Shown piece after piece: positions 1-64,000 of a stretch of DNA of 64,000 bases. The stretch is from Paraburkholderia sp. HP33-1. GTDB taxonomy: Bacteria > Pseudomonadota > Gammaproteobacteria > Burkholderiales > Burkholderiaceae. The translations under genes and the position numbers were made by a program. The notes under the pieces were generated by a model. That model had not been told where the DNA came from, made no database searches, and saw only the letters and a program-made list of their open reading frames with translations. Location of the stretch: positions 1,364,001 through 1,428,000 of the forward strand of contig NZ_JAJEJR010000001.1 of the NCBI RefSeq assembly GCF_021390595.1. Direction: 5' to 3'. Position 1 is the stretch's first letter. Every line of letters begins with the position of its first letter.

Positions 1-1576
1 CGCGCCGCACGATGAAGACCTTCACACGCTCGCCCTGCGTGGGGTCGGGCACGCCGATCGCCGCGACTTCGCGCACATCCGGATGCGCGGCGATCACGTC
101 CTCGATTTCATTCGGATACACGTTGAAGCCCGACACGATGATCATGTCCTTCTTGCGATCGATCAGCCGGATAAAGCCGCGCGAATCCATCACGCCGATA
201 TCGCCGGTCGCGAGCCAGCCGTCGTCGTCGATGACCTTCGCGGTTTCCTCGGGACGGTTCCAATAGCCTTTCATGACCTGCGGACCCTTCACGCACAATT
301 CGCCCGCTTCGCCGATATTGGCCCAACTGCCGTCGTCCTTTCTGAAGCGCACCTGCGTGGATGGCGCGGGCAGGCCGATCGAGCCTTCGAAGTCGCGCAG
401 ATTGGACAGATCGACAGGATTCATCGATACGATCGGCGAGCACTCGGTGAGCCCGTAGCCTTCGACGATCGGCTTGCCCGTCACCGCCTTGAAGCGCTCG
501 GCGACGGCTTTCTGCGTCGCCATGCCGCCCGCCATCGCGAGCTTCAGGTCGGAGAAGTCACGCCGGCAGAATTCCTCGTTGTCGAGGAACGCGTTATAGA
601 GCGTGTTGACCGCGGTCATGCCGGTGAATTTCTCGTGACGGATGATCATCATCACGCGCTTCATGTCGCGCGGATTCGCGATCAGAATGTTGCGCCCGCC
701 GAGCCCCATGAAGATCAGCGCGTTCAGGGTCAACGAGTAGATGTGATAAAGCGGCAGGGGAGTGAGCACCGTTTCGCCTTCGCCGGACAGCTGTCCCGCG
801 GCCCACGCCTTCGCCTGCAACAGATTGGCGATGATGTTCCGGTGCGTGAGCATTGCGCCTTTCGCGATGCCCGTGGTGCCGCCCGTGTATTGCAGGAACG
901 CGATGTCTTCATGGGTCGCGTTCACCGGCGTGAGCGGCCGCGAATAACCGCTTGATAGCGCTTTCAGCAGCGACACCGCCTGCGGCAGCTTGTAGGCGGG
1001 CACCAACTTCTTGACGTGACGCAACATGAAATTGAGCAGGCGCCCCTTCGGATTCAGGCCGTCGGCGAGCAGATCGCCGAGGCCGGTCACGATCACGTTG
1101 CGCACCTTGGTACGCGGCAATGCATCTTCGAGCGTCTTCGCGAAGTTCTCGAACACGATGATCGTCTGGGCGCCGCTGTCTTTCAGCTGATGCGCGAGTT
1201 CGCGCACCGTGTAGAGCGGATTCACGTTGACGACCACGGCGCCCGCCTTGATCGCGCCGAACAGCGCGACTGGATACTGGAACGTGTTCGGCAGCATGAT
1301 CGCGACGCGCTCGCCCGGCTGCACGCCGATGCTTTGCAGGTACGCGGCAAACGCGCTCGCCTTACGGCCCAGCTCGCCGTACGTCAGTTTCGCGCCGACG
1401 CTCACGTAGGCGACGCGCTCGCGGAACTGCGCGGTGCATTCGTCGAAGAACTGGCCGATCGACTCGTATTGCGTGACGTCGATATCGCGCGGCACGTCGT
1501 GCGGGTAGGACGCGTACCAGATGCCGTCGGTGTTCGGCGCGTGCATTTGCGGCGGGGCCTGGGTGGGCTGGATCAT
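1..1576 (-). CDS. fadD: Long-chain fatty-acid--CoA ligase (FadD), C-terminus cut by window edge
   Basis: ATP-dependent activation of fatty acids to acyl-CoA through an acyl-adenylate. About 525 residues are visible, read from an ATG at 1576 that follows a GGAGAC-like ribosome site. The ANL-superfamily motifs appear in order: the phosphate-binding loop YTGGTTGIAKGAM near 859-895, EGYGLTEC near 445-470, WLATGDIG near 205-230, and DRKKDMIIVSGFNVYPNEIE near 110-170. The last part of the C-terminal subdomain, with the catalytic lysine, lies beyond base 1. It is the last of four minus-strand genes, with the thiolase ending 36 bp upstream, so the cluster probably activates and processes an acyl chain together. 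FadD is the best family fit; chain-length preference cannot be read from the sequence. Confidence 0.93.
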   Translation of the reverse strand, partial: MIQPTQAPPQMHAPNTDGIWYASYPHDVPRDIDVTQYESIGQFFDECTAQFRERVAYVSVGAKLTYGELGRKASAFAAYLQSIGVQPGERVAIMLPNTFQYPVALFGAIKAGAVVVNVNPLYTVRELAHQLKDSGAQTIIVFENFAKTLEDALPRTKVRNVIVTGLGDLLADGLNPKGRLLNFMLRHVKKLVPAYKLPQAVSLLKALSSGYSRPLTPVNATHEDIAFLQYTGGTTGIAKGAMLTHRNIIANLLQAKAWAAGQLSGEGETVLTPLPLYHIYSLTLNALIFMGLGGRNILIANPRDMKRVMMIIRHEKFTGMTAVNTLYNAFLDNEEFCRRDFSDLKLAMAGGMATQKAVAERFKAVTGKPIVEGYGLTECSPIVSMNPVDLSNLRDFEGSIGLPAPSTQVRFRKDDGSWANIGEAGELCVKGPQVMKGYWNRPEETAKVIDDDGWLATGDIGVMDSRGFIRLIDRKKDMIIVSGFNVYPNEIEDVIAAHPDVREVAAIGVPDPTQGERVKVFIVRR

Positions 1577-1612
1577 CGGTTGTCTCCTGAAATGTTGGTA
1601 TCCGGCGTCGCG

Positions 1613-2914
1613 CTAGCGCTCCAGAATCGCGACCACCCCCTGGCCGCCCGCCGCGCAGATCGAGATCAGCCCGCGCGCGCTGCCGGCCGGTTTGTCGAGT
1701 TGCGAGAGCATCTTCGCGAGCGCGGCGACGATGCGCCCGCCCGTCGCCGCAAACGGATGGCCGGTCGCGAGCGAGCCGCCGTTCACGTTGAGCCTGGCGC
1801 GATCGATCGCGCCGAGCGCGCCGGTGAGGCCGAGCTGCGTGCGGCAATATTCGTCATCCTGCCATGCCGCGAGCGTGCACAAAAGCTGGGCCGCGAACGC
1901 TTCGTGGATTTCAAAGAGATCGAAGTCCTGCAAGGCGAGGCCCGCGCGCGCGAGCATGCGCGGTACCGCATAGGCGGGCGCCATCAGGAGGCCTTCCTTC
2001 CTGTCGAAAAAGTCGACGGCCGCCGTTTCCGACCAGCTCAGATACGCAAGCACCGGCAAGCCGCGCGCGGCTGCCCACGCTTCGCTCGCGAGCAGCACCG
2101 CGGACGCGCCGTCGGTGAGCGGCGTCGAATTGCCGGCGGTCAGCGTGCCGGCGTCGCGGTCGAACACCGGCTTCAGATTCGAGAGCTTTTCGAGCGACAG
2201 GTCGGCGCGCAGGTTATTGTCGCGCGCGAGGCCTTTGTACGGCGTCATCAGATCGTTGACGAAGCCGCGCGTGTACGCGTCGGCGAGCTTGCGGTGACTC
2301 TCGTAGGCGAGCACGTCCTGCGCCTCGCGCGAGATGTTCCAGCGCTTGGCCATCAGTTCGCAATGCTCGCCCATCGATAGCCCCGTGCGCGGCTCGACGT
2401 TGCGCGGCAGCAGCGGCTTGAAGAACATGCCGGGCCGCAGCCTGCTGAGGGCGCTGATCCGTTGACCGGTGCTTTTGCCGCGATTCGCTTCGAGCAGGAT
2501 CTTGCGCATGCGCTCGTTGACGCCGATCGGCGCGTCGGACGTGGTATCGACGCCGCCCGCGATGCCCGCGTCGATCTGCCCGAGCGCGATCTTGTTGGCG
2601 ACGAGGATCACCGCTTCGAGGCCGGTGCCGCAGGCCTGCTGCACGTCGTAGGCGGGCGTCTCCTTCGCGAGCGTGGTGGACAGCACGGACTCGCGCGTCA
2701 GGTTGAAATCGCGCGAATGCTTGATGACCGCGCCCGCCGCGACTTCGCCGAGACGCACGCCGTGCAGGTCGTAGCGATCGATCAAGCCTTGCAGCGTGAA
2801 GGTCAGCATGTCCTGATTCGATGCGGTTGCATACGCGGTGTTCGAGCGGGCAAACGGAATCCGGTTGCCCCCGACGATGGCGACGCGGCGCACGGCGGGT
2901 TGCGGGTGGGACAT
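1613..2914 (-). CDS. Thiolase (acetyl-CoA C-acyltransferase, FadA/FadI type)
   Basis: A 433-residue thiolase catalysing thiolytic cleavage of 3-ketoacyl-CoA or the reverse condensation. The nucleophilic cysteine sits in QQACGTG (Cys95). The second half carries IHEAFAAQ and NVNGGSLATGHPFAATGGR, and the C-terminal cysteine is in ISICAAGGQG. The length is close to the FadI/SCP2-like branch rather than the ~393-residue PhaA type. The ATG at 2914 follows AAGGAGCCG. It lies between the MaoC-type gene (52 bp upstream) and fadD on the same strand. It could be degradative or could supply a short ketoacyl-CoA; the gene set does not settle direction. Confidence 0.93.
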   Translation of the reverse strand: MSHPQPAVRRVAIVGGNRIPFARSNTAYATASNQDMLTFTLQGLIDRYDLHGVRLGEVAAGAVIKHSRDFNLTRESVLSTTLAKETPAYDVQQACGTGLEAVILVANKIALGQIDAGIAGGVDTTSDAPIGVNERMRKILLEANRGKSTGQRISALSRLRPGMFFKPLLPRNVEPRTGLSMGEHCELMAKRWNISREAQDVLAYESHRKLADAYTRGFVNDLMTPYKGLARDNNLRADLSLEKLSNLKPVFDRDAGTLTAGNSTPLTDGASAVLLASEAWAAARGLPVLAYLSWSETAAVDFFDRKEGLLMAPAYAVPRMLARAGLALQDFDLFEIHEAFAAQLLCTLAAWQDDEYCRTQLGLTGALGAIDRARLNVNGGSLATGHPFAATGGRIVAALAKMLSQLDKPAGSARGLISICAAGGQGVVAILER

Positions 2915-2966
2915 GCTCGGCTCCTTGGGTTGTTGCCGGATTACCCGGCTACAGTGTGCTCGCGGC

Positions 2967-3902
2967 TCACAGCAGCCGCCACTGCATGCGCCCGCGCAAA
3001 TGGGGCTTTTCCCCAGCGATATCGCGCACCTCGATATCGCGCTCGATCAGCGACGGTGATGCGCTCCACAGCGACGCTTCGCCCGGCAGCAGCATCGGCA
3101 CCTTGAACTCGGCGCTGAGCGTCGCTTCGGCAAGCGGCTTGGGAGGCTGCAATGACGACGCGGCGCGCGCGAGCGTCCACATGCCATGCGCGATCGCACG
3201 CGGAAAACCGAACGCTTTCGCCGACAACGCACTCATGTGGATCGGGTTGTAGTCGCCCGACACGCTCGCGTAGTCGCGGCCCACTTGCGGCGCGAGCTGC
3301 CAGCGCGCGATCCGTTGCAGCGCATCGGGGCCGAGCGTCAGCGCTTCGAGCGGATGGCCGAGCGCCGGCACCGCGCGCTTCAGATAGATGCTGTCGCCGT
3401 CCCACACCGCCTCGCCGCGCCGATAGATACGCGTATGCACGACGAACGCCTGACCCTTGGCGTGACGCAGCAGCGCGCCGAATTCGACCTCGATGCGCAG
3501 CAGGTCCTTGTACGCGAGCGGCCGCCGCAGCCGCACGTGATTGGCCAGATGCACGAGGCCGAGCGCGGGCCACGGAAACGCCGGGTCGGTCAGCATCAGC
3601 AGATGGAGCGGAAACGCAAGCAGATGCGGATAAGTGAGCGGCACGCCGTGCTCGGGAATGAAGCCGCACACGCGCGCATAGCGCCACACCGGTCCGGGCT
3701 CGAGCGCAACGGCGGGCCGTACGAGCCGCAGCGCCGGCAGCCGCGAGTCGCGTCCGCGCTTGGCGATGCCCGTCAGCGCACGCCCATACAGCTTTGCCGG
3801 TGCGGGCAGCGTTTCGATGACGATGGTTTTCGGCCGCGCGCCGTCGCCGCGCGGTGCGCTCGCATGCTGACGGCTGCCGAACGGATCACCCGGTTCGCCC
3901 AT
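2967..3902 (-). CDS. MaoC-family double-hotdog acyl-CoA dehydratase/hydratase
   Basis: A 311-residue protein whose C-terminal half has the hydratase-2 motif SGDYNPIHMS followed by FPRAIAHGMW. This carries the Asp/His pair that adds or removes water on 2-enoyl-CoA with R specificity. The N-terminal ~140 residues look like a degenerate first hotdog repeat, as in HtdX/MFE-2-type proteins. I chose the ATG at 3902 (MGEPGDPFG) because it lies 14 bp after the fabG stop. The open frame continues upstream only as a shadow of fabG. Between reductase and thiolase it would supply the dehydration/hydration step of the same acyl-CoA cycle. Confidence 0.9.
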   Translation of the reverse strand: MGEPGDPFGSRQHASAPRGDGARPKTIVIETLPAPAKLYGRALTGIAKRGRDSRLPALRLVRPAVALEPGPVWRYARVCGFIPEHGVPLTYPHLLAFPLHLLMLTDPAFPWPALGLVHLANHVRLRRPLAYKDLLRIEVEFGALLRHAKGQAFVVHTRIYRRGEAVWDGDSIYLKRAVPALGHPLEALTLGPDALQRIARWQLAPQVGRDYASVSGDYNPIHMSALSAKAFGFPRAIAHGMWTLARAASSLQPPKPLAEATLSAEFKVPMLLPGEASLWSASPSLIERDIEVRDIAGEKPHLRGRMQWRLL

Positions 3903-3916
3903 GCTGTTGCTCCCGT

Positions 3917-5332
3917 TCAGGCGCCAATCAGGCTTTGACCGCACACGCGCACGACCTGGCCCGTCACGCCCGCCGAGCCCGGATGCGCGAGCCACGCGAT
4001 GGTCTGCGCGACGTCGACGGGCTGCCCGCCCTGGCTCATCGAGTTCATGCGGCGGCCGGCCTCGCGGATCGCGAGCGGAATTTTCGCGGTCATCTGCGTT
4101 TCGATGAAGCCGGGCGCGACCGCGTTGATGGTGATGCCGCGTTCGCGCAGGTGCGGCGCCATGCTCTGTACGCGGCCGATCACGCCAGCCTTCGAGGTCG
4201 CGTAATTGGTCTGGCCGGGATTGCCCGCGATGCCGCTGATCGACGACACCGCGACGATGCGCCCGCCGTCGCGCAGGATGCCGCCCGCGAGCAGCGCGTC
4301 GTCGATGCGCTCCTGTGCGCTCAGGTTGATGTCGATCACGCTTTGCCACGCGCTGTCGGTCATCTTCGCTATGGTCTTGTCCTTCGTGATGCCGGCGTTG
4401 TGCACGACGATGTCGACGCCGAGTTCGTCGAGCGCGGCGGCGATCTGCGCAGCCGCTTCGGGCGCGGCGATGTCGAACGCGAGCGCGCTGCCGTTCAGCT
4501 GACGCATCGTCGCGTCGAGCGCGTCGCGCGCGGACGGAATGTCGAGGCCGATCACGTGCGCGCCCTCGGCCGCGAGCACGCTCGCGATCGCCGCGCCGAT
4601 GCCGCGCGCGGCGCCCGTGACGAGCGCGCGCCGTCCGGCGAGCGGCTGGCGCCAGCCGAATGCGGGCGCGGGGCGGGGGATCGCGCCGTTGGCGGCGATG
4701 CGCACCACCTGCCCCGACACATAGGCCGAGCGCGGCGACAGGAAAAAGCGCAGCGTCGCCTCGATGCCACCTTCGGAGCCCTCCGCGACGTACACGAGAT
4801 TCGCGGGGATGCCGCGCCGCGCCTCCTTGCCGAGCGAGCGCACGAGCCCTTCGAGCGCGCGCTGGGCGGTCCACTGACGCGGGTTCGAGCAGGCTTCGGG
4901 CGGCCGGCCGAGCACAACGATGCGCCCGCACTTGCCGAGCGAGCGCAGCGTATCGTGGAAAAAGCCGTAGAGCGGTTCGAGCAGGCTGCTGTCGTCGATG
5001 CCGCTCGCGTCGAACAGCAGCGCGGCGAGCTTGCCCGGCGAGCCGGCTTCGGCCGGCTCGAAGCGGCCGGTCATCAGGCCGTGGCGATGGGCGAGCGCCA
5101 CCCAGAGCCCGGCGCTTTCGTGCGCGACGCTCGTCATGCCGACGCTCGCGACGAGACTCGCGAGCGCATCGAGCAGCCGGGGCTCGCGGCCCGCGCCGAT
5201 CGCGATCAGACCTTCGAACTCGGGGCGATCCGCGCGATAGCGCCGCAGCACCTCGGGCTTCGGCAGGCCGAGCGAGCGCGCGAGACGCCCGCCGAACGGC
5301 GAGTTGACGAACTTCAGATAGGAGTCGTTCAT
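3917..5332 (-). CDS. fabG: High-molecular-weight 3-oxoacyl-(ACP/CoA) reductase, FabG4-like SDR
   Basis: A 471-residue SDR, about twice the usual FabG length. Residues 1-225 form a degenerate flavodoxin-like first domain without a cofactor glycine motif. Residues 232-471 are a complete SDR: TGAARGIG nucleotide loop (239-246), HNAG (311-314), Ser364, and the Tyr377-x3-Lys381 pair in NYATSKAG. This two-domain design defines the high-molecular-weight FabG group (M. tuberculosis FabG4), which reduces 3-ketoacyl-CoA with NADH. That property is family knowledge. It is the first gene of the operon fabG-maoC-thiolase-fadD; nothing precedes it for 250 bp except the terminator of the next gene. Confidence 0.92.
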   Translation of the reverse strand: MNDSYLKFVNSPFGGRLARSLGLPKPEVLRRYRADRPEFEGLIAIGAGREPRLLDALASLVASVGMTSVAHESAGLWVALAHRHGLMTGRFEPAEAGSPGKLAALLFDASGIDDSSLLEPLYGFFHDTLRSLGKCGRIVVLGRPPEACSNPRQWTAQRALEGLVRSLGKEARRGIPANLVYVAEGSEGGIEATLRFFLSPRSAYVSGQVVRIAANGAIPRPAPAFGWRQPLAGRRALVTGAARGIGAAIASVLAAEGAHVIGLDIPSARDALDATMRQLNGSALAFDIAAPEAAAQIAAALDELGVDIVVHNAGITKDKTIAKMTDSAWQSVIDINLSAQERIDDALLAGGILRDGGRIVAVSSISGIAGNPGQTNYATSKAGVIGRVQSMAPHLRERGITINAVAPGFIETQMTAKIPLAIREAGRRMNSMSQGGQPVDVAQTIAWLAHPGSAGVTGQVVRVCGQSLIGA

Positions 5333-5518
5333 GTTATCGGTTGCTCCGCTGGACGCACCGCAGCTAGCCTCTTTGGTCTGGAGAGGCGCCGGACGTGCGT
5401 CAGTGTGCCTTGAGTTGCGTGACGCTGGTACGGTTTGCGGTACCGAGTCGACAGTTTATTCGGCAGGAGCGCGGTGGCGAAGCGTGCGGCGCGTCATGTC
5501 GCGCGGACGATAAAAAAA

Positions 5519-5543
5519 GCCGTTCCGAACGGATCGGAACGGC
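5519..5543 (-). terminator. Intrinsic terminator of the MFS gene
   Basis: A perfect 10-bp stem (GCCGTTCCGA / TCGGAACGGC) with a 5-base loop, flanked by seven A at 5512-5518. On the minus strand these A become the U tract directly after the hairpin. It lies 44 bp past the stop of the MFS gene and 190 bp before fabG, so it insulates the two units. The remaining bases between 5333 and 5586 show no gene. Confidence 0.9.
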
Positions 5544-5586
5544 CTCGTATCGCCTTGCGAGGTGATCTGGCTTGTGCCTGACGCTC

Positions 5587-6837
5587 CTAAACTTGTCCTC
5601 CGACCGCGCTGCCCGTCGAGCCTGCCCCGACGACTTCACGCGCGGACTGCGTCATGTCGATGCCGCGGCGCTCGCGACTGAACGGAATCAGCGCGCAGAT
5701 CACGATCGCGACGATGCCGATCACGACCGCCATCACGAGCGCGTAGTCGTTGTTGTGCAGTTCGGCGAGTTTCGCCTGCAGCGGACCGTTGACCGACGCG
5801 ATCAGATTGCCGAGCTGATAGACGAGACCGGGGAAGGTCGCGCGAATTTCATCGGGCGAGATTTCGTTCAGGTGCACCGGAATCACGCCCCATGCCCCTT
5901 GCACCGAGATCTGCATCAGGAACGCACCGAGCGCGAGCAGCATCGGCGTGCTCGAGAAAGCCCACAGCGGCAGCACCGGCAGAGCGATCAGCGCGGCGAT
6001 GAAGATCGCGCGCTTACGGCCGATCTTCTCCGACGTCCAGCCGAAAAAGAGCCCCCCGCAGATCGCGCCGATGTTCAGCGTGATCGTGACCAACGACACC
6101 GTGTGCGCGTCGAATTGATGCTGCACGCGCAGGAAGGTCGGATACAGATCCTGCGAGCCGTGCGAGAAGAAGTTGAACGCGGTCATCAGGATGATCGCGT
6201 AGATCGACAGGCCGATGTTCTGCTTGAGCGTTGCGACGAGACCAGGACGCACCTTCTTTTCGAGCGTCTGGAACGCCGGCGACTCCGGCACGTGCGCGCG
6301 AATGTAGAGCACGAGCAGCGCGGGCAGCACGCCGACGAAGAACATGCCGCGCCAGCCGATGTATTGATAGAACAGGCCGAACACGATCGACGCGAGCAGG
6401 TAGCCACTCGGATAACCGGCCTGCAGGAGACCCGAAACGATACCGCGCGACTTCGGCGGCACGGTTTCCATGGTCAGCGCGCCGCCGACACCCCATTCGC
6501 CGCCCATCGCGATACCGAACAGCGCGCGCAGCACCAGCAGCGTCGTCAGGTTCGGCGACAGACCGGACAACAGTTCGAGCAGCGAGAAGCACGCGATGTT
6601 GAGCATGAGCGTCGGACGGCGGCCGTATTTGTCGGCGAGCCAGCCGAAAATCAATGCGCCGAGCGGACGCATCATCAAGGTCAACATGATCGCGACCGCG
6701 ACCGACGGAATGTCCGTATTGAATTCCTGCGCGATATCTTTCAATACGAACACCATCAGGAAGAAATCGAATGCGTCGAGGGTCCAGCCCAGATAGGCGG
6801 CGATCGTGACGTTTCTTTGTTCCCGGGTCCAGCTCAT
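5587..6837 (-). CDS. MFS transporter, SHS (sialate/lactate:H+ symporter) family
   Basis: A 416-residue inner-membrane carrier with about 12 hydrophobic segments. The N-terminus reads WTLDAFDFFLMVFVLKDIA, which is characteristic of the SHS/JEN-type carboxylate carriers. It is followed by GWLADKYGRRP (loop 2-3 motif) and GGEWGVGGAL, and the second half has FGWTSEKIGRKRA. I prefer the ATG at 6837 over an upstream one because AGGAG lies 8 bp before it. The gene stands alone: its own terminator is at 5519-5543 and a 421-bp intergenic region with a divergent gene lies upstream. Lactate, pyruvate or another monocarboxylate is the likely substrate by family; this is inference. Confidence 0.9.
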   Translation of the reverse strand: MSWTREQRNVTIAAYLGWTLDAFDFFLMVFVLKDIAQEFNTDIPSVAVAIMLTLMMRPLGALIFGWLADKYGRRPTLMLNIACFSLLELLSGLSPNLTTLLVLRALFGIAMGGEWGVGGALTMETVPPKSRGIVSGLLQAGYPSGYLLASIVFGLFYQYIGWRGMFFVGVLPALLVLYIRAHVPESPAFQTLEKKVRPGLVATLKQNIGLSIYAIILMTAFNFFSHGSQDLYPTFLRVQHQFDAHTVSLVTITLNIGAICGGLFFGWTSEKIGRKRAIFIAALIALPVLPLWAFSSTPMLLALGAFLMQISVQGAWGVIPVHLNEISPDEIRATFPGLVYQLGNLIASVNGPLQAKLAELHNNDYALVMAVVIGIVAIVICALIPFSRERRGIDMTQSAREVVGAGSTGSAVGGQV

Positions 6838-7258
6838 GGATCGTTCTCCTGAGTCTCCAGATCTCCAGAAGCCCGCGTTTGACGACGGGCCGCTCCATTG
6901 CCCTTTGCGCTTCACGGCAGGTGTTTCCCGGCGAGTGTACGCCGAGCGTTAAGCGGCTGCGTGATTGAAGCCGCGCTTATCGGTGTTAATCCCGAGCGCA
7001 AATTTCGTGCTGAATCCGCCATGCATACTTAATGTCGGTCAAATGTAATTGTGGGATCGATTCGCGTTTGTTTTTTGTAATGTTGATCGGGACTCGACAA
7101 AGAATTTTTGATCGAGTTGATGGCAATGACGTTTTGGCTGGACGACTGCGCTTCAGCCGCGCCGCGCACCCTACGATGACTCGTAGACCGGCAGGCGCGC
7201 CGCGCGCCGCACCGAACGTTCAGGTACAGTTACTTCGCCAACGTATCGACACATCGCT
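6838..7258. other. Divergent intergenic region, 421 bp
   Basis: Non-coding stretch between the MFS gene and the divergent gene at 7259, visibly richer in A+T around 7000-7130. It holds an inverted repeat ACTCGA-N14-TCGAGT at 7092-7117, a possible operator. I see no convincing gene in either direction. It must contain both outward promoters, but I cannot place them confidently by eye. Confidence 0.5.
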
Positions 7259-8653
7259 ATGTCCGTGAAGCCATCGCCTTCGTTGCTCGACGAGAAGCTC
7301 GACGCTGTCGCGCGTCGTTATCGCCTGCCGGCGCTCGCGACCGTGTGTGCGTCGACAAAGCAGGCGAGTCCCGCCACCGTGCTCGCGCTCGCGATCGAGC
7401 AGGCTCGCGAGGCGAGCGCGCGTGGTGAAGCGCCGGACGCAGCGAACCGGCGGCTCTTCATCGAGACGCTCGCACGCATGATTCGGGACGCGATGCGCGA
7501 GGAAGCCGGCGACCCGGTGTTTCAGGCGATGCTGCTGCGGCATCGCAACGCCGTGGTGCGCGAGTACGCGTCGCTGGCCGCGCACGCGGGTGTGGATCGC
7601 CGGCTGATTCACGCGGCCGTCAATGCGATCGCTCATCCGGCCAAACAGGAGCGGCTGCTACCCGGTCCGCAACGCGATGCGTTGGCGCGGCTGCACGCGC
7701 TCGCGTTCGCCGAAGCGTGGCCCGCGCTCGCCGAAGCCGTGCAACGTTGCCTTGAAACACCGCGCATCGCGCACGAAGAGGTACTGCAACGCGGCCTTGC
7801 GCAATTGCTGGAGAGTGACGCTTTGCATCGCTTGCGGCGTCTCGACGCGCTCACGTGCGACGAGCGCGTGCGTCACTACCAGTCGCTGTGGGATCGCCAG
7901 GGGCCGCGCCCAGGAAGCTCGATTGCCGTCGCGCGAGGTTTGAGCTCGAAGCAGCGCGGCGCCGCGGTCGAAGCATCGGCCACCGGTGCGCTCGGCGCAC
8001 TTGCGCGGCGGCTGAACGACGCGCAGGGTGAGTTCGCGACTTACCGTGTCGTGAACTCGATGCGCGTGCCTGCCGCGATACCGGCGAGCCACGAGCGCGC
8101 GAAAACCGAATGGGATGTGGTGCTGTTGAGCCAGGCGAAGCCCCCGGCCGACGCGGCGACGTGGGACGTGTGCCTGCTCGTCGAAGCGAAGGCATCGGTG
8201 GACGCGGCCACCACCGATCTGCCGCGGCTCGTGCGCGGACTGACGCTGCTGGCGCACGCGGACCCGCACACCGTCTATTCGTTTCGCACGCAGCAGGGGG
8301 CGGTGCGGCTGCGCGGCGCGTCGCTTGCCGCGCTGACAGTTGACGGGCCTGATCTGCGCAGGACCGTACTCTATTGCTGCGACGCCCCCGTCGAAGCGGC
8401 GCCGCGCGTGCTGAGTCCCGCGAGCCGGATGCAGCTGCTGTCGGCCCACGCCAGCCTCGAATTCGCGGGCGCGCTGGCGGACGGGCGCGACGCCGATTGC
8501 GCGGACCTCGAACCGGTGTGGCGTCAGTTGCTCGAATCGCCGCGCTGGCGGGCGGTGCTCGACCAGTACGCGACGCTGCGCGAGGTCCGCGAATTGATGG
8601 TTCATCCGGAAGATTTGCGGGCCGCGGTCGATATCGCCACGCAAGACAGTTGA
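7259..8653 (+). CDS. Protein of unknown function with PD-(D/E)XK-like active-site pattern
   Basis: A 464-residue protein with no signal peptide and no membrane segment. Residues 1-215 are Ala/Arg-rich and mostly helical. The second half contains a spaced set of residues resembling the PD-(D/E)XK nuclease core: a helix with Glu238 (AAVEAS), a strand ending in EWDVVLL with Asp286, and a strand CLLVEAKAS with Glu309-x-Lys311. An Arg-rich helix follows (LPRLVRGLTLL). I do not recognise a named family. The gene is monocistronic and converges on the methyltransferase gene 26 bp downstream. A nuclease role is inference from motif spacing only. Confidence 0.72.
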   Translation: MSVKPSPSLLDEKLDAVARRYRLPALATVCASTKQASPATVLALAIEQAREASARGEAPDAANRRLFIETLARMIRDAMREEAGDPVFQAMLLRHRNAVVREYASLAAHAGVDRRLIHAAVNAIAHPAKQERLLPGPQRDALARLHALAFAEAWPALAEAVQRCLETPRIAHEEVLQRGLAQLLESDALHRLRRLDALTCDERVRHYQSLWDRQGPRPGSSIAVARGLSSKQRGAAVEASATGALGALARRLNDAQGEFATYRVVNSMRVPAAIPASHERAKTEWDVVLLSQAKPPADAATWDVCLLVEAKASVDAATTDLPRLVRGLTLLAHADPHTVYSFRTQQGAVRLRGASLAALTVDGPDLRRTVLYCCDAPVEAAPRVLSPASRMQLLSAHASLEFAGALADGRDADCADLEPVWRQLLESPRWRAVLDQYATLREVRELMVHPEDLRAAVDIATQDS

Positions 8654-8679
8654 GCGCGGCGCGCGCAGCCATCCGGGAT

Positions 8680-9597
8680 CTACGGCCTTTTCGCCGTCAG
8701 GTACGCGATGCGCGTTGCGCCGAGCTGTTTCCCGCTTTCGAAAATCGCCCGCATTCGACCTTCCAGGAAGCCTCGCTCCTCACGCGTAAATTGCGTCTCG
8801 AAGATTTCTTCGAGGGTGGGTGCCAATGGGTGAGGTGAAGTCCGAAGAAACGTTTCCCAGGGCAGACACTCCTCGGTTTGCACATCGATGTGCAATTCCA
8901 GATGAATGTCAGTGAATCCCGCGTCGATGGCGAACCGGACAAGGTCGCGCTCACCGTAGTTCGTCATGGGCAGCGAGCGCGCCTTTTCTTCGGTGTCGGG
9001 GAATTGTGCTGCCCGGCATCGGAGCAGCAGGGGAAAGAACGGGTCATCGGTCTGGATCGCGCGTGTGTCGATCAACCGCTTGAGCATGCAAACCTCGAGC
9101 GCTTCGTCGCGCAGAATGGGCTCCGCGATGGCGAAGCGGCCGCCCGGTCTGAGTATGCGGTAAAGCTCACGCATGGCCGCGGGCTTGTCTTGCACGTACG
9201 CCAGAACCGCGCGCATCACGGCCGCATCGGCAGCTTCGTCGGCAATACCTTCCAGATTCTCGGCGGAGCAGTGCAAATACGCACATTGCCCGCTCACACC
9301 CAGAGTCCGGGCCGTCTCTTGCGTGTGCCGGAGCAACGGCGCCGAAATATCTGTCATCAGCACCCGGATCGAGACGCCACCTCGTTCGATCGCCCGAAAC
9401 CCGACGAGACCATCACCAGTGCCGATATCGGCCAACGTCATTCCCGGACGAAGGTGAACGAAATCCAGGACACGGTCCGCGTACCTCGTGATATCGGCGC
9501 GGACGTTGTCCTGATGAGCGCGATCGTCGCCATGACGCAGGCTGAGAATCCATCTGGACCAGTTGTCGTGAGTGACGTCGTTCGTGAGTGGGGACAA
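8680..9597 (-). CDS. Class I SAM-dependent methyltransferase
   Basis: About 305 residues with the Rossmann SAM-binding motif I LADIGTGDGLVGF, an acidic residue ending strand 2 (RVLMTDIS), and the strand-4 region AADAAVMRAVLAYV. The frame opens earlier (TTG at 9684). I prefer the TTG at 9597 because AGGAA sits 7 bp before it and the resulting start (SPLTNDVTHDNWSRW) precedes the conserved core. C-terminal residues ~200-300 probably form a substrate cap. The substrate is not evident. It converges on the gene at 7259 and has no operon partner. Confidence 0.82.
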   Translation of the reverse strand: MSPLTNDVTHDNWSRWILSLRHGDDRAHQDNVRADITRYADRVLDFVHLRPGMTLADIGTGDGLVGFRAIERGGVSIRVLMTDISAPLLRHTQETARTLGVSGQCAYLHCSAENLEGIADEAADAAVMRAVLAYVQDKPAAMRELYRILRPGGRFAIAEPILRDEALEVCMLKRLIDTRAIQTDDPFFPLLLRCRAAQFPDTEEKARSLPMTNYGERDLVRFAIDAGFTDIHLELHIDVQTEECLPWETFLRTSPHPLAPTLEEIFETQFTREERGFLEGRMRAIFESGKQLGATRIAYLTAKRP

Positions 9598-9825
9598 GAG
9601 AGCGTTCCTGAGCAATCGTGAGACGCGCGCAATGGTAGCTTTGAAACCTGAAGAACTCCTTAACACTCGCACGAAGCAGTTCAATGCGCGCAGCCTCTGA
9701 AGATTGATGGGTGCGTTTCATCCCGGTTCGACGGACCGTTTTTAAATCGCCGGGACTGGTTCTCGTTCAATCTCTAGCCACAGTAGCGTCCTTCGTGGCT
9801 GAACCAGTCATGGGAGACATCATCG

Positions 9826-11421
9826 ATGTCAGCGAAACAGGATCTTTTGAACCCGGAACTCGTTCGGTGGCTCACTGAACGGCAGAGCGCGCTTCACATC
9901 GTGAAGACCACCCGTACGCCGAGCGGAATGGTGCTGGATTGGGTGCCGATCGAGAGTCAGGCCCCTGGCGGCAAGACCGCTACACCGCCGCCGGCCCCAG
10001 AGGCGCGTGTCGATGAGTCCTTGCGTCGTATAAGACCGGTCGTTTTCGAACTCGACGATCCATCCGTGGAGCGCGGTCCATCCGGCACCGTTCCAATCGT
10101 GCGACCGGATCTTTCGCGTCTGGATCGTACCGTCGCGCTGACGGATTACCTGACCAAACGTGGAGGATTGCGAGTGAATCGCGGGCGCAGCAGTGAAGCG
10201 CCCGCCGATCCTACCCCTGCCGGCTATTTCCACAATACCTCGGGCCAGTCAGGGACGTTTTACGGTTGGGACGGTTATTTCAATGTTTGGGATCCGACCA
10301 TCAACGTCCCCGCCGGCGGTCGCGGCGAAGACCACTCCATCCTTCAGGTCTGGCTGCAGAATAGCAGCGACAAGGCGCTTCAATCCCTTGAGGGCGGCTG
10401 GACCGTTGACAGGCACCTCAACGGCGACACGCTCCCACACGTCTTCACTTACTACACGACCAACACGTATACGAAAGACGGCGACTATATTGGCGGCTAT
10501 AACGCGCTCCATAAAGGATGGGTGCAATACAGCGGTCCCAGTACCACAGGCCGCACTGTTCACCCTGGTATCGCGATCACCAGCATCAGCGCATTCGACG
10601 GTCCGCAATACGACCTGCAAATGAAGTTTCAGCTTTATGCCGACCCCGGCACCGGGGAATTGAACTGGTGGGTCAGTGCCGAGGACGTCTGGATGGGTTA
10701 CTACCCGGCTTCCCTGTTCGATCCGGCAACGCTAGGAAGCGTGGTTAACTGGATCGCCTCGGGCGGTGAAGTCTATTCCGGTCTGAAAAATCCCGAGGCA
10801 ACTGCGGATCAGATGGGCAGCGGCTCTCAGGCGTTGGCAGGCGCGGGCAAGGCGGCGTACCTGCGCAACCTTCGCAACCAGTCCAGCATGGACGGAACCA
10901 TGGTCGATCACAACGGTTCGGCCCTGAGCGATGTGGCGACCCCAGGCGGAGCCGACCCCTACACGATCCAGATGTTTATGAAAAGCGGCGGTAGCTGGGG
11001 CAGCTATCTATACGCAGGCGGCCAGACGCCCCCGACCAACATTCTGGCGAGCTGGCCCACCCACGACGGCCCGCTGCCCGAGGGTGTCTGGGACGGCAAA
11101 AACTGGTCCGAAGCGCAACATGCACGAGCCAGCAACGACCGGTTTCTGGACCCGCCGGGAGGAGAATATGGCGCGATACGCTTCCTGGTAACCGGGACGC
11201 CCGAGAACGTCGATGAAATCAGTTTCAACGTCGCGATTGATCGACCAGGCGGCGATCCCACGTGCTGGACCGGCCTCGGCAACGATTCGGTCGTAGAGCT
11301 GGGCCCAGTCCTTCAGCATTTGGGCCTTAGCGTGGCCCAAGCCAACGGGCGCGGTTTTTATATCTCCGATGTCCATGGCGCCCATCAGCCATTCGAGGTT
11401 ATCGCGGTCATGGCGGACTAG
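9826..11421 (+). CDS. Neprosin-family protein (putative glutamic endopeptidase), DUF239-like
   Basis: A 531-residue protein. Residues ~165-325 match the neprosin domain: LEGGWTVDRHLNGDTLPHVF, FTYYTTNTYTKDGDY, GGYNALHKGWVQ, then GELNWWVSAEDVWMGYYPASLF and GGEVYSG. In plant neprosin two glutamates form the active site; the equivalent candidates here are Glu189 (LEGGW) and Glu315 (GGEVY). There is no clear N-terminal signal peptide; residues 1-130 are a polar, Pro-rich region that could be a propeptide. Residues ~375-531 form a separate C-terminal part I do not recognise. The start has GGGAGA upstream. Base composition is visibly poorer in GC than its neighbours, consistent with acquisition by transfer. 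Proteolytic activity is inference. Confidence 0.8.
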   Translation: MSAKQDLLNPELVRWLTERQSALHIVKTTRTPSGMVLDWVPIESQAPGGKTATPPPAPEARVDESLRRIRPVVFELDDPSVERGPSGTVPIVRPDLSRLDRTVALTDYLTKRGGLRVNRGRSSEAPADPTPAGYFHNTSGQSGTFYGWDGYFNVWDPTINVPAGGRGEDHSILQVWLQNSSDKALQSLEGGWTVDRHLNGDTLPHVFTYYTTNTYTKDGDYIGGYNALHKGWVQYSGPSTTGRTVHPGIAITSISAFDGPQYDLQMKFQLYADPGTGELNWWVSAEDVWMGYYPASLFDPATLGSVVNWIASGGEVYSGLKNPEATADQMGSGSQALAGAGKAAYLRNLRNQSSMDGTMVDHNGSALSDVATPGGADPYTIQMFMKSGGSWGSYLYAGGQTPPTNILASWPTHDGPLPEGVWDGKNWSEAQHARASNDRFLDPPGGEYGAIRFLVTGTPENVDEISFNVAIDRPGGDPTCWTGLGNDSVVELGPVLQHLGLSVAQANGRGFYISDVHGAHQPFEVIAVMAD

Positions 11422-11527
11422 TCGTCGGATAGTCACGGACAACGCCGCATCGACTAAAGATCGGCGTTCGATGGCCGTAATTGATTCAGTGAACGCTTCA
11501 CACGAATCCAACCCTGGATGAGAAAAA

Positions 11528-11935
11528 ATGAAAAAAATACTATTCCTGGCACTTCTGCTCGCAGCCTCTTCGAGCCAGGCATGTAAGTTCAAAACTTCAG
11601 ACACAGAAAGCGTCCGTGAAATCGTCAGGCAGCACGGCGGCTACCCAATCTCCGATGAAGCATGCGAGTTCCTGAATAAACGTGGGTTGGCTCTGGATGT
11701 TGAGGGTGACGCCACGGTTCTTTCCGGAATGCCCATCGCATGGGTGGCTGTCAGTTTGACCAGGTTGGGGACGGGTGTACGTTCGGATACGTTTCGGTAT
11801 TCAACGCGGACCGGCACCGGTGCAAGCCAGGACGTGGCCGCGGACGTTTTTTATGCCGGTCTGAAAGACGCCATCGGTGCATTTGACTTCTCGAAGGCCG
11901 CTGGCGAAGTCGATCGTTATCTCGCGAAGAAGTAA
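11528..11935 (+). CDS. Small secreted protein of unknown function
   Basis: A 135-residue protein with a textbook signal peptide (MKKILFLALLLAASSSQA, cleavage before Cys19). The mature part is a small mixed alpha/beta domain with two further features: Cys41 that could pair with Cys19, and a C-terminal basic tail (DRYLAKK). The -3 residue of the cleavage site is Ser rather than Leu, so a lipoprotein is possible but not typical. It follows the neprosin-like gene by 106 bp on the same strand and shares its lower GC content. No family recognised. Confidence 0.65.
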   Translation: MKKILFLALLLAASSSQACKFKTSDTESVREIVRQHGGYPISDEACEFLNKRGLALDVEGDATVLSGMPIAWVAVSLTRLGTGVRSDTFRYSTRTGTGASQDVAADVFYAGLKDAIGAFDFSKAAGEVDRYLAKK

Positions 11936-12101
11936 TCGAAACACCGTTCCCGCCAGAGAGGGCCCGCCGATAATTGCCGTCAGCGGCGATTACGGATGTA
12001 CAAGCCACGCCGCCGCCTGCAAGAATGCGAAAGCAACAGGGGCGCCACGATCCGATCCCTATCCGGTGCGCCGCAACCTGAGCCAAAGTAGGAGGCGGAC
12101 C

Positions 12102-13034
12102 ATGAGCAGGCTTGCCAGATCCCTGGCCGGCGAGCAGCGGACCCGGCGGTGGTGGAAAATCATGATGACGACGGTGTTCTGCTTCTTGTGCCAGAGCACC
12201 TTCGCGCAAACGGACGACAGCGCGGCTCGCCTGCGCGACAAATATCAGAGTCTGACGCAGCAACTTGCGCACAACCAGTTTCAGCGACCCTTGTACCTCG
12301 AATCGCAGGAGTTGCCGTCGGCACTCAAGGGCGATATTTACGGTGTGGTCAATTATTCTTTCGCGCTGGTCAGCGGCGCGCTCAGCGACCCGGTTCAGGG
12401 CCCGGCCAACTGGTGCGACGTGCTGATCCTGCATCTGAACACCAAATACTGTCATGCCTCGACTGGCGCCAATGGTACGGTTCTCGCCGTGAACATCGGC
12501 AAGAAAACCGAGGAATCACTTTCGTCGTCCTACCGGGTGCAATTCAACTTTCTCCCGGTCGCGAGCACCCCGGATTATTTTCGCGTCGAGCTCAGCGCCG
12601 CGACGGGTCCGCTGAGCACGAAAGACTATCGTATCGCGCTGGAAGCGATACCCGTGGGCGATAGCCGCACCTTTATCCATCTGACTTACGCCTACGGTTA
12701 CGGCACGGCGGGACGGTTTGCCATGAAAACCTATCTGGCGACGATCGGCAGCGACAAGGTCGGCTTCTCCTCAACGCCCGATCCATCGACGGGCGAGACG
12801 CAATACATCGGCGGCGTGCGAGGTCTGGTGGAACGCAATACCATGCGCTACTACCTCGCCATCGATGCTTATCTTGGTGCGCTGTCCAGCCCGCCCAACG
12901 CCCGCGTCGACAAACGCTTCGCTGACTGGTTCGATGCGACCGAGCAGTATCCGCGGCAATTGCATGAGGTCAGCCGCGCCGACTACATGCAGATGAAGCA
13001 CAACGAGTATCAGCGCCAGCAGACCGCCCAGTAG
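12102..13034 (+). CDS. Putative periplasmic protein of unknown function
   Basis: A 310-residue protein. The ATG at 12102 is chosen because GGAGG lies 6 bp upstream and it gives an N-terminus with a basic stretch then a hydrophobic core (WWKIMMTTVFCFLCQSTFA), a signal peptide cleaved near QSTFA-QTDD. The mature part is beta-rich (VQFNFLPVAS, YFRVELSAA, RIALEAIP, THLTYAYGYG-like segments) and could be a lipocalin- or START-like barrel. Two cysteines (NWCDV, KYCHA) may form a disulfide. I do not recognise the family. Confidence 0.72.
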   Translation: MSRLARSLAGEQRTRRWWKIMMTTVFCFLCQSTFAQTDDSAARLRDKYQSLTQQLAHNQFQRPLYLESQELPSALKGDIYGVVNYSFALVSGALSDPVQGPANWCDVLILHLNTKYCHASTGANGTVLAVNIGKKTEESLSSSYRVQFNFLPVASTPDYFRVELSAATGPLSTKDYRIALEAIPVGDSRTFIHLTYAYGYGTAGRFAMKTYLATIGSDKVGFSSTPDPSTGETQYIGGVRGLVERNTMRYYLAIDAYLGALSSPPNARVDKRFADWFDATEQYPRQLHEVSRADYMQMKHNEYQRQQTAQ

Positions 13035-13203
13035 TAGGCGCAGCGGGCGGCGCGCTATCGAATCGAAGTCTTTCGTCGCTCAGGTGTCGATTCTGAGGTT
13101 CGTCGATCGTCGTTGCCTGGTAGGACAATCGGTCAGGAACTTCGGACTCGCTGTTTTGCGCCGGTTCTGGCCGCCATCACAACCCGACTCAGGAGAACAC
13201 GCT

Positions 13204-13632
13204 GTGAACAAACCCGACAATCCGATCCTGCAAGTCCTGGAAGACTACACAGCCGCGGTATGGGCAAAAAACGTGGACTCGTTCGTCGCGCTATACGACC
13301 GGGACGCGGTGATCTTCGACATGTGGGGGGCATGGTCGCACAATGGCATCTCATCATGGCGGGCAGTGGCCGAGGGCTGGTTCGGCTCGCTGGGTAAAGA
13401 ACGTGTGATCGTGAATTTCAGCGATGCGCGAACGATCGTGGCCGCGGACCTCGCCGTGGTTCACGCCTTCGCGACTTACAAAGCCGTCGATGCCGACGGC
13501 CTGGAACTGCGCTCGATGGACAATCGCCTGACCATGACGCTGAGGCAGCAGGCCGATGGGTGGAAGATTGTCCACCAGCACACGTCCTCTCCGATCGAGG
13601 TCGGCACGGCACAGGTCATTTTCAGGCGCTGA
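13204..13632 (+). CDS. NTF2/SnoaL-like (DUF4440-type) protein
   Basis: A 142-residue cone-shaped NTF2-like fold: N-terminal helix (ILQVLEDYTAAVWAKNVDSFVALYDRDAVIFD), a central sheet, and the closing strand DGWKIVHQHTS typical of SnoaL/DUF4440 proteins. I chose the GTG at 13204 because AGGAG lies 8 bp before it; upstream reading frame is not NTF2-like. Members bind small hydrophobic ligands or catalyse isomerisation/hydrolysis; the ligand here is unknown. Confidence 0.82.
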   Translation: MNKPDNPILQVLEDYTAAVWAKNVDSFVALYDRDAVIFDMWGAWSHNGISSWRAVAEGWFGSLGKERVIVNFSDARTIVAADLAVVHAFATYKAVDADGLELRSMDNRLTMTLRQQADGWKIVHQHTSSPIEVGTAQVIFRR

Positions 13633-13672
13633 CTTGTCAATCTGCGATGTGCCTTTCTATTCATAGCCTGCC

Positions 13673-14074
13673 ATGAAACCATTGCTTGCCGGCCGATGCC
13701 TTTGCGGTGCTGTCCATTACTCGGTGAAAGACGAGTTCGTCTATGCGTTGAACTGCCACTGTTCAAACTGTCGGCGCGCGACGGGCTCGGCGTTCAAACC
13801 ATTCGCGGGCATCGAGCGCGACAAGCTGCGTATCACTCAGGGCGAAGACCGCCTGTTGATTTTCGGCGATGAACGGGCGGAGCACGATGTGCGCTGCAAA
13901 ATATGCGGAAGCCTGATGTTCTCGGTGGTTCGTCAAGGGCAATACGTTCATGTCACGCTGGGAACACTCACGGACGCACCCACCATGCGTCCCACTGCCC
14001 ATATTTTTGTGGGTTCAAAGGCACCGTGGTATTCCATCACTGACCAGCTGCCGCAACACGACGAATTCGGGTAA
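13673..14074 (+). CDS. GFA-family (CENP-V/GFA zinc domain) protein
   Basis: A 133-residue protein with the three zinc-binding clusters of the Gfa fold: GRCLCGAV near the N-terminus, NCHCSNCR around residue 30, and RCKICGSLMF around residue 80. The family is named after glutathione-dependent formaldehyde-activating enzyme, although most members are of unproved function. The stop lies 21 bp from the convergent hydrolase gene. Two more members occur at 39384 and 39801. Confidence 0.88.
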   Translation: MKPLLAGRCLCGAVHYSVKDEFVYALNCHCSNCRRATGSAFKPFAGIERDKLRITQGEDRLLIFGDERAEHDVRCKICGSLMFSVVRQGQYVHVTLGTLTDAPTMRPTAHIFVGSKAPWYSITDQLPQHDEFG

Positions 14075-14095
14075 ATGCGCGGTCTTTGAGTAACG

Positions 14096-15100
14096 TCATT
14101 GCCGCCGCAGCATGGCCTCGAAAAACTGCACCACAGCGGCGTTGAATCGCTCATGGAACGCGGCCCGGTCGAAACCCGGCTTGCTGTCGCAGATCTCCGG
14201 CCGCATCCGCGCAAGACGCGCGTCGCAGGGCGGCAGGAAGTCGTAGTGGCCTGCGTTAGCAACGACGTGCCAGGTGGGAGCATGGGGCAAGTCGTCCCGT
14301 ACCGGCTCATCGTACCAGGGATGCGGCTGATGACGATCTTCGGCGGCGCTCCAGAGCTGCACGGGCGCGCGAACGCCGCTCAGCCCCGCGCGACCGAACG
14401 CAAATCCGAACGAAGGCGCGGCGATGACGACGGCCTTGATGCGCGAATCGTGGACCCATGCGCCGGCGGGAACATGCGCGCCGAAATCAACGTCGACATC
14501 CGCATGCCGCAAGGCCTCGCACAGATCATGATCGGGATGCGCCTCGCAAAACGGGGCGATGGTCGACAGATCCGGGATGCCGCCCGCGGCCACGAGCGCG
14601 GTGAAGCCGCCGTTGGAAAAGCCAAATGCGCCGACGCGGTCCGCATCGAGCTGTTCGTGCCCACGCCAGGCGTCGAGCATGTAGTCCACCAGCCGATGAA
14701 GCTGGGCGGGACGGCGCCAGAGTTCCAGCACGCGGCTCTGGTCATCGAAAGTGTCGCCGGCGTGACTGACCGCCGCCGCGACGAAGCCCGCACGAGCGAG
14801 AGCGAGAGCCGTGTCGTAATGGCCGCCATACCAGCCTGCGCCACCGTGCGACAACACCACCAGCGGCAGGTGTTGGCCAACGATCGGGGCGTCCGGCGCG
14901 ACGGTCTGCGTGACATTGCCCAGAGTGCGCGGCGCTGCCGGCGCAGTGGTCGGATACCAGATTCCGGCAGTCAGCGGCGGCTCGGCGCCGTTCGGTATGT
15001 CGACCTCCTCAAAGCCGACATCGGCGGCGAGGACGGGCGCGGCAGGCACCAAGGCCAAAAGGGCAGCAACGAGGCTCATCAATCTCACGGTGCGCTGCAT
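14096..15100 (-). CDS. Exported alpha/beta-hydrolase (dienelactone hydrolase / PAF-acetylhydrolase-like)
   Basis: A 334-residue secreted hydrolase. The ATG at 15100 gives a clean signal peptide (MQRTVRLMSLVAALLALVPA, cleaved after VLA) and is preferred over an upstream ATG. The oxyanion motif VVLSHGGAG is followed by the nucleophile elbow GFSNGG. The acid is likely in QLWSAAEDRH and the histidine in VVANAGHYDFL. It probably cleaves a small ester in the periplasm; the substrate is unknown. Confidence 0.85.
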   Translation of the reverse strand: MQRTVRLMSLVAALLALVPAAPVLAADVGFEEVDIPNGAEPPLTAGIWYPTTAPAAPRTLGNVTQTVAPDAPIVGQHLPLVVLSHGGAGWYGGHYDTALALARAGFVAAAVSHAGDTFDDQSRVLELWRRPAQLHRLVDYMLDAWRGHEQLDADRVGAFGFSNGGFTALVAAGGIPDLSTIAPFCEAHPDHDLCEALRHADVDVDFGAHVPAGAWVHDSRIKAVVIAAPSFGFAFGRAGLSGVRAPVQLWSAAEDRHQPHPWYDEPVRDDLPHAPTWHVVANAGHYDFLPPCDARLARMRPEICDSKPGFDRAAFHERFNAAVVQFFEAMLRRQ

Positions 15101-15198
15101 GGTTGTCGTCGCTGAGCTGAACTTTGGGCGGCGCGAGGCTATGAGACCAAAGTCCAATTGAATATTTCAGGATCGGGTTCAATAGTAGTGAAAAGTCG

Positions 15199-15219
15199 GG
15201 TTTTATTGACAATAAAACC
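15199..15219. promoter_or_regulatory. Perfect 9-bp inverted repeat upstream of the AI-2E gene
   Basis: GGTTTTATT-GAC-AATAAAACC is a perfect palindrome in an A+T-rich island, 150 bp before the gene at 15370 and 99 bp before the divergent hydrolase. It could be an operator shared by the two units or a small hairpin. It lacks a U tract, so a terminator is less likely. Confidence 0.5.
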
Positions 15220-15369
15220 AGCGCGACTTTCTTCCTGACGATGCCGGAATTGCAGGCAGGGCTTGGTATTGCCGTCAAAAAAGTTCCTGTGGGTTTGAGT
15301 TTTCGCGTTTTGCAGGCCTATCACGGGGTCGCCGCCGAACCGCGACGCGACCTGGCGGGAGAAGAACCT

Positions 15370-16485
15370 ATGCTGCTCACACCGACGACCCAGCGGACTC
15401 CGTCCAGAGAGATGCTCGATGTACTGATCCGCGCCGGACTCATTGCGATCCTGGCCGTGTTCTGTTTCCGGATCTTCGCTCCGTTTCTTGACCTGATGGC
15501 CTGGTCGGTGATTCTGGCGATCACGCTCTATCCGCTCCAGGTCCTCCTGCGCCCTGTGTTCGGCGGCAAGGACGGTCTGATCGCTACGCTGATCGTGCTC
15601 GTCGCGTTTGTCGTGATTCTCGTGCCAACGTATGTGTTGGGTCTCGCGGTAGGTGATTCGATCGAGAAATCGATAGCCATTTTCAAAGGCGGTGGCTTCC
15701 ACATTCCGCCTCCCGCGGAGTCGGTGTCGAGTTGGCCGGTGGTTGGCCAGCGTGTGTACGACTTCTGGCTGCAGGCCTCGACGGACCTGACCGGCCTCGC
15801 GCAAAAGTTCGCCCCGCAGCTCAAGGGAGTCGGCCTCGCGCTGCTTGCAGCGGTGACGGGGCTCGGTGCCGCACTGGTGATATTTTTTGTCGCGTTGATC
15901 GTGGCTGGAATCCTGATGGCTTACGGTGAGAAGGGCTACCAGAGCGCTGTGCAGATCGCCTCGCGCATCTCGGGCCCCCAGGAGGGGACTCAGATCGCCG
16001 ATTTGTGCACGTCGACGATTCGCGCAGTGGCACAGGGGGTAGTGGGCATCGCGTTTATCCAGATGCTGCTGATCGGCATCGGCTTCGTCGTGATGGGGAT
16101 ACCCGGCGCGGGGCTGCTCGCGCTGGCCGTGCTGCTGCTCGGCATCATGCAACTACCGGCCACGCTGATCACCATTCCCGTGATCGTCTTCGTGATCGTC
16201 ACGGAAGGCGTGACCACCGCAACGGTCATCTTCTCGGTTTATGTCTTCGTCGCGGGCCTCTCCGATAACGTGCTCAAACCTTTGTTGCTGGGCCGCGGCG
16301 TCGCGGTGCCGATGCCCGTCGTGCTGATCGGAGCGATCGGCGGCATGGTGACGGGTGGCGTGATCGGGCTGTTCGTCGGGCCCGTGATGCTCGCGGTCGG
16401 TTATCAGCTGTTCTGGCGCTGGGTGAAGGACCAGCCGCAACAACCCCAGCAGCCTCAGCAGCCCCAGGAACAGAAGCAGGCCTGA
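15370..16485 (+). CDS. AI-2E family transporter (UPF0118 / PerM-like membrane protein)
   Basis: A 371-residue inner-membrane protein with about eight hydrophobic segments. It starts with the family-typical RAGLIAILAVFCFRIFAPF and ends with the block SDNVLKPLLLGRGVAVPMPVVLIGAIGGM, a hallmark of the family. The C-terminus is a Pro/Gln-rich tail (repeated QQPQ). I chose the ATG at 15370 because GGGAGAAG precedes it and the upstream extension is not conserved-looking. Despite the name, members include Na+(Li+)/H+ antiporters as well as the autoinducer-2 exporter TqsA. It heads an eight-gene plus-strand run. Confidence 0.88.
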   Translation: MLLTPTTQRTPSREMLDVLIRAGLIAILAVFCFRIFAPFLDLMAWSVILAITLYPLQVLLRPVFGGKDGLIATLIVLVAFVVILVPTYVLGLAVGDSIEKSIAIFKGGGFHIPPPAESVSSWPVVGQRVYDFWLQASTDLTGLAQKFAPQLKGVGLALLAAVTGLGAALVIFFVALIVAGILMAYGEKGYQSAVQIASRISGPQEGTQIADLCTSTIRAVAQGVVGIAFIQMLLIGIGFVVMGIPGAGLLALAVLLLGIMQLPATLITIPVIVFVIVTEGVTTATVIFSVYVFVAGLSDNVLKPLLLGRGVAVPMPVVLIGAIGGMVTGGVIGLFVGPVMLAVGYQLFWRWVKDQPQQPQQPQQPQEQKQA

Positions 16486-16502
16486 AGGTCGAGGATGGCT
16501 CC

Positions 16503-18053
16503 GTGTCACCGCTCATGCGTCCGGACGGGATCGCCGTGCTCTTCGGGGCGGTCTGCCTGAGCGGATGCATGCGGGTCGGACCGGACTTTCAGCCGCGGCA
16601 TGAAGCGTGGAGCGAGCACTGGAGTAGCGAGTCGATCGCCCAGGTCACGCAGCAGGGCTCACAGCCTGATGTGCGTCAATGGTGGCTGATATTCGATGAC
16701 CAGAACCTCGAACGTCTGATCGCCGCAGCCGATGCGAACAACGGTGACCTGAAGATCGCCGGGCTGCGCGTGCTCGAGGCACGCGCACAGCTCGGCATTG
16801 CGCAGGCGGGACGCTATCCCCAGGTGCAACAGGCAAGCGCCGATGCACTCGCTTCGGCGCGCAAACGCTCGGATGGATTCAATCCGCGCTCGGGTGCCTA
16901 CGTGCAGTACGGCGCGGGCTTCAGCGTCGGCTGGGAGCTGGATTTCTGGGGGCGTTTCAGTCGGGCGATCGAGTCGGCCGACGCCGCGTTCTTCGCCGCG
17001 CAAGCCAATCGCGATGACGCGCTGGTTCTGTTGCACGCCCAGGTCGCTGATACGTATTTCACGCTGCGCGTTGCGCAGGCGAGGCTAGGCATCGCTCGCG
17101 AGAACGCCCAGTTGCAAAAGCGCAGCTACGACATTGCTCAAAAGCTTTTCAAGGCCGGCGAAACCGATGAACTCGACTTCCAGCAGGCGAAGACGCAGTA
17201 CCTGGGGACACTGAGCAGCATCCCCGAACTCGAAAGCCAGATCGTGCTTGCGCGTCACGCGCTGTCGGTGCTGATCGGGCGGCCGCCGGGTCCGTTGCCG
17301 GAGATCGAGGTACAGGCCGGCAAGGAGGGCGTGGTGCCGCTCGTGGATCGCGCCGTGCTGCAGGACGTGCCGGCCGATCTCCTGTTGCGGCGCCCGGATG
17401 TTCGCTCTGCCGAGTATCAGATGGCTGCGCAGTCGGCCCTCATCGGCGTGGCAAAAGCGGATCTGTACCCGTCCGTATCGTTGCTCGGCTCGCTCGCGTG
17501 GACCGCCAGTTCGCTCACGGGCGCACCGAGCACGCTGATTTTCGCCGCGGGCCCGAGCGTGACGTGGAACGTGTTCGATTACGGCAGGATCACGAACAAC
17601 GTGCGCGTCCAGGACGCACGGCTGCAGGAGTTGACGGTCGCTTATCAGAACACGGTGCGCGAGGCGGCGCGCGAGGCCGATGATGCCGCCACGGCACTGA
17701 TCGCCGCATTGCAGCGCGACACCATTCTGAATGACGCGCAAGGCGCGGCGCGGCGCTCGCTCACGCTCGCCAATACGGTCTACCGCGAAGGCTATTCGGA
17801 CTTCCAGCGGGTACTCGATGCGCAGCGTGCGCTGTTCGCGCAGCAGGACGCGTACGTGGTCAATCGCAGCAACGCCGTCGGCAGTGTGATCGCGCTTTAC
17901 AAGGCGCTAGGAGGAGGCTGGGAGACGGAACAGCCGCTCGTCGACGCGGCGACGAGCGCGCAGATGCGGCAACGCACCGACTGGGGCGACCTGCTGAACG
18001 ACACGTCGCCGTCTTCCGCCACGCCGGGTCAAGCCGAAGGGGCGCCACGATGA
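16503..18053 (+). CDS. Outer-membrane efflux lipoprotein, NodT/OprM family
   Basis: A 516-residue outer-membrane channel of tripartite efflux pumps. It begins with a lipoprotein signal ending in CLSGC followed by MRVGPDFQ, as in OprM-type proteins. Two TolC-repeat halves follow, with the typical VPADLLLRRPDVRSAEYQ and SYDIAQKLFKAGETDELDFQQAK. The start is the GTG at 16503, 17 bp after the preceding stop; an ATG four codons in is an alternative. Its stop overlaps the HlyD gene by 4 bp (ATGA), so the pair is translationally coupled. Confidence 0.93.
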   Translation: MSPLMRPDGIAVLFGAVCLSGCMRVGPDFQPRHEAWSEHWSSESIAQVTQQGSQPDVRQWWLIFDDQNLERLIAAADANNGDLKIAGLRVLEARAQLGIAQAGRYPQVQQASADALASARKRSDGFNPRSGAYVQYGAGFSVGWELDFWGRFSRAIESADAAFFAAQANRDDALVLLHAQVADTYFTLRVAQARLGIARENAQLQKRSYDIAQKLFKAGETDELDFQQAKTQYLGTLSSIPELESQIVLARHALSVLIGRPPGPLPEIEVQAGKEGVVPLVDRAVLQDVPADLLLRRPDVRSAEYQMAAQSALIGVAKADLYPSVSLLGSLAWTASSLTGAPSTLIFAAGPSVTWNVFDYGRITNNVRVQDARLQELTVAYQNTVREAAREADDAATALIAALQRDTILNDAQGAARRSLTLANTVYREGYSDFQRVLDAQRALFAQQDAYVVNRSNAVGSVIALYKALGGGWETEQPLVDAATSAQMRQRTDWGDLLNDTSPSSATPGQAEGAPR

Positions 18054-19177
18054 GCGATACCTCAGAATCTCAGCCGGCGACCTCGCCGAAGTCGTCGACG
18101 CCAGCTGCCGACCCTTCGGCGAGAGCGGTCAAATGGGTTGTCGGTCTGATCGTGCTGAGTTTGATCTGGTATCTGCTCGCTGACCGTTTCACGCCGTATA
18201 CGCATCAGGCGCGAATCCAGGCCTACGTCGTACCCGTTGCCGCCGAGGTGTCGGGACGCGTGACCCGGGTGTTCGTCCATAACAACCAGGATGTCGACGC
18301 GGGCGACGTGCTGTTCGAAGTCGATAGCGAGCCCTACCGCATTGCCGCTGACCGGGCGCGTGCCGATCTCCAGACCACGCGTCGTCAGGTCGGTGCCAGC
18401 ACGGCCGGTATCGACTCGGCGCTTGCCGGGTTGCGGGCCGCCATCGCGAACGAGGTCAAGGCACGGCAGGACAGCGAGCGACTCGAGCGGCTCTATCGCG
18501 AAGACGAGGGCACCGTCTCGCTGCGACGCCTCGAGATCGCGCGGGCAACGCACGAACAGGCCCAGAGCCAGGTTGACGGCGCGCGTGCCGAAGTCGAACG
18601 CGCCCGGGAGCAGCAGGGCGGAAACGAGGCCGAGAATGCGCAGTTGCGCAGCGCCGCGGGCGCGCTGGAAAAGGCCGAACTCGATCTCGCCAATGCACGG
18701 ATCAGAGCCCGCTCGAGTGGCGTCGTGACCGATCTGCGCACGGAAGTCGGGCAGTACGCGGCGGCGGGCAGCCCGGTCATGACGTTGATCGCGATCCGCG
18801 ATGTGTGGATCAGCGCCGATATGACCGAGAACAATCTGGGCCATCTCAAACCCGGCACTCGTGTCGTGATCGGGTTGGATGGGTTGCCGGGCGAAGTGTT
18901 CGACGGGCGGGTTCGCAGTATCGGCTACGGCGTGAGCGTGGGCCAGAGCACACCGGCCGGCAGTTTGCCCACCGTGCAGAATAGCCGCGACTGGCTGCGT
19001 CCCGCGCAACGTTTCCCGGTGATCGTCGAATTCGACGAGAGCGAGCGCGCGCGTCTGCGCGATCTGCGTGTGGGAGGGCAGGCCGAAGTGATGGCATTTC
19101 CGACTGAGGGTAATCCGCTCAATCCGCTCGGACACGTGTTCATCCGGCTGATGAGCTGGCTTTCCTACGTCTACTGA
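18050..19177 (+). CDS. HlyD/EmrA-type periplasmic adaptor (membrane fusion protein)
   Basis: A 375-residue adaptor with one N-terminal transmembrane helix (VKWVVGLIVLSLIWYLLADRF). A lipoyl half-motif VPVAAEVSGRVTRVFVHNNQ is followed by a long Ala/Glu/Arg-rich coiled-coil hairpin (residues ~95-215), then the second lipoyl half (ARIRARSSGVVTDL) and a beta-barrel. It bridges the inner-membrane DUF2955 protein and the NodT channel. It overlaps the latter by 4 bp and ends 7 bp before the former, so the three genes form one efflux unit. Confidence 0.93.
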   Translation: MSDTSESQPATSPKSSTPAADPSARAVKWVVGLIVLSLIWYLLADRFTPYTHQARIQAYVVPVAAEVSGRVTRVFVHNNQDVDAGDVLFEVDSEPYRIAADRARADLQTTRRQVGASTAGIDSALAGLRAAIANEVKARQDSERLERLYREDEGTVSLRRLEIARATHEQAQSQVDGARAEVERAREQQGGNEAENAQLRSAAGALEKAELDLANARIRARSSGVVTDLRTEVGQYAAAGSPVMTLIAIRDVWISADMTENNLGHLKPGTRVVIGLDGLPGEVFDGRVRSIGYGVSVGQSTPAGSLPTVQNSRDWLRPAQRFPVIVEFDESERARLRDLRVGGQAEVMAFPTEGNPLNPLGHVFIRLMSWLSYVY

Positions 19178-19184
19178 GAGCCCT

Positions 19185-20198
19185 ATGCAGCCCGTGACCC
19201 AGCGCCTCGGTTATCGTGCGATACGCGTTGCCACGGGAACGGCGCTGGCTCTCGTCGTCAGCTTTGGGCTCGATTTCCCGATCCCCGTCGTCGCGCCGGT
19301 ATTTGCGGTTTTTCTGCTGGCCACGCAGAGCCGTCCGCTGTCGTTGAAGGCCGGGCTGATTCTTTCGCTGGTGGTGGCGTCGACCACCGGCAGCGGCCTG
19401 CTGCTCGTTCCATTGCTTCGTCATTACGCGTTGGCCGGCGTGATGCTGATCGGCCTCATGCTGTTCTTCGCGTTTCGTTATGGGCTGCGCGGCGGTAACA
19501 ATCTCGTCGCGACGTTTCTGGTCGCCGGATTGACCATGATTTCCGCCGCGGGCACGGCCGACTTCGAGCTGGCCTTGACGGTCGTCGGCGCGCTGGCGAA
19601 GGGACTTCTGCTGGCCGTGCTGGCGTCGACCCTGGCTCACACGCTGTTTCCCGAACGCGCGGGCGCGCGCGAGCAGCCCGTCAAGGGCGCCATGGCGGAC
19701 GACGAGGCCGCCTATATCGCGCTGCGTGCCGCGCTCGTCGTCATGCCGGCCTATCTGCTCGCGATGACCGATCCGGCGAACTACATGCCGATCATCATGA
19801 AGTCCGTCAGTCTCGGCAGACAAACCTGCACGACCTCGGCCCGCAGCGCCGCACGCGACCTGATCGGCTCGACGCTGCTCGGCGGCCTGCTCGCCATCGC
19901 GTTCTGGTTCGCGCTCAGGCTCTTCGTGCATCTCTGGATGTTCTTTCTGTGGATGCTGCTGTTCGGCCTGTTCGTGGGACGCAAGCTCTACGGCCTTCAC
20001 GCGACGCGTTGTTCGCCGGGCTTCTGGCTCAACAGCCTCGTGACGATGATCATTCTGCTGGGGCAGTCGGTGCAGGACAGCGTCGCGGGCAAGGACGTCT
20101 ACACCGCGTTTGCGGTGCGAATGGGGCTGTTTCTGGCTGTCACGGTCTACGCGTGTTTGATGCTTCTGTTTTTCGAGCAGCGCCGCCGTGTGGAATGA
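19185..20198 (+). CDS. DUF2955 / FUSC-like inner-membrane efflux protein
   Basis: A 337-residue membrane protein in two halves of about 4-5 hydrophobic segments each, separated by a polar loop near residue 160 (FPERAGAREQPVKG). The first half begins RIATGTALALVVSFGLDFPIP-like, typical of the FUSC/AaeB and DUF2955 groups. With the adjacent HlyD and NodT genes it resembles the AaeA-AaeB or Fus-type pumps that export aromatic acids or fusaric acid. The substrate here is not readable. Confidence 0.85.
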   Translation: MQPVTQRLGYRAIRVATGTALALVVSFGLDFPIPVVAPVFAVFLLATQSRPLSLKAGLILSLVVASTTGSGLLLVPLLRHYALAGVMLIGLMLFFAFRYGLRGGNNLVATFLVAGLTMISAAGTADFELALTVVGALAKGLLLAVLASTLAHTLFPERAGAREQPVKGAMADDEAAYIALRAALVVMPAYLLAMTDPANYMPIIMKSVSLGRQTCTTSARSAARDLIGSTLLGGLLAIAFWFALRLFVHLWMFFLWMLLFGLFVGRKLYGLHATRCSPGFWLNSLVTMIILLGQSVQDSVAGKDVYTAFAVRMGLFLAVTVYACLMLLFFEQRRRVE

Positions 20199-20274
20199 GG
20201 CGATGCGGCATGCAGCATCCGGGCCCTGACTGATGGCCGCAACGCCGATCCGGTGATCGCAAGAGGAGCGCGCA

Positions 20275-20655
20275 ATGGGAAATGCGAGAGACGATGATGC
20301 TGGCCGTCTTCGGGCCAGCGAGATCCTCAAGGAAATGGCGAGGACGCTCTGGCATCTGAGAGCGATCCTGCTGGGCCTGCTTGTGCTGTTCGTCTTGCTG
20401 ACGCTCGGCATGTACTACTGGGGCGCGCCTGTCGAGACAGCGAACCGGACACCCTCGTCGATGGATGAAACCGTGTACTTCTGCGCGATCACGGCGCTGA
20501 CGATCGGGTACGGCGATGTCGTGCCGACTTCGACATTCGGCCGGATCGACGCCGTATGCCTTGGGCTGATCGGACTGGTGTTCACGGGGTTGTTCGTGGC
20601 TGCGGCAGTGCGAGGTGTGCAGGAGGCTGCGCGTCGGACGGAGGCGGGTGGTTAG
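20275..20655 (+). CDS. Two-TM potassium-channel domain protein
   Basis: A 126-residue protein with two hydrophobic helices (LRAILLGLLVLFVLLTLGMYY and a C-terminal one) flanking a pore loop with the canonical K+ selectivity filter TIGYGD. No voltage sensor and no cytosolic RCK domain are present, so it is a minimal KcsA-like subunit. It may assemble with or complement the RCK-bearing protein encoded 159 bp downstream. Confidence 0.88.
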   Translation: MGNARDDDAGRLRASEILKEMARTLWHLRAILLGLLVLFVLLTLGMYYWGAPVETANRTPSSMDETVYFCAITALTIGYGDVVPTSTFGRIDAVCLGLIGLVFTGLFVAAAVRGVQEAARRTEAGG

Positions 20656-20814
20656 CCTTGGCTGCGATCTGCTTGCGATCCGTTCGTGCCCGCATGTTCA
20701 GGCGCCGGGCCGTCGGGACTCTTGAGTATTGACTGCGGGCGCGAAAAGGGGGAGCGTGTCGGTCTGGGCTTGGGTTCGCTGTTGTCTCGATCAGACCAAT
20801 TATCCGAGGTAACC

Positions 20815-21615
20815 ATGTGGATCTTCCGTGTGGATGAGCCTCGTCTCGGGGCCGTCCGGATTCGCGAATGGCGCCGCCGCGCGCGCCACACGATCGGCCT
20901 TCTCGTCCTGCTGCTGGGCAGCGCCGTCACGGGGCTGGTCATCCTCGATCAGTCCAATACCTCGTTCTCCGACAAAATGCTTGCAGCCCTGTGGAATGGG
21001 CTCAACCTCGTCACGACACTCGGCGCCTTCAGCGAGTTCAATCAGCCTCAAAAGGTCTTCATGCTGCTGGCCATGATCGCGACGCTGGTGATCGGCGGAT
21101 TCGCGGTTTCGAGGCTCACGGGCATGCTATCCAGCGACGATGTGATGGCTTATGGGGAGAACAGGCTCATGGAACCCAAGCTCGATCAACTTGCCAATCA
21201 TGTCGTGGTGGTGGGATTCCATGCGCTCGGTGAACTGGTCGCTGAGCGTCTGCACGACGCGGGACAGACTGTGCTCGTCCTCGTGGGCGATCAGGTTCAG
21301 GCCCACCGGGCGGCCGATCGCGGCCACCTGGTCGTGCTCGGTTCGCCGGGCGACTTCGACGACGTGCTCGAGCTTGCGCGGCTGGAGAAGGCCAAAGCGC
21401 TGGTCGTGACGACCCCCGACAGCAATAACAATCTGGCGGTCACGTTGATGGCGCATGCGCTGAATGCATCGCTCCCGATTGCGGTGCCCGGCGAAAACCC
21501 CTTAAGAAAGATGCTGTTCGAGAGCGCGGGGGCATCCAACGTGGTGATCGCAGACGAGATCATTGCGAACGCGCTCGTCGGCAAGCTCACAACCCGAGTG
21601 GAGGTAGACAGATGA
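20815..21615 (+). CDS. Channel-like protein with TrkA-N (RCK) domain and non-canonical filter
   Basis: A 266-residue protein. The start at 20815 follows GAGGT; an upstream in-frame start would add a non-conserved stretch. Two helices (residues ~28-48 and ~80-100) flank a pore-loop-like segment GLNLVTTLGAF in place of the usual TVGYG. The soluble part opens with the nucleotide-binding motif NHVVVVGFHALGELVAERL, followed by VTTPDSNNNLAVTLMA, as in RCK/TrkA-N domains that sense NAD(H) or ligands. It overlaps the SulP gene by 4 bp (ATGA). Ion selectivity is uncertain because of the altered filter. Confidence 0.82.
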   Translation: MWIFRVDEPRLGAVRIREWRRRARHTIGLLVLLLGSAVTGLVILDQSNTSFSDKMLAALWNGLNLVTTLGAFSEFNQPQKVFMLLAMIATLVIGGFAVSRLTGMLSSDDVMAYGENRLMEPKLDQLANHVVVVGFHALGELVAERLHDAGQTVLVLVGDQVQAHRAADRGHLVVLGSPGDFDDVLELARLEKAKALVVTTPDSNNNLAVTLMAHALNASLPIAVPGENPLRKMLFESAGASNVVIADEIIANALVGKLTTRVEVDR

Positions 21616-23351
21616 AACCAGCGGCTTCCACGCCGTCTCATCAGCATCGCATGCCCTTGCTGCAAGGGCTTTTGCCCTTCAATTCCGCTCAACTGCCGCA
21701 CGACATCATCGCCGGGCTCACGCTGGCGGCACTCGGCATTCCCGAGGTGATGGGATACACGAAGATATCCGGCACGCCCACCGTCACGGGTCTTTATACG
21801 ATCGTGTTGCCGCTGGTGGCGTTTGCGATTCTGGGTGCCTCGCGTCAACTGGTGGTCGCGGCGGACTCGGCGACAGCCGCCATCCTCGCCGGTACGCTGA
21901 CGACCGTGGTCGCATTGGGCAGCAAGGAATACGTCGCCCTTACGAGCACGGTGGCCCTGACGGTCGCCGTGATGCTGGTGATTGCGCGTATCTTTCGGCT
22001 CGGTTTTCTGGCCGACTTTCTTTCCCGCAGCGCACTGATCGGCTTCCTGACAGGGGTGGGCGTGCAGGTCGCGGCGGGTGAACTCGCCGGCTTGATCGGG
22101 CTCGCGAAGCAGGGGCACGGCCCCCTCATGCAACTGGTGAGCGTGGTTCAACGGGTCGGCGAGGCGAACTATGCGACCACGCTTCTGTCGCTGGCCGTGC
22201 TCGTCGTGATCATCGGGTGCAAGCGCCTCACGCCGCGCGCACCGGGTGCGCTGATCGCCGTCATCGGCTCCATCGTGGCCAGCGGAGTATTCAATTTCGC
22301 CGGACGTGGCATCGCGGTAACGGGTGAAGTGCCCGGCGGACTTCCGTCGCTGTTCGTGCCGCCGCTGCATGCGAACGAGATCAACCAGGTGCTGGCGACG
22401 GCGGCCTCGTGCTTCATCGTCATCATCGCGCAGAGCGCGGCGACGGCGCGAGCCTACGCCAACCGCTACAACGAGAAGGGCGACGACAATGCCGACATCA
22501 TCGGACTCGCGGCGGCGAATGCGGCGGCCGCGTTGACGGGTACCTTCGTCGTGAACGGCAGTCCGACCAAGACCGAGATCGTCGATGATGCGGGAGGCCG
22601 TACCCAGTTCGCCCATCTGACCACGGCCGTGATCGTGGTGCTGGTGCTGCTATTTCTCACGAGGCCGCTCAGCCTGATGCCCGCCGCCGTGCTCTCGGCC
22701 ATCGTCTTCATGATCGGCGTGAAGCTGATCGACGTGAAGGGGATGGTCGAACTCTATCGCATGCAGAAGGACGAATTCGTCGTTGCGTTGCTCGCGGCCG
22801 GTGTCGTCGTGTTCGTCGATGTGATGCACGGTATTCTCGCTGCCGTCGTGCTGTCGCTGATCGCGCATGCGCGGCATAGCTACCGCCTGCGCACCCGCGT
22901 GTTGGCGCGTAGCCCCGCTGGCCATCTGATCCCGCATCACGTCGAGCCGAATCTGCTTGCGGCGCCCGGCATCGTCGTCTACCGGTTCGAGGCGGATCTG
23001 TTCTATGCGAACACGGGGCGCTTCACGGCGGAAGTGCTGAAACTGGCCAACGAGGCAAGCGTTCCGTTGCGCTGGATCGTGATCGACGCAACCGAGATCA
23101 GCAATATCGACTACACGGCGGGCAAAACCTTGCTGCAGTTGGGTGTGGAGCTTGATCAGCGCGGCCTCGGTATCGCCGTGGTCGCGCTACCGGAGGGCGT
23201 GCGGCACGAACTCGACCGGTATGGGGCACTGCGCGTGAATAACGCGCATCGCGAGATCTTTGCCACAGTCGAAGCGGCGATCGAGGCGCTACGCAACCTC
23301 TCGCCACCCGCGTCCGCGCCTGCACCTGCGCCGGACCCCAAATCGAAATGA
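21612..23351 (+). CDS. SulP-family anion transporter with STAS domain
   Basis: A 579-residue SLC26/SulP protein. The signature DIIAGLTLAALGIPEVMGYTKI lies in the first transmembrane region, followed by about 10-12 membrane segments. A cytosolic STAS domain occupies residues ~430-560 (IVVYRFEADLFYANTGRF, WIVIDATEISNIDYTAGKTL). SulP proteins carry sulfate, bicarbonate, dicarboxylates or other anions; the sequence alone does not tell which. It is translationally coupled to the channel gene before it. Confidence 0.92.
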   Translation: MKPAASTPSHQHRMPLLQGLLPFNSAQLPHDIIAGLTLAALGIPEVMGYTKISGTPTVTGLYTIVLPLVAFAILGASRQLVVAADSATAAILAGTLTTVVALGSKEYVALTSTVALTVAVMLVIARIFRLGFLADFLSRSALIGFLTGVGVQVAAGELAGLIGLAKQGHGPLMQLVSVVQRVGEANYATTLLSLAVLVVIIGCKRLTPRAPGALIAVIGSIVASGVFNFAGRGIAVTGEVPGGLPSLFVPPLHANEINQVLATAASCFIVIIAQSAATARAYANRYNEKGDDNADIIGLAAANAAAALTGTFVVNGSPTKTEIVDDAGGRTQFAHLTTAVIVVLVLLFLTRPLSLMPAAVLSAIVFMIGVKLIDVKGMVELYRMQKDEFVVALLAAGVVVFVDVMHGILAAVVLSLIAHARHSYRLRTRVLARSPAGHLIPHHVEPNLLAAPGIVVYRFEADLFYANTGRFTAEVLKLANEASVPLRWIVIDATEISNIDYTAGKTLLQLGVELDQRGLGIAVVALPEGVRHELDRYGALRVNNAHREIFATVEAAIEALRNLSPPASAPAPAPDPKSK

Positions 23352-23406
23352 GGCAAAGCGAAGCGATGCAAGGCGGTCCGAGCTTGAATCGATAAAGGAG
23401 TGACGG

Positions 23407-24861
23407 ATGTCTGATTCCACTGCTGCAAAGCCCGCCCAACCCGCCACGGATCACGCCGCTTCCGGGACACTGGCGGCACCAGAAGATCCGTCCACACTGT
23501 TTGCGGGGCGTGGCTCGTTGGCCGCGCGCGTCGAGCAGGGCAAGGCGGCGCGCAAAAAGGCGCCGCGCGCGGATCTGGCGGTCTGCAAGATCGGGGATCG
23601 CGATCCCATCGAGCTGCTCGACGCGTCCAACGTGGGCCGGGTGGAGGAGCTGATCCCCATCCGTTACGGGCGGATGGTTGCGAGTCCGTTCGCGTTCTAT
23701 CGGGGTGCCGCGCCGCTGATGGCACATGATCTCTCGAAACTGCCGCATTCCGACGTGACCGTGCAACTGGGCGGCGACGCGCATCTGGCCAATTTCGGAC
23801 TGTTCGCGAGTCCTGAGCGGCGCATTCTTTTTGGACCGAACGACTTCGACGAAACACTGCCGGGCCCGTTTGACTGGGATGTGCGCAGGCTCGCTGCATC
23901 GTTCGTGATTGCCGCGCGCGAACGCGGCTTTGCGCTGCGTGACCAGCGGGCCGTAGTGCGCCGGCTCTGCGAGACGTTTCGTCAACGGATCGCCGACTTC
24001 AGCGGCATGGATACGCTCGACGTCTGGTACTGCCAGTTCAAGGCGGCGAGCATGCTGGCGATCGCCGATTCGATAGAGGAAAGAAGGAAAGAACTGGCTG
24101 TCATCGAAAAAGCAAGGCAGCAGTCGTCGCGCTCCGTGATGACTCACGCGACCGAGCTTGTCAACGGCAAGCTGCGCATCAAGGACGCACCGCCGCTCGT
24201 GTACCACATCCCGCTGGAGAGCCACCACGACAGTAAGCAATACGATGCGATGGTTCGGCGCTTCTTCGCCGACTACCGGTTGACGCTGCCCGACGACAGG
24301 CGCGCCCTGTTCGATCGCTATGAACTGGTGGATGTCGCCATTCGCGTGGTCGGCATCGGGTCGGTGGGAACCCGTTGCTACGAGGCGCTCTTCATGGCCG
24401 ACGGAGAGTGCCCGCTGTTCCTTCAACTGAAGGAGGCGCGGGCTTCGGTGCTGGAGGGGTACCTGCCGCCGAGCCGCTATCCGAATCACGGCCAGCGGGT
24501 GGTGAACGGGCAGCGTCTGCTGCAGTCGGCCAGCGATATTTTCCTCGGCTGGTCGAAGATGCGTCACACGGGCAATGACTTCTATGTGCGGCAATTGCGC
24601 GACATGAAGGGCGCGTTCGACTTCACCACGTTCGACGTCGAAGATCTCGGCGAATACGCGGTGTCCTGCGCGCACGCGCTGGCTCATTCGATGGCGAAAG
24701 CAAGCGATCCCGCGTTGCTCAGTGGATATCTCGGCAAGTCGGATGCATTCGACGAAGCCATCGTGCAATTCGCGCTCGCTTACGCGGAACAGAATGAGGC
24801 GGATTGGACGGTTTTGAAAGCGGCAGTCAAGGCGGGACGGATTCAGGTCATTCGTGACTGA
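23407..24861 (+). CDS. DUF2252 family protein
   Basis: A 484-residue protein of the DUF2252 family, recognised by RYGRMVASPFAFYRGAAPLMA, LGGDAHLANFGLF, NDFDETLPGPFDWDVRRLAAS and LGWSKMRHTGNDFYVRQLRD. The HxxNFG and DFDE motifs resemble the catalytic and metal-binding loops of aminoglycoside-phosphotransferase-like kinases, so a small-molecule kinase fold is plausible; no function is established. The start follows AAAGGAG. It is last in the membrane/stress run and ends 3 bp from a convergent gene. Confidence 0.88.
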   Translation: MSDSTAAKPAQPATDHAASGTLAAPEDPSTLFAGRGSLAARVEQGKAARKKAPRADLAVCKIGDRDPIELLDASNVGRVEELIPIRYGRMVASPFAFYRGAAPLMAHDLSKLPHSDVTVQLGGDAHLANFGLFASPERRILFGPNDFDETLPGPFDWDVRRLAASFVIAARERGFALRDQRAVVRRLCETFRQRIADFSGMDTLDVWYCQFKAASMLAIADSIEERRKELAVIEKARQQSSRSVMTHATELVNGKLRIKDAPPLVYHIPLESHHDSKQYDAMVRRFFADYRLTLPDDRRALFDRYELVDVAIRVVGIGSVGTRCYEALFMADGECPLFLQLKEARASVLEGYLPPSRYPNHGQRVVNGQRLLQSASDIFLGWSKMRHTGNDFYVRQLRDMKGAFDFTTFDVEDLGEYAVSCAHALAHSMAKASDPALLSGYLGKSDAFDEAIVQFALAYAEQNEADWTVLKAAVKAGRIQVIRD

Positions 24862-24864
24862 GGG

Positions 24865-25332
24865 CTAATTGCCTTCCGGCATTTTCGACGAATGATGGCT
24901 GGTAATGAGCCACTTGTGTCCATTCCACGCGTAGGTGAACGTATAGCGCGCCTTGACGACCGAGCCGTCCGCGAGCCTGAAGCTATAGAGACCGGCGTCG
25001 ATCGCCGTGTTGCATTCGATCATGATGACGCGGAAGTCGATCGTGCCGACGGGTTTGCTTTCGAGGAAGTGTTTGAAATAGTCGATCTTTTCGTCAGCGG
25101 TCAAACGCGGCTTGTTCGAGACGGTGGGCAGCAGGATCGAGTGCGGCGCATAGTTCGCCACGACCTTCTGCGGGTCGCCGGTTTTCAGCGAGTCGTTCCA
25201 GCGATCGAACAGCGCGGAAATCTGTTTCTGCGAGGTGGGATGGCAGGCTTCGGACCTGGCGAATGCGCCGCCATGGATCACGGCCGCAACCATCGCGACA
25301 ACAACGGACGACCTCGATACGCTGATTCTCAT
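24865..25332 (-). CDS. Exported NTF2-like protein (SgcJ/EcaC type)
   Basis: A 155-residue protein. The ATG at 25332 gives a short signal peptide (VVVAMVAAVIHGGAFA) and is preferred to an upstream ATG. The mature domain is NTF2-like: QISALFDRWNDSLKTGDPQKVVANYAPHSILLPT and the closing strand WNGHKWLITSHHSSKMP, the pattern of SgcJ/EcaC and calcium/calmodulin-kinase association-type domains. It probably binds a small ligand in the periplasm. It lies after GlgX on the same strand with a 117-bp gap. Confidence 0.83.
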   Translation of the reverse strand: MRISVSRSSVVVAMVAAVIHGGAFARSEACHPTSQKQISALFDRWNDSLKTGDPQKVVANYAPHSILLPTVSNKPRLTADEKIDYFKHFLESKPVGTIDFRVIMIECNTAIDAGLYSFRLADGSVVKARYTFTYAWNGHKWLITSHHSSKMPEGN

Positions 25333-25449
25333 GATGCCCTTCGCGATTCGTTGCAGGTGGATTCTTCCGCCAGTAAATCGAATCTGCGTGCGGCCTATCC
25401 GCCACAGCATCGGCATTACAGGACAAGGGCCCGTTTTATTTGTGCCGGT

Positions 25450-27535
25450 TCAGCTCGCTTCTTCCAGAACCACGACACTGCGCGCCTCCACGCGACATTG
25501 TTCGCTCTCGATGGCGGCCTGTTGCGCAGGTTGCACGATGTCATGCGGCGTGTCGCGCGCGGTATCGACGATACGTCGCCAGTGCCGCCCGTCGGGCGCG
25601 GGTAGCTGGACCGTGCGCGCGCAATCGTCCATGTTGAAGACGGCGTGCAGCGCAGGTTCGCCGGGCACTTCGCCGCCCAGCGTGACGACGAGAAGCCGTG
25701 CGCCTGAATCGTGCCAGCCCGGCTCGTGCAGGCGCTCGCCGTGCCATGCCACATCCGGTCTCGTCTGCCCGGGCGAGGGCCGCCCGGTGAGGAAACGTCG
25801 CCGGCGCAGACTCGCGTGGCGCTTGCGCAGCGCAATTAGCGCCTGCACGAAGCGCAACATGGCCGAGCCGGATTCCGTGGGTGTCCAGTCGAACCAGCCA
25901 AGCGCGTTGTCCTGACAATACGCGTTGTTGTTGCCGCGCTGGCTGCGCAGCACCTCGTCGCCGGCAAGCATCATCGGCACGCCCTGGCTCAGAAACAGGA
26001 GCACCATCGCGTTGCGCGCCTGGCGGTGCCGCAGAGCGAGAATCTTCGCGTCGTCGGTCTCGCCCTCGGCCCCGCAGTTCCACGACAGGTTGTCGGAATT
26101 GCCGTCGCGATTCTCGTCGCCGTTGGCTTCGTTGTGCTTCGACTCGTAGCTCACGAGATCGATCAGCGTGAAACCGTCGTGGCACGTCACGAAGTTGATG
26201 CTGTTGTTGGGCAGCCTGCCGTCGTCCGCATAGAGGTCCGAGCTGCCCGCGATGCAGGTGGCGACCTCTCCGATGAGCCCCGGGTCGCCGCGCACGAAAC
26301 GGCGAATCACGTCCCGATAGCGGCCGTTCCACTCGGCCCACGCCATGCCGGGAAAGGCGCCGACCTGATACATGCCCGCGGCGTCCCACGCCTCCGCTAT
26401 CAACGGCACATGCGAGAGCACACGCGAAGACTCGATCGCCCAGGGCAGCGGTGGATCGGGCATCAGCTCGCCGTGCTGGTCGCGCGCGAAGATACTCGCC
26501 AGATCGAACCGGAAACCATCGACGCCCATCCGTACCACCCAGTATTCGAGGCAGTGAACGATGAACGCCGTCACCAGCGGATGGTTGCAATTGACTGTGT
26601 TGCCGCAGCCGGTGTAGTCCCGATAGCGGCGCCAGTCGGCCGCGTCGAGGTGGTAGAAGATATCGTTCACGAGGCCCTTGAAGTTGATGATGGGTCCCGT
26701 CTCGCCCGCTTCGGCGGTATGGTTGAACACGACGTCGAGTAGCACGCCGATGCCGGCGGTGTGCAATGCGTCGGTGAGCGCGCGGAACTCCTGCGGCGCT
26801 CGCGCGGGGTCGCGGCAGTATCGGGGATGCGGACTGTAATAGCTATGCGTGCTGTAACCCCAGTAGTTGGTCAGTCCGCGTGCCGCCGCCGCGGGCGGAA
26901 CGTCCTGCTCGTCGAAGGCCATCACAGGCAGCAGCTCGACGTGAGTCACGCCGAGTTGCTTGAGGTACGGAATCTTCTCGATCAGGCCGGCGAAGGTGCC
27001 GGGATGCTCCACGCCGCTCGACGCATGACGCGTGAAGCCGCCGACATGCAGCTCGTAGATGATCGCGTCGTCGAGCCCGCGCGAGACAAGGGTAGAGCAC
27101 ACGGGCAGGGTTTCCGTCACGATCGCGCGATGCGTCGCGTGCCCGGTGGGATTCGGCTCGCCCGGTGGAGGCCGCGTCCACAGAACGTCGCTGACCGCGC
27201 GGGCATAAGGGTCGAGGAGCTCCCTGTCGGGATCGAACAGCTCGCCGCTTGACTGCGTGTCGCGCGGACCGTCCACCCGCCACGTGTAGTACGTGCCGAG
27301 CGGCAACTCTTCCACCATCACATGCCAGTAGAAGAAAGTTCGATTGCTGTCGGCAGCGAGTGTGACGATCTGAAACGGCTCGGGGCTGCGCGCAGCCTCA
27401 TACAGCAGCAACTCGACGCGCGTCGCGTGGCGGCAGAAGATGCAGAAATTGATGCCGCCGGGCACCGCGCTCGCGCCTGGCGGAAAACGCGACCCGGGGC
27501 GAACCGCATAAGCACGGCTCAATCCCGTTTCAGGG

Positions 27536-27546
<11 letters not shown>
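25450..27546 (-). CDS. glgX: Glycogen debranching enzyme GlgX (alpha-1,6-glucosidase)
   Basis: A 698-residue GH13 enzyme that hydrolyses alpha-1,6 branches left by glycogen phosphorylase. It has an N-terminal CBM48-like domain (residues ~15-120), then the barrel with DVVFNHTAE (271-279), the nucleophile in GFRFDLAS (Asp348), the acid/base in LIAEAWD (Glu385), and VTCHDGFTLIDLVSYESKHN with the third carboxylate. The length fits GlgX/TreX. Its start overlaps the 3' end of glgP by 11 bp, so the two are coupled. Confidence 0.95.
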
Positions 27547-30031
<2,485 letters not shown>

Positions 30032-30064
30032 GGTGCTTTCCCCGGTGCATGCTGCGCGTGACGT

Positions 30065-32461
30065 TCAGAACGGCCAGACCCAGTCGGCGACCTCGGCGCG
30101 GTCCGTGCCGTGCGTATGCGCGTAGTTGAGGTTGCTGACGATCGCGTTTCTCATGTCTTCCCTGAGATGCGCCGATCTGTCCTGCAAACGCGGTACGCGG
30201 TCGAGCACGTCGATCACCAGATTGAAGCGGTCCACCTGATTGAGAATGGCCAGTTCGAGCGGCGTGTTGATGTTGCCTTTCTCCTTGTAGCCCCGCACGT
30301 GCAGATTCTCGTGATTGCGAAAGCGATAGGCGAGCTTGTGAATCAGCCACGGGTAACCGTGGAAATTGAAGATCACCGGCTTGCTGGTCGTGAACAGGCT
30401 GTCGAACTCGCGGTCGGTCGAGCCGTGCGGATGCTCGCTCGCCGGCTGCATCCTGAACAGGTCGACCACGTTGACGAAACGCAGCTTGAGTTCGGGCAGG
30501 CGTTCGCGCAGGATCGCCGTCGCCGCCAGCGCTTCCTGGGTGGCGACGTCGCCGCACGAGGCCATCACCACGTCCGGTTCGGCGTCCGCGTCGTTGCTCG
30601 CGCGCGGCCAGACGCCGATGCCTTTGGCGCAGTGCACGATGGCTTCGTCGATGGTGGTGAATTGCAGGTGTTTCTGCTTGTCGGCCACGATCACGTTGAT
30701 GCAGTCGGTGGTGCGCAGGCAGTGGTCGGCGACCACCAGCAGCGTGTTCGCGTCGGGCGGAAGGTAGACGCGGGTGACCGAGGGGCTCTTGTTGGTGACG
30801 AGATCGATGAAGCCGGGGTCCTGATGCGAGAAGCCATTGTGATCCTGCCGCCACACGGTCGACGACAGCAGAATGTTTTCCGCCGACACCCACGCGCGCC
30901 AAGGCACGTGAGTCCTGCTGATGTCGAGCCACTTCGCGTGCTGGTTGAACATCGAATCCACGACGTGCGCAAAGGCTTCGTAGGTATGGAAGAAACCGTG
31001 GCGGCCCGTCAGCAGATAGCCTTCGAGCCATCCCATCAGCGTGTGCTCCGAGAGCATCTCCATCACGCGCCCGTCGCGTGACAGTTCGCCGCCGTCCTCA
31101 TCCTCGGGAAGCATGTCGGCCATCCACACCTTCTTGCTGACCTCGTAGATCGACTGGAGACGGTTCGATGCCGTTTCGTCCGGGCCGAACACGCGGAAGG
31201 TGTTCATATTGCAGCGCATCGTGTCGCGCAGAAATTCGCCGAGCGGCCGCGTGTTCTCCTGCAGCACCTTGCCCGCATGGTGCACATCCACGGCGTACGC
31301 GCGAACGTCGGGCAGCTTCAGTTCGCGGCGCAATACGCCGCCGTTCGCATGCGGATTGGCGCTCATGCGCCGCTGGCCTTCGGGCGAAAGCGCCTTGAGT
31401 TCGGGGATCAGCGTGCCGTCGGCATCGAAAAGTTCGTCGGGCCGGTAGCTGCGCATCCACTGCTCGAGCACTTCGAGATTGGCGGAGTTGTTGCGCACGT
31501 CCGCAAACGGCACCTGGTGCGAGCGCCATGAGCCTTCGACCTTGTGGCCGTTGATCTCCTTCGGTCCGCTCCAGCCCTTGGGCGTGCGCAGCACGATCAT
31601 CGGCCACAGCGGCCGTTCGAGATTGCCCTTCACGCGTGCCTGCTGATGGATCTCGCGAATTTCGCCGAGCACGGTATCGAGCGTGTGCGCCATCTTCTGA
31701 TGCATTTCCGCGTGATCCGATCCTTCGACGAAATGCGGGGTGTAGCCATAGCCGACAAAGAGCGCTTCCAGTTCCCTGCTGCTGATGCGCGACAGGACGG
31801 TCGGGTTGGCGATCTTGTAGCCGTTCAGATTCAGGATCGGCAGCACGGTGCCGTCGCGGGCCGGATTGATGAACTTGTTCGAGTGCCACGCGGTGGCGAG
31901 CGGCCCGGTCTCAGCCTCGCCATCGCCAACCACGCAGGCCACGATCAGGTCGGGGTTGTCGAGCGCGGCGCCATACGCGTGCGACAGGCTATAGCCAAGC
32001 TCGCCGCCCTCATGGATGGACCCGGGTGTCTCCGGCGTCACATGCGAACCGATATGGCCGGGAAACGAGAACTGCTTGAAGAACTTCTGCATGCCCTCGG
32101 CATCTTCACTCTTGTCGGGATAGATCTCGGAGTAGGTGCCTTCGAGATAGGTGGGGCCGAGCACGCCCGGTGCGCCGTGTCCCGGACCTGCCATAAAAAT
32201 GACATCGAGGTCGTCGCGTTTGATCACGCGGTTCAGATGCGCCCAGACGAACGATAGTGCCGGGCTCGCGCCCCAGTGTCCGAGCAGGCGATACTTGACG
32301 TGTTCGACTTTCAGCGGCTCGCGCAGCAGCGGATTGTCCAGCAGATAGATCATGCCGACCGAAAGATAATTGCATGCGCGCCACCATGCATCGATCAGCC
32401 GAAGTTCGTCGCCGCCGAGCGCGGTCTGCTGCGAAGCGTCCGCCGCGGATTGATTGCCCAT
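30065..32461 (-). CDS. xfp: Xylulose-5-phosphate/fructose-6-phosphate phosphoketolase
   Basis: A 798-residue thiamine-diphosphate enzyme splitting xylulose-5-P (and often fructose-6-P) into acetyl-phosphate plus a triose or tetrose phosphate. Signatures include [15 protein letters not shown] and [15 protein letters not shown], with C-terminal [20 protein letters not shown] chose the ATG at 32461 because AGGAGAGGT precedes it by 5 bp; the 63-residue upstream extension is low in family character. It heads the xfp-glgP-glgX operon. Confidence 0.96.
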
Positions 32462-32699
32462 GCCGACCTCTCCTGGTTTTGCAGCCTGCACCCGAGGGTG
32501 TGGATCGTGCCGGGTGCGCTGCGCAGGCGCTTCGATGAGTGATGGGGTCCGAGTCGCGCCTGTTGGCGGACCTCTATCTACAACGGGGGATTCTTCGTCA
32601 ACCGGTGAACATTCAATAACGCAGAATATGTTACTGCGCGCAGATTGCAAGGATGATCCGTTGGCCCCTCGAGCGGTTTGCAGAGCCGCATTGGCGCAT

Positions 32700-33659
32700 T
32701 CACGCCGCGATCCGATGCTCGTAAAACGGCCGGTCCCGATCGTCGAGAATCGCGTACAGTGCGCCCAGATCGCGCGGATCGGGATTCAACCACGCGTCGA
32801 TATGCTCAGGCTTGATCGGAATGATGCAGCGATCATGCCCCGCGGCGGCAACCTCGGGTGGCGGCTCGTCGGTGATCGCCGCGAAGGACAATAAATCCGG
32901 CTCGCCTTTGCCGCTCCAATGGGACCATAAGCACGCGACCAGCATGTCGTGAGGCGGGTTAGGCCTGAATTCCAGGCGGACGTTTTCATCCTTCTCGCCG
33001 GGCGCCAGCTCACGGCCTTCCATCCGCGCGCGCGACACGTTCTCATAGAAAGCGCTGGCCAGAACGAGTCCATGCGAATGGCCGAATAGCGCTTTCCAGA
33101 AACCTTCGAGACTGTCCCGGCGAGCGTTATACGTGCCGGGATAGCGGGTGTCGTACGATGCGGGCTTGCCGGCAAGGCGGCACTGATAGCGCATCGGCTT
33201 GACGACACGCTGGCCGTTTTCCATCACCATCACAGGCGCGTAGTAGCCCGGGAAGATGCGCGAGTCGGCGGCTTTCGGATCGGTTCGCCCGAGGTCTTCG
33301 AGCCGCTCGAGCGTGCGCTCGATCTTGTCTTGCGCGATCCGCTTGCTCTCGCTGGCCGCCTTGGTGACTTTGGTCTGCAGAGAGCGCTCGGCATCGGCGA
33401 AGCGGGTGCGCTGTTTGAACAGTTCCTGTTCGAGCTTCACCGTTTGCTGCGATCTGAAGCGCTCGATTAGCGCCCAGACTTCCCGTTCCGCGTCGGACTG
33501 CGGTTCCGAGAAGGCGTCTTCCATCGCCTTGGGAATTCTGGCCTGACTGTCCTGCGCACGTTCGAAGAAAAGACGCGCGAATTCATGAATGCTCATCTGC
33601 GCGCCGAACATGCGGACATAGCGGCGGTAGTCCGCCAGAATCTGAGCCGAATAGCACAT
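32700..33659 (-). CDS. SRAP-family (YedK/HMCES-like) protein with coiled-coil insertion
   Basis: A 319-residue SOS-response-associated peptidase-domain protein. YedK/HMCES proteins form a stable thiazolidine link to abasic sites through Cys2. All four conserved residues are seen: Cys2 (MCYS), Asn178 (TYNAR), Glu206 (SAFYEN) and His275 (AGHDR). The Cys2-Asn distance is about 100 residues longer than in E. coli YedK. The extra part, residues ~40-130, is a charged heptad-like helix ([19 protein letters not shown]). The start follows GGAGG. It begins 48 bp after the dnaE2 stop on the same strand, so it is probably the fourth gene of the LexA-controlled imu operon. Confidence 0.9.
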
Positions 33660-33707
33660 GGATGCCTCCGTTCGCTTTTGCCGATGATACGCATTTGCGC
33701 GCTCCGG

Positions 33708-36700
33708 TCAGCAGAAGTCTCTGCTCGTCGTCTGCAACTCGCCCAGCAGATGAGACATGTCGACGAGGCGCTGCGCCACGAGGTGCCGTACTTCTCCCTG
33801 ACACTGCCATGTACCGTACACGGCGAGCAGCGCGGCGCCCAACGCCTCTTTGCGTTGCTTTTCAAGGAGGCTCGGCCAGATGATCACATTGACGTTGCCC
33901 GTCTCGTCTTCGAGCGTGACGAACACGACGCCCTTGGCCGTGCCGGGACGCTGACGGACCGTCACCAGTCCACAGCCGCGCGCGAGGCGGCCGTCGCGAT
34001 AGGTCCGCAGCGTCGAGGCCGGCATCAGCCGGTTCGCGAGCAACTGCGGCCTGAGCAGTTCCAGCGGATGGCGGTTGAGCGTCAGGCCGAGCGAGCGATA
34101 GTCCGCCACGATGTCGTTCGCTTCGCTCGGTGCGCCGAGCTCGGGTGTTTCGTCCTGAGTCGCCGCGGCCGCGAGCAGATCCTTGTCCGGCACCGCGGCG
34201 ACCGACTGCCACAGCGCTTCGCGGCGGTTTCCCGCGAGCGATGCCAACGCATTCGCCTGCGCGAGCGCATGCAGGTCCTTGCGGTCGAGCTGCGCGCGGC
34301 GCGCGAGATCGTTGACGCTCGCGAACGCACGAACGGCGCGCGCGTTCTCGATCCGTTCGGCGGCGCCGTCCTTCATGCCGCGCAGCAGCGAAAGACCGAG
34401 CCGCACGGCAGGGCGCGTCGCGCCCGCAACGGGTTCGAGCGATGAATCCCAACCGCTGATCGTCACATCGACCGGCAATACCTGGACGCCATGCCGCTGC
34501 GCATCCTGAACCAGTTGCGACGGCGAATAGAAGCCCATCGGCTGGCTGTTCAGCATCGCGGCGAGAAAGGCCTCGGGCTCGTGGCACTTGAGCCAGCTGC
34601 TCGCATAGACGAGCAGCGCGAAACTGGCCGCGTGACTTTCGGGGAAGCCATATTCGCCGAAGCCCTTGATCTGTTCGAAGATCGCCTCCGCGAAGGCCCG
34701 GTCGTAGCCGCGCTCCTGCATGCCGAGCACGATGCGGTCGTAGTATTTTTCGAGGCCGCCCTTGCGTTTCCAGGCGGCCATCGCGCGCCGCAACTGGTCG
34801 GCTTCGCCGGCCGTGAAGCCGGCCGCGAGAATCGCCACCTGCATCACCTGCTCCTGGAAGATCGGCACGCCGAGCGTGCGGCCCAGAGCGGTCTTCAAGG
34901 CGTCGCTCGGATAGGTCACGGGCTCGAAGCCCTGGCGGCGCTGCAGGTACGGATGCACGGCGCCACCCTGAATCGGACCCGGCCGCACGATCGCGACTTC
35001 GATGACGAGGTCGTAGAACTCGCGCGGCTGCATGCGCGGCAGCATGCTCATCTGCGCGCGCGATTCGATCTGGAACACGCCGACTGTATCGGCGGCCGAA
35101 ATCATCGCGTAGGTCGCCTCGTCCTCGGCGGGGATGTCCTGCATTTCGAAGCGTTCTCCGCGCTGTTCCGAAACGAGGTCGAGCGTGCGCCGGATCGCCG
35201 ACAGCATGCCGAGCGCGAGCACGTCGACCTTCAGTAAGCCTAATGATTCGAGATCGTCCTTGTCCCACTCGATCACCGAGCGGTCCACCATCGCCGCGTT
35301 TTCCACCGGCACGAGCCGCGTGAGCTTGCCGCGGCTGATCACGAAGCCGCCCGAATGCTGCGACAGGTGGCGCGGAAAATTCAGCAGTTGCGAGGCGAGC
35401 TTCGCCCATGCCTGAATCAGGGGCTTGTCCGGATCGAGGCCGGATTCCGCGAAGCGCGCGAGCAGCCCCTGGCTGGTATCGAACCAGTGATGCGACTTCG
35501 CGACCGCATCGACGATCTGCGGATCGACGCCGAGCGCCTTGCCGGTTTCGCGCAGCGCCCCGCGCGGACGATAGGTCGACACCGCCGCCGCGATCGCCGC
35601 CCGGTCGCGGCCGTACTTGCGGTAGATGTACTGGATCACTTCTTCGCGCCGCTGGTGCTCGAAGTCGACGTCGATATCGGGCGGCTCGCCGCGCTCCTTG
35701 CTGATGAAGCGCTCGAACAGCATGTTGCCGCGCGCGGGGTCCACTTCGGTCACGCCGAGGCAGTAGCAAACCGCCGAGTTCGCCGCCGACCCGCGCCCCT
35801 GACACAGAATGTGCTGGCTGCGCGCGAAGCGGACGATGTCATAGACGGTCAGGAAATACGGCTCGTACTGCAGGTCCGCGATCAGTTCGAGTTCGTGCTC
35901 GATCTGCTGCTGCACGTGATGCGGAATCCCCGCCGGAAACCGCCGCTGCGCGCCGATGTAGGTCTCCTGGCGAAGATACGAGGCCGGCGTATGGCCGGCC
36001 GGTACCAGCTCGTCCGGATACTCGTAGCGCAGCTCGTCGAGCGAAAACGTGCAACGGCTCGTGATGTCGAGCGTCGCGGCCAGCGCGTCTTGCGGGTACA
36101 GGTTGGCGAGCCGCAACCGCGAGCGCAGATGCTGCTCGGCGTTCGGCGCGAGCTCATAACCGCACTCATGGACCGGTTTGCCGACCCGGATCGCGGTCAT
36201 CGTGTCCTGCAGCGGCTTGCGCGAGCGCACGTGCATCACGACTTCGCCGAGCGCGACCACCGGTACGTCACGACTGCGCGCGACGAACTCGACCGCGCCG
36301 CGATGCATGTCGTCCATCGCGCGTTGATGGAGCACGAGGCCGACCCATGCGCGGCCGGTGAACGTTGCGTCGAGCCATTCGACCTGCGCGTCGAGCGCGT
36401 CTTCGCTGGCCGGGAAATCCGGCACGAGAATCGCGATGCAGTCGGGCATGCCGAGCAGATGGCGATAGTCCTTCTCCGGCCGCGACAGATCCTGCGGCGT
36501 GAGCCGGTATTCGCCCTTGGGCGCGCGCATGCGCGCAAGCGTGATGAGCTCGGACAGATTGCCGTAGCCGTTGCGGTTGCGGGCGAGCAGGATCAGGCCG
36601 AACGCCGGTGAACCATCGGCGTTGACGAGCCGGAAATACGCGCCGACGATAAACGGCAGCTTCGCTTCCTTCGCCGCGACATGCGCGCGCACGACACCCG

Positions 36701-36857
36701 CGAGCGAACACTCGTCGGTGATCGCGAGCGCGGAGTAGCCGAGTTGCGCGGCACGCCCGGCCAGTTCTTCAGCGTGCGACGCGCCCCGCAGAAACGTGAA
36801 GTTGGAAAAGCAGAACAGCTCGGCATACGCCGGCAGCATCGTGAAGGGGGTGTCCAT
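33708..36857 (-). CDS. dnaE2: Error-prone DNA polymerase DnaE2 (ImuC)
   Basis: A 1049-residue C-family polymerase of the mutasome. It has an N-terminal PHP domain (AITDECSLAGVVRAHVAAKE), palm carboxylates in GEPPDIDVDFEHQRREEVIQ, and the finger region QHSGGFVISRGKL. Near the C-terminus there is an OB fold (VTVRQRPGTAKGVVFVTLED). It carries the translesion activity that depends on ImuA and ImuB after DNA damage. The length is normal for DnaE2 and shorter than replicative DnaE1. It sits 19 bp after imuB. Confidence 0.96.
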   Translation of the reverse strand: MDTPFTMLPAYAELFCFSNFTFLRGASHAEELAGRAAQLGYSALAITDECSLAGVVRAHVAAKEAKLPFIVGAYFRLVNADGSPAFGLILLARNRNGYGNLSELITLARMRAPKGEYRLTPQDLSRPEKDYRHLLGMPDCIAILVPDFPASEDALDAQVEWLDATFTGRAWVGLVLHQRAMDDMHRGAVEFVARSRDVPVVALGEVVMHVRSRKPLQDTMTAIRVGKPVHECGYELAPNAEQHLRSRLRLANLYPQDALAATLDITSRCTFSLDELRYEYPDELVPAGHTPASYLRQETYIGAQRRFPAGIPHHVQQQIEHELELIADLQYEPYFLTVYDIVRFARSQHILCQGRGSAANSAVCYCLGVTEVDPARGNMLFERFISKERGEPPDIDVDFEHQRREEVIQYIYRKYGRDRAAIAAAVSTYRPRGALRETGKALGVDPQIVDAVAKSHHWFDTSQGLLARFAESGLDPDKPLIQAWAKLASQLLNFPRHLSQHSGGFVISRGKLTRLVPVENAAMVDRSVIEWDKDDLESLGLLKVDVLALGMLSAIRRTLDLVSEQRGERFEMQDIPAEDEATYAMISAADTVGVFQIESRAQMSMLPRMQPREFYDLVIEVAIVRPGPIQGGAVHPYLQRRQGFEPVTYPSDALKTALGRTLGVPIFQEQVMQVAILAAGFTAGEADQLRRAMAAWKRKGGLEKYYDRIVLGMQERGYDRAFAEAIFEQIKGFGEYGFPESHAASFALLVYASSWLKCHEPEAFLAAMLNSQPMGFYSPSQLVQDAQRHGVQVLPVDVTISGWDSSLEPVAGATRPAVRLGLSLLRGMKDGAAERIENARAVRAFASVNDLARRAQLDRKDLHALAQANALASLAGNRREALWQSVAAVPDKDLLAAAATQDETPELGAPSEANDIVADYRSLGLTLNRHPLELLRPQLLANRLMPASTLRTYRDGRLARGCGLVTVRQRPGTAKGVVFVTLEDETGNVNVIIWPSLLEKQRKEALGAALLAVYGTWQCQGEVRHLVAQRLVDMSHLLGELQTTSRDFC

Positions 36858-36876
36858 GGCCGCTCATCCGCGCCTG

Positions 36877-38346
36877 TCAGCCGAACAGGCCATGCAGGAA
36901 CCAGCGTTGCTCTTCTTCCGCGTCGCGGCTGCTCACGCGTTCGCGATAGATCCAGTAGCAGCTCTGGTCGTCCGCCTGCGCGACGAAGTAGTCGCGCGTG
37001 ACGAGCTCGCCGTCGAACCAGCCGCTCTCGATGCGCTCGCCTGGCGACACCATGCGCAACGGCGAGCCATAGAACGGGCGGTGCTGGCGCATCAGCAGAC
37101 GCACGGGTGTGTCGAGCATCCACGTCGGGCGCGGCAGATTCTGCGGCAGCGGGCCGGGCTTGATGGGCTGCGCCACCGGCAGCCAGCGGTTCGCAATCTC
37201 CGGACGATGATCGGCGCTCGGCGCGGGCTTCAGCACATTCTCTTCGCCGAGCCGCGCGACCAGCAGTTCGAGCAGGCGCTCGTGATCCTCCTTCGAGCCG
37301 CCCGGTTCGGGAAACAGCGAGTCGGACGCGGGCGCGGCCGACTCGACGTTCGACGCATCGAGCCGCAACGCAATCACGGGCGCGCTCAGCTCGATACGAT
37401 GCAGCCGCTCCTTCAGGAGTCGCATCAGATGTTCTTCGCGCCAGCTCGGCTCGCCGAGCGCGACGTCGATGGTGGTCGGCTCGATCGCAGCGCGGCCGCG
37501 CTCGTGTTCGAGCGACAGGCGAATGCCGGTGACCGCGAGCTGTTTCGCGCACAGCCAGCCGCACAGCTGCACGACCAGCCGCTGCGCGCCGAACACCGCG
37601 CCATCCGCGTGTTCGAGCCGGTCCGGCATCTCGATGCGCGCGCTGAACGTGGGCGGCAGTTCGAGCCAGTCGAACAGTTCGGGCGCGCTCCCGAACGCGC
37701 GGTCGAGCGAGTCGAGCAGATGTTCGCCGCAGCGGCGCTGCAAGCCGGCGCGGGGCAGGCGGCGCAGATCGGCGATGCACTCGCAACCTAGGCCGGTGAA
37801 CCAGTCGGCGAACGGGCGGACTTCGGGCACGGCGAGCATCGGCAGGGCAGACAGGCGCTGTTCGAGCGATGCGAGTTTCAACACGCGCCGGTTGCCATAT
37901 TTCGCGAGCAGCCACGCGCCCTGGCCGGTCGGCGCGGCACTGATGCGCGCGGTGAAGCCGAGCGCAGCGAGGATGGCCTTCGCGTCGCGGCACAGCACGA
38001 GCAGGCCGCCGAAAAGCCGCAGACTCGCGCCGATCTCGACGATGACCGTCGCTTCGTCGAGCAGCGCGACTTCAGGCGAGAAGCGCATCAGCGCGACACC
38101 CACCTCGCGATGGGCAGCCGCCTCGCGGCCGCTATCGCGCTCGAACATCTCCGTTTCCGGTGACAACGTCAGCACGCCCCCGCGCTTCATGCCGGGGCGC
38201 ACGCCCGCCGAGCGCGCGGTGGGGTCGGCCATGACCACCTTGTCTTTCTCCAGCACCGCGCAGCCATGCGCGGGCTCAGGCGACCACTTCGGCCTGAAGA
38301 CCTCGAGCGGCAACTTTGGCAGATGAACGGCGAGAAAGACGCGCAT
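36877..38346 (-). CDS. imuB: ImuB, inactive Y-family polymerase homologue
   Basis: A 489-residue ImuB. It begins MRVFLAVHLPKLPLEV, the family start, in which the Y-polymerase metal-binding DMDAFFA is lost. The second catalytic motif (S-[IV]-D-E) is also absent, replaced by VIVEIGASLRLFGG. It acts as a scaffold linking DnaE2, ImuA and the beta clamp. The C-terminal WFLHGLFG ending is typical of proteobacterial members. Its 5' end overlaps imuA by 71 bp; I keep this start because the conserved N-terminus lies in the overlap. Confidence 0.94.
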   Translation of the reverse strand: MRVFLAVHLPKLPLEVFRPKWSPEPAHGCAVLEKDKVVMADPTARSAGVRPGMKRGGVLTLSPETEMFERDSGREAAAHREVGVALMRFSPEVALLDEATVIVEIGASLRLFGGLLVLCRDAKAILAALGFTARISAAPTGQGAWLLAKYGNRRVLKLASLEQRLSALPMLAVPEVRPFADWFTGLGCECIADLRRLPRAGLQRRCGEHLLDSLDRAFGSAPELFDWLELPPTFSARIEMPDRLEHADGAVFGAQRLVVQLCGWLCAKQLAVTGIRLSLEHERGRAAIEPTTIDVALGEPSWREEHLMRLLKERLHRIELSAPVIALRLDASNVESAAPASDSLFPEPGGSKEDHERLLELLVARLGEENVLKPAPSADHRPEIANRWLPVAQPIKPGPLPQNLPRPTWMLDTPVRLLMRQHRPFYGSPLRMVSPGERIESGWFDGELVTRDYFVAQADDQSCYWIYRERVSSRDAEEEQRWFLHGLFG

Positions 38347-38983
38347 GTCGGGAAAGCAGAACGGGGGTGGGTTGAAGGGGAATCGACAGGGGCTCTGCGC
38401 GAGCGGGCCCTCGTCGTTTCACGATGTCGATGGTGAGGCCTTCGGCCGATGGCCTGAGCGCGAGCCGCAGCAGCGCGGGCGACGCGTCCTGCGCGGTGGC
38501 GAGCGGCCGCACCATGATGAAAAGCGTCTCCGACGACTGCGCCGCCAGATGCAGACGGCGCAGCGACGACGCCTGCGCGTACTGCGCCCAGAAGATCAGC
38601 GCGCCGCAACTGCCGGCGCGCAGGATCTGTTCGGCGGACCACAGCGCGTCGGCGGTTTTCGGCGCATTAATGCGCAGCACCTGCTGCAGCGACAGGCCGA
38701 TGTAGTTGAGCCCGAGGCCGTCCGGCGTGTGCGGCGGCTGCACGAAGGCGATTGGACGCTCGCCGACGGCGCTGAGCGCCGGCCGCAATAACCTCAGCTC
38801 GCCGACGCCGGCCTGCTGCACGAGCAGATCGACCAGCGCGCCGAGCGGCCAGCCGCCGCCGGGCAATTCCGCCGACAGGGCCGGATAGCCGGTATCGACG
38901 CTGCGGCCGCGGCCCGCGCCAAGCTGGGACGCCCGCCACAGGGACGGGTGAATGGCTTCCGGTGCGGGCAGGGCGGCTGTCAT
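38276..38983 (-). CDS. imuA: ImuA, RecA/SulA-like mutasome protein
   Basis: A 235-residue ImuA with the family opening HPSLWRASQLGAG and GYPALSAELPGGGWPLGAL. A RecA-like core follows (LLRPALSAVGERPIAFVQPPH), and a basic C-terminus ends the protein. ImuA helps recruit ImuB and DnaE2. I chose the ATG at 38983, which lies 12 bp from the LexA box; upstream in-frame sequence is unrelated. It is the first gene of the imuA-imuB-dnaE2-SRAP operon. Confidence 0.92.
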   Translation of the reverse strand: MTAALPAPEAIHPSLWRASQLGAGRGRSVDTGYPALSAELPGGGWPLGALVDLLVQQAGVGELRLLRPALSAVGERPIAFVQPPHTPDGLGLNYIGLSLQQVLRINAPKTADALWSAEQILRAGSCGALIFWAQYAQASSLRRLHLAAQSSETLFIMVRPLATAQDASPALLRLALRPSAEGLTIDIVKRRGPARAEPLSIPLQPTPVLLSRHARLSRRSSAKVAARGLQAEVVA

Positions 38984-38995
38984 TTGCGAAAATAC

Positions 38996-39011
38996 CTGTA
39001 TGGATATACAG
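38996..39011. promoter_or_regulatory. LexA (SOS) box
   Basis: CTGTATGGATATACAG is a perfect match to the CTGT-N8-ACAG SOS consensus, with the A+T-rich centre typical of strong boxes. It lies 12 bp before the imuA ATG on the minus strand and 57 bp before the divergent small gene at 39069. Repressor binding here would block imuA transcription until RecA activation. Confidence 0.93.
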
Positions 39012-39068
39012 TATCCTACATGTTTTTTATGAGATAGCGAACAGGCATTTTTTTGGGGGGACGGGTTC

Positions 39069-39353
39069 ATGGACATGCGAGTGCGCAAGCCAGTCGGGCA
39101 TCCGATGCCGGAGATCGCGGCGTTCGTGGCCGAGCTGAAAGCGGTGTTCGGCGAAGAGGGCATCGATGAAGTGATTCGCCGTGGCAAGGCGGGTGAGCCG
39201 ACCTTTCATGCGCAGGAAAACGGGCGCTCGGCGGGTACTGCGACGCCGGTTGCGGCGAACGTCTGGCGGGTGGATCGCGCGGTGCGCGATCGTCATTACT
39301 GCGACGGTTGCGACGGCTCGTGCGTTGGCAGCTCGAAGTCGTGCCGTCCATAA
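39069..39353 (+). CDS. Small protein with Cys-rich C-terminus, divergent from imuA
   Basis: A 94-residue protein of unknown function. It starts MDMRVRKPVGHPMPEIAAFV and has an amphipathic helix (AAFVAELKAVFGEEGIDEVI). It ends in a cysteine cluster HYCDGCDGSCVGSSKSC (C-x2-C-x3-C-x6-C) that could bind a metal. The ATG has a run of G (GGGGGG) 8 bp upstream. It shares the intergenic region and LexA box with imuA, so it may also respond to DNA damage; that is inference. Confidence 0.65.
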   Translation: MDMRVRKPVGHPMPEIAAFVAELKAVFGEEGIDEVIRRGKAGEPTFHAQENGRSAGTATPVAANVWRVDRAVRDRHYCDGCDGSCVGSSKSCRP

Positions 39354-39383
39354 TGGCAGCGGCCCTCAACCTCGGAGAACCCC

Positions 39384-39791
39384 ATGCTGCGCACGTACCT
39401 CGGAAGTTGCCATTGCCAACTCGTGAAGTTCGAAGCTCGCATCGATTTCGACAAGGGCACGTCGAAATGCAATTGCAGCTACTGCAGCAGGCTGCGCTTC
39501 TGGCATGTGCAGGTTCGCCGGGAGGACTTTCGTCTGCTTTCCGATGAAGCCGCGCTGAGCGAATATCAGGGTGACAATCCGGTCGCGCATCACCCGTTCT
39601 GCAAACGGTGCGGGGTGCACGTATTCGACCGCATCGACATGCCCAACGGCACCGGGTATCCGTATATCAACGTGAACATCATGTGCATCGATGAACTCGA
39701 TCTCGACGCAGCGCTGAATGCGCCCGTGACCTATCGGGATGGGCTGCGCAACGACTGGGGCAATTCGCCGGAGGAAATCCGGCATCTTTGA
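39384..39791 (+). CDS. GFA-family (CENP-V/GFA zinc domain) protein
   Basis: A 135-residue Gfa-fold protein with GSCHCQLVKFEARI, KCNCSYCSR and FCKRCGVHVF zinc clusters, then a strand-rich C-terminus (GYPYINVNIMCID). It sits 30 bp after the small Cys-rich gene on the same strand and converges with another GFA gene 9 bp downstream. Biochemical role unproved, as for most of the family. Confidence 0.88.
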   Translation: MLRTYLGSCHCQLVKFEARIDFDKGTSKCNCSYCSRLRFWHVQVRREDFRLLSDEAALSEYQGDNPVAHHPFCKRCGVHVFDRIDMPNGTGYPYINVNIMCIDELDLDAALNAPVTYRDGLRNDWGNSPEEIRHL

Positions 39792-39800
39792 TTCCGCCGC

Positions 39801-40211
39801 TCAGGGCGCTCTGCGCGGATGATGGGGAATGTCCGGCTGATGGGCGTCCAGTTCATGACGTTCGCACGCAAACTGAACGAACTCGGGTTTGAAGCGCGAA
39901 GGATCGTCGAGCGTGCCGGCATAGAGCGTCACGATGTCCGGCGCGTGATGCGGTGTTGCGAATAGCAGGCTGCCGCAATGAGGGCAGAAGTTGCGCGTCG
40001 TGGGCATCCCGCTGCCGCCGATCTTCGTATAAGGCCTGATTTCGCCATTGAACGAAAAGCCCGCGGCGCTCACCACGACGACCGGCAATCCCGCGGAACC
40101 GGACGCACGCTGACAATCGCGGCAATGGCAGATCAGTTGCGCGAGCGAATCGCCGCGAGCTTCGTATTGCACCGCGCCGCAGAGGCAGCGCCCCAGCCAG
40201 GGAGTCGACAT
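39801..40211 (-). CDS. GFA-family (CENP-V/GFA zinc domain) protein
   Basis: A 136-residue protein with GRCLCGAVQYEARG, ICHCRDCQRASGS and FCPHCGSLLF, the three zinc-binding elements of the Gfa fold. The ATG at 40211 follows GGAGAAG. A longer open frame upstream is spurious. It converges on the GFA gene at 39384 and follows an AraC remnant on the same strand. Its motifs are closer to the copy at 13673 than to its neighbour. Confidence 0.88.
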   Translation of the reverse strand: MSTPWLGRCLCGAVQYEARGDSLAQLICHCRDCQRASGSAGLPVVVVSAAGFSFNGEIRPYTKIGGSGMPTTRNFCPHCGSLLFATPHHAPDIVTLYAGTLDDPSRFKPEFVQFACERHELDAHQPDIPHHPRRAP

Positions 40212-40243
40212 CGATCTTCTCCGGTTGAAATGATCTCGCCGTG

Positions 40244-40440
40244 CTACCGACGTTGGTCGACGCGATAGCGCCCCAGGCTGATGCCGGTCGCGCGCTTGAA
40301 TGCGATGCTGAAAGCCGTATCCGACAGGTAGCCGATGCGTGTTGCGATCGACATCAGCGGCTCGTCGGAATGCTTCAAGGCCGTCATCGCAATGGCGATG
40401 CGCCACTGATGCATCGGGACTCGAGTGTGTGCTGATCGAC
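40244..40440 (-). pseudogene. AraC-family regulator remnant (C-terminal HTH only)
   Basis: A minus-strand frame ending at the stop at 40244 encodes about 60 residues that match the second helix-turn-helix of AraC regulators: HQWRIAIAMTALKHS, then EPLMSIATRIGYLSDTAFSIAFKRATG and ISLGRYR. The usual P-x-x-Y-x-x-x-W-R-M core is recognisable as TRVPMHQWRI. No N-terminal domain or first HTH helix exists upstream; the divergent VOC gene starts there. I call it a 5'-truncated gene. It could be expressed as a short DNA-binding peptide only if a start such as the internal ATG is used. Confidence 0.72.
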
Positions 40441-40451
40441 CATGAGGGGTG

Positions 40452-40850
40452 ATGTCGACGCGAATACTGAAGTCGATGTATCGATGCTACGTCGAGACGG
40501 CGCAACTCGAGCCGACCATCGCGTTCTACGAGATGTTGCAGCAAATGCAATGCGAACGCCGGCTCGCTTTCCCGGAGACCGGTATCGACGTTGCCGTGAT
40601 CGCCGCATTCATTGTGCCCGCCGGTACGCAGGACGCGCTTGCTCCAGTTCGGCATATCGAATCGGCACTGATCGTCGATACGCTCGACGATTTCGTCGGG
40701 CCGTTGTGTGCGCTCGGCGCCGGTGTGCCCGATGAATTTCATCGAACTCCCATGGGGCGCAATATGGCCGTGCTTCATCCAGATGGTTTCGTCGCCGAAT
40801 ACTTCGAATCCGCGACATGGAACATCACCGTTGCGTTACAACGAGCATGA
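40452..40850 (+). CDS. VOC-family (glyoxalase/bleomycin-resistance fold) protein
   Basis: A 132-residue protein of the vicinal-oxygen-chelate superfamily: an N-terminal strand MYRCYVETAQLEPTIAFYEML, a central DFVGPLCALGAGVPDEF, and the closing MGRNMAVLHPDGFVAEYFE with the conserved Glu. The start at 40452 has GAGGGG very close upstream. Substrate unknown. Confidence 0.78.
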   Translation: MSTRILKSMYRCYVETAQLEPTIAFYEMLQQMQCERRLAFPETGIDVAVIAAFIVPAGTQDALAPVRHIESALIVDTLDDFVGPLCALGAGVPDEFHRTPMGRNMAVLHPDGFVAEYFESATWNITVALQRA

Positions 40851-41245
40851 GGGCGTCTCCAGGTGGAATTGCAGGGAAACGGAATTCGTCGGACTAACGC
40901 CGCGTTCGTTAGGCTCGAAGACACGGAAATCGTCGGGCTGCCGGCAAGAGGGAGCGAGGCGACCCACCTGGCCGAGATCGGTCATGAAGGCCAGTTCCCG
41001 TCATTGCTCTACCTGAGCAAATGGACGCTCATATGGCCGATGCGCTTCGGTAGCTGACATTCGCCTCGCAGTGTTGCCCCGAACGGGGCGGCCGGCTGCA
41101 TACAGCCATCGGAGCTTCCGCTAGAGAGATGGACAAACGCAAGGGATCTCACGCTTCATGTCCCATCCAGTCGGGATTACCCGTCCGGTAGCCGCCATGA
41201 CCTTCGTCTCTTGCACGAAAGGGCGGCTGAAAACAAGGCGGCCGA
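40851..41245. other. Intergenic stretch without a convincing gene
   Basis: 395 bp between the VOC gene and the end of the repeat protein gene. A 64-codon frame at 40863-41057 is open but lacks a ribosome site and recognisable features. No terminator or RNA gene is evident. Confidence 0.5.
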
Positions 41246-42622
41246 TTACCTTGAACCGCCTGCACCCGAACCACCTCCGCCGTGACCGCCTCCACCTGAA
41301 CCGCCTCCGCCGTGACCGCCTGCGCCCGAACCGCCTGCGCCCGAACCGCCTGCGCCCGAACCGCCTGCGCCCGAACCGCCTGCGCCCGAACCGCCTGCGC
41401 CGGAACCGCCTGCACCCGAACCGCCTGCGCCGTGACCGCCTGCACCCGAACCGCCCGCGCCCGAACCACCTGCACCCGAACCGCCTGCACCCGAACCGCC
41501 TGCACCCGAACCGCCCGCGCCCGAACCGCCCGCGCCCGAACCGCCCGCGCCCGAACCGCTCGCGCCCGAACCGCCCGCGCCCGAACCGCCTGCGCCCGAA
41601 CTGCCTGCACTCGAACCGCCCGCGCCTGAACCGCCTGCGCCCGAACTGCCTCCGCCGTGACCGCCTGCACCCGAACCGCTTGCGCCTGCGCCCGAACCAC
41701 CTGCGCCCGAACTACCCGTGCCCGAACTACCCGTGCCCGAACTGCCCGTGCCCGAACTGCCCGTGCCCGAACTACCCGTGCCCGAACTACCCGTGCCCGA
41801 ACTGCCCGTGCCCGAACTACCCGTGCCCGAACTGCCCGTGCCCGGACTGCCCGTGCCCGGACTGCCCGTGCCCGGACTACCCGTGCCCGAACTACCCGTG
41901 CCCGAACCACCCGCGCCCGAACTGCCCGCGCCCGAACTGCCCGCGCCCGAACCGCCTCCGCCGTGACCGCCTGCAGGCTGTCCTTGAGCCAGCCGCAGTA
42001 AAGCAGAATTCCGGGAAGGAGCACCGCGGTGATCGAACGAAGCGGAAGACACGGGCGGGGCGAGTTCAGCACTGCCAATTGCAGTTCCCCGCGCAGGAGG
42101 TAACGATGATCTCGCGACATGATCGGGCGAAGACACTTGTTGCGTTGGCGGTGTGAGTCGGGTGATCTCTGGCGCATGCCGCGCGATTGCTCTCACGGGT
42201 GGCGCCGAATGGCGGCGATTCTGTGTGGCGGCATAGCTTGCTTGATCGGGCTCTCGTGTAGCCGACTGCGGCGCAGCAGAATCCGGAGTAGGTCCAGCGC
42301 GGTGATCGGACGTAGCGGAAGACAGAGGCGGGGCGAGCTCAGCGCTGGCAACCGCGGTTCCGCGAGGGGGAGGCGACGATGGCAGCGCGACATGACCGGA
42401 CCAAGACGTGTTTCGCGCTGGCGACGTCGATCCGATGATCCCGAGCGCCTGATCATCGTCGAACCGATCGTCAGACGCGACGATACCCATGACCCCGACA
42501 GCGAATACGCTTGCCGACGCAACCCAAAGCGCGAGGCGTCTGCCACGCGAAGGCGGTGCGGTCTTGATGTCTGCATCCGGGCTACCTGCACCCGAATGCG
42601 TATGCGTGGCCTGCCTGAACAT
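41246..42622 (-). CDS. Membrane-anchored Gly/Ser-rich tandem-repeat protein
   Basis: A 458-residue protein. Residues ~29-50 form one hydrophobic segment (LALWVASASVFAVGVMGIVA) after a basic stretch, so it is probably a type II anchored or secreted protein. Residues ~70-215 contain two related copies of a Pro/Ser-rich unit (HVALPSSPPPRGTAVASAEL and HVARSSLPPARGTAIGSAEL). Residues ~218-458 are almost pure Gly, Ser, Ala and Thr in five-residue units (GSGAG, GTGSS, GSPGT), encoded by a 15-bp minisatellite. The ATG at 42622 has only a weak ribosome site. All frames of the repeat are open, but only this one has a sensible N-terminus. It may be a surface or envelope protein; I do not recognise it. 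Confidence 0.62.
   Translation of the reverse strand: MFRQATHTHSGAGSPDADIKTAPPSRGRRLALWVASASVFAVGVMGIVASDDRFDDDQALGIIGSTSPARNTSWSGHVALPSSPPPRGTAVASAELAPPLSSATSDHRAGPTPDSAAPQSATREPDQASYAATQNRRHSAPPVRAIARHAPEITRLTPPTQQVSSPDHVARSSLPPARGTAIGSAELAPPVSSASFDHRGAPSRNSALLRLAQGQPAGGHGGGGSGAGSSGAGSSGAGGSGTGSSGTGSPGTGSPGTGSPGTGSSGTGSSGTGSSGTGSSGTGSSGTGSSGTGSSGTGSSGTGSSGAGGSGAGASGSGAGGHGGGSSGAGGSGAGGSSAGSSGAGGSGAGGSGASGSGAGGSGAGGSGAGGSGAGGSGAGGSGAGGSGAGGSGAGGHGAGGSGAGGSGAGGSGAGGSGAGGSGAGGSGAGGSGAGGHGGGGSGGGGHGGGGSGAGGSR
41258..41965. repeat. 15-bp tandem minisatellite inside the Gly/Ser-repeat gene
   Basis: About 47 head-to-tail units near cccgaaccgcctgcg, with blocks of variants (cccgaactacccgtg at 41702-41900; cccgaaccgcccgcg at 41510-41580). 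The 15-bp unit keeps the reading frame, so copy-number change alters the length of the protein by five residues at a time. Variant units cluster, as expected from slippage or unequal exchange. Confidence 0.95.
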
Positions 42623-42790
42623 TCCAACACGCTTCGGATCGTTTCACCTGATCCTTCCATTCACTACGTTCATGTGCCGTCCCCTTGCGGAGTGCTCACC
42701 GAAATGAGCCGCGGTACGGCGCGTTCGCCCCTGGTTCCGCCACGGCAATGTGAGCGGTGTACCAGGTTCTCTATGGTAAGCCTATGCGCT

Positions 42791-42943
42791 ATGAAAACGC
42801 TCGCCATCTTCGTGGCCGATCCGGACGGGTGGCCGGAGTTGCCGTCTGCCGTGCTTTTCCGCGATGACTCGACAGTTGGCGACGATCCGATGCAGGTGCA
42901 GCATTCGCTGTGCCTGATAGGCCGAACTCCAATGGAATTGTGA
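42791..42943 (+). CDS. Possible small gene of unknown function (50 residues)
   Basis: An open frame starting MKTLAIFVADPDGWPELPSA, with mostly G or C at third codon positions in its first half, as in real genes here. No clear ribosome site. It ends at a TGA, after which the same frame reopens as the next small frame, so it may be the front of a broken gene. Confidence 0.35.
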   Translation: MKTLAIFVADPDGWPELPSAVLFRDDSTVGDDPMQVQHSLCLIGRTPMEL

Positions 42944-42958
42944 GATCGTGGATATAGC

Positions 42959-43138
42959 ATGGGCATACACGATCCAACAGGATCCGCGCCAAGCGAGGGG
43001 CAGATCGAACTGGAAAAAATGGAAAAGAGCGATCTATTGGTGAATCTGCTCAACCTTGGCGCGCAACATGGACCTTTCCAGCCGCAACAAAAACGCATTG
43101 CTCGCCGCCTGCTTGGTCGGCAAGCCTCGACAACCTAA
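42959..43138 (+). CDS. Possible small gene of unknown function (59 residues)
   Basis: An open frame in phase with the previous one, starting MGIHDPTGSAPSEGQ and ending with a basic helix (QKRIARRLLGRQ). A charged amphipathic middle (ELEKMEKSDLLVNLLNLGAQ) looks protein-like. It ends 12 bp before the chaC ATG, so it could be a short leader gene of chaC. Low certainty. Confidence 0.35.
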   Translation: MGIHDPTGSAPSEGQIELEKMEKSDLLVNLLNLGAQHGPFQPQQKRIARRLLGRQASTT

Positions 43139-43150
43139 AGTTGTTCTGTC

Positions 43151-43882
43151 ATGGCGACCCACATCCATCCCATGCCCCGCGATCTGAAACACCTCGCTTC
43201 CGGCTACGAGCTGACGCGCGAACACCTGGCGCAGGGCACGCTGCTACACGCGTTGCGAGCGGACCCGCCGGCCGGTCTGAAGTTGCGCAGCGACGCGGAG
43301 CTCGAACGGACGCTGCAGGTGGTGCTCGACGCTCACGAGTCCGCGCGGGACCTTCACGTGTTCGGCTACGGCTCGCTGATGTGGAATCCGGCGCTCGAGG
43401 TCGTCGAGACCAGCGTTGCACGCGTGCACGGCTGGCATCGCGGCTTCTGCCTGCGAATGATCTTCGGACGCGGCACGCCCGAAGAGCCCGGCGCGATGCT
43501 TGGGCTCGACCGCGGCGGCGCGTGCAACGGCCTGCTATACCGGATCGATGCCGCGAAGGTCGAGGCCGAGTTGCGATTGCTGTGGCGGCGCGAGATGCTG
43601 GCCGGCGCATACGACGCGCGCTGGGTTCCGGCGACGGTCGACGATCGCCACATCCGGGCGCTGACGTTCGTCGTCAACCGCGCGCACGATCGCTATATCG
43701 GTGGCTGTCCGATCCATCATGTCGCACACCTGATCCGCACGGGACGTGGGCCGCTCGGCACCTCACGCGCGTACTTCGACGAAACCACGTTGACGCTCGA
43801 ACGTCTCGGCTTGCGCGATACGGGCATCGAACGCCTGCGGCGCGCAATCGGCGACGCTGACGTCGCTGAAGCCGCCGGGTAG
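43151..43882 (+). CDS. chaC: ChaC-family glutathione-specific gamma-glutamylcyclotransferase
   Basis: A 243-residue ChaC-type enzyme that cleaves glutathione into 5-oxoproline and Cys-Gly. The substrate-binding loop VFGYGSLMWNP is at residues 70-80 and the catalytic glutamate is in LWRREM (Glu148). YIGGCPIHHVAHLI is a further family block. It starts 12 bp after a small open frame. It may serve redox or gamma-glutamyl turnover. Confidence 0.93.
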   Translation: MATHIHPMPRDLKHLASGYELTREHLAQGTLLHALRADPPAGLKLRSDAELERTLQVVLDAHESARDLHVFGYGSLMWNPALEVVETSVARVHGWHRGFCLRMIFGRGTPEEPGAMLGLDRGGACNGLLYRIDAAKVEAELRLLWRREMLAGAYDARWVPATVDDRHIRALTFVVNRAHDRYIGGCPIHHVAHLIRTGRGPLGTSRAYFDETTLTLERLGLRDTGIERLRRAIGDADVAEAAG

Positions 43883-43902
43883 ACGTAGACGTCACCCACG
43901 CA

Positions 43903-44814
43903 TCACCGCCGGCGCAGTTGCTCGTCGCGCTCGAACAGTTCGACGAGCCAATCGATAAAGACACGCGCTTTCGCGCTCAGATAACGGTTGGGCGGGTAGA
44001 TCACATGCACCGGGATCGTCGGTTGCGGCCAGTCTTCAAGTAGCGGCACGAGTTTGCCCGCGGCAATCGCGTCGCGCACCGAGTAGGTCGGCGCCTGGAT
44101 GAGCCCGAGACTGGCGAGGCCCGCGGCGAGATAAGCGTTTGTATCGTTGACGACGAGCCGGTGCTTCAACTGGAGACCGTCTTTCCGATCGTCGTACAAA
44201 AACGGAAACGATGGCGGGTAGCCTGCATGCGACGGAATCATGCCGATGGTCGGCAGATCGCCTAACTGGTCCGGCGAGATCGGCGTGCCGTGCGCCTCGA
44301 GAAACGCTGGCGTCGCGCAGGTCGTGAAACCGAAACTGCCGATCTGCCGCGCGACCAGAAACTGCTCGTCGACCTTGCCCGCGCGGATCGCGCAGTCGAA
44401 GCCCTCGGCGATCAGGTCGGCGCGCTCGTTGCCGACCTCGAGTTCGATCCCGATGTCGGGATAGGTGCGGTAGAAGTCGTCGAGCGCCGGCACGAGCACG
44501 AGCGCGCCGATTGCAGTCGCCGCATCGACGCGGAGCCTGCCCGATGGTTTCATCCGCGCATGCGTGGTCGACGATTCGATGTCCGCGAGTTCCGCAAGAA
44601 GGCGCACGACACGCTCGTAGTAGATCGCTCCTTCCGGCGTGACCGTGACGGAGCGCGTCGTGCGATGCAAGAGGCGGACCTTCAGGTCTTCCTCGAGCTT
44701 CTGGATGAGTCGCGTCAGCGAGGCATTCGGCATGTCGAGCGTTTCGGCCGCCTTCGTGAACGTGCCTGCTTCCACCACACGGACGAAAGCGTTCATCGCT
44801 GCGATGCGGTCCAT
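43903..44814 (-). CDS. LysR-family transcriptional regulator
   Basis: A 303-residue LTTR: N-terminal winged HTH (MDRIAAMNAFVRVVEAGTFTKAAETLDMPNASLTRLIQKLEEDL, in parts), then a two-lobed effector domain (RLRVDAATAIGALVLVPALDDF). It belongs to the DsdC/CrgA-like branch common in Burkholderia. It ends beside chaC (convergent) and lies downstream of the enoyl-CoA hydratase operon on the same strand with an 87-bp gap, so it may regulate that operon; the target is inference. Confidence 0.92.
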   Translation of the reverse strand: MDRIAAMNAFVRVVEAGTFTKAAETLDMPNASLTRLIQKLEEDLKVRLLHRTTRSVTVTPEGAIYYERVVRLLAELADIESSTTHARMKPSGRLRVDAATAIGALVLVPALDDFYRTYPDIGIELEVGNERADLIAEGFDCAIRAGKVDEQFLVARQIGSFGFTTCATPAFLEAHGTPISPDQLGDLPTIGMIPSHAGYPPSFPFLYDDRKDGLQLKHRLVVNDTNAYLAAGLASLGLIQAPTYSVRDAIAAGKLVPLLEDWPQPTIPVHVIYPPNRYLSAKARVFIDWLVELFERDEQLRRR

Positions 44815-44901
44815 GACGGGCGTCTCCGTTCGATCGCGAAGACGCCATTAGACCGCACAATTTCGCTGCCTGCTGCTCGCGCCCGCTGTTAGTGCTGACT
44901 G

Positions 44902-45690
44902 TTAGCGCCCGTTGAAGTCCATGACCGGACGCGGACGTCCCGCCTTCAGCGCTTCGACGGCGGAGCGGATTCCGCGCTGGGCGTCGTCGGTTTCGAACAA
45001 CGGCATCGCAATGTCGGACATTGCTTCGTCCGCGGCCGCTACGCCGCCGACCGCCCACGCACGCAACAGCGCCTTGTGAGCGGCGTAGGCGCGAGTGGGG
45101 CCGAGCGCGAGCTTGCGCGCGAACGCGGTTGCGGACTGCAGCAGATCGGCGTCGGCGACGACACGATTGACGATGCCGAAGCGTTCCATCGTCGCGGCGG
45201 GGACTTTCTCCGAGGTCAGCGCCCACTCGGATGCGCGCGAGCGGCCCGCGCGCTCCGCGACCCGGTAGATGCCGCCAAGCACCGTGACGATGCCGAGCGT
45301 CTGTTCGGGATGGCCAAACGTCGCCGATTCAGCCGCGAAGAGCACGTCCGCGCGCAGCGCGAGTTCGAAGCCGCCGCCGAAGCACAGCCCTTGCACCGCG
45401 GCGATGACCGGCACAGGAAGATGCTCGAAGCGATTGAACACGGACATGTAGTGGTCGAAGCGCGCACGCAGTTCACGCACGCTCGCATCGGGCCACGTCA
45501 TGATGTCGCCGCCGAACGAGAAGTTTTCGCCTTCGCTGCGCACCAGCACCGCGCGCGCGTCGCTGCGCTCGATGGCGGTGACGGCTGCGGCCAGCTCGTC
45601 GATCATCTGGTCGTCGATGCGGTTTTGCGGAGGGCGGTCGATGACGATCGTCGCGAGGCCATCGTCGAAACTGACAGTCAGGTGAGACAT
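44902..45690 (-). CDS. Enoyl-CoA hydratase/isomerase (crotonase family)
   Basis: A 262-residue crotonase-fold protein. The oxyanion-hole segments are EGENFSFGGDIMTW and VQGLCFGGGFELALRADVLFA. ATFGHPEQTLGIVTVLGG follows, with the Glu in the usual catalytic position. The ATG at 45690 follows GGACTCCTCC-derived GGAGG. It is the last enzyme gene of a five-gene minus-strand run (49095 to 44902). With MaoC and the hydrolases it suggests a CoA-ester degradation route; the substrate cannot be read. Confidence 0.9.
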   Translation of the reverse strand: MSHLTVSFDDGLATIVIDRPPQNRIDDQMIDELAAAVTAIERSDARAVLVRSEGENFSFGGDIMTWPDASVRELRARFDHYMSVFNRFEHLPVPVIAAVQGLCFGGGFELALRADVLFAAESATFGHPEQTLGIVTVLGGIYRVAERAGRSRASEWALTSEKVPAATMERFGIVNRVVADADLLQSATAFARKLALGPTRAYAAHKALLRAWAVGGVAAADEAMSDIAMPLFETDDAQRGIRSAVEALKAGRPRPVMDFNGR

Positions 45691-45719
45691 GGAGGAGTCC
45701 TTGGTGGTGGGAGCGGACG

Positions 45720-46613
45720 TTAGCCGAGGTGCTGCTTGAACCATTCGACAGCGGCTTCGCTGGAAACGTGGAATTGCGACAGATACGGGTCGAAGTGTCC
45801 GCCTTCGATCGTCACGAGCCGCTTGGGCTGCAGCGCGCGTTCGTAGGCGGCGAGTTCGAGATCGGTCAGCGTGATCGCGTCGCGTGTGGCGACCACCATC
45901 AGAAGCGGCGTCGGCGAAACGCGTGCGATCCAATGGCCGGGCTCGTACATGCGCGCGGCACGCGTCGAGCGGATCGTGACGTTGTTTTCCCAGGCACCTT
46001 GCGGCAGCGGCTGCAGATAGAAATCGATCGCGTCTTTCGCGCGATACGACGCGGCAACCGCAGGATCTCCACTGACGATCGCTTGACGGCGTGGCAGCTC
46101 GCCGCGCAATTGCGCGCGATCGTCGTCGGCGAACGCTTCTTCGATCGCGGCGACATTCTCCGGCGCAATGCGGCGCAACCCCTGTTCGTAGCCGCTGATC
46201 GTCGGCACCTGAGCGACGACACAGCGCAGGCGCCGGTCGGTCGCGCCGAGCACGATCGCATGACCGCCCGCGTAGCTCGTGCCCCACAGGCCGATGCGCT
46301 TGGGATCGACGACGTCGAGACTTTCGAGGAAGCTGATAGCGCGTCGCCAGTCTGTGATCTGACGCCACGGATCGATGTCGTGACGCGGCGTGCCTTCGCT
46401 CGCGCCGAAGCCGCGATGGTCGTGAAGCAGCACGACGAAGCCGGCTTCCGCGAAGGCGCGTGCGAACGGCTCGAGCCCGTGTTCCTTCACGCCGGCGTAG
46501 CCGTGCGCCATCGTGATCGCGGGGCGCCGTCCCTCGCCGGGCGGAACGAAGAGCCAGCCGCGCAGCTTGACGCCGCCGTCCACTTCGAATTCGACGTCGG
46601 TACGTTTCACCAT
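45720..46613 (-). CDS. Alpha/beta hydrolase (X-Pro peptidase/acetyl-xylan-esterase-like)
   Basis: A 297-residue hydrolase: MAHGYAGVKEHGLEPFA and HDHRGFGASEG open the core. The nucleophile is in GLWGTSYAGGHA, the acid in VVATRDAIT, and the histidine in IEGGHFDPYLS. No signal peptide. It sits 29 bp before the enoyl-CoA hydratase gene. Substrate unknown; could cleave an ester or a C-C bond formed by the pathway. Confidence 0.88.
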   Translation of the reverse strand: MVKRTDVEFEVDGGVKLRGWLFVPPGEGRRPAITMAHGYAGVKEHGLEPFARAFAEAGFVVLLHDHRGFGASEGTPRHDIDPWRQITDWRRAISFLESLDVVDPKRIGLWGTSYAGGHAIVLGATDRRLRCVVAQVPTISGYEQGLRRIAPENVAAIEEAFADDDRAQLRGELPRRQAIVSGDPAVAASYRAKDAIDFYLQPLPQGAWENNVTIRSTRAARMYEPGHWIARVSPTPLLMVVATRDAITLTDLELAAYERALQPKRLVTIEGGHFDPYLSQFHVSSEAAVEWFKQHLG

Positions 46614-46647
46614 TGCAGTCTCCAGGGAATGTGATCGGACGCGCGAA

Positions 46648-47832
46648 TTACGCGCTGCGAAAAAAGAGGCTCGCGTCGACCCGGCCCTGCAGCCGATGGC
46701 CGAGTTCAGCCGAAAATTTGAGGGCGCCGCCGAGCGGACGATGATGGATCGCCACGTGCACGATCTTGCCTTGCGGGTTCTTCGTCAGTACGGTAATGCC
46801 GCGCATCTGTTCGCCGCCGAAGGCCTGCACTTCCCATTCGAGGTAATCGCGTAGCCTGCTGTGCGCTTCATGCGTGAACGAGAGCGCTTCGTAGATCCGG
46901 CTCGCGGTAGTCATGACGGTCTTGACCTGATCGATGCCGACGGCCGGCTTCGCCAGCACGCTCGCTTCGAGCACGACATCGGGCGAGAACGTCTCGGCGA
47001 AAGCATCGGCCGATTTTTGCCCGAATGCCCGGGTCCAGCCCTGCGGCGTGACGGGTACATCGGAGGTGTTCAGTTCACCCTGGTTTCGATCGACGTTCGC
47101 GAGAAACGAGGCGACGGCACGCGCGATCGCGGCCGGTTGTTCGACGTGCGGCCAGTGACCGGCGCGCTCGATCGATATGACCTCCGGCGCTTTGAAACGC
47201 GGCGTGACGCCGACCGAGATCAGCTCGGCGGTGGCGAAGGTGTCACCGTCGCCGCGGAGAATCAGCACCGGGCCGAGGTATCGCGACGGTTCCGCACCGG
47301 TCGGATGGCCCTCGTTCCAGAGGTCGGCGAAGGTGCCGGTCGCGGTTGCATCGACACGGTCGCCGAGCCGGCCGAGCCGCTCGAGTTGGGCGTCGTCGAG
47401 GTTCACCGACACGTTGCGACGCAACTCACGTTGTGCCGCCGGATTGCCGCCGAGCGCATGGAAACCGCGCATCGCGTCATCAGGCAGGCCAGTGCCGCGC
47501 AAAGGTACGGGCGTCAGCAAGACGAGGCCGCGCACCAGCTCGTTCAGCCGTACCGCGACGAGTTCAGCGATCTGCGCGCCCATGCTGTGCCCGATGAGCA
47601 CGACCGGCCGCGACAGCGCGCGGATCTGCGTCGTGATATCGGCCGCGAAGCGATCGAGGCTGTAGGGGCCGGGTTCGGTGGCGCGCGCGCCCATTCCAGG
47701 AAGATCGACGCGCAGCGCGTCGTCGGCGCGCTCGCCGAGATGCCGGGTAACGTCGTCCCAGACCGCGGCACCATCGAGGAATCCGTGGATAAACACGAGT
47801 GCGGGCTGGGTCGGATGATGAGTGGGATTCAT
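46648..47832 (-). CDS. Alpha/beta hydrolase fused to an NTF2/SnoaL-like domain
   Basis: A 394-residue two-domain protein. Residues 1-245 are a complete alpha/beta hydrolase: FIHGFLDGAAVWDDV, nucleophile GHSMGAQ, acid in LRGDGDTFATAEL, histidine in AGHWPHVEQP. Residues ~260-394 are an NTF2-like domain (WTRAFGQKSADAFAETFSPDVVLEASVLAKPAVG, in parts) of the kind usually encoded alone. No frameshift is needed; the frame is continuous. A hydrolase-cyclase/isomerase fusion would channel a product; this is inference. Confidence 0.88.
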   Translation of the reverse strand: MNPTHHPTQPALVFIHGFLDGAAVWDDVTRHLGERADDALRVDLPGMGARATEPGPYSLDRFAADITTQIRALSRPVVLIGHSMGAQIAELVAVRLNELVRGLVLLTPVPLRGTGLPDDAMRGFHALGGNPAAQRELRRNVSVNLDDAQLERLGRLGDRVDATATGTFADLWNEGHPTGAEPSRYLGPVLILRGDGDTFATAELISVGVTPRFKAPEVISIERAGHWPHVEQPAAIARAVASFLANVDRNQGELNTSDVPVTPQGWTRAFGQKSADAFAETFSPDVVLEASVLAKPAVGIDQVKTVMTTASRIYEALSFTHEAHSRLRDYLEWEVQAFGGEQMRGITVLTKNPQGKIVHVAIHHRPLGGALKFSAELGHRLQGRVDASLFFRSA

Positions 47833-47865
47833 GGATATTCCCTGTCAGTCTGTTCGAAACAAAGA

Positions 47866-48576
47866 TCAGCGCGTCGCGCCGGAGGCCGACCAGTTCCCCG
47901 CGTCGATCGGCGAGTAACCGTCCTCGAAGTCGTCGAGCCGGCCGATGCGTTTGTTTTGCAGGCGCGCGAGCACCTGCGGATCGAGCGGCGTCGTGAAGGC
48001 GCTTTGCACGACCGTGTATTCGGCGGCAAGGCGACCGACCGCCTGCAGCGCGGCGGTGTCGATACGGCCGCGATCGAGGTAGAGGTCGTCGCGGATCTGG
48101 AAGCGCAGCACTTCGCCGAACACCACATGGTCGTGCTGGTCGCCGATCGGGATGATCCGCTCGACCTTGCATTCGAGCGCGATCGGCGCCGCCTTCACGC
48201 GCGGCGGTCGGACCGTCAGCGACACGGCTTTTTCAAGGCCGATCGCCTCGAACTCGTCGACGTCGGACGGGAACTCGAAAGCGCTGCGATGCAACGCATC
48301 CGCGAGTTCGAGGTTCGCGATGTTGACGACGAACTCGCCGGTGTCGCGGATATTGACGAACGTGTCCTTCAGCGTGACGCCGTCGGAGCGCGGTTGCATC
48401 GAGATCGATATCATCGGCGGCTTGCGGCCTACCGCGGTGAAGAACGAGATCGGCGCGAGGTTCGCGACGCCGTCCGTTGAAAGCGTGCTGACCCATGCAA
48501 TCGCGCGCGGCAGGATGGAGCCGATCAGCAGCTTGTAGTTCGCGGCGGCGTTCTGGGTGGAGGGATCGACGATCAT
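47866..48576 (-). CDS. Flavin reductase / FMN-binding split-barrel protein
   Basis: A 236-residue protein of the flavin-reductase-like family: N-terminal LIGSILPRAIAWVSTLSTDG, NLAPISFFTAVGRKPPMISI and DTFVNIRDTGEFVVNIA are the FMN-binding segments. Longer than HpaC-type reductases by a C-terminal ~60 residues. It could supply reduced flavin to a monooxygenase, though none is encoded in the operon. Alternatively it is a flavin-dependent enzyme in its own right. Confidence 0.87.
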   Translation of the reverse strand: MIVDPSTQNAAANYKLLIGSILPRAIAWVSTLSTDGVANLAPISFFTAVGRKPPMISISMQPRSDGVTLKDTFVNIRDTGEFVVNIANLELADALHRSAFEFPSDVDEFEAIGLEKAVSLTVRPPRVKAAPIALECKVERIIPIGDQHDHVVFGEVLRFQIRDDLYLDRGRIDTAALQAVGRLAAEYTVVQSAFTTPLDPQVLARLQNKRIGRLDDFEDGYSPIDAGNWSASGATR

Positions 48577-48589
48577 GATGAAGGTCCTT

Positions 48590-48630
48590 GCGAAGTGTCG
48601 GCGAAGTGTCGCGAAGTGTCGCGAAGTGTC
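48590..48630. repeat. Four copies of a 10-bp tandem repeat between operon genes
   Basis: gcgaagtgtc occurs four times head to tail (one extra g after the first copy) between the MaoC gene and the flavin reductase gene, where the latter's ribosome site lies just beyond. Slippage here would change the intercistronic distance. Confidence 0.9.
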
Positions 48631-48642
48631 GGATAGGCGGCG

Positions 48643-49095
48643 TTACGCGGGGCGGCGCGCGACGATCAGTTTGGCGGTCATGTCCTGCACGATCTGGCCG
48701 TGCTGATTGATCGTCTTCGAGCGCAGCGCCAGCGTGCCGCGATCGGGCCGCGAGCGCGAAGGGATCAGCTCCACCACTTCGCTTTCGACGTGCAGCACGT
48801 CGCCGGGGCGCGTCGGCATCGTCCATTCGAGCTCGCAGCCGGCGCCGAGCACGCCGTTGGCGAGCTTCGGGCCCTCGCTGACGAGCAGACGCATCGTGAT
48901 GGCCGCGGTATGCCAGCCGCTCGCGGCGAGGCCGCCGAACATCGAGTGGCGGGCGGCTTCGTCGTCGAGATGGAAGGGCTGGGGATCGAACTCGCCGGCG
49001 AAGCGTCTGATCGCGGCGGCGCTGACTTCATACGTGCCGGTGATCGAGGTGTCGCCGACCTTGAGGTCATCGAAATAGAGCGTCTCCTGACTCAT
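48643..49095 (-). CDS. MaoC-family single-hotdog dehydratase
   Basis: A 150-residue protein with the hydratase motif FAGEFDPQPFHLDDEAARHS followed by FGGLAASGWHTAAITMRLL, the R-hydratase-like active site (Asp and His). It probably hydrates or dehydrates a CoA-bound or mesaconyl-type unsaturated acid. It is first in the run MaoC-flavin reductase-fusion hydrolase-hydrolase-enoyl-CoA hydratase. Confidence 0.9.
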   Translation of the reverse strand: MSQETLYFDDLKVGDTSITGTYEVSAAAIRRFAGEFDPQPFHLDDEAARHSMFGGLAASGWHTAAITMRLLVSEGPKLANGVLGAGCELEWTMPTRPGDVLHVESEVVELIPSRSRPDRGTLALRSKTINQHGQIVQDMTAKLIVARRPA

Positions 49096-49262
49096 GAGCG
49101 TGTCCTTTGCAGAGGGAGCATGCCGGTCGGCCGGGTGGTCGAGCCGCTGTCCCGTGGGTCTTGCAGCTACTGTAGGGAAGGGCTCACAAAGGAGTAAGAG
49201 GGTGCCGCTGAATGCATCATTTCAGGTGGATCAATAATCGGCGCTGCGGATTCAGGTTCGCG

Positions 49263-50183
49263 TTAGCCGGCAGAGATGCGGCCTTGCCGTTTGCGGCGGT
49301 ATTGGATCGGCGAGACGCCACGTGCCAGCTTGAATGCGCGGCTGAACGAAAATTCCGACCCATAGCCGACGCGCGACGCGATTTCACCAAGGCGTAGCCC
49401 GGTTTCCTCCAGCAGTTGCGCAGCGATGCCCATGCGCCACCGCGTCAGGTACTGATGAGGTGGTTCGCCTACCAGCGCGCAGAAATTGCGAGCGAACGCA
49501 GCACGCGACAAGCTGGCTTCCCTGGCGAGTTCCTCCAGTGTCCAGGCACGTTCGGGTGCTTCGTGTATCCGCGCAAGGACCCGTGTCATTTGCGGTGAGC
49601 GCAAGGCCGAAAACCAGTCGTTGCCCGCGGGTGAGGCAGCCTCAGCCCATTCGCGCATCAGGTAAACGAACAGCGAAGAAAGGAGATTCCGCACCACGAT
49701 ATGGTTGCCGAAGTTCGGTGTCTCAACTTCGTTACGTAGCATGCGCAGCGTATCGCTCAGTGGAGAATGACCCGGTCCCATCCCGGCGCGCAGCAACACG
49801 GCCTGCGGAAGCGCTCGCAGCGCGGGGAGTGCCAGATGCTGATCGAGGTTGAACTCGCCGCAAACGAGCGTGGTGGCCAGGGGATCACGGTCTACGACAC
49901 CATCATGCCTGGCCAGAAACGCATCGAGCGCAATGGTCTTGCCGCGCTTCGAGTGCACGACTTCATGCGCACTGCCATGCGGGAACACGACCAATTCACC
50001 CGCCTTTAACTCCATCGTTTCAGCATCGGAACGGCGCACGTACGCATGTCCCTCCGCGGCGAAATGGAACACCACGGCATCGCGAGCCTGCACCGCGAAT
50101 CCCCACGACCCTGCCACGCGCGTGCGCACAAGCACCACGCCATCGGCGCGGACTGCCTTCAACCAGCCGTTCAATGCTTCCAT
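49263..50183 (-). CDS. AraC-family regulator with cupin sensor domain
   Basis: A 306-residue regulator. Residues ~10-180 are a cupin_6-type sensor (GFAVQARDAVVFHFAAEGHAY, LKAGELVVFPHGSAHEV). Residues ~205-300 are the double HTH: TLEELAREASLSRAAFARNF and RLGEIASRVGYGSEFSFSRAFK with SPIQYRRKR. It is upstream of the MaoC-led operon on the same strand (167-bp gap) and divergent from the NTF2-like gene at 50297. It may control either. Confidence 0.92.
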   Translation of the reverse strand: MEALNGWLKAVRADGVVLVRTRVAGSWGFAVQARDAVVFHFAAEGHAYVRRSDAETMELKAGELVVFPHGSAHEVVHSKRGKTIALDAFLARHDGVVDRDPLATTLVCGEFNLDQHLALPALRALPQAVLLRAGMGPGHSPLSDTLRMLRNEVETPNFGNHIVVRNLLSSLFVYLMREWAEAASPAGNDWFSALRSPQMTRVLARIHEAPERAWTLEELAREASLSRAAFARNFCALVGEPPHQYLTRWRMGIAAQLLEETGLRLGEIASRVGYGSEFSFSRAFKLARGVSPIQYRRKRQGRISAG

Positions 50184-50212
50184 GAAATCATCACGGCAAA
50201 ATGAGACGAAAT

Positions 50213-50234
50213 GATATGTGTTGGATATGCGTTG
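50213..50234. promoter_or_regulatory. 11-bp tandem direct repeat in AraC-gene divergent region
   Basis: GATATGTGTTG followed directly by GATATGCGTTG (10 of 11 bases identical). Tandem direct repeats on one face of the helix are typical of AraC-family sites. It lies between the AraC gene and the divergent NTF2-like gene, so it is a candidate operator. Confidence 0.4.
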
Positions 50235-50296
50235 GTATGGATGATCTTCCTTTGGGCGGATTCAATACAAGTGCTCCAATTCCCCAAGGTTAGATC

Positions 50297-50662
50297 ATGA
50301 ACAGAGAACACATTGAGGCCGCAATCGACACCATCTACGCGCGCATCTTCAATAAGGGCGAGGCCGAACTGCTACCGGGCCTGGTTGCGGGTCCGTATAT
50401 CCAGCACAACCCATTGTTTCCGGACGGCACCGACTTCATCTGCGGCTTCATCAAACAGGTCGGCAAGGTGCCGTGCGAAGTCAAACGCATCGCGATCGAC
50501 GGTGACCTCGCCTTCATCCATGTGCGCTATCTGGATTGGAACGGTAAGGAAACGGCGGGAGTCGACATCTTCCGCTTCAATGCTGACGGAAAGATCGTCG
50601 AGCACTGGGATGTGTTGCAGCCGGTGCCGGAAACGGCGAACAACGCGAATTCGATGTTCTGA
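50297..50662 (+). CDS. NTF2/SnoaL-like protein
   Basis: A 121-residue SnoaL-type protein: AAIDTIYARIFNKGEAELL, YIQHNPLFPDGTDFICGFIK, and the typical closing DIFRFNADGKIVEHWDVLQPVPE. QHNP and EHWDVLQ are signatures of this predicted SnoaL-like polyketide-cyclase group. Divergent from the AraC gene. It is related to the member at 51455, which ends in the same EHWDVLQ motif. Confidence 0.87.
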   Translation: MNREHIEAAIDTIYARIFNKGEAELLPGLVAGPYIQHNPLFPDGTDFICGFIKQVGKVPCEVKRIAIDGDLAFIHVRYLDWNGKETAGVDIFRFNADGKIVEHWDVLQPVPETANNANSMF

Positions 50663-50695
50663 ACGGAAGATTCGAGCGACGTTCGAAGGATTCAC

Positions 50696-51418
50696 CTATT
50701 CAGTGCGGAAATCGACGTTGCGAAAGTCGATCGTCACGAGCAATGGCTCCTCCACCTTTCGTCCCGCTTCGTCGTAGGCAAACACGCGTCGTGTCATCGG
50801 CACCATGATGCCCTGCATATTGCGGTAGTTCGACGCGTAGTTGGCGCCCGGGGCGCCGCCCATGACGTCGACCGTGTAGTCGTGACGGCGCAGCAGTCCG
50901 TCTTCACCGAAGTAGGAAATCTGCTCGCGGCTGTGGCTCGCGATCGAATCGGGGAACGTGACCTTCAGGCGCCGCCAGACTTCGCCGTTCTCGTGCCACT
51001 CCGACAGTTCTTCGGTCTCGAAGCCGGGAGTCGTGTAAAGAAACGGGATGGACAGGTAAGTCCACAGTGCGTAGCCGGTGAAGTACAGCGCGTGCAGACG
51101 ATCCCATTGGCTTTCCTGCACATGACCGTGGTACGCCTCTCGCGGTGCGCGTCGTTCCTCGGCGCCGTCGCCGTCGAGCGATTCGATGCGTACGGCGTCC
51201 GGCGTGAAGGTGCCGAGCCAGCCGGCTGACGGCGACGTGATCGACATATGCTGGCGTTGCAGGCTCGCAGCCAGAGCGATGTTGCGGAACATATCGGCTC
51301 GACCCTTGAGAGGCCACACGGCGCCGCCGATATCGAGCGCGGCTGAAGCGGTGCGCAGCCTGTTCCAGTTATCGATTCCACCGTGGGCCGATACGGCCTC
51401 TTCGAGCAAAGTACTCAT
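50696..51418 (-). CDS. Protein of unknown function in SDR operon
   Basis: A 240-residue soluble protein without signal peptide: HGGIDNWNRLRTASAALDIGG at the start and long amphipathic strands (WRRLKVTFPDSIASHSREQI, YFGEDGLLRRHDYTVDVMGG) that suggest a LolA/LppX-like half-barrel. The pattern resembles uncharacterised Burkholderia proteins; no function assigned. It is the last of three minus-strand genes after an SDR and an NTF2-like gene. Confidence 0.75.
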   Translation of the reverse strand: MSTLLEEAVSAHGGIDNWNRLRTASAALDIGGAVWPLKGRADMFRNIALAASLQRQHMSITSPSAGWLGTFTPDAVRIESLDGDGAEERRAPREAYHGHVQESQWDRLHALYFTGYALWTYLSIPFLYTTPGFETEELSEWHENGEVWRRLKVTFPDSIASHSREQISYFGEDGLLRRHDYTVDVMGGAPGANYASNYRNMQGIMVPMTRRVFAYDEAGRKVEEPLLVTIDFRNVDFRTE

Positions 51419-51454
51419 TGCCTGTTTCCTGTCGGTTGCGGTATATCGCCGGCC

Positions 51455-51871
51455 TTACTGTTCGCCGGGGAAGGTGTTGCCGAACATCGGATAGCCGCCA
51501 GCCGATTCGGCGCGCGTCGGTTCGTCCTGCAAGACGTCCCAGTGCTCGACGAGCTTGCCATCCTCGATCCGCAGGATGTCCACGGCGATCAGGGCAGCGG
51601 GGGTGGCCGAACTGGTGTAGCGGCTATGCACCCAGACGAAGTCGCCATTGGCGGCGACCATGTCGTACTCGAATCGCAAATCGCCGGCCGAACGGACGAG
51701 GCCGAAGAGTCCATCGCGTCCGGCTGGTACGTGCCGGCTGTGCTGAACGTAGGATTCGGACCAGAACTGCGCGGCTTTGTCGTAATCCTTCCGGTTGAAC
51801 AGCGTGTCGAGCGCATCGAGAACGAGCGCGGTGTTCTTTTCTTCAAGTGTCGTAGTCATGGCGGATCTCAT
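51455..51871 (-). CDS. NTF2/SnoaL-like protein
   Basis: A 138-residue SnoaL-like protein with NRKDYDKAAQFWSESYVQHS, GLVRSAGDLRFEYDMVAANGDFVWV and DILRIEDGKLVEHWDVLQ. The ATG at 51871 overlaps the SDR stop (ATGA), so it is coupled to it; a second ATG four codons in is possible. Likely ligand-binding or isomerase role beside the SDR. Confidence 0.87.
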   Translation of the reverse strand: MRSAMTTTLEEKNTALVLDALDTLFNRKDYDKAAQFWSESYVQHSRHVPAGRDGLFGLVRSAGDLRFEYDMVAANGDFVWVHSRYTSSATPAALIAVDILRIEDGKLVEHWDVLQDEPTRAESAGGYPMFGNTFPGEQ

Positions 51872-52629
51872 TCAACGGGAATCGGATTGTCGATGACGAA
51901 CTGGTTGAACTGCTCGACGAACGCGTGCTCGTTGGGCCCGGCGTTGTCGCGCATCGGCTTTGCGGCTTCGACGATGACCTCGGTCGTGGCGGTTTCGAGC
52001 AGTGTCATCGTTTCGGCGATGAACGCATCGAGCGGCATCGCGCGCGGGTCGCCGCTTTTGTGAACGAGATCCGTATCGACCCACGGCGGTGCAATTTCGA
52101 GCACGCGAACGTTCGTATCGCGCAGTGCGAATCGCTGCGACAGCGTGTAGGAATGAATGGCCGCCTTGGTGGCCGAGTAAAGCGCGGTCGCCGCGAGCGG
52201 CACGTACGCGAGCACTGAGCTGTTGTTGACGATCAGAGCCTCGGGCTGCCACTTCAGGTGCTCGACGAAGGCGGCGCTTACGCGTACGGGGCCGAGCAGG
52301 TTCGTGTCGACGAGACGCACGGCCTGCTCGTCGTCGAGCGGGCCGCCGGCGTCGTCGAACGGCATGATGCCGGCGTTGTTGATTACGACGTTCAAGGCCG
52401 GATAGCGAGAGATCAGTTGCGCGGCGACCTGGCGAATCTGGGCGGCGTCGCCGATATCGAGCTCGACCGTATCGATGCCGGGATTCTGCTTCGCGACCTC
52501 ATCGAGCAGCGCCTTGCGGCGGCCGGCGATGATGACCTTGTTGCCGCGCTGGTGGAAGGCTTCGGCGAGACCGCGGCCGATTCCTGAAGTGCCACCGGTG
52601 ATCAACACCGTATTTCCGCTGAGTTTCAT
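51868..52629 (-). CDS. Short-chain dehydrogenase/reductase (DltE-like)
   Basis: A 253-residue SDR with TGGTSGIGRGLAEAF nucleotide loop, NNAGIMPF, and the catalytic YSATKAAIHS (Tyr-x3-Lys). The sequence style (KLSGNTVLITGGTSGIG) is that of DltE-type SDRs. It heads the operon SDR-NTF2-unknown, 300 bp downstream of a LysR gene on the same strand. Substrate unknown. Confidence 0.92.
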   Translation of the reverse strand: MKLSGNTVLITGGTSGIGRGLAEAFHQRGNKVIIAGRRKALLDEVAKQNPGIDTVELDIGDAAQIRQVAAQLISRYPALNVVINNAGIMPFDDAGGPLDDEQAVRLVDTNLLGPVRVSAAFVEHLKWQPEALIVNNSSVLAYVPLAATALYSATKAAIHSYTLSQRFALRDTNVRVLEIAPPWVDTDLVHKSGDPRAMPLDAFIAETMTLLETATTEVIVEAAKPMRDNAGPNEHAFVEQFNQFVIDNPIPVE

Positions 52630-52820
52630 GATGAGTTTTCCTGACTAAATAACATGAGGGGAGAAAGGACGATCGCGAGCCGATGCCTCCAGGCACGCGG
52701 CCTGAAGCTGCGCACGGTGATGGGCTGGCTATGGCCGTTGATGTGAGCTTCTTCGACCAGCAGATCCAAATCTGAAACCGTAGGCATGCCGTCCAGCGCA
52801 CTGTGTTATCGCTGAAACGA

Positions 52821-52836
52821 ACAATGGTCGAATTGT
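52821..52836. promoter_or_regulatory. Inverted repeat upstream of SDR operon
   Basis: ACAAT-GGTCGA-ATTGT, a perfect 5-bp-arm palindrome about 190 bp before the SDR start. The adjacent gene is a LysR regulator, so this is a candidate site for it. The other bases of 52630-52929 hold no gene. Confidence 0.4.
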
Positions 52837-52929
52837 GGTCTGCGCGGCCCGGCAGATAAATCCCGCAATCACGTCATCAGTGTTTCGCGAGGACAGAACA
52901 ATGCGTGCTCTTTCGTGGCCGGGCGCCGG

Positions 52930-53934
52930 TTAGGCAATCGGTTCCGCTTCGTCCCGGTCGAGGTCGATCGGATCGGCATCGTGGCCGTCGGCGCTCGTGG
53001 GGCGGCAGCGCGCGTCGACCTCGGGCGTGCTCGAGAACAACGGGCTATTGCGCAGGAGTGCGGCGATCCAGTCGATGAACGCACTCACGGTCGACGACAG
53101 ATGGCGGTTGTGGGGATACACGGCCGAAATGGGCAACGGTGGGGGTTTCCACGGCGAAAGAATCTCGATCAGTTCGCCGGATTGCAGATAGGGCAGCGCC
53201 ATGAAGCGGGCGCCCTGGACGATGCCGAAGCCGTTTATGGCGCTACGCAGATAGGCCTCCGCGTCGTTGACCGCGAGCGAGCCGCGCATCTTCACCTCGA
53301 CCACTTCGCCGTTCGCTTCGAACGTGAGCGGCATGATGCGGCCCGTGCGGCTCCAGTAGTAGTTCACCGTGCGATGGTTGGCAAGCTCGGCGAGCGTCAT
53401 GGGCGTGCCTGCTTTCTGAAGGTACGCCGGGCTGGCGACCGTGACGGCCTCGTAGATACCGACACGTCTTGCCACGAGCGACGAGTCCTGCAAGGTGCCG
53501 ATCCGCACCACGCAGTCGATGCCTTCCTGGACGAGATCGAGTGGCTTGTCGCCGAGACCGAGCATCAGGTCGATCTCGGGATACCGCTCGTGAAAGTCGC
53601 CCAGCGCGGGCATGACGACGAGGCGGCCGAGCGCGCCCGGCATGTCGACCCTTAGCCTGCCGCGTGGGGTGCGCTGCTTGCCGAGGAACGAGCCTTCGAT
53701 GTCGTCGATGTCGGCGAGGACGCGCAGGCACCGCTCGTAGTAGGCGGCACCGTCCGGTGTGAGGTTGAGGCTGCGGGTTGTCCGCTGCAGTAGCCGCGCT
53801 TTAAGGCGCGCTTCGAGGGCCTGGATGATCACGGTCACGCGAGCGCGCGGCATGTCGAGGGTCTCGGCCGCGCGTGTGAAGCTGTTCGTTTCGACCACGC
53901 GGGCAAATACTCTCATGGCCAGCACGATATCCAT
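52930..53934 (-). CDS. LysR-family transcriptional regulator
   Basis: A 334-residue LTTR: MDIVLAMRVFARVVETNSFT, HTH region AAETLDMPRARVTVIIQALE, and effector domain (RLRVDMPGALGRLVVMPALG). The ATG at 53934 follows AGGAG by 7 bp and is preferred to an upstream start. The C-terminus carries an extra acidic tail (DADPIDLDRDEAEPIA). Probably regulates the SDR operon immediately downstream. Confidence 0.92.
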   Translation of the reverse strand: MDIVLAMRVFARVVETNSFTRAAETLDMPRARVTVIIQALEARLKARLLQRTTRSLNLTPDGAAYYERCLRVLADIDDIEGSFLGKQRTPRGRLRVDMPGALGRLVVMPALGDFHERYPEIDLMLGLGDKPLDLVQEGIDCVVRIGTLQDSSLVARRVGIYEAVTVASPAYLQKAGTPMTLAELANHRTVNYYWSRTGRIMPLTFEANGEVVEVKMRGSLAVNDAEAYLRSAINGFGIVQGARFMALPYLQSGELIEILSPWKPPPLPISAVYPHNRHLSSTVSAFIDWIAALLRNSPLFSSTPEVDARCRPTSADGHDADPIDLDRDEAEPIA

Positions 53935-54042
53935 TGGCCGCTCCTCGCCGTGACGGTGGCTTAAGACACCGCAGTCTAAACCGCACAGGCGAAGGGCGCC
54001 ACCCGGCGATGCGGGCATGGCCCGCCGTCGGCGTCCCCGCGC

Positions 54043-54357
54043 TCAAGCTCGTGGAGCATAGACGTTGCACCAGCCGTCAGCCGAAACGGATTTGCCCGGG
54101 AACATCGGGCACGGTCCGGCGGTGTCACCAGATGCGCCGGTGTAGAAACGACAGTTCGCGCAGTTCTGACCCGCGTGGTATTTGGGGAACTTAGCTGCGT
54201 CGACGCTGCTCGCCTTCGCACGATAGCCGAGTGAGCCGGCTGTGGCGTCGTTTTCATCGACGAGGGGTGGCGAGGCGAACGCGACGTCGGCGCTCGCGAG
54301 CGCGGCGCACAGGCCAGCGGCCTGGAGAATGAAGTGTCTGCGAGTGTGAGAGACCAT
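54043..54357 (-). CDS. High-potential iron-sulfur protein (HiPIP)
   Basis: A 104-residue HiPIP carrying one [4Fe-4S] cluster. It has a twin-arginine signal (RRHFILQAAGL), as expected for a cofactor loaded before export. Cluster ligands are Cys66, Cys69, Cys83 and Cys97 (NCANCRFY, GPCPMFPGK, GWCNVY). It lies 86 bp after the cytochrome-fusion gene on the same strand. It is therefore a candidate electron carrier from the PQQ dehydrogenase module. Confidence 0.93.
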   Translation of the reverse strand: MVSHTRRHFILQAAGLCAALASADVAFASPPLVDENDATAGSLGYRAKASSVDAAKFPKYHAGQNCANCRFYTGASGDTAGPCPMFPGKSVSADGWCNVYAPRA

Positions 54358-54443
54358 GATGATGTCCTGAGAAAAGGAAAGGGGTGCCCATGCCGCGTTC
54401 GCGTGAAGCGGCGTGGCGTTGCGCAGCAGTGGTAACTAATGCG

Positions 54444-55733
54444 CTAGTGGCGCGGTCCAGCGTTCAGCGGCGTCTTCGACGATTGCGCGGCCTGCGCGGT
54501 CAGCTTCTCGCTGCCGGTGTCGTAGCCATTCGTGTAGAGCAGGAAGGCCATCAGGTCGGCGTACTCCTCGTCACTCATCTTGCCGGGATGATCCGCTGGC
54601 ATATTGGTTGACATGTACTGATAGATGCCGCCGATCGTCAGATGCGAGTTCGACGCCGGCGCGAATGCCGGGCCGCTCAACGATGGCGCGGTGTTGCCTT
54701 CGAGCTTCTCGCCGTGGCATTTCGCGCACGAATCGGCATACAGATGTTCGCCGTGCGCGACCTGATCGTGATCGAACGAGGGCGTGTCGGCGCCCGCCGC
54801 AACCTTGATGAAGCCGCCCGCGGCCGGCATGCCGCTCACGTGCCATACGTCCGCGCGCGGCAACGTCTGGGTCGGGCCGTCAAGATAGCGCGCGGGGCTG
54901 CGCACGAGGCTCGCCTGCGAAACGGGCGTGGCCGGGGTAGCCGAGCCAGTCGCGTGGCTGGTCGGCAGCGCCCACTTGCGGGTCAGCGCGGCGAGCCGGC
55001 CGTCGTTGCGCAGGCGCGTGAGCGCGTCGTCGATGCGCTGTTGCAACAACTGTGTGCCGGGCCCAGACGCGAACACGAGATTCCAGTCGGCATAGGGCGA
55101 ATCGGCGACGGCAACGTCGAAGTGCTGCTGTGGATGAGCGTGCCGGTACGCCACCACGGCCGGGTACCAGACGATCGCCCGTTGGGCGCGTCCTTTCGCG
55201 AGTGCGTCGACGGTCAGATCCGAGGTGACTTCCAGATCGAACCGGGCGTTCTTCTGCTGAACCGCGATCAGCTGCGACGGGCTCGACCACGTGGCGGCGA
55301 TGGTGATCTTGCCGTCCGGCGCCGCGACGCTGGCGTTGGTTGCATGGGCGCCGCGCAGCGTGACGCTCACATAGCCCGAGTGCAGATAGCCCTGGGAAAA
55401 GAGCAGGTGCGAGTCGGAGCCGTCGGCCACGCTCGAACGCGGAAAGCCCGCGATCACATCGCAGTTGCGCTGCAGCGATTTCGCGAGTTCGTGAGCGGAG
55501 ATGCCGTCGTCGCCGCCGTCGTCGTCGATGCCGCGCGAGGCGAATGTGGCGGCGACGCCCGCGGTGCTCAACACGGCGCGCGCCACGGATTTATCGAGTT
55601 CAGCCGAGGGGCTGCCGGGCAGCGTGCACACGCGTACGCTGGAGGATGCTTGCGCGGGAGACTTTGCGGCAACATGAGCGGCGCCGGCGACGAGCGCGCT
55701 GGCGAGCGCAACGTGAGTGAGTCGAATGTTCAT
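54444..55733 (-). CDS. Fusion of XoxJ/MxaJ-like binding domain and cytochrome c
   Basis: A 429-residue periplasmic protein with a signal peptide (HVALASALVAGAAHVAA). Residues ~30-260 are a solute-binding domain of the quinoprotein-dehydrogenase-associated type (RVCTLPGSPSAELDKSVARA, ISAHELAKSLQRNCDVIAGF). Residues ~320-410 are a cytochrome c: heme site CAKCH (336-340) with axial Met378 (STNMPADHPGKM). In known methanol systems MxaJ/XoxJ and MxaG/XoxG are separate proteins. The gene follows the PQQ dehydrogenase by 111 bp, so it is the likely partner accepting its electrons. The continuous frame excludes a sequencing join artefact by eye. Confidence 0.9.
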   Translation of the reverse strand: MNIRLTHVALASALVAGAAHVAAKSPAQASSSVRVCTLPGSPSAELDKSVARAVLSTAGVAATFASRGIDDDGGDDGISAHELAKSLQRNCDVIAGFPRSSVADGSDSHLLFSQGYLHSGYVSVTLRGAHATNASVAAPDGKITIAATWSSPSQLIAVQQKNARFDLEVTSDLTVDALAKGRAQRAIVWYPAVVAYRHAHPQQHFDVAVADSPYADWNLVFASGPGTQLLQQRIDDALTRLRNDGRLAALTRKWALPTSHATGSATPATPVSQASLVRSPARYLDGPTQTLPRADVWHVSGMPAAGGFIKVAAGADTPSFDHDQVAHGEHLYADSCAKCHGEKLEGNTAPSLSGPAFAPASNSHLTIGGIYQYMSTNMPADHPGKMSDEEYADLMAFLLYTNGYDTGSEKLTAQAAQSSKTPLNAGPRH

Positions 55734-55844
55734 GATGGTGCGTTCCTGGGATGGCGGGAACACCGCGCCCGCATGGGCTGCGTGCGGGCGCGGAGAGATG
55801 CTACGGCGAGAGTCCGACGCGAAAGACGGTGGTGCGGCGGCTGC

Positions 55845-57572
55845 TCAGCCCCGATCGAGCGCGAACACGTAGAGCGTGCCGCCGCGCGGAACGTCCTTCG
55901 CGACGTCGGCCATCGGGCCGCCCCAGATCGGATTCGCCCCGCCGTAGCCCGCCAGCACGGCCACGTATTCCTTGCCGTCGATTTCGAACACGGAAGGTTG
56001 CGCGACGATGCCGCTCGCGAGTTGCGGGCTCTCCCACAGCACCTTGCCGGTGGACACGTCGAACGCGTACAGATGGCCGTCGAGCGAGCCGCTGAAGGCG
56101 AGGCCGCTGGCTGTCGTGGCGACGCCGCCGTTCCACGGCATCTTGGTCCAGTGGCCCCACAGCTTCTTGCCGGTATTCACGTCGATGGCCTGAAGTTCGC
56201 CATACCCCTGGCTGCCCGGTTCAGGCTGGATCTCAAAGCCTTCGCCGAGGTAGGGCAGGCCCTCCATATAGCTGACCGACTTGCCGGACAGGCTCATGCA
56301 CGCATGCAGCGCGGGCACCACCGCGATGTGCCGCTCGGGATCGTAAGAGACCGACCACCAGTTCTTGCCGCCGAGAAAGCTCGGGCAGGTGTTGATCGTC
56401 GTACCGGCCTTGGGAAACCGGGTTGCGTCCTGCACCGGCTTGCCGTCGGCGGTGTAGCCCGTTACCGAGAGCGCCTTGACGAACGGCTCGGCGTAGATCA
56501 GCTTGCCGGTCTTGCGGTCGATCGCGTGGAAGAAGCCGTTGCGGTCGGCGTGAATGATGGCGTCATACTGCTTGCCCTTGTAGCTGATGCTGGCAAGCAC
56601 CGGCGTATTCACGCCGTCGTAGTCCCACGTGTCGTTACTCGTGTACTGGTAGTGCCACTTCAGGTCGCCGTTCTTCGGATTGAGCGCGAGCAATGAATCT
56701 GAGTACAGATTGTCGCCGGGACGCAGTGCGGCGAGCCACGGCCCCGGATTGCCGACACCCCAGTACAGCGTTTGCGTCGCCGCGTCGTAGGTGCCGGTCA
56801 GCCACGCCGCTCCGCCGCCATGTTCCTGCATGCCGTCGGGCCACGTGTTGCTGCCTTTCTCACCGGCACTCGGGATCGTGTAGCGCTTCCAAAGAATCGA
56901 GCCGTCGTCGGGATTGAGGGCGGCGATATAACCGCGAATCCCATATTCACCGCCCGACGTACCCACCACGATCGCGCCGTCGAGCGCGAGCGGCGCAAGC
57001 GAGAAAGCGTAGCCGAGTCCCGGCTCGAACATCTGCTTCTTCCAGACGAGATTGCCGCTCTGTGCGTCGAGCGCGGCCACTTCGCCGCTCAGCATCGCCA
57101 CGTAGACGTTCTTGCCATACAGCGCGACGCCGCGATTCACCACGTCGCAGCAGGCGGTCTTGAACGATTCCGCGCCGAGCCTCGGCTCGTATTTCCAGAG
57201 CTGCGTGCCGGTTTTCGCATCGAAAGCATAGACGTTGTCTTTCGGCGTACTGACGAAAAGGTAGCTGCCGTTGACGATCGGCGTTGCCTCGAAGCCTTGC
57301 TTGAGATCCGCCGGGAACTGATAGCTCCAGGCCTGTTTGAGCCCGGCGACGTTCGATGCATCAATCTGCTTCAGAGGTGAATGCGACTGGCCGCTGTAAC
57401 TGCGGTAGTAGGTGAGCCAGCCCGGGTCGCTCTGTGCTTGCGAGAGCCGCTCGTAGGTCACGTCGGGATAGTCCGGGGCGGCGTTCACCGGAGCCACGTT
57501 CAGTGCCATCGCAAGCGCGATGCTCGCTCCATAGACAGGCAGCCAGCCTGCGGCGGGCGCAAGGTTCTTCAT
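55845..57572 (-). CDS. PQQ-dependent alcohol dehydrogenase, lanthanide-type signature
   Basis: A 575-residue eight-blade propeller quinoprotein with a signal peptide (ALAMALNVAPVNA). Active-site features: adjacent cysteines Cys141-Cys142 (TACCDVV), metal ligands Glu209 (GGEYG) and Asn275 (GVGNPGPW), catalytic Asp317 and an extra Asp319 in WDYDG. The second aspartate two residues after the catalytic one is the marker of lanthanide-dependent enzymes (XoxF, ExaF/PedH); calcium enzymes carry Ala, Ser or Thr there. Trp-docking repeats (GxLxW) recur. No fused cytochrome is present. A sigma-54 promoter lies 87-102 bp upstream. Substrate is probably an alcohol or aldehyde. Confidence 0.92.
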   Translation of the reverse strand: MKNLAPAAGWLPVYGASIALAMALNVAPVNAAPDYPDVTYERLSQAQSDPGWLTYYRSYSGQSHSPLKQIDASNVAGLKQAWSYQFPADLKQGFEATPIVNGSYLFVSTPKDNVYAFDAKTGTQLWKYEPRLGAESFKTACCDVVNRGVALYGKNVYVAMLSGEVAALDAQSGNLVWKKQMFEPGLGYAFSLAPLALDGAIVVGTSGGEYGIRGYIAALNPDDGSILWKRYTIPSAGEKGSNTWPDGMQEHGGGAAWLTGTYDAATQTLYWGVGNPGPWLAALRPGDNLYSDSLLALNPKNGDLKWHYQYTSNDTWDYDGVNTPVLASISYKGKQYDAIIHADRNGFFHAIDRKTGKLIYAEPFVKALSVTGYTADGKPVQDATRFPKAGTTINTCPSFLGGKNWWSVSYDPERHIAVVPALHACMSLSGKSVSYMEGLPYLGEGFEIQPEPGSQGYGELQAIDVNTGKKLWGHWTKMPWNGGVATTASGLAFSGSLDGHLYAFDVSTGKVLWESPQLASGIVAQPSVFEIDGKEYVAVLAGYGGANPIWGGPMADVAKDVPRGGTLYVFALDRG

Positions 57573-57658
57573 AGTCGTCTCCTGAGTGTTTGTCGATGCA
57601 GTGCCGGGAGAGGCGTCGCCCTTTTTGCGCTGTGTCAATCCGGCTGCGCTGTCGTTAC

Positions 57659-57674
57659 TGCAAGTCACATGCCA
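57659..57674 (-). promoter_or_regulatory. Sigma-54 (-24/-12) promoter of the PQQ dehydrogenase operon
   Basis: On the minus strand TGGCATGTGACTTGCA matches the TGGCAC-N5-TTGCA consensus with exact GG-N10-GC spacing. It ends 87 bp before the dehydrogenase ATG. The divergent neighbour is a sigma-54 activator, which supports the call. The rest of 57573-58007 holds only regulatory sites and no gene. Confidence 0.85.
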
Positions 57675-57749
57675 TTTGCGCGAGCGAGTCCGCACGGGCG
57701 GCGCGCCTGAAAAGTGCGATTGGCGGCATTGCCCGCGCGGCGCTCCATG

Positions 57750-57766
57750 TGTTGCATCCCGGTACA
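57750..57766. promoter_or_regulatory. Candidate activator site 1 (TGT-N11-ACA)
   Basis: TGTTGCATCCCGGTACA, about 76 bp upstream of the -24/-12 element. It shares GTGTTGCATCCCG with a site before pqqA (60049-60061). Confidence 0.6.
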
Positions 57767-57781
57767 ACCGGGGCGATGAGG

Positions 57782-57798
57782 TGTTGAGAAAAATGACA
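57782..57798. promoter_or_regulatory. Candidate activator site 2 (TGT-N11-ACA)
   Basis: TGTTGAGAAAAATGACA, 32 bp (three helical turns) from site 1 and on the same face of the DNA. Its left half (TGTTGAG) equals the reverse-strand left half of the site at 60071-60087. Confidence 0.6.
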
Positions 57799-58007
57799 GT
57801 TGCAGCGCTGCCGCGCCGGGAACGGCCGAAAGATTGCGGGCCATGTGCAACTCGGGGTGAGTCCGCATGTCGCGGCGCGCATCAATTTGCGGTAATACAG
57901 CCTCTCCGGTCTGCGTGGATGCGGCCGTTCAAACCAGGTGGCCCGGAGCTTGCTTAAGAGGACAGGGAAAAGCTTGGCAAGGTACCCGGCTTTCCAGGAG
58001 GGAGACA

Positions 58008-59993
58008 ATGCGCGATGACGTTCACCCGGCCGCGACTCAGACGGCCGTACGGTCCAATGACTCGCCCGCGCCGGCCATTCAGAAAGCGCACGAACGGTCC
58101 GAAACGTTTGGTCTGTGCGCGTCGGCGCGTCCGGACTACGAAGTGCTTTCGAACGCGGGACTCGAACTCAACCGCGAGCAGAACCGGGTGTTATGCGCGC
58201 ACGCAATGCCGGTGATGGAGACGCTGCACGAACAGATCGCCAACACCCAGAGCATGATCGTGTTGACCAATGCCGAAGGGCTGATTCTCCATTCGATCGG
58301 CGACGACGACTTCCTCGCGCGCGCGGAAAAAGTGGCGCTGCGGCCCGGCGCGAACTGGGCCGAGGACCGCCAGGGCACCAATGCGATCGGTACGGCGCTA
58401 GCCGAGCGGTGCGCGATGGTCGTGCATGGGGACCAGCACTACCTGGCGGCAAACCGCTTCCTGACCTGCTCGAGCGTGCCGATTCTCGATCCGTATGGCG
58501 ACGCGATCGGTGTGCTCGACGTGACGGGTGACTACCGCAGCTACCATCAGCACACGATGGCGCTCGCGAAGATGTCGGTGCAGATGATCGAGAATCATCT
58601 CTTCACGACCACCTTCCACGAAACGCTGCAAGTGTCCTTCCATAGTCGTCCTGAGTTTCTGGGCACGCTCATGGAAGGCATCGTGGCGTTTACGAGTGAT
58701 GGACGCTTTCTCTCGGCTAACCGGAGTGCCCAGTTCCAGCTCGGCATGTCGCTCGCCGCGCTGCGCGCGCATACGCTCTCGTCGCTGTTCCAGACCACGA
58801 GCGCGCAACTGATCGATCGCGCGCGCGTGAGCCTCGACCCGCACCTGATGCTCAACGTCAGCAGCGGCGCGCTCGTCTGCGCGCGTGTGCAGTTCAGGCG
58901 GGCGTCGCTGGCCGAAGGCAGCCGCCCGGCCGCCGGGCGCGACGGCGCGCGCGCGGTGACGCGCGAGGATCCGACGCAGACGGCCGCCGGGCTCTCGCGC
59001 CTGAGCTATCTCGACACGGGCGACCCGCAGGTCGCCGCCGTCATTGCCAAGGTCAAAAGGGTGATTGGCAAGGACATTCCGATCCTGATCAACGGCGAGA
59101 CCGGCACGGGCAAGGAGTTGCTCGCACAGGCGATCCACAACGATTCGCCGCGGCACGCCGGGCCATTCGTGGCGGTCAACTGTGCATCGATTCCGGAGAC
59201 GCTGATCGAATCCGAGCTGTTCGGCTACGAGGAGGGCGCATTCACCGGGGCACGGCGCAAGGGCGCGATCGGCAAGCTGTTGCAGGCGAACGGCGGTACG
59301 CTGTTTCTCGACGAGATCGGCGACATGCCGTACGCGCTGCAAGTCCGGCTGCTGCGCGTGCTGCAGGAACGCATCGTCAACCCGCTCGGCTCGACGAGGA
59401 GCATTGCGGTGGACGTCGCGATCATCTGCGCGACGCACCGTGACCTGCGCGAGATGATCACGCAGAACCGCTTTCGCGAAGATCTCTACTACCGGCTCAA
59501 TGGCCTCGTGGTACGTCTGCCGCGGCTGCGCGACCGTACGGATCTGGCGGTCGTGATCCAGAAGATGTTGCTGCGCGAATCGATCGCTTGCGCGAAAGGG
59601 CGGCCGCTTCGCGTCGCGCCCGATGTCATGGCGATGTTCGAGCGCTGTCGATGGCCGGGCAACTTCCGGCAGCTCGGCAACCTGTTGCGCACGGCGGCGG
59701 CGATGGTCGAAGAAGACGGCGAGATCCGGAGCGAGCACTTGCCCGATGACTTCTTCGATGACCTGCGCTGCGGCATTGCGCAGAACTGCACGATGGAGGC
59801 GCCGAGCGCGGCCAGTGCGTTCGTGCCGGAGTGCGCGCGCCTGCAGGACGTGACGGTTTCGGTGATTGCCGCTGCGCTTGCGCGACATGGCGGCAACGTT
59901 TCGGCGGCCGCGCGCGAGCTCGGCGTGTCGCGCAACATGATCTACCGCAAGATGCCCGCCGTCGAGCTGGGTCGTGCCGTGGACGACTTCTGA
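58008..59993 (+). CDS. AcoR-like sigma-54-dependent activator
   Basis: A 661-residue enhancer-binding protein. Residues ~60-210 are a GAF-type sensor (SMIVLTNAEGLILHSIGDD, GTNAIGTALAERCAM). Residues ~335-575 are the AAA+ domain with Walker A GETGTGKE (363-370), the sigma-54 contact loop GAFTGA (410-415) and LFLDEIGDM. The C-terminus has a Fis-type HTH (GGNVSAAARELGVSRNMIYRK). The ATG at 58008 follows AGGAGGGAG. AcoR-type proteins sense acetoin, alcohols or aldehydes. Divergent from the PQQ dehydrogenase and upstream of pqqA. Confidence 0.94.
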   Translation: MRDDVHPAATQTAVRSNDSPAPAIQKAHERSETFGLCASARPDYEVLSNAGLELNREQNRVLCAHAMPVMETLHEQIANTQSMIVLTNAEGLILHSIGDDDFLARAEKVALRPGANWAEDRQGTNAIGTALAERCAMVVHGDQHYLAANRFLTCSSVPILDPYGDAIGVLDVTGDYRSYHQHTMALAKMSVQMIENHLFTTTFHETLQVSFHSRPEFLGTLMEGIVAFTSDGRFLSANRSAQFQLGMSLAALRAHTLSSLFQTTSAQLIDRARVSLDPHLMLNVSSGALVCARVQFRRASLAEGSRPAAGRDGARAVTREDPTQTAAGLSRLSYLDTGDPQVAAVIAKVKRVIGKDIPILINGETGTGKELLAQAIHNDSPRHAGPFVAVNCASIPETLIESELFGYEEGAFTGARRKGAIGKLLQANGGTLFLDEIGDMPYALQVRLLRVLQERIVNPLGSTRSIAVDVAIICATHRDLREMITQNRFREDLYYRLNGLVVRLPRLRDRTDLAVVIQKMLLRESIACAKGRPLRVAPDVMAMFERCRWPGNFRQLGNLLRTAAAMVEEDGEIRSEHLPDDFFDDLRCGIAQNCTMEAPSAASAFVPECARLQDVTVSVIAAALARHGGNVSAAARELGVSRNMIYRKMPAVELGRAVDDF

Positions 59994-60049
59994 GTCAAGC
60001 GGGCCGTTCTCCTCAGCACACCAGTTTGACCCGCGTGCTGTCACACCCG

Positions 60050-60066
60050 TGTTGCATCCCGCAGCA
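60050..60066. promoter_or_regulatory. Degenerate activator site upstream of pqqA
   Basis: TGTTGCATCCCGCAGCA, half a match to TGT-N11-ACA, but its GTGTTGCATCCCG is identical to site 1 before the dehydrogenase. It lies 21 bp (two turns) from the next site. Confidence 0.5.
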
Positions 60067-60070
60067 GCGG

Positions 60071-60087
60071 TGTTCCAAAACTCAACA
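60071..60087. promoter_or_regulatory. Candidate activator site upstream of pqqA (TGT-N11-ACA)
   Basis: TGTTCCAAAACTCAACA within GTGTT-N9-AACAC, a 5-bp-arm palindrome. It lies about 130 bp upstream of the second -24/-12 promoter, a usual distance for enhancer sites. The rest of 59994-60295 contains no gene. Confidence 0.6.
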
Positions 60088-60215
60088 CTGCAACTTTCCC
60101 GAACGCGTCGTGCGGCGACGCGTTCGTGCTGCGTCGGGCGGAAAATTGATGATGTCGTTACCCGCACCTCCGCGAAGACTCGTGCGCGAGACAAACGCGA
60201 CTTGCGTATCGACAT

Positions 60216-60231
60216 CGGCATGTCGTTTGCT
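60216..60231 (+). promoter_or_regulatory. Sigma-54 (-24/-12) promoter of pqqA
   Basis: CGGCATGTCGTTTGCT has GG and GC exactly ten bases apart (GG at 60217-60218, GC at 60229-60230) and the TTGCT -12 block. The start of transcription would be near 60242, about 54 bp before the pqqA ATG. Confidence 0.8.
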
Positions 60232-60295
60232 TTGAAGAGAACGACCGCCCATCAAGTGCGGTTTTTCCATCCAATCGCAATCAAGGAGACACGCC

Positions 60296-60370
60296 ATGCA
60301 ATGGATCATCCCGTCGTACACCGAGGTGCGTTTCGGCTTTGAAGTCACGATGTATATCGCCAATCGCTAA
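60296..60370 (+). CDS. pqqA: PqqA, coenzyme PQQ precursor peptide
   Basis: A 24-residue peptide starting MQWIIPSYTE and ending EVTMYIANR. Glu16 and Tyr20, the two residues that are cross-linked to form PQQ, are in the conserved E-x3-Y frame. AAGGAG lies 8 bp before the ATG. In most genomes it is followed by pqqB, C, D and E; here pqqD follows after about 150 bp, and B, C and E are not found in the window. Confidence 0.95.
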   Translation: MQWIIPSYTEVRFGFEVTMYIANR

Positions 60371-60402
60371 GCGGGCTGCGGCGTGCCGCACGCGGTGCCC
60401 GA

Positions 60403-60524
60403 GTGGCGCCCGGGGCGGCACACGCGATCAACGACCATGAAAATCAAGACTCTTCGCCGGCCTTGCACGATACGGCCTGGGCGCCGGCGCAACTCGATGC
60501 GCTCGAAAGGGCGTGGCCTCCATG
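60403..60524 (+). pseudogene. Short frame between pqqA and pqqD, possible remnant
   Basis: An open frame without an ATG runs from the pqqA stop to a TGA at 60522-60524 that overlaps the pqqD ATG (ATGA). Its last 20 codons read HDTAWAPAQLDALERAWPP, which looks protein-like. It sits where pqqC normally ends. A GTG at 60403 could start a 40-residue peptide. I cannot show that it is a pqqC remnant. Confidence 0.35.
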
Positions 60525-60803
60525 AACACGCGTGACCCGGCCGGCGGCGTGCCGCTGCGCCCGCGCCTGCGCAGCATCTTCCGCTTGCAGTGGGAAGCGG
60601 CGCAGGGCGCCTACGTGCTGCTCTATCCCGAAGGGATGGTGAAGCTCAATAGGAGCGCAGGCGCGATTCTCGCGCGTTGCGACGGAGAGCACGAGCTCGA
60701 CGAAATCATCGGCGAACTGGAACGGCTTTTCAGCACGTCCGAACTTGCGCCCGACGTCTACCGGTTTCTCGATCACGCGCGGCTGCGTGGCTGGCTGGAC
60801 TGA
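60522..60803 (+). CDS. pqqD: PqqD, PqqA peptide chaperone
   Basis: A 93-residue PqqD that binds PqqA and presents it to the radical-SAM enzyme PqqE. Landmarks are PRLRSIFRLQWEAAQGAYVLLYPEG, KLNRSAGAILARCDGEHELDEII and LDHARLRGWLD. I chose the ATG at 60522, which overlaps the preceding frame, over the GTG three codons upstream. No pqqE follows; the next gene is unrelated. Confidence 0.93.
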   Translation: MNTRDPAGGVPLRPRLRSIFRLQWEAAQGAYVLLYPEGMVKLNRSAGAILARCDGEHELDEIIGELERLFSTSELAPDVYRFLDHARLRGWLD

Positions 60804-60936
60804 CATGTGATCGTAGCGGCTTCATTTGAATTTCATCGCAAGAAACGGGGGGCAGTCAGACACGTCGGCATCTATCGTTCATTCCAGGCGGAGCAATTGG
60901 GCTGCGCCGTTTGTCACGATCAGGAAGGAGTCGAAC

Positions 60937-61386
60937 ATGTCGAAGGAAGATGACAACAAGGCGATCGTAGGCCGCTGGTTCACGAGTCTCTGGGGTGAGA
61001 ATTGCGATCTCGGCATCGTCGACGAGCTCGCCGCACCGGACATGCTGTTCAAGTATTCGCTGCACGAGCCGCGCCGTGGCCGCGAAGACATCAAGGAGTA
61101 CATGACCGATTTCCGCGCAGCTTTCCCGGACCTCAATTTCCAGGGCGTTGCGGAACTCATCGCTGAAGGTGACTACGTCGTCGCTCAATGGGAAGGCGGC
61201 GGCACGCATACGGGGCCGGCTTTCAGCGACTTTCTCGCCGGAGCGCTGCCGGCGGCGACGGGCCGCAAGATGCACTTCACCGGCACCACGGTGCTGCGTC
61301 TGAAGGACGGCCAGATTGCCGAAGAGCTCGGTCTCGATGACGGTGTGACTGCTCTTACGCAACTGGGACTGATGAAAACGGTCTGA
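60937..61386 (+). CDS. Ester-cyclase / SnoaL-like NTF2 protein
   Basis: A 149-residue SnoaL-family protein: KAIVGRWFTSLWGENCDLGIVDEL, GREDIKEYMTDFRAAFPDLNF, VAQWEGGGTHTGPAF and FTGTTVLRLKDGQIAEELGLDD, the pattern of predicted ester cyclases. The ATG at 60937 follows AAGGAG. It lies 133 bp after pqqD on the same strand; a functional tie is not shown. Confidence 0.88.
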   Translation: MSKEDDNKAIVGRWFTSLWGENCDLGIVDELAAPDMLFKYSLHEPRRGREDIKEYMTDFRAAFPDLNFQGVAELIAEGDYVVAQWEGGGTHTGPAFSDFLAGALPAATGRKMHFTGTTVLRLKDGQIAEELGLDDGVTALTQLGLMKTV

Positions 61387-61470
61387 GTGGCTATCGGGGC
61401 AGCAGGTTGCGGAAAGTTTCCAGATTCCACGTCGCTTCACCGATGCTCTCACGGCGAAGCGGCTGGAGGA

Positions 61471-62217
61471 TCATATGAAACTCACGCCTCCGTTGACGGG
61501 GATCGTCTGGCCCGTGACGAACCCGTTGCCGACGACCATCAGCACGACCTGTGCGACCTCGTCCACATCGCCGAGCCGACCCACCGGCAGCCGCTCCGCG
61601 ACGTTCGCGGCCTTCAGTGGCGCGGCCATTTCCGTGTCGATCGGTCCCGGCGCCACCGCATTGACGGTAATCCCTTCGCGCCCGAGTCGCGCTGCATACC
61701 CGCGTGTCAGACCCTCGATGCCCGCCTTCGAGGCGTTGTAGTGAACGCCGACCAGGCCGGCACCCCGTGCGGCGGCTGACGAGAGGTTGACAATGCGGCC
61801 CCAGCGACGTGCGCGCATGCCTGGCAACACCGCCTGCGTACACAGAAACACCGACTTCAGGTTGACGGCAAGCGTCCGGTCGAATTCCGCTTCCGTGAGA
61901 TTGTCGAGGTCGAAGAAAGCACCAATGCCGGCGTTGTTCACGAGTACGTCGACGACCCCGAGACGGTCTTCCACCTCCCCGATCATTCTCTTGACGTCAT
62001 CTCCAACCGATACGTCGGCGCGCACGGCAATCGCACGGCCCCTGGCGCTCTCGATTTCAGCAACGACCTGGGCGGCTTCATCGCCTCGCTGCCGGTAGTT
62101 GACGGCGACTGCCGCGCCAGCTGAAGCAAGCGAGATGGCAATCGCGCGTCCGATTCCTCGCGAACTGCCAGTCACCAGGGCGACTCGATTGTTGAGATCG
62201 GGTGATAGAGCCGACAC
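61471..62217 (-). CDS. Short-chain dehydrogenase/reductase
   Basis: A 248-residue SDR of the FabG-like type: VALVTGSSRGIGRAIA, NNAGIGAF and the active site YNASKAGIEG. I chose the GTG at 62217 because GGAGGT sits 5 bp before it; the longer frame upstream has no SDR features. It follows the monooxygenase gene on the same strand (116 bp), so the two probably share the MarR-controlled promoter. Confidence 0.9.
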   Translation of the reverse strand: MSALSPDLNNRVALVTGSSRGIGRAIAISLASAGAAVAVNYRQRGDEAAQVVAEIESARGRAIAVRADVSVGDDVKRMIGEVEDRLGVVDVLVNNAGIGAFFDLDNLTEAEFDRTLAVNLKSVFLCTQAVLPGMRARRWGRIVNLSSAAARGAGLVGVHYNASKAGIEGLTRGYAARLGREGITVNAVAPGPIDTEMAAPLKAANVAERLPVGRLGDVDEVAQVVLMVVGNGFVTGQTIPVNGGVSFI

Positions 62218-62333
62218 GAAGACCTCCAGTCCCGAAGAAGATGAAACGTCCGGCGGCGGCAGCGCCAACGGCGTAGCGTCGCTGACCGAAACATTACTCC
62301 TATTGGCCGGGTTCTTCCTGTTCGATGCGATCG

Positions 62334-62702
62334 CTAAGCGACGCACACGCCCGGAACGGCGACCTTCTGAAACAGGTGTGGAGATGCAACGGCAGTTGAC
62401 GGATAGGCGGATATCTTCGATCTGAACTCCGGATGCGTGAACGCAGCTCTGAAATGAGCAGTCGATTCCCAGATCGCGTAGTTGAGGTAGGTCACACTTT
62501 CGCCGATGGCCCGATGCAGTTGGGTAGAAATGAACCCCGGTTGCTGTTTCATGAATTGGGCGTCGTCCTGCCATGTCCGTAGAAAATCCTGTTCATCAGC
62601 TTGATCGAGCGTGAAGATATTCACGAGCACGACGGGCGCGGCATCGACGGCGAGCTGACGGTCGATGGGGAAGTTGGGGTCCAGCGGGCGCAAGATTGTC
62701 AT
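62334..62702 (-). CDS. Antibiotic-biosynthesis-monooxygenase (ABM) domain protein
   Basis: A 122-residue ABM-fold protein: APVVLVNIFTLDQADEQDFLRTW, QQPGFISTQLHRAIGESVTYLNYAIWES and FRAAFTHPEFRSKI. Members oxidise small aromatic compounds without cofactor or are quinol-type monooxygenases. I chose the ATG at 62702. The operator palindrome overlaps its start region, so the divergent MarR protein probably represses it. Confidence 0.87.
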   Translation of the reverse strand: MTILRPLDPNFPIDRQLAVDAAPVVLVNIFTLDQADEQDFLRTWQDDAQFMKQQPGFISTQLHRAIGESVTYLNYAIWESTAHFRAAFTHPEFRSKISAYPSTAVASPHLFQKVAVPGVCVA

Positions 62703-62712
62703 GACAAATCTC

Positions 62713-62745
62713 ATTTGGTAATATGTTGACAACAATATGCCAAAT
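62713..62745. promoter_or_regulatory. MarR-type operator in divergent region
   Basis: An imperfect palindrome, ATTTGG...CCAAAT, with the perfect core TGTTGACAACA, centred at 62730. It lies between the monooxygenase and MarR-type genes. The AT-rich dyad is the kind bound by MarR dimers. Confidence 0.65.
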
Positions 62746-62791
62746 CTAGGTGATTGGTGTCATGATGTCAAATTGTTTTTAGGGTGCCATA

Positions 62792-63259
62792 ATGCCGAAT
62801 ATCAAACGCACGCCTGCCGGCGAAACATTGACGAACCTGATTCCTGGTCTGTTCGCACTCAACGGTTACTTGCTGACCGCTGGCGACCGGCTCGTTGAAC
62901 CTCTCGGATTAACGAGCGCGCGTTGGCAGGTGTTGGGTGCTGTCATGAGTGCCGTTGTTCCCGAGCCGGTCTCGTGGCTCGCGCGCAGGATGGGCTCGAG
63001 TCGCCAGAATATCCAGCGGATCGCCAACGACCTCGAGACCCAGGGGCTGGTCGCATTCGAGAGCAACCCAAATCACCGCCGCGCTCCGCTGGTCGTGCTG
63101 ACTGACAAGGGCCGTACGGTGTTTGACACTGCAATGCGTTTGCAGGCGCCGTGGGTGAACCGCCTGGCGAAGGGATTGTCGGTCGCCGATGTTGAAAAAG
63201 TTCGGCAAGTCGTGGAATTGCTTTCCCAGAGGCTGGAGGGCGGCGACGACACCGACTAA
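62792..63259 (+). CDS. MarR-family transcriptional regulator
   Basis: A 155-residue winged-HTH protein: VEPLGLTSARWQVLGAVMSA, VSWLARRMGSSRQNIQRIANDLETQG and the wing ESNPNHRRAPLVVLTDKGR. Probably binds the palindrome at 62713-62745 and controls itself and the ABM/SDR pair. Converges on the CoA-synthetase gene 35 bp downstream. Confidence 0.92.
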   Translation: MPNIKRTPAGETLTNLIPGLFALNGYLLTAGDRLVEPLGLTSARWQVLGAVMSAVVPEPVSWLARRMGSSRQNIQRIANDLETQGLVAFESNPNHRRAPLVVLTDKGRTVFDTAMRLQAPWVNRLAKGLSVADVEKVRQVVELLSQRLEGGDDTD

Positions 63260-63294
63260 CGATCCCCAGTGGCTTTTCAGGGCACCTGCGTCTA

Positions 63295-64000
63295 TTACTT
63301 CACGAGCTCCCGCAGACTGTCGACGACCTCGGGGTTGGCCAGCGTGGATACGTCTCCGGGGTCCTGATGGTTCGACAGTGCCGCGAGCACGCGCCGCATG
63401 ATCTTGCCCGAGCGGGTCTTGGGCATGTCCGGAACGATGACCACGCGGTGCGGTTTCGCGATGGCTCCGATCCGGTTGACCACCGAATTTGCGACCTGCC
63501 TGGCAACATCGTCCGAAGCTTGCACGCCGGGCTTCAACGAAACATACAGTTCGGGCACTTTGCCCTTGATCTCGTCGGCGACCGGCACGACCGCCGCTTC
63601 GACGACTTCGGGGACGAGCAGGGCGGCTGACTCGATTTCTTTGGTGCCGAGGCGATGGCCGGCGACGTTGATCACGTCGTCGATGCGACCGAGAATCCGG
63701 AAGTAGCCGTCCGCGGCATCGACGGCACCGTCTCCCGCCATGTAGGGCCAGTCGCGCCAGTCCTTACTGTTGCGATCGCGGCAGTAGCGGGCATAGTACG
63801 TTGACACGTAGCGCTCCGGGGCCTTCCAGATGGTCTGAAACGCACCGGGCCATGGATTGAGAATACAGATGTTGCCGGCCTTGCCGGAGCCGCGTGCAAG
63901 CTCGTTACCCTCGTCGTCGTAAATGACCGGATGAATGCCAGGTATTCCCGGACCGGCACTGCCGGGCTTCATCTTGTGCAACGCCGGCACGGTGCTGCAA
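63295..64000 (-). CDS. Acetyl-CoA synthetase-like acyl-CoA synthetase, C-terminal part (N-terminus beyond window)
   Basis: The last ~235 residues of an ANL-family AMP-forming enzyme. WPYMAGDGAVDAADGYFRIL, GRIDDVINVAGHRLGTKEIE and MPKTRSGKIMRR are present; the last has the catalytic lysine that is often acetylated. This arrangement fits AcsA and PrpE more than FadD. The gene is read on the minus strand and starts beyond base 64000. Acetate or propionate is the likely substrate. Confidence 0.88.
   Translation of the reverse strand, partial: CSTVPALHKMKPGSAGPGIPGIHPVIYDDEGNELARGSGKAGNICILNPWPGAFQTIWKAPERYVSTYYARYCRDRNSKDWRDWPYMAGDGAVDAADGYFRILGRIDDVINVAGHRLGTKEIESAALLVPEVVEAAVVPVADEIKGKVPELYVSLKPGVQASDDVARQVANSVVNRIGAIAKPHRVVIVPDMPKTRSGKIMRRVLAALSNHQDPGDVSTLANPEVVDSLRELVK

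Follow-up and report, generated by a model that had tools for sequence, protein, structure and literature searches.

A predicted sigma-54 regulon linking a PQQ-dependent alcohol dehydrogenase with a reduced pqqA-pqqD operon in Paraburkholderia

Introduction

Among the closest described systems, BmoR of Thauera butanivorans is an alcohol-responsive sigma-54 activator of the promoter Pbmo, where an inverted-repeat site precedes the -24/-12 boxes by 193 bp (passages of PMC8899819 and PMC8784404); a passage of PMC8899819 reports that the response was much as before once this putative binding repeat was removed. For the sigma-54 activators of Clostridiales, 15 motif groups, that of AdhR among them, show TGT/ACA inverted repeats whose halves are separated by 10-12 bp (passages of PMC7017808 and PMC6615313). 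In Azospirillum brasilense Sp7, the PQQ alcohol dehydrogenase gene exaA is sigma-54 dependent, as cited in a passage of PMC6115532, and the substrates that raise expression of exaA fusions also raise that of pqqA fusions (passage of PMC12826043). The ped cluster of Pseudomonas putida KT2440 contains an extra pqqD-II, the full pqq operon lying elsewhere, and in P. aeruginosa the pqq operon is placed between pedI and yiaY (passages of PMC12997753). Methylophilaceae carry 3-12 pqqA copies with one pqqBCDE set, the rest being single with one exception (passage of PMC4109929).

In the literature searched (titles, abstract openings and passages), we found no description of a comparable regulator for PQQ alcohol oxidation. 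Here we analyze a 64,000-nucleotide stretch (the window) of the genome of Paraburkholderia sp. HP33-1, which looks like a soil bacterium. The window yields a specific predicted regulon for this process in Paraburkholderia-type bacteria, consisting of a regulator that has one paralogue, with three promoters and four activator sites.

Results

Sigma-54 promoters follow the consensus TGGCAYG-N4-TTGCW, with 12 scored positions. A preliminary description of the window had read two GG-N10-GC promoters of this class beside a sigma-54 activator gene, accompanied by TGT-N11-ACA sites and a repeated 13-mer. Direct reading confirmed these elements, with all coordinates exact to the base. The minus-strand promoter (57674-57659) reads TGGCATG-TGAC-TTGCA and matches 12/12 scored positions, and the plus-strand promoter (60216-60231) reads CGGCATG-TCGT-TTGCT and matches 11/12; the TGT-N11-ACA sites lie at 57750-57766, 57782-57798 and 60071-60087, and the 13-mer GTGTTGCATCCCG begins at 57749 and 60049. 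The product of the gene flanked by the promoters (58008..59993) contains PF01590, PF00158 and PF02954. Three elements had been missed: the 13-mer copy starting at 60049 makes up the left portion of a second activator site, TGTTGCATCCCGCAGCA (60050-60066); a third sigma-54 site, TGGCCCGGAGCTTGCT, lies upstream of the activator gene (57939-57954, plus strand), so that the three window promoters score 12, 11 and 11 of 12; and pqqD is present, together with a pqqB/pqqC scar that marks a reduced operon. The features are:

54444..55763, minus strand: protein whose C-terminus is a cytochrome c domain and whose N-terminal part is substrate-binding-like, after ADH (PF13442, PF00034; weak GlnH-like match)
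55845..57572, minus strand: PQQ-dependent alcohol dehydrogenase (ADH; methanol/ethanol family), 575 aa (TIGR03075, 552 bits, cut-off 480)
57659..57674, minus strand: ADH promoter, sigma-54 element (-24/-12), 12/12, 102 bp upstream of the ATG; conserved
57750..57766, unstranded: ADH promoter, predicted activator site 1, TGTTGCATCCCGGTACA; UAS match
57782..57798, unstranded: ADH promoter, predicted activator site 2, TGTTGAGAAAAATGACA, spaced 32 bp from site 1; matches the consensus weakly
57939..57954, plus strand: third sigma-54 element, 11/12, 69 bp upstream of the activator ATG; conserved
58008..59993, plus strand: sigma-54 activator, GAF - AAA+ with GAFTGA - Fis HTH, 661 aa (PF01590, PF00158, PF02954)
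60050..60066, unstranded: pqqA promoter, predicted activator site 1, TGTTGCATCCCGCAGCA, 1 mismatch, including most of the second 13-mer; UAS match
60071..60087, unstranded: pqqA promoter, predicted activator site 2, TGTTCCAAAACTCAACA, spaced 21 bp from site 1; UAS match
60216..60231, plus strand: sigma-54 element of pqqA, 11/12, 80 bp upstream of the ATG; conserved
60296..60370, plus strand: pqqA, complete 24-aa precursor with E-x3-Y (TIGR02107, 40.2 bits, cut-off 20)
60371..60521, plus strand: scar resembling the pqqB start (MKIKTL...) and the pqqC end (...LDALERAWPP*), from a three-frame reading against intact operons, by eye
60522..60803, plus strand: pqqD, PqqA chaperone, 93 aa (TIGR03859, 109.5 bits, cut-off 46)

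A site similar to ADH activator site 2, at a spacing of 32-33 bp, is present in L033, L034, L036 and L040. No IHF-like site with ≤1 mismatch was found in either intergenic region, and an IHF bending site was rejected on this ground as part of the promoter layout.

We counted the sigma-54 pattern genome-wide at ≤1 mismatch, using the reversed pattern as a control. It occurs at 121 places, versus 107 for the control (7.35 Mb), so lone matches mean little. The activator-site (UAS) pattern TGTTSC-N5-GSAACA, also at ≤1 mismatch, occurs at 29 places versus 15 for its control. Within the 2.7 kb of 57573-60295 there are three matches to each pattern (sigma-54: 0.045 expected, Poisson P∼1.5e-5; UAS: P∼2e-7), P values that are optimistic because the region and the UAS consensus were picked after the sites had been seen. 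The perfect UAS form occurs at 112 places in 83 congeners (control, 47), and among the 75 of these places that were listed, 16 have an activator homologue no more than 600 bp away. We also rejected a genome-wide, dispersed regulon: for UAS places beyond the window's three and the paralogue's one, comparison by eye with 100 of the 121 sigma-54 places gave no convincing pairing, the nearest pairs being ∼0.8-1.2 kb apart.

The arrangement was compared across 41 activator-pqqA loci, window included, with 29 loci scored for the ADH site; the loci are related, and the counts are therefore not independent. The best sigma-54 match is located 75-91 bp upstream of pqqA in all 41, ties being resolved towards the gene (otherwise the best match lies elsewhere in 3/26 regions: L045, L059 and L060). 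Its score is ≥10/12 in 35 loci and just 9/12, no better than the loci's own shuffles, in the other six. A UAS scoring ≥11/12 is found upstream of pqqA in 37/41. Upstream of ADH, sigma-54 scores of ≥10 are seen in 29/29 loci (at -91 to -119 in 25) and UAS scores of ≥10 in 26/29. Where ADH is convergent downstream (L183, L184, L194 and L202), its site is 207-375 bp away with a UAS of 9-10/12, a weaker case. L046 and L047 have the activator and ADH and no pqqA or pqqE in the genome, and no target gene was found in the stretch examined around the activator of L048, L049 and L051. Of 17 pqqA loci away from the activator, 12 lack such a site and four of the other five carry one 94-98 bp upstream. 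Four of five island-type pqqA genes, which do not adjoin the activator, show a sigma-54-like element at this position (-94 to -98), so this type of site is not exclusive to the activator's regulon.

The motif GAFTGA is a mark of sigma-54 activators, and BmoR has a GAF/AcoR-like domain layout. The window activator combines an AAA+ sigma-54 interaction domain containing GAFTGA (PF00158) with a Fis HTH (PF02954) and an N-terminal GAF sensor (PF01590); against NCBIfam, none of the best 25 of its 26 matches is above its cut-off. The genome carries two sigma-54 factor genes (rpoN), at 407 kb on contig C1 and 1072 kb on contig C2. It also encodes a paralogue at C1:899189, 77% identical to the activator, and the genome's only perfect UAS lies between this paralogue and a divergent aldehyde dehydrogenase (ALDH) gene, whose sigma-54 candidate scores 9, not above shuffles. 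This second regulator, which shares the site, probably governs the step that follows, an aldehyde dehydrogenase.

Lanthanide-dependent PQQ alcohol dehydrogenases (PedH/XoxF type) carry one more Asp, which binds the metal and stands two positions past the catalytic one. The ADH motif WDYDG aligns with WDFDG of the two closest solved chains, 6zcw and 6zcv, which we take to be PedH, and with WDFSG of 1flg. Because WDYDG has the extra Asp where the ExaA-type 1flg has Ser, the ADH is predicted to be lanthanide-type, and probably is; we infer the metal from this motif. A gene of the 54444..55763 type, encoding a cytochrome c-domain protein, adjoins ADH in 10/10 loci (L142-L144, L146-L152).

The pqq unit of the window lacks pqqB, pqqC and pqqE, a scar being left, while relatives keep pqqABCDE downstream of the same promoter: the unit is a remnant of a pqqABCDE operon. 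The genome has one further pqqA, on contig C2. A second pqqBCDE is likewise on C2, with the genome's one pqqE above the cut-off. On the best tree, reduced loci fall in four separate groups. Treating L183 as its own class gives five changes, four of which the supported branches require; placing L183 among the reduced loci gives four on the best tree. The window pqqD gives dN/dS of 0.17-0.23 against L142-L144 and L150. In the searched genomes, another pqqE accompanies 18/18 reduced loci versus 8/18 full ones (Fisher P 0.0003), a count that leaves out L183 (pqqA only), L062, L063 and L202 (outside the genome-content search) and L065 (outgroup). That a second pqqBCDE is needed before reduction is offered as a lead, because there are only 3 independent pairs and the sign test is not significant.

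Discussion

The preliminary description had proposed a single regulon of enzyme and cofactor precursor. As a prediction this is supported by near-fixed sigma-54 distances and by activator-type sites upstream of both genes in most loci, including those in which ADH and the activator are not divergently arranged; it is incomplete in omitting the activator's own sigma-54 site, pqqD, the second genomic pqqA and the operon remnant. We consider it likely that an AcoR/BmoR-like activator switches on the dehydrogenase, PqqA and PqqD through sigma-54, a level of confidence that applies to this two-target core. Activator binding, the signal and the direction of control are what we infer here: the GAF-AAA+-Fis protein (58008-59993) would respond to an alcohol- or aldehyde-related signal, bind paired TGTTSC-N5-GSAACA-type sites and activate sigma-54 RNA polymerase at two targets, ADH (probably lanthanide-type) with the cytochrome, and pqqA-pqqD. 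Enzyme, precursor peptide and peptide chaperone would then rise together, with PqqB, PqqC and PqqE supplied by the second locus on contig C2. The BmoR response that survives loss of its putative binding repeat counts against this model, as do the absence of an IHF-like site, the six pqqA loci scoring just 9/12, the sigma-54-like sites of island-type pqqA genes, the ALDH candidate at shuffle level and the loci that have the activator but lack some or all of the target genes.

The sites might instead be chance matches in a GC-rich genome, where the loose sigma-54 pattern barely exceeds its reversed control. This is extremely improbable: the distance to the gene is near-fixed across 41 loci, 12/17 pqqA loci away from the activator have no sigma-54 score above 9 in 300 bp, and UAS matches cluster in the window. 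Conservation at set distances speaks strongly against pure chance, which we rejected on this ground. A different doubt concerns the activator's own gene, which the third sigma-54 site would make sigma-54 dependent. A sigma-54 score of ≥10 at -65 to -95 is found there in 38/41 pqqA-linked loci, yet a UAS of ≥11/12 within 400 bp upstream in 6/41, which weakens the case for autoactivation. We give about an even chance to a scheme in which the activator controls ADH and pqqA(-pqqD) while a sigma-70 promoter or a different sigma-54 activator drives its own gene, the third site serving a different activator or going unused. Against this scheme, the third site of the window has the ADH activator sites 157 and 189 bp ahead of it, distances within the usual range, and the third site is missing from the divergent-ALDH paralogue loci (0/5), though it is found in ALDH-linked L200 and L201. 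Autoactivation is a tentative reading of these positions, which we would put somewhat below even.

A further alternative is that pqqA-pqqD is a decaying leftover, its promoter kept since the loss is recent, and that the pqqA on contig C2 makes PQQ. The second pqqA and pqqBCDE elsewhere in the genome would fit, as would L183, without recognisable pqqD, and L184, whose pqqD frame is disrupted. However, pqqA is complete in 21/21 reduced loci and also in L183, pqqD is intact in 20/21, four separate groups of reduced loci still have the pair, and pqqD dN/dS is 0.07-0.34 in 10/11 reduced-locus pairs, which share branches (the remaining pair, L062/L186, gives 0.92 with few changes). We regard decay as unlikely. 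The explanation we put forward, at just short of an even chance, is that PQQ supply is tuned to enzyme demand by inducing just the consumable pair: an activator-linked sigma-54 pqqABCDE operon would have been whittled to pqqA-pqqD in four separate groups (best tree). The reason would be that the amounts of peptide, one molecule of which is used for every cofactor made, and of chaperone have to follow the amount of dehydrogenase, whereas PqqB, PqqC and PqqE act as catalysts, for which a copy under different regulation can serve.

Such a regulon would tie cofactor synthesis directly to enzyme induction by way of sigma-54. The repeated shrinkage of the pqq operon to pqqA-pqqD also offers a natural experiment for learning where PQQ synthesis is rate-limited.

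Each known system shares part of this design. The window resembles BmoR/Pbmo in having a sigma-54 activator with inverted-repeat sites upstream of -24/-12, but the BmoR target is the butane monooxygenase operon, and the passages concerned mention no cofactor gene (PMC8899819, PMC8784404). The Clostridiales activators likewise carry GAF and have several sites per promoter and alcohol dehydrogenase gene targets, but serve alcohol synthesis, PQQ going unmentioned in those passages (PMC7017808, PMC6615313). A. brasilense Sp7 has a sigma-54-dependent PQQ alcohol dehydrogenase gene as well (passage of PMC6115532), whereas its regulator is LuxR-type rather than an AAA+ activator (passages of PMC6115532 and PMC12826043) and its pqqA is tied to RpoE6, with no sigma-54 promoter given in the passage of PMC12826043. 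The KT2440 ped cluster shares an extra pqqD within an alcohol-oxidation cluster, but is regulated by other systems (AgmR is named), and the passage lists no pqqA beside pqqD-II (PMC12997753). Methylophilaceae, like the window genome, have pqqA copies beyond the biosynthetic set, but in the passage of PMC4109929 these appear without mention of sigma-54 control. The system described here is a variant of known sigma-54 alcohol regulons, new in form.

Results

A preliminary description had proposed that sigma-54 promoters and TGT-N11-ACA sites join a PQQ alcohol dehydrogenase gene (ADH) and pqqA in one regulon. The window spans C1:1364001-1428000. On the activator tree, loci from named Paraburkholderia sit among those of its genus, which makes Paraburkholderia, or a close neighbour of it, the probable source. 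The genome (7.35 Mb in four contigs) carries two sigma-54 factor genes (C1:407492-407959 and C2:1071543-1072010), and the locus comprises the following features:

55845-57572, minus strand, PQQ alcohol dehydrogenase
beside the dehydrogenase, minus strand, protein with a cytochrome c domain
57939-57954, plus strand, third sigma-54 element TGGCCCGGAGCTTGCT, 69 bp upstream of the activator start
58008-59993, plus strand, GAF-AAA+-Fis sigma-54 activator
60296-60370, plus strand, pqqA
60522-60803, plus strand, pqqD

Reading the sequence directly, we found the sigma-54 promoters (57659-57674, minus; 60216-60231, plus), the three TGT-N11-ACA sites (57750, 57782 and 60071) and both copies of an identical 13-mer (57749 and 60049) where that description had placed them. 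The second 13-mer overlaps TGTTGCATCCCGCAGCA (60050-60066), which has one mismatch to the putative activator site (UAS) consensus TGTTSC-N5-GSAACA, and there are therefore two sites at each promoter. Spacing within a pair is 32 bp at ADH, or roughly three turns of the helix, and 21 bp at pqqA, or roughly two.

When aligned, the WDYDG motif of the window dehydrogenase has the extra Asp of the two closest solved chains, which we take to be lanthanide-dependent PedH; 1flg has Ser. A gene at 54043-54357 (minus) encodes a small exported Cys-rich protein and has a counterpart adjoining the cytochrome gene in L146, a related locus; its product, which we take to resemble a high-potential iron-sulfur protein, is a possible electron carrier.

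Searching 146 related genomes, we found activator matches at E≤1e-150 in 90. We examined 53 activator loci, 41 with pqqA downstream, scoring sites out of 12 and resolving ties towards the gene; these loci and the comparison loci are all related to one another, so their counts lack independence. In 41/41 activator-linked pqqA loci the top sigma-54 match is found 75-91 bp upstream of pqqA. It scores at least 10 in 35 of them; in the remaining six it scores 9, which does not exceed shuffled sequence, and for those six the argument is position. Without tie-breaking, the best match falls elsewhere in 3 of 26 pqqA regions. A UAS scoring at least 11 precedes pqqA in 37 of the 41 loci (L142 and L193 score 10; L062 and L186 score 9). 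Upstream of ADH, all 29 loci reach a sigma-54 score of 10 or more; in 25 of them the site is 91-119 bp from the gene, and in 26 a UAS scores 10 or higher. The outliers for the ADH sites are four loci with ADH convergent downstream. For the activator gene itself, 38/41 loci have a sigma-54 site between -65 and -95 with a score of 10 or more.

The loose sigma-54 pattern is common in the genome (121 places versus 107 for a reversed control), so a lone match is no proof. Three sigma-54 matches within 2.7 kb give a Poisson P of 1.5e-5, and three UAS-like sites within 2.7 kb give 2e-7, with region and consensus picked post hoc in both cases; conservation is the stronger test. Perfect UASs occur at 112 places in 83 congeners versus 47 for the control, and of the 75 of these places listed, 16 are no more than 600 bp from an activator homologue.

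We compared 31 pqqA loci, of which 14 adjoin the activator and 17 do not, five of the latter resembling an island on C2. No sigma-54 score above 9 was found within 300 bp in 12 of the 17. A sigma-54-like site lies at -94 to -98 in four of the five C2-island-type loci (the best match in L161 is at -295), and such sites are thus not exclusive to activator-linked pqqA. Five loci depart from this pattern. Loci L046 (genome G052) and L047 (G009) have activator and ADH with a conserved sigma-54 site, although genome searches found neither pqqA nor pqqE; the dehydrogenase there may run on imported PQQ. No target gene lies within the stretch examined around the activator in L048, L049 and L051.

A paralogue of the activator (77% identical) lies at C1:899189-901153, and TGTTCCGCTTCGGAACA, the genome's only perfect UAS, lies in the gap separating it from a divergent aldehyde dehydrogenase gene. 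The sigma-54 candidate at the latter is weak (9 of 12) and recurs at -67 or -68 in five such divergent loci. The activator gene's sigma-54 site was found in none of these five paralogue loci; it is present in L200, L201 and L051. Since their C-terminal helices look almost identical, activator and paralogue may share sites.

Many relatives carry pqqABCDE behind the activator (pqqAB(C) in shorter stretches). The window unit is reduced to pqqA and pqqD, 151 bp apart, and the gap, read by eye, holds an apparent pqqB start (MKIKTL) and pqqC end (LDALERAWPP, stop); by eye, L144, L150, L184 and L193 have similar scars. If L183 is treated as reduced, reduced loci fall into four separate groups (5, 1, 12 and 4 loci) on the best tree of the activator, which requires four changes. 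PqqD dN/dS among reduced loci is 0.07-0.34 in 10 of 11 pairs and 0.92 in L062/L186, a value based on few changes; pqqD is disrupted in L184, and none was found at the L183 locus. Among loci with searched genomes, a second pqqE accompanies 18/18 reduced versus 8/18 full loci; the independent pairs number only three, and a sign test on those pairs is not significant. Of 83 congeners, 62 carry pqqA, and the very same 62 carry pqqE. At L146 (9113-9514), pqqB residues 49-220 are unmatched in an otherwise complete operon, which looks like an intermediate stage of reduction; its genome, G040, carries a second pqqE.

C2 carries pqqBCDE and a second pqqA (about 1930496-1930570; 14496-14570 of stretch L025), which encodes a complete 24 aa peptide with E-x3-Y, over the TIGR02107 cut-off. 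It is preceded by a ribosome-binding site and, at a distance of 95 bp, by a sigma-54-like site; L162, L175 and L182 have similar sigma-54-like sites and L161 does not. One survey (PMC9088363) calls pqqA of apparently this region a fragment. We matched the region by gene content, gene names being our reading of ORF starts, and in what we take to be the corresponding region pqqA appears complete, which corrects that call. Another sigma-54-like site, CGGCATGGAGCTTGCT (C2:1935835-1935850; L025 19835-19850), lies upstream of a row that by eye comprises formylmethanofuran dehydrogenase, cytochrome b561 and hydrolase genes, then pqqBCDE. A separate activator (about 41% identical) belongs to the island, at about 1919 kb of C2. 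A further sigma-54-like site, TGGCCTGTCACTTGCA (C2:1910048-1910063; L018 10048-10063), sits where a small divergent gene begins, close to a dehydrogenase gene that by eye looks xoxF-like. TonB-dependent receptor genes near the genome's own pqqBCDE (L016 11346-13889) and between ADH and activator in L146 (3531-6485) look alike by eye; the genome's own receptor matched no solved structure at 1e-10, and these receptors are candidate importers of PQQ or lanthanide.

Discussion

Our analysis supports, as a prediction from sequence, a single regulon for the enzyme and its cofactor precursor, and extends it. Most likely, an alcohol-linked signal would act on the GAF domain of the activator, which would then bind the paired sites and switch on sigma-54 polymerase at the promoters of ADH and pqqA. 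PqqD is the chaperone that delivers the precursor peptide, PqqA, to PqqE (PMC12997753); we infer that this pair must scale with demand and is therefore kept in the regulon.

Autoactivation would fit the window, where 157 and 189 bp separate the ADH sites from the third promoter. A UAS scoring at least 11 lies within 400 bp upstream of the activator gene in only 6 of 41 pqqA-linked loci, however, so that another input driving this gene is about as likely as autoactivation.

By title or opening of the abstract, in a literature search lying mostly outside subscription journals, we found, among the papers listed, no description of this regulator or of a sigma-54 promoter of pqqA. Inverted TGT/ACA repeats separated by 10-12 bp are typical of sigma-54 activators of this kind (PMC6615313), and BmoR (PMC8899819, PMC8784404) and AdhR (PMC7017808) are alcohol-responsive relatives. 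In the case of BmoR, the response stays like that of the wild type once the putative binding repeat is removed (PMC8899819), which is a caution against reading function from repeats. In Azospirillum, a PQQ alcohol dehydrogenase is under sigma-54, with a LuxR-type regulator (PMC6115532), and the same substrates trigger pqqA and exaA fusions (PMC12826043). Extra copies of single pqq genes occur elsewhere: pqqD within an alcohol cluster of P. putida (PMC12997753), and pqqA in Methylophilaceae (PMC4109929).
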